Below, piece after piece: positions 1 to 10,722 of a stretch of 10,722 bases of DNA. Positions within the stretch are counted from its first letter, which is position 1. Each line of letters starts with the position of its first letter. The notes beneath the pieces were generated by a model. It was not told the DNA's origin. It ran no database searches and saw nothing but the letters and a program-made list of their open reading frames with translations. The translations under genes were made by a program, and so were the position numbers. The stretch covers positions 1 to 10,722 of the forward strand of contig JAJXYI010000218.1 in NCBI GenBank assembly GCA_021780625.1. The letters are read 5' to 3'. The DNA comes from a bacterium (lineage in GTDB: Bacteria > Verrucomicrobiota > Verrucomicrobiae > Opitutales > Opitutaceae).

Positions 1-57
1 AGTTCCATGACGCAACCAGCATGCCTTTTGGTTATGGTGAGGCAAGGATCTTGGTCT

Positions 58-87
58 TTCACAAGACAGGCCCGCACGTGGTATGAT
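58..87 (+). promoter_or_regulatory. Candidate sigma70 promoter for pirin-doxX
   Basis: TTCACA (58-63, five of six bases of the -35 consensus) and TATGAT (82-87, five of six of the -10 consensus) are separated by 18 bp. Transcription would begin near base 94, only about three bases before the chosen pirin start at 97. The mRNA would then be leaderless or almost so. This also argues against the in-frame ATGs at 7 and 34 as the real start. The promoter is seen as a motif match only. Confidence 0.45.
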
Positions 88-96
88 GGCGGAACA

Positions 97-789
97 ATGA
101 AGATCCGACACGCCAACGAGCGGGGACACGCCAACCATGGCTGGCTCGACAGCTATCACACCTTCAGTTTCGCGGACTACCACGATCCGGCCTGGATGGG
201 GTTTCGCAGCCTGCGCGTGATCAACGACGACCTCGTGATGCCGGGCAAGGGGTTCGGGCTGCACCCCCACCGCGACATGGAGATCATCACGTACGTGCTC
301 AGCGGTGCGCTCGAGCACAAGGACTCGATGGGCAACGGCCGCGTGATCCGCGCCGGCGAAGTGCAGTACATGGCGGCCGGCACCGGCGTGCGCCACAGCG
401 AGTTCAACCCCTCCGAAGACGAGGCGGCCCATTTCCTGCAAATCTGGATACAGCCGGACCGCTCGGGCGCCACGCCGCGTTATGCCGAAAAGTCCCTCGC
501 CGCAGCGCCAGCAGGCATCCCTCACTTGGTCGCCAGCAAGGACGGCAGGAACGGATCGATCGCCATCAACCAGAACGCCGACCTGTGGCTCGTAAGGCTG
601 GCCGAGGGAGAAAAGACCGTGCACACTCTCGCCGAGGGCCGCGCGGCCTGGGTGCACGTCGCCGAGGGAGAGGTCTCACTCGACGGCAAAACACTCACCG
701 CGGGCGATGCCGCATCCATCACGGCGCCCGGCGCTCTTCGCTTCTCCGCAACCAAACCTTCACAGGTCCTTCTCTTCGACCTGGCCTGA
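97..789 (+). CDS. Pirin family protein (YhhW-type bicupin, quercetinase-like)
   Basis: This is a 230-residue cytoplasmic bicupin, almost exactly the length of E. coli YhhW. The N-terminal cupin carries the pirin signature with metal ligands H56 and H58 (HPHRDME) and H100 and E102 (RHSEFN). Their positions and spacing match YhhW's His-His-His-Glu set as I remember it. The C-terminal half (about 145-230) is the second cupin and lacks metal ligands. Pirins of this class bind Fe or another divalent metal, and some open quercetin with O2; the physiological substrate is usually unknown. I chose the start at 97 rather than 7 because homology begins there (KIRHANERGHANHGWLDSYHTF) and a promoter-like element lies just upstream. 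No strong SD is visible; GGCGGA at 89-94 is poorly spaced. doxX follows after 64 bases on the same strand, and pirin/DoxX pairs are common in bacteria, so an operon is likely. Confidence 0.9.
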   Translation: MKIRHANERGHANHGWLDSYHTFSFADYHDPAWMGFRSLRVINDDLVMPGKGFGLHPHRDMEIITYVLSGALEHKDSMGNGRVIRAGEVQYMAAGTGVRHSEFNPSEDEAAHFLQIWIQPDRSGATPRYAEKSLAAAPAGIPHLVASKDGRNGSIAINQNADLWLVRLAEGEKTVHTLAEGRAAWVHVAEGEVSLDGKTLTAGDAASITAPGALRFSATKPSQVLLFDLA

Positions 790-853
790 TTCTCCCACGC
801 CGGCTCGCGACTCCCGTCCGGACCGGCCTTCTGACACTCGAACCCACAACCCA

Positions 854-1312
854 ATGAAATCGCTACAACTCCTGCTCAAGACCAACAATAGTACGGCCCA
901 ACTCATCGCCCGCCTCGCTCTCGGAATCGTGATGTTTCCGCATGGCGCCCAAAAAATGCTCGGCTGGTTCGGCGGCTACGGTTTCGCCGGCACGATGCAC
1001 TTCTTCACCGGCACGATGCACATTCCCGCGCTTTTCGCCGTCCTGGCGATCTTTGCGGAATTCTTTGGTTCTATCGCCCTGATCCTCGGCGTGTTCAGCC
1101 GCGTGGCTGCCTTCGGAATCGCCACCAACATGCTGGTGGCCATCGCGACCGTGCATCGCCATGTGGGTTTCTTCATGAACTGGGCCGGCAACCAGAAGGG
1201 CGAGGGTTATGAGTATCACCTCCTCGCCATCGGTCTCGCTCTGGTGGTCCTCATCCACGGCGCCGGCTGCGCCTCGATCGATCGCTCCCTCTCGAAGGGC
1301 GCCGAGAGCTGA
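854..1312 (+). CDS. DoxX family membrane protein
   Basis: This is a 152-residue inner-membrane protein with four predicted hydrophobic segments, at about residues 16-34, 57-80, 82-101 and 121-139. The first carries the typical DoxX pattern (RLALGIVMFPHGAQKMLGWFGG). DoxX proteins are small four-helix membrane proteins linked to thiol/redox homeostasis and detoxification in some bacteria, but their biochemical activity is not settled. The start at 854 is where homology begins; the reading frame is open further upstream to 707, but that part overlaps pirin and is basic and low in complexity. No SD precedes the start. The gene lies 64 bases after pirin on the same strand and is followed by a terminator hairpin at 1347, so pirin-doxX is probably a complete two-gene unit. 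Confidence 0.88.
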   Translation: MKSLQLLLKTNNSTAQLIARLALGIVMFPHGAQKMLGWFGGYGFAGTMHFFTGTMHIPALFAVLAIFAEFFGSIALILGVFSRVAAFGIATNMLVAIATVHRHVGFFMNWAGNQKGEGYEYHLLAIGLALVVLIHGAGCASIDRSLSKGAES

Positions 1313-1346
1313 GGTCAGCCGACCCGAACGGGTCACCGTCTTCACC

Positions 1347-1388
1347 CAGGCCCGGCCCGCGCGTGCGGCGACCGGGCCTGTTTCATTT
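1347..1388 (+). terminator. Rho-independent terminator after doxX
   Basis: CAGGCCCGG (1347-1355) pairs perfectly with CCGGGCCTG (1372-1380). An inner stem, CCGC (1357-1360) with GCGG (1365-1368), closes a GCGT loop. TTTCATTT follows at once. It ends transcription of pirin-doxX. A smaller perfect hairpin, GACCC with GGGTC (1321-1334), lies just upstream. Confidence 0.75.
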
Positions 1389-1390
1389 CG

Positions 1391-1406
1391 GACCCCCGAC
1401 GGGGTC
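1391..1406 (-). terminator. Hairpin downstream of the KimA-like gene
   Basis: GACCCC (1391-1396) pairs with GGGGTC (1401-1406) around a four-base loop. It lies 35 bases beyond the stop codon of the minus-strand permease and is the first strong hairpin that transcript would meet. No U-run follows it on the minus strand, so as a terminator it is only plausible; the larger hairpin at 1347-1380 could assist. Confidence 0.35.
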
Positions 1407-1441
1407 GACTCCCGTTTGGGCGGTGGTTCGAGCGGGTGCGT

Positions 1442-3400
1442 TCACTCGACCCGTATCGGCACGATCACGAAGGGCAGGCTCGCGAGGAAGAAGCGCCGCT
1501 GCAGCGTGAAGACGAGATGGTTGTGCAGCCAGCGGTTGGCCCGGGTTTCCTTGGCAAACACGAGCTGGCCGCCGAAAAACACCCGGCTCGGATATTTCTC
1601 GGCGATCGTCGCCGCCAGCCCCATCACCCGCCCCGCGACGTCGCTTCCAATGTCGGTGTACGCTTCCGATCCATAGCCGTGGGCATGCGCCCAGCGCACA
1701 TACCGCTGGATACTCGCGTCGGTGTGCTTCCGCAGGGCGTCGATCTCGTCGGCTCCCTTGAAGTTGCCCGCGTCGACCGCTCCGACCTGAACGAAAACAT
1801 AGTTGCGGTACTGGTCGCCAAACAGCCGCGGCACATTGAGCAGCGTATGCAGGCCCAGTCCGTTGTAGCCATTGACGAGCACGATCGCCGTGCGCGCCTT
1901 CGGGTCGATGACCGGCGCGGGCTTCGCCAAGTCCGCACCGGTGACAGCCACGTCCACCGCCTCGACGATCGCATCGAGCCGGCGCAGGCGCTCCCGCACG
2001 TCATCGTAGTGCCAGCGCACGAGGTACGCCCCGAATACCAGCACGCCGGTGACCGCCAGCGTGATCCAGCCGCCTTCACTGAACTTCACCAAGACAAGCA
2101 TCCACAAAATGCTAAAGGTCATCGTGAACCCCAGCCCATTGATGAACAGATGCGAGACCCAGTGCGGCTCGGTGCGCCGCACCTCCCACCAGTGCTTGAC
2201 CATGCCGAACTGGGAGAGCGAAAACGTGATGAACACGTTGATCGAATAGAGCACAACCAGCAGGTCCACGTTGCCGCGGGTGGCCAGCATCATCACCATG
2301 CCCGCACCGGCCATCAGCAATACGCCGTTCTGGGTGACGAACCGGTCGCTGAGATTGGCGAAGCGCGTCGGAAACCAGCGGTCCAGAGCCATGTTTGAGA
2401 GCACGCGCGGACCGTCGAGAAAGCCGGTCTGGGCGGCGATCAGCAGCAGCATCGCCTCCGAGGCGAGCGTGACCCACACAAATACCGCGCCTCCCGTTCC
2501 CCAGCCGGCGGCCATCGTGTGAAACAGCACCGCGTTGAGCGTCTTCCCCTCTTCGGGTTGGACATGGTAGAGCAGGTACGCGAGCAGCAGTCCGCCGACC
2601 GTGACGGCCAGCGACACGCCCATGTAAACCATGGTCTTGCGGCCCGTCTTCACCCGCGGCTCGCGCAGGATCGGCAGGCCGTTGCTCACCGCCTCGATGC
2701 CCGTGAAGGTGCCCGCGCCCATGCTGTAGGCCTTCAGAATAACCGCCAGCAGCCCAAAGAACCCCACCGAGGCGCTTACGGTGTGCACCTCGTGCGCGGT
2801 ATCAGCCCCGACGGATACCAACCCGTGCGCGTGCGAGGCGATCGCGTAGATGATCGCGAACGCGTGCGTCGCGACGAAGATGAAAAACACGGGCGCCCAA
2901 AGCATCACCGATTCCTTCACGCCGCGCAGGTTCATCAGCGTGAGCCAGAGCAACCCGAGCACGGCGAAGGTCAGTTTCCAGCCCAGCCAGGCCTGAGGAA
3001 GGATGCTGAACAGCGCGTCTGCGCCGCTCGCCACCGAAATCGTGATGGTGAGCACGTAGTCGACCAGCAGCGCCGAGCCCGAGACGACACCAAAAAATGG
3101 CGACAGAAGTTTGCTGGCCACCAGATATCCGCCACCGCCCGACGGGAAAAGGGCGATGATCTGCGAGTAGCTCGCGCAGATCACGAAAATGGTCACCAGG
3201 GTCGCAAGCGCCACAAACAGGCTCAGGTGCACGTTCGTGCCGAGGGCCTTGAAGGCCTCCTCCGGACCGTAGCAGGAGGACGACAAGCCGTCCGCCCCCA
3301 GCCCGACCCACGCGAACACCGCGGTCAGCCAGAGCTTGTGAAAAAGGTCGTGGTCGGAGAGCGACCGTTCCTTGCCGACGAGCAGGGTCTTTAGCGACAT
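1442..3400 (-). CDS. kimA: KimA-like APC/KUP-superfamily K+ importer
   Basis: This is a 652-residue permease with about 12 membrane segments (residues about 25-465) and a cytoplasmic C-terminal domain (about 500-652). It aligns along its length with Bacillus KimA (YdaO) as I remember that sequence: GADGLSSSCYGPEEA, FPSGGGGYLVASK, LLVDYVLTITISVASGADA, TFTGIEAVSNGLP, AAQTGF and the C-terminal WLHN...RFFLASLPF region. Residues matching the KimA K+ ligands are all present: D37, Y44, D114, Y115, T118, S122, T233, E236 and Y385. KimA imports K+ with protons and is inhibited by c-di-AMP. I infer K+ uptake at the inner membrane; automated labels would probably say 'amino acid permease'. The start at 3400 is the only in-frame start near the homology; the frame stays open to 3754, but that part overlaps a riboswitch. 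The start has no SD and overlaps the end of a 50-codon ORF, so coupled translation is likely. Confidence 0.8.
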   Translation of the reverse strand: MSLKTLLVGKERSLSDHDLFHKLWLTAVFAWVGLGADGLSSSCYGPEEAFKALGTNVHLSLFVALATLVTIFVICASYSQIIALFPSGGGGYLVASKLLSPFFGVVSGSALLVDYVLTITISVASGADALFSILPQAWLGWKLTFAVLGLLWLTLMNLRGVKESVMLWAPVFFIFVATHAFAIIYAIASHAHGLVSVGADTAHEVHTVSASVGFFGLLAVILKAYSMGAGTFTGIEAVSNGLPILREPRVKTGRKTMVYMGVSLAVTVGGLLLAYLLYHVQPEEGKTLNAVLFHTMAAGWGTGGAVFVWVTLASEAMLLLIAAQTGFLDGPRVLSNMALDRWFPTRFANLSDRFVTQNGVLLMAGAGMVMMLATRGNVDLLVVLYSINVFITFSLSQFGMVKHWWEVRRTEPHWVSHLFINGLGFTMTFSILWMLVLVKFSEGGWITLAVTGVLVFGAYLVRWHYDDVRERLRRLDAIVEAVDVAVTGADLAKPAPVIDPKARTAIVLVNGYNGLGLHTLLNVPRLFGDQYRNYVFVQVGAVDAGNFKGADEIDALRKHTDASIQRYVRWAHAHGYGSEAYTDIGSDVAGRVMGLAATIAEKYPSRVFFGGQLVFAKETRANRWLHNHLVFTLQRRFFLASLPFVIVPIRVE

Positions 3401-3543
3401 GGCTGGTGGGCGACAAACGTGAGCCCAAGCGTGCGGTGTCGCAGCTGCGACGCCGCGACCGCGGACGCGGACGGTATTGCGAGGCGCATGGCCCCTTCCG
3501 AAATGTGACTGCGCGAAACCAATGCGATGACCTGGATGGCCAT
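3391..3543 (-). CDS. 50-residue upstream ORF coupled to kimA
   Basis: This small ORF starts at ATG 3543-3541, seven bases after AGGAGA (3556-3551), the best SD in the window. It encodes 50 residues beginning MAIQVIALVSRSH and ending FVAHQPCR. Its TAA stop (3393-3391) lies inside the kimA gene, overlapping the kimA ATG at 3400-3398 by ten bases in another frame. It has no signal peptide, no clear membrane segment and no family I recognise. The placement between a riboswitch and a transporter start without its own SD suggests a translation-coupling leader whose peptide may not matter. It could also be a chance ORF; the good SD and the overlap argue against that. Confidence 0.55.
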   Translation of the reverse strand: MAIQVIALVSRSHISEGAMRLAIPSASAVAASQLRHRTLGLTFVAHQPCR

Positions 3544-3654
3544 TGGAATGTCTCCTGAGAGGGGTTCCGGGGGGCGTTCGGTATTCCCGAACCAGCCCGG
3601 CGAGCCCGTTGAAGTGGGGAGACCTTGGAGAACGCCAAGAGGGCGGCTCTAGTG
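3544..3654 (-). promoter_or_regulatory. Riboswitch expression platform
   Basis: This leader segment lies between the c-di-AMP aptamer and the upstream ORF. ACGGGCTCG (3609-3601) is perfectly complementary over nine bases to CGAGCCCGT (3697-3689) in the conserved 3' strand of the aptamer, as an anti-aptamer strand would be. GTCTCC (3623-3618) is complementary to GGAGAC (3555-3550), which contains the SD. The two pairings would form a pseudoknot together, so they probably alternate. Two local hairpins are also visible: CTTGG/CCAAG, and GTTCGG/CCGAAC around a GAATA loop. No U-run follows any hairpin, which points to translational rather than intrinsic-terminator control. The pairings are seen; the switching order is inferred. 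Confidence 0.55.
3551..3556 (-). promoter_or_regulatory. Shine-Dalgarno site of the kimA leader ORF
   Basis: AGGAGA on the minus strand lies seven bases before the ATG at 3543. It overlaps GGAGAC (3555-3550), which is complementary to GTCTCC at 3623-3618 in the same leader. The site could therefore be hidden in a hairpin. No in-frame kimA start codon lies near this SD, so it can serve only the small ORF directly. Confidence 0.6.
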
Positions 3655-3817
3655 GATCACCCTTCCAATTTGCCTGCGAGGTTAGCTGACGGGCTCGGTC
3701 TAGGAAGTGACCTTGTCCGCGGTTGCCCGCGGCCGTACGCCCCGTCCCCGGCATTGCCGAGGAATGTGGTTCCCCCGCGCGTCCACCCAGGAAGGGGCGG
3801 CCGCTTCGGCTGTGATC
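3655..3817 (-). promoter_or_regulatory. c-di-AMP riboswitch (ydaO/yuaA class)
   Basis: The minus strand contains CCGTCAGCTAACCTCG (3692-3677), identical over 16 bases to the most conserved stretch of the Bacillus ydaO leader as I recall it. It is followed by CAGGC, the usual 3' strand of P1. Upstream, in the right order, is GCGGGGGAACC (3778-3768), matching the conserved GGGGGACCC block. Two clean hairpins lie between: CCTCGGC/GCCGGGG with an AAT loop (3762-3746) and CCGCGG/CCGCGG with a GCAA tetraloop (3732-3717). The 5' P1 strand is probably GCC at 3810-3808, and GATCAC (3817-3812) can pair with GTGATC (3660-3655) to extend it. The usual GGGGUGAAU block is present only as a diverged GGGGCGTA. 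The class binds two c-di-AMP molecules and usually turns expression off. The gene behind it is a KimA-like transporter, a classic target. Outer limits are approximate. Confidence 0.85.
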
Positions 3818-3831
3818 AAAGAACGCATTCC

Positions 3832-3859
3832 ATTATCGCCGACGTTTTCCACCTCGCAA
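3832..3859 (-). promoter_or_regulatory. Candidate proximal promoter of the kimA leader
   Basis: On the minus strand TTGCGA (3859-3854) and GATAAT (3837-3832) are 16 bp apart. Transcription would begin near 3825, a few bases before the first paired segment of the riboswitch. The location is what makes it attractive; the motif match alone is moderate. Confidence 0.4.
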
Positions 3860-3881
3860 TCCGCGCCACGTTTATATCCTG

Positions 3882-3930
3882 TTTATCAACCAGATAAAAT
3901 TATTTATACCGCGGCACGTTTCCAAACCAA
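3882..3930 (-). promoter_or_regulatory. Candidate distal promoter with inverted repeat
   Basis: On the minus strand TTGGTT (3930-3925) and TATAAA (3908-3903) are 16 bp apart, giving a start near 3896. A perfect inverted repeat, TTTATC (3882-3887) and GATAAA (3893-3898) around five bases, covers that predicted start and could be an operator. The stretch from about 3868 to 3910 is the most AT-rich in the window, which fits a promoter region. No regulator is recognised. Confidence 0.3.
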
Positions 3931-4010
3931 CCCCAGGGTCAATCCGAAGCCAAGTAATTACCCGCCAGGCAGTTCTCAACAGACCACCTGGAGGGCAGCT
4001 CAAGGCCCTG

Positions 4011-4069
4011 AAAAATCGTGGTTTGCCGCTCTCGTCAGAGCGGCCCCGGAGTTCGGCGTTCGGGGCCGC
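4011..4069 (-). terminator. Candidate terminator after the alkene reductase
   Basis: Two overlapping perfect hairpins follow the reductase stop codon. The first to be transcribed has nine-base arms, 4061-4069 with 4040-4048. The second has seven-base arms around a tetraloop (4026-4043). A run of five U (4015-4011) comes ten bases after the second. The two hairpins share bases 4040-4043, so they compete. The rest of 3931-4010 shows no gene. Confidence 0.4.
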
Positions 4070-4084
4070 GCGACAGGCCCGGGA

Positions 4085-5140
4085 CTAGGCCAGAGCCGGG
4101 TAGTCGATATAGCCCTTGCCCGTGCCGCCATAAAACGTGTTCGGATCGGGCGCATTGAGCGGCGCCTTGGAGCGCAAACGCACCGGTAGATCGGGGTTGG
4201 CGATGAAGAGCTTGCCCCAGGCCACGGCGTCCGCACCCCCGGATTCGACCTCGCGCTCAGCCTGCTCGGGTGTGAAGGCCTCGTTGGCGATCACGACGCC
4301 GCCGAAGAGGCGCTTGAGCTCCGGGGTGAGGCGCGGTCCACCCTGAAGTCCCTCGCGGGTGAACATGAAGGCGATCCGGCGCCGGCCCAGCTCGCGGGCC
4401 ACATATCCAAAGGTGGCCAGCGGGTTCGAGTCCCCCATGCCGTGCGAATCCCCGCGCGGCGCGAGGTGCACGCCCACACGGTCCGCTCCCCACACGGAAA
4501 TCGCCGCGTCGACAGCCTCCAGCAGCAGCCGCGCACGATTTTCGATCGGACCGCCGTAGTTGTCGGTGCGCTTGTTGCTGCCATCCTGAAGGAACTGGTC
4601 GAGCAGGTAGCCGTTCGCCCCATGCAGCTCGACGCCGTCGAAGCCCGCCTCCAGCGCACGCTGCGCTCCGGCACGATAGGCCTCGATGATTCCGGGGATT
4701 TCGGCCAACTCCAGCGCGCGCGGCACCGGATAGGGCTCGGGCTTCCCCAGCAAACGGACGCGGTCGGGCACGGCAAGCGCGCTCGGGGCAACCGGCTGGC
4801 GCCCGTCGAGATAGAAGGAATGCGAGACCCGACCCACATGCCAGAGTTGCAGCAGGATCCTGCCTCCCGCCTCGTGGACCACACGCGTGACACCTTTCCA
4901 GCCCTCAACCTGCTCACGCGACCAGATCCCCGGAGTGTCCGGATAGCCAACCCCCATCGGATCCACCGAGGTGGCCTCCGACAGGATCAGCCCGGCTCCG
5001 GAGCGCTGGCGGTAGTATTCCGCCATCATCGGCGTGGGGACGCGCCCGGCCCCGGAGCGGCAGCGCGTGAGCGGTGCCATGACGATTCGGTTGGGCAGCG
5101 CAAACGCACCCGCCGTGAGAGAAGTATGAAGGATCGACAT
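4085..5140 (-). CDS. Old yellow enzyme family alkene reductase (NemA-like)
   Basis: This 351-residue FMN-dependent TIM-barrel enzyme is close in length and sequence to E. coli NemA as I recall it. Visible family motifs are NRIVMAPLTRCRS with the FMN-contacting T25, AEYYRQRSGAGLILSEAT (38-57), QLWHVGR (98-104), ELHGANGYLLDQFL (171-184) with the substrate-binding pair H173/N176 and proton donor Y178, GGPIENRARLLLE, and the C-terminal FYGGTGKGYIDYPAL. Such enzymes use NAD(P)H to reduce activated C=C bonds, nitro-compounds or nitrate esters; the natural substrate cannot be read from the sequence. The start at 5140 fits the family N-terminus; the frame runs 15 codons further without similarity. 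No SD is seen. It stands alone, divergent from deoC, with a hairpin region beyond its stop. Residues 221-240 diverge most from NemA as I remember it. Confidence 0.92.
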   Translation of the reverse strand: MSILHTSLTAGAFALPNRIVMAPLTRCRSGAGRVPTPMMAEYYRQRSGAGLILSEATSVDPMGVGYPDTPGIWSREQVEGWKGVTRVVHEAGGRILLQLWHVGRVSHSFYLDGRQPVAPSALAVPDRVRLLGKPEPYPVPRALELAEIPGIIEAYRAGAQRALEAGFDGVELHGANGYLLDQFLQDGSNKRTDNYGGPIENRARLLLEAVDAAISVWGADRVGVHLAPRGDSHGMGDSNPLATFGYVARELGRRRIAFMFTREGLQGGPRLTPELKRLFGGVVIANEAFTPEQAEREVESGGADAVAWGKLFIANPDLPVRLRSKAPLNAPDPNTFYGGTGKGYIDYPALA

Positions 5141-5341
5141 TTTTGAACTTTGGAAAACGACATCATGATGCGCCTGTCCCCTCACCGCAAGCGCCCCCCC
5201 TCCCCGACCCCCGGAAGCGCTTCACCCAGACGAGAAAACGCATGCCGCCAATTGCGACAAACGCCGGATTTGCGCCCCCGCAGTCGCGTGTGCCTGTGCG
5301 AACGATTGTCAGGCGGACCGCCCCGCGCCATGATGGAAGCC

Positions 5342-6121
5342 ATGACACGTCCGCCCTCGGTCTCCGATCTGTCCAAGATGATCGATCATTCGTTGCTGCA
5401 CCCGACGATGACCGACGACCAGATCCGTGCGGGGCTCGCGCTTGCGCGGCGCTGCGCCTGCGCCACCGCCTGCGTGAAGCCCTACTCCGTCACGATGGCG
5501 ACGGAGTCGCTCGCCGAGTCGGGCGTTGCCGTCTGCGCGGTCGTGGGCTTTCCACACGGGAATTCCACCACCGGGCTGAAAGTGCTCGAGGCCGAACGGG
5601 CGATCGCCGACGGGGCCACCGAAATCGACGTGGTGGCCAATGTTGGCAAGGTGCTCGGCGGCGATTGGGCCTACGTCACCGATGAACTCGACCAGGTCAA
5701 CCGGGCCTGCACCGCCCGCGGCGCCCTGCTCAAGGTGATCTTCGAAAACGACTATCTCCAGGACGAGTCCATCATCCGCCTGTGCGAAGTCTGCACGGAC
5801 CTCGGCATCGCCTTTGTGAAGACGAGCACCGGCTACGGGTTCGTGAAACAGGCGAGCGGCGACTACAATTATCGCGGCGCAACCGACGCCCAGCTCGCGC
5901 TCATGCGCGCCCACAGCGGCCCGCAGGTGCAGATCAAGGCCGCCGGCGGCGTACGCACCCTGGACGACCTGCTGCGCGTTCGCGCCCTCGGAGTCACGCG
6001 CATCGGCGCCACCGCCACCGAGGTCATCCTGCGCGAAGCAATCCGCCGGGGCCTGCCCGGCCCGGTGCCGACGGGGCTGAGCGCCGGCCCCACGGCCGGG
6101 TCACGGGCGCCTGGATACTGA
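5342..6121 (+). CDS. deoC: Deoxyribose-phosphate aldolase
   Basis: This 259-residue cytoplasmic class I aldolase splits 2-deoxyribose 5-phosphate into glyceraldehyde 3-phosphate and acetaldehyde in deoxynucleoside breakdown. The DeoC barrel is clear: MIDHSLLHP, CVKPYSV, VVGFPHGNSTT, GATEIDVVANVG with D96, FVKTSTGYG with the Schiff-base K160, and IKAAGGVRT with the relay K199. After STGY there is an insertion of about eight residues (GFVKQASGDYNY) relative to short DeoC proteins. The phosphate-loop end reads RIGATATEV in place of the usual GASSG. The last 25 residues or so are a Pro/Gly-rich tail. In-frame ATGs at 5330 and 5333 are possible alternative starts; none has a well-spaced SD. No other nucleoside-catabolism gene is nearby, so it is an orphan here. 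Intergenic 5141-5341 shows no convincing promoter, only a C7 tract at 5194-5200. Confidence 0.92.
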   Translation: MTRPPSVSDLSKMIDHSLLHPTMTDDQIRAGLALARRCACATACVKPYSVTMATESLAESGVAVCAVVGFPHGNSTTGLKVLEAERAIADGATEIDVVANVGKVLGGDWAYVTDELDQVNRACTARGALLKVIFENDYLQDESIIRLCEVCTDLGIAFVKTSTGYGFVKQASGDYNYRGATDAQLALMRAHSGPQVQIKAAGGVRTLDDLLRVRALGVTRIGATATEVILREAIRRGLPGPVPTGLSAGPTAGSRAPGY

Positions 6122-6122
6122 T

Positions 6123-6144
6123 GCGGCCGTGCGGCGCGGGCCGC
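6123..6144. terminator. Hairpin between convergent deoC and paralog array
   Basis: GCGGCC (6123-6128) pairs with GGCCGC (6139-6144) around ten bases, in the 31-base gap between two convergent stop codons. It could serve both strands. No U-run follows on either side, so intrinsic termination is uncertain. Confidence 0.3.
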
Positions 6145-6152
6145 CATCGCAC

Positions 6153-6803
6153 TCAGAACCGCACCGGCACCGGTGCGTAGAACAGCTGAGGATCGCCCTG
6201 GGCGACACCCTCGACGTTGGCGCGGATCCGCCGCATGATCTCCTCGCGCAGCGCCTCCGGCCCCTGGCTCGCCTGCAACAGCTCGAAGCCGTTCGAATCG
6301 ACGTGGATCGTGCAGGATCCGATCCCCGCACCGCGTTGCGGCACGAATGTGAAGTCGAAGGTCTTGGGCTGACCCGCCTTCAGCGAACCGATCTCGCGGA
6401 CGAGCAGGGTCGGCTTCCGCGAGGCACCGCTGATCTCGAACGCCGCGAACACGTGCTCCAGCAACACCGGCGCACACAGCGTCCCGGAGACAATCCTCAT
6501 ACTCGTCTCGAGCCCGTCGACCCCCGAGAGATGCACGGTGGACCGGTCGATCGACAGGCCCTCGACCCGCACCACGACGGGCGGGGGCATTCCCCGCCAG
6601 TAGCGCTTCACCACCTCCGCGATTCGAAACGCAACGGACGAGGCCTGGACCAGTTTGCCGTTCTCGAGGACGAGCGGCACCTCGCGCGTCACCGCGGAGA
6701 CCGGACGCCAGTCGCGGTCGGACCGGGCCAGGAGCACGGTGATGTTTGCCTGTGCGACCGGGGCAAATGCCGCGGCCAGCAGCATCAGGAGCATCGGTTT
6801 CAT
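6153..6803 (-). CDS. Exported protein of unknown family, short paralog
   Basis: I do not recognise a named family. The 216-residue product begins with a signal peptide (1-19, cut likely after AQA). Its mature part parallels the two genes upstream of it: TVLLARSDRDWRPVSAV (22-38), a VPLV segment, VREIG (135-139), SNGFELLQ (170-177) and an amphipathic EALREEIMRRIRANVEGV (183-200). It ends at FYAPVPVRF, the point where the two paralogs continue through a Pro-rich linker into a TonB-C-like domain. This copy therefore lacks that domain, and only 31 bases separate its stop from deoC, so no remnant remains. It is the last gene of the array, 74 bases after the middle copy. No SD is clear. Location is probably periplasmic. 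Expression with the other two is likely but not shown. Confidence 0.75.
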   Translation of the reverse strand: MKPMLLMLLAAAFAPVAQANITVLLARSDRDWRPVSAVTREVPLVLENGKLVQASSVAFRIAEVVKRYWRGMPPPVVVRVEGLSIDRSTVHLSGVDGLETSMRIVSGTLCAPVLLEHVFAAFEISGASRKPTLLVREIGSLKAGQPKTFDFTFVPQRGAGIGSCTIHVDSNGFELLQASQGPEALREEIMRRIRANVEGVAQGDPQLFYAPVPVRF

Positions 6804-6877
6804 CGCCTTGGATTTTTAGCTCCAATGCGGCCTGAAATCCAGCCCGGCCCGCGGGCGACACGTGCCGCCCGGCCTGC

Positions 6878-7762
6878 TCAACCGTGGCCGCGATCAAGCT
6901 TGGGATCAAACTGGACCGCGATGTCGACCCGGCACGTGCAGGGCTTTCCGTTCACAACCTTCGGGATGAAGAAATAGTCCGACGCCGCCCGCTCGGCGGC
7001 GACTGCATAATCCTGCGTTGCACCCTTGACAGCATGCGCCGCCGACACGGACCCGTCCGGGGCGATCGTGGCGATCACATCCACCTGGCGCACGGGCGAA
7101 TCGTCCCGCATCGAGGCGGGGCGAGCCGGCGGCTGCGTGAAGTAAGGGATTGGGCCCGCATTTTTAACCCCGGCGAGATGAGCCTGAATGCGCCGCTCGA
7201 TGTCCCGCCTGATCGCCTTCGCGCCAAGGCGAGTTTGAAGAAGTTCGAATCCGTCCGAGTAGACGTGCACGAAGGCGCTCGCGAGCCCCGACATTCGGTT
7301 CGGCGGGACCGCGAACTCAAAGCTCGTGTCCCGATGCGCCCGGAGACGCCCAATTTCGCGCACCATCAGAGCTTCGCCACCCGAGGGAAGCGAGAAGTCG
7401 AACACCACGTAAACGTCCCTGAGGGAAACCGGCGCACGAACTGAGCCGGAGATCACTTGGACATCGTGCTCCATCGTTCCCGTCGAGTTCATGTGCATCG
7501 CCGCCCTACGCGAGTCGATGTCATGCACGTCCACGATTGCGGGGGCCGGAACGGTTTTCCAGTAGTTCGTAACCTTGACCAGGCGGTAGCCTCCGCCCGA
7601 GGCCTCCACCAGTCGTCCATGCTTCGTGACAAGCGGGACGGAATGATTGACCGCCGAGACCGGCAGCCAGGCGCCATCGCTGCGGGCGAGCAGCACGGTG
7701 GTGTCTGCCCGGGCTGCGAACGCACCCAGCAGGACCAGGAAAGTTGTCGCGAATAATCTCAT
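6878..7762 (-). CDS. Exported protein with TonB-C-like domain, middle paralog
   Basis: The 294-residue product has a signal peptide (1-19, ending ARA), then the array's shared N-terminal region starting DTTVLLARSDGAWLPVSAV. VREIG lies at 134-138 and SDGFELLQ at 169-176, with the amphipathic stretch AIRRDIERRIQAHLAGV (183-199). After a Pro-rich linker (about 205-218), residues 222-287 look like a TonB C-terminal-type domain: VDVIATIAPDGSVSAA, a helix rich in Ala, then FFIPKVVNGKPCTCRVDIAVQFDP. Two cysteines (CTC) sit in the last strands. True TonB has an N-terminal membrane anchor and a proline-rich spacer; this protein has only a cleavable signal, so I would not call it TonB. Such domains also occur in stand-alone exported proteins of unknown role. 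It starts 24 bases after the first paralog, with no clear SD. Confidence 0.78.
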   Translation of the reverse strand: MRLFATTFLVLLGAFAARADTTVLLARSDGAWLPVSAVNHSVPLVTKHGRLVEASGGGYRLVKVTNYWKTVPAPAIVDVHDIDSRRAAMHMNSTGTMEHDVQVISGSVRAPVSLRDVYVVFDFSLPSGGEALMVREIGRLRAHRDTSFEFAVPPNRMSGLASAFVHVYSDGFELLQTRLGAKAIRRDIERRIQAHLAGVKNAGPIPYFTQPPARPASMRDDSPVRQVDVIATIAPDGSVSAAHAVKGATQDYAVAAERAASDYFFIPKVVNGKPCTCRVDIAVQFDPKLDRGHG

Positions 7763-7786
7763 GAAAAGCAGAAGGACCGCTTCCGA

Positions 7787-8683
7787 TCACCGCGACGGTT
7801 GCGGATCGAGCACCACCGGGATGTTGACCTTGCAGTTGGTCGGCACGCCTTGCTCGATCCTGGGAAGAAAGTACGAGGCAAGCACGGCATTCACCGCGGC
7901 GTCGGCCTGGTCGGCTGGCGTGCCCGGCGCGGCCACGGCCTCGGGCACCGAACCGTTTGCGAGAATCGTCGCGTGCACGATCACGATCTTTCGGGCCCCC
8001 AATTTCCGCACCGACGCGGGAATCTTCGGCGGCGTCAGCACGTAGGGCCGGGGATTTTCATTCGCCACGCCCTCCGTCTCGGCGCGGATGTGCCGCGCGA
8101 CTTCCGAGTTGATGTAGCCCCATCCCTCGCGGGGAAAGAACAGCTCGAGACCCCGGCAATAGAAATGAACCTTGTAGCCCTTGATGCCCAAGTCCGCGTT
8201 CAGTTGGACGTGATACTGGAAAAAATCCGGTTCGTAGGACTTGAGGTCGCCCACCTCCCTCACGAGCACGGTCTTCTTCTCGTCCTGGCCGTTGAACACG
8301 AAAACCGCAAACACGTCGGGCAGATCAACGGGAGAGGTGATGACCGCGTCGATGTCGAACTCCCGGTTCAGAATGGCGGTGTCCCCTACGATCACCTTGC
8401 CCTCGCTCCGCACCCGCATGTGGTCCATCTGGATGATGACCGGAGGCACCATTCCCCGGCGGTAGGTTCCGATTTGTCGCAGCGCATAGAGACCGGGTTC
8501 GGCTCGGGCCAGGGCGTTGTTGGACAGCACGTAGGGGACGCTACCCTCGACCTTGACGACGGGGAGCCACTGGTTGTGAAGGCGGGCAAAGACCACGGTG
8601 GTGTCGGCCCGCGCGACAGCGGCAAACACGGAAGTCAAGGCGGCGGCAATCAAGCCGGCGCAAAGAAGGGTATGGCGGAGCAT
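7787..8683 (-). CDS. Exported protein with TonB-C-like domain, first paralog
   Basis: The 298-residue product has a longer signal peptide (1-26, ending ARA), followed by the shared start DTTVVFARLHNQWLPVVKV. VREVG lies at 141-145, and CRGLELFF (176-183) replaces the SDGFELLQ of its neighbours. The stretch ending HIRAETEGVANENPRPYV (198-215) corresponds to the paralogs' amphipathic segment. A Pro-rich linker (217-224) leads to a TonB-C-like domain (225-294), with KIVIVHATILANGSVPEAV and FLPRIEQGVPTNCKVNIPV; the single C284 matches one cysteine of the middle copy's pair. It is the most diverged member and the first in transcription order. The esterase stop lies 86 bases upstream; no promoter is evident in that gap, so it may be transcribed from the esterase promoter. 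Function is unknown. Confidence 0.78.
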   Translation of the reverse strand: MLRHTLLCAGLIAAALTSVFAAVARADTTVVFARLHNQWLPVVKVEGSVPYVLSNNALARAEPGLYALRQIGTYRRGMVPPVIIQMDHMRVRSEGKVIVGDTAILNREFDIDAVITSPVDLPDVFAVFVFNGQDEKKTVLVREVGDLKSYEPDFFQYHVQLNADLGIKGYKVHFYCRGLELFFPREGWGYINSEVARHIRAETEGVANENPRPYVLTPPKIPASVRKLGARKIVIVHATILANGSVPEAVAAPGTPADQADAAVNAVLASYFLPRIEQGVPTNCKVNIPVVLDPQPSR

Positions 8684-8748
8684 CGCAGGAGGCTGGTGTC
8701 AGACCAGCCAAGGGAGGCCGCCGACGCCTGGCAACTCCCGAAACAGGG

Positions 8749-8764
8749 GGGGCCGCGAAGCCCC
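8749..8764 (-). terminator. Hairpin after the esterase gene
   Basis: GGGGC (8764-8760 on the minus strand) pairs with GCCCC (8753-8749) around six bases, five bases past the esterase stop. A short C run and then TGTTTC follow instead of a U-tract. It could be a weak terminator or a processing site between the esterase and the paralog array. Confidence 0.3.
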
Positions 8765-8769
8765 TTGTG

Positions 8770-9879
8770 TCACCAACCGAGTGCCTTGCGGAAGCGGGGC
8801 TCCAGCTCCGTCGCCATCGCCTGGTGCTCCGCCGCAGTCGGATGTGCGTCGTAAGTATGCCCCGGGTAGTGGCGCACTGGCGCCACCTCGACGCGCGGGT
8901 CGTCCAGCTTCTGAGCCACCTCGGCGATGTAGGCGGTGAGCACCGAGCCGCGCGGCGGTTTGCCCGGCTCGTCCCACACGATCGGCGAGCCGATCAGGAA
9001 AATCCAGGCGTTCGGGGCGTCGCGCCGGATCTTGCGCACGAACTCGACGTAGGCGTTCACGAACTCGTTCTGATCGGGGATGCCCTGGCTGAAGTCGTTT
9101 GTGCCAAGGCAAATTCCAATCGCGTCCGGCACATAGCGGCGAGGATCCCAATGCGACTTTGGATCGTCAGGCAGGGCGCGTTCGTAAAACTGGGGGGCAT
9201 TCGTGGTGTCGCGGATCCCCTGCCAGTCGCGGATCACCCCACGGCCGCCGTAGCTCACGAGGGCGACCTGGGCGTGCAGGCGGCGGGCGAGTTCCATGCC
9301 GTAGGACAGGTTCGCATCCGAGCGCTGGTTGCCCAGCTGGGGCTCGCCGGGCCGCACGTCGATCGAGGAGCCACAGGTGATCGAGTCGCCTATGAACATC
9401 AGCTTGCGCGCCGGAAGCGGATCGGGGGCCAGCAGCCTGCCTCCCGCCCCCAGTTCAAAACCCTGCACCTCGCACACACCCTCCCAGCTCTCGGTGCGCC
9501 GCACAATCTCGATGCGATGAACGCCGGCCGTTGCGGCGTGAAAAAGCGGATACACGCCCTCGCCCTCCTTCGCCTGCAGGCGGAGGGGCGCCGAGCCGTC
9601 CACGCTGACGTCGAAGTACACGTCGTTCGACGAGGCCTTCACGCGAAAATCCAGCGCGGAGGCCTCGACCTTCAAATGCAGGATGACTCCCGGAAAGCCC
9701 ATGCGCACGCCGCCCTCCGGGGTCGTCGCGTATCGGCCCTCGACGAGGACCTCGGGCGAGTCGGCCTTCACGAAACCCGCCGAAGCGGCGCCCTCCCCTT
9801 CCATCGCGAAACAGGCACAGACCAGGGGTCCGAGCAGCAGGATGCGGGTGAGCGGCGGCAGCAGAGGTTTTCGTTTCAT
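8770..9879 (-). CDS. Exported SGNH/GDSL esterase, CE2-like (acetylxylan esterase type)
   Basis: This is a 369-residue exported hydrolase. Residues 1-25 form a signal peptide; the lipobox-like VCAC makes lipidation at C23 possible. A beta-sandwich domain (about 38-145, containing YFDVSVDG) precedes the SGNH domain, the arrangement of carbohydrate esterase family 2. SGNH blocks are visible: FIGDSITCG with nucleophile S166, the glycine block SYGGRGVIRDW (209-219), GTNDFS with N261, and DAHPTAAEHQAMA with H346 preceded by D344. CE2 enzymes remove acetyl groups from xylan and other plant polysaccharides, so a role in polysaccharide use outside the cytoplasm is inferred. The start at 9879 places the signal peptide at the N-terminus; the frame extends 59 codons further but that part is not protein-like. 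The ATG is preceded by CCCCCCC, with no SD. It is divergent from hisC. Confidence 0.88.
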   Translation of the reverse strand: MKRKPLLPPLTRILLLGPLVCACFAMEGEGAASAGFVKADSPEVLVEGRYATTPEGGVRMGFPGVILHLKVEASALDFRVKASSNDVYFDVSVDGSAPLRLQAKEGEGVYPLFHAATAGVHRIEIVRRTESWEGVCEVQGFELGAGGRLLAPDPLPARKLMFIGDSITCGSSIDVRPGEPQLGNQRSDANLSYGMELARRLHAQVALVSYGGRGVIRDWQGIRDTTNAPQFYERALPDDPKSHWDPRRYVPDAIGICLGTNDFSQGIPDQNEFVNAYVEFVRKIRRDAPNAWIFLIGSPIVWDEPGKPPRGSVLTAYIAEVAQKLDDPRVEVAPVRHYPGHTYDAHPTAAEHQAMATELEPRFRKALGW

Positions 9880-9919
9880 GGGGGGGAGAGCCCGGCAAGA
9901 AGGGCGGGCCGGTGCGCGC

Positions 9920-9948
9920 TTGATAGGATGAAGGGGGGGCCCTGGCAA
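9920..9948 (-). promoter_or_regulatory. Candidate promoter of the esterase gene
   Basis: On the minus strand TTGCCA (9948-9943, five of six bases of the -35 consensus) and TATCAA (9925-9920, four of six of the -10) are 17 bp apart. A start near 9913 would give a leader of about 34 bases. The spacer contains a run of seven C (9939-9933). Confidence 0.4.
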
Positions 9949-10009
9949 ACCGAAGCTGGCTCCGACGTTTGAACGGAGGCGGGGCGGTTCGCGCTGGGTG
10001 CTTGCCTTT

Positions 10010-10031
10010 GGCCGCACAGCGGCCGTTTTAG
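10010..10031 (+). other. Terminator-like hairpin upstream of hisC
   Basis: GGCCGC (10010-10015) and GCGGCC (10019-10024) form a perfect stem around ACA, followed by GTTTTAGG. It lies about 60 bases before hisC on the same strand. It could be an attenuator if transcription starts upstream of it, or a roadblock to upstream transcription. No his-codon leader peptide is visible. The rest of 9880-10085 holds no gene. Confidence 0.3.
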
Positions 10032-10085
10032 GACGGCGACCGCCCCTTCCTTGCACGCCGCGTGCCGGATGGCGCTCCGATCTCC

Positions 10086-10722
10086 ATGAATGCCTCCTCC
10101 CTCGCCAATCCCGCCGTCCTAACCCAGCCCGTCTACGAACCGGGCAAGCCGATCGAAGATGTCGCCCGCGAGCTGGGCCTGGATCCGGCCTCGATCATCA
10201 AGCTGGCCTCGAACGAAAATCCGCTGGGGCCCTCGCCCCTCGCCGCAAAGGCGGCCCGCGAGGCCGTGGCCGACGGCCAGCTCTACCCGGACGGCGGCTG
10301 CTTTCGTCTTCGCCAGAAACTCGCCGCAAAGTTCGGCGTCGACTCCACACAGGTCGTCGTGGGCAACGGCTCCAACGAGATTCTGGAACTGCTCGCCCAC
10401 GTCTTTCTGCGCCCTGGCGACGAAGCCGTGATGGGAGACCCCGCCTTTGTCGTGTACAAACTCGCCACGCTCCTGTTCGGAGCCAAGCCGGTGGAAGTCC
10501 CGCTCGTCGCGCACACGCACGACCTCGCGGCCATGGCCAGGGCCATCACCCCCCGCACGCGGCTCGTGTTTGTTGCCTGCCCGAACAATCCCACCGGCAC
10601 CGCCAACAGTGAAACCGAGTTGCTGGCCTTCGCGCGCGCCCTGCCCGAACACGTCGTGCTCGTCTACGACGAGGCCTACGCGGAATACGCCGAACACGCC
10701 CCCGACCTGCGCCCACTCCTGC
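10086..10722 (+). CDS. hisC: Histidinol-phosphate aminotransferase (5' part, cut by window end)
   Basis: The first 212 codons of a fold-type I PLP aminotransferase are present; the window ends inside the gene. HisC converts imidazole-acetol phosphate and glutamate to histidinol phosphate and 2-oxoglutarate in histidine synthesis, in the cytoplasm. Diagnostic stretches are IKLASNENPLGPSP (38-51), LYPDGGCFRLRQKLA (66-80), VGNGSNEILELL (92-103), ACPNNPTGT (164-172) with N168, and VYDEAYAEY (193-201) with D195, which pairs with the PLP nitrogen. The catalytic lysine lies beyond the window. The start at 10086 fits the family N-terminus; ATCTCC upstream is not an SD. HisC paralogs can act on aromatic amino acids; a single gene with no other his genes in view leaves that open. 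Confidence 0.9.
   Translation, partial: MNASSLANPAVLTQPVYEPGKPIEDVARELGLDPASIIKLASNENPLGPSPLAAKAAREAVADGQLYPDGGCFRLRQKLAAKFGVDSTQVVVGNGSNEILELLAHVFLRPGDEAVMGDPAFVVYKLATLLFGAKPVEVPLVAHTHDLAAMARAITPRTRLVFVACPNNPTGTANSETELLAFARALPEHVVLVYDEAYAEYAEHAPDLRPLL

Follow-up and report, generated by a model that had tools for sequence, protein, structure and literature searches.

The window, that is, the whole stretch of 10,722 nt analysed here, carries on its minus strand a putative KimA-type K+ importer gene and, upstream of it, a predicted c-di-AMP riboswitch, with a short leader ORF and a set of complementary strands between the two (Table 1). For the product of the importer gene, a sequence search of the PDB at E 0.001 gave KimA (6s3k) alone, with residues 3 to 489 aligned, a relation that extends over the membrane domain of the solved protein. 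The Pfam match places the product among the APC-type permeases. The K+-coordinating residues of KimA (Asp36, Tyr43, Thr230 and Tyr377; PMC10284832) are all kept in the window protein, as D37, Y44, T233 and Y385. These four ligands and the strength of the match to 6s3k bear out the KimA-like transporter that had been named in a preliminary description of the locus. Arg337, which contacts c-di-AMP in B. subtilis KimA and strengthens its binding but is reportedly non-essential (PMC10284832), aligns with Thr345, adjacent to Arg346. Nothing in the PDB matched the sequence of the C-terminal 172 residues, even at E values up to 10, and no counterpart of the cytosolic domain of B. subtilis KimA was recovered there. 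Since Arg337 is reportedly non-essential and the domain was compared by sequence alone, these two mismatches concern how c-di-AMP might control the protein and leave its assignment as a K+ importer untouched. The proteins closest to the window KimA stand at 99%, 86% (mine drainage metagenome) and 74% (Opitutus sp. GAS368), and its named relatives are Opitutaceae-type. Judged by this single protein, the window most likely derives from Opitutaceae or close kin, in agreement with the Verrucomicrobial origin given in the preliminary description. Elsewhere in the window, three neighbouring ORFs of 216, 294 and 298 aa (6153-8683, minus strand) look like paralogues by eye; they have a signal-peptide-like start and a DTTVVFARL/DTTVLLARS motif, and gave no Pfam match.

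Table 1. Features of the riboswitch and importer region, listed from the 5' end of the leader
Feature	Position	Strand	Remarks
Promoter-like hexamers TTGCGA-16-GATAAT	3832-3859	-	Consensus scan, 9 of 12 positions; directly upstream of the aptamer
c-di-AMP (ydaO/yuaA) riboswitch aptamer, predicted	3656-3821	-	RF00379, 61.8 bits, gathering score 38, E 1.1e-12, model positions 1-134 of 134
P2 hairpin segment CCCUUCC	3790-3796	-	Can pair with tail GGAAGGG (possible pseudoknot); 7-nt exact complement
Aptamer tail GGAAGGGUGAUC	3655-3666	-	GGAAGGG faces the P2 segment; motif in 40 of 40 leaders
Helix A, 5' strand GGGUGAUC	3655-3662	-	Part of the aptamer tail
Shared strand GGUCUCCC, helix A 3' strand	3617-3624	-	GUCUCC (3618-3623) also helix B 5' strand (anti-Shine-Dalgarno)
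Possible anti-aptamer strand ACGGGCUCG	3601-3609	-	Complementary to aptamer core 3689-3697 over 9 nt without mismatch
Hairpin GUUCGG-GAAUA-CCGAAC	3576-3592	-	Between the helix B strands; consensus of 26 leaders, stem changed on both sides
Shine-Dalgarno AGGAG (3552-3556) within AGGAGAC	3550-3556	-	GGAGAC (3550-3555) is the helix B 3' strand; same place in relatives
Leader ORF, putative coding	3391-3543	-	50 codons and stop; ATG 3543 after Shine-Dalgarno AGGAG; stop overlaps kimA ATG 3400
KimA-like K+ importer gene, putative	1442-3400	-	652 aa; PDB 6s3k, E 9.1e-62; Pfam AA_permease_2

When the whole window was compared with all Rfam families (cmscan), RF00379 was the sole match over the gathering score, and the score obtained with the full-length covariance model confirmed the riboswitch class proposed in the preliminary description. 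The limits given there (3655-3817) lay a few bases off those found by cmscan, and its motifs were correct: the exact match in the 3' strand amounts to 24 nt of the conserved core (CCGAGCCCGUCAGCUAACCUCGCA), identical by eye to the crystallised ydaO aptamer as given in PMC5393176, and the GGGGGAACC block is there too. At the GGGGUGAAU block the window has GGGGCGUAC, and the crystallised aptamer GGGGGCGAAUC (PMC5393176). This block is also variable across 33 other aligned aptamers, and its state in the window was therefore taken as variation within the class; the earlier suggestion of a variant subclass, made from the altered GGGG block, was set aside on these grounds. A variant aptamer with a different ligand, or one decayed to a non-binding form, is extremely improbable. 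Departure of the GGGGUGAAU block from the consensus is what such a reading could draw on, against a full-length match far over the gathering score, an unaltered 3' core, the variability of the same block in the crystallised c-di-AMP aptamer and the 33 relatives, and the K+ transporter genes found downstream in many relatives. The window element is a genuine predicted RNA switch of the c-di-AMP-sensing class. As to the promoter-like hexamers, the consensus scan gave two such sites on both strands (0.2 expected), which is no evidence of function.

Linkage of the riboswitch with kimA was followed in a draw of 150 genomes from the family to which G001 (an Opitutaceae MAG, locus L001) belongs. RF00379 was matched in 36 of them, every match over the cut-off, in a search whose stricter filters miss weak matches. 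Nineteen of these matches have a KimA-like gene directly after them, on their own strand and within 600 nt, and four lie 2.1-2.4 kb upstream of such a gene. In two more of the genomes KimA is located elsewhere, and the remaining 11 gave no KimA hit. In two of the four distant cases (G085 and G031, KimA 2.1-2.3 kb past the switch) the intervening gene is Band_7 (SPFH)-like by eye. A riboswitch before a Band_7/SPFH-type gene was observed at L065, L066, L070, L076, L078, L080, L081, L083, L086 and L089; this identity was confirmed by Pfam in L086 only and otherwise assigned by eye. The gene after the L071 riboswitch is Kup-type, and Ktr/Trk-like genes, recognised by eye only, follow those of L069, L142 and L144.

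Of 252 genomes of the family, 241 have a DAC domain and 52 a KimA-like match, with fragments and weak hits counted. Among 16 further genomes reached via KimA relatives, the riboswitch was present in two (loci titled Opitutae and Opitutia), both with a DAC domain; of the 14 riboswitch-less genomes, four had DAC. Six Verrucomicrobial genomes yielded the riboswitch in five cases and DAC in four; G004 has a riboswitch but no DAC hit, and G002 has neither. Upstream of kimA in 14 loci without an Rfam match, the aptamer core (at most three substitutions) was absent from the approximately 1.5 kb searched in 13 of them and from 183 nt in L112, which starts at the contig end. In the genomes of L107, L123 and L128 a riboswitch lies further upstream, and L122 duplicates the gene of L002. 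Subtraction of these five leaves nine distinct kimA genes without a nearby switch, and by this sequence search not every kimA orthologue has one.

Verrucomicrobia are already on record as a phylum in which c-di-AMP riboswitches are predicted to precede K+ transporter genes (PMC6488665), so the phylum does not lie outside the known range of the class, as had been supposed in the preliminary description. The distribution of the class is thus not new; what is new is one more instance, before a KimA-type gene and with an unusual leader ORF. The Verrucomicrobial riboswitches of PMC6488665 resemble that of the window in class, phylum and position before K+ transporter genes; the genes named there for those phyla are ktr, trk, kdp and kup, whereas the window has a KimA-type gene. 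A draw of 387 genomes from the phylum gave 24 RF00379 matches, 23 of them over the cut-off. One of the loci, L146 (G340), whose contig exceeds 2.2 Mb, has an aptamer at 1501-1667 (46.4 bits) and a kdpA ORF from 2127, about 0.46 kb downstream; riboswitch-controlled kdp is described in PMC6488665 as restricted to Bacillales, in contrast to this KdpA gene in a Verrucomicrobial draw. At another locus, L136 (G401), an 86-bit RF00379 match (aptamer approximately 1501-1648) precedes a citrate synthase gene with an ORF from 1711, which could mean that a foreign contig strayed into the assembly or that the riboswitch has become associated with a new gene.

The cyclase of G001 is a protein with PTS_EIIA_2, DacZ_P and DAC domains (L096:565-1917, plus strand), encoded about 15.6 kb from the riboswitch on one contig, and these three domains are common to its best 120 listed relatives. 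The window itself contains no cyclase gene. It was initially considered a new architecture, a reading dropped because Verrucomicrobial diadenylate cyclases, among them proteins from Lacunisphaera and Coraliomargarita, are already included in the DacD class (PMC6741144). The G001-type cyclase probably belongs to this class; the domain composition is known for G001, and the two are equated via the organisms alone. The fusion to PTS_EIIA_2 may point to a phosphotransferase-type input into c-di-AMP synthesis, and a full-text literature search returned no paper joining EIIA with a DAC-domain diadenylate cyclase.

For the expression platform, 40 leaders were compared, namely the window, 33 riboswitch loci and six further loci, with six of the 36 family matches left out. 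A tail of the form GGRAGGGYGRU follows directly 3' of P1 in all 40. Its GGGYGAUC part can form a helix (A) with a downstream strand that reads GGUCUCCC or GGUCGCUC in one group of leaders and GGUUGUCC in another. In an alignment of 26 leaders, 93.8% of the cells of helix A are paired, compared to 31.7-57.7% when the strands are slid, and RNAalifold recovered seven of the eight pairs unprompted; in an alignment of seven leaders all cells are paired. No doubly changed pair of helix A was seen in either alignment, and shuffles of the 26 leaders give it no covariation support. The same downstream strand can form a second helix (B) with the bases 5' of the first start codon, as GUCUCC/GGAGAC in the window and as GGUUGUC/GACAACC or GGUUGCC/GGCAACC elsewhere. 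In the 7-leader alignment, from which L063 and L072, two leaders without helix B pairing by eye, were left out, all counted cells of helix B are paired and one pair is doubly changed, in one sequence; five leaders (L062, L067, L069, L071 and L077) are in neither alignment. The covariation score of helix B together with the hairpin was reached by three of 500 shuffles, and the count of doubly changed pairs by 41 of 500. The pairing energy of helix B with its own strand was reached by none of 10,000 permutations over the 40 leaders, in a test that kinship inflates and in which the shared strand was placed automatically at a different site in four leaders, one of them the window. Both pairings are kept across groups of leaders, with slight covariation. 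Since helices A and B use one common strand, they are mutually exclusive and give the leader a switch-like anatomy. As for the hairpin itself, its GAAYA loop (window 3582-3586, minus strand; alignment A1 columns 118-134) was seen by eye in approximately 19 of 26 leaders, and its stem shows changes on both sides.

The tail is also complementary to the P2 segment, over at least 5 nt in 39 of the 40 leaders (the exception being L061). The energy of the own P2/tail pairs was reached by 36 of 5000 permutations, which suggests a pairing that rests on conserved sequence rather than on covariation. When folding was computed with the tail blocked, to mimic its capture by the P2 hairpin, the start region formed more pairs with the sequence upstream of it (mean 4.27 to 6.38 bases, p 4e-5), and mean openness of the start region was unchanged (0.48 to 0.47, p 0.43); in the window alone it went slightly up, from 0.50 to 0.55.

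From this anatomy we infer ligand control of the kimA gene, and the riboswitch probably acts on translation of the importer. The platform looks translational because no terminator-like site was found in 3300-4050 and because one strand can pair either with the tail or with the Shine-Dalgarno region. With K+ plentiful and c-di-AMP high, the ligand would lock the aptamer, the tail GGAAGGG would be held by the P2 hairpin and helix A would lose pairs; the freed GGUCUCC strand would then cover the Shine-Dalgarno sequence and switch translation off. At low c-di-AMP, helix A would re-form and the ribosome site open.

Transcriptional control by the same riboswitch, in which the ligand causes intrinsic or Rho-dependent termination within the 255 nt past the aptamer and the start-site pairing is a by-product, is an unlikely alternative, even though the Bacillus switches are described as working by termination (PMC6488665, PMC9337991). 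A strong hairpin (3576-3592) past the aptamer and the 9-nt anti-aptamer strand would suit it. The complementarity of ACGGGCUCG was reached by 44 of 3000 Markov shuffles and is matched by 7 nt at most in the 39 other leaders; as it is not conserved, the anti-aptamer strand was kept as a possibility of the window only. Against termination of the intrinsic type stands the lack of any terminator-like site in 3300-4050, where shuffles would give 1.1, and an intrinsic terminator was rejected on this count.

The direction of the translational control proposed above is taken from physiology and precedent rather than from folding, since openness was unchanged in the folding test. In an opposite, ON-type switch, c-di-AMP would stabilise the aptamer with helix A stacked and keep the ribosome-binding site open. 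Helix A adjoins P1 and could stack on it, and the start region did not close in folding with the tail held. Such a switch is nevertheless very unlikely: it would turn on an importer by a signal that drops at low K+, contrary to the OFF control of kimA and kdp described for Bacillus (PMC6488665) and to that of nlpC in C. glutamicum (PMC9960051).

Masking of ribosome sites has precedent, with ydaO listed in a review among the classes that use it (PMC10907184). For the nlpC riboswitch of C. glutamicum, control is reported as most likely at translation, and a CTCC strand is proposed to have two alternative partners, an upstream GGAG and the ribosome-binding site (PMC9960051), a scheme that resembles helices A and B of the window. 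The nlpC case, as described there, concerns a cell-wall peptidase gene and a switch tested in cells; the window concerns a K+ importer and sequence comparison alone. The ydaO/kimA system of Bacillus (RF00379) has the aptamer class and the kind of downstream gene in common with the window. The latter differs from it in having no terminator-like site, a platform that can pair with the ribosome-binding region and an intervening 50-codon ORF.

Directly before the kimA ATG at 3400 no Shine-Dalgarno sequence was seen. In 22 of 28 leaders directly before KimA, the start assigned after the platform is KimA's own. A leader ORF overlapping the kimA start, as in the window, also occurs in four of the 27 other KimA leaders (L079, L087, where it begins with GTG, L125 and L127); the leader ORF of L074 ends 45 nt short of kimA. 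For the window, translational coupling is the simplest reading we infer: the open site would start the 50-codon ORF, and ribosomes finishing it would begin again at the kimA ATG that overlaps its end.

The leader peptide of L127 resembles the start of Band_7-type proteins (0 of 1000 shuffles), and that of L079 is borderline (38 of 1000). The resemblance is absent in the leader peptides of the window (286 of 1000), L087 (505 of 1000) and L074 (847 of 1000), and no protein-level relative of the window peptide was found among those tested. In a cruder DNA comparison to the Band_7 set, whose target set wrongly included L127, a leader ORF itself, the scores were reached by 10 (window), 2 (L079), 2 (L087) and 16 (L074) of 200 shuffles. 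With only L127 clear, a Band_7 relic was rejected as the general origin of the leader ORFs. A more specific proposal can be put forward tentatively and is somewhat more doubtful than not, namely that the switch acts on translation via the leader ORF. The switched ribosome-binding site would be that of the 50-codon ORF, with the importer translated by the ribosomes that finish it, and in at least one relative (L127) the ORF would be the stump of a Band_7/SPFH-type gene of the kind that lies between switch and kimA elsewhere. If true, the operon would have lost its middle, and the beginning of the missing gene would have stayed behind to couple translation.

Neither the expression platform nor the 50-codon leader ORF that separates the switch from the transporter gene figured in the preliminary description, and the window offers a case for translational coupling via a leader ORF. 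With the 40 natural leaders, possible action of ydaO-class switches on translation, as proposed for C. glutamicum (PMC9960051), can be studied by comparison. The pair of riboswitch and KimA, best known from Bacillus, is now found in Opitutaceae-like bacteria, and since nearly all relatives have a DAC domain, c-di-AMP probably governs K+ uptake in these bacteria too.
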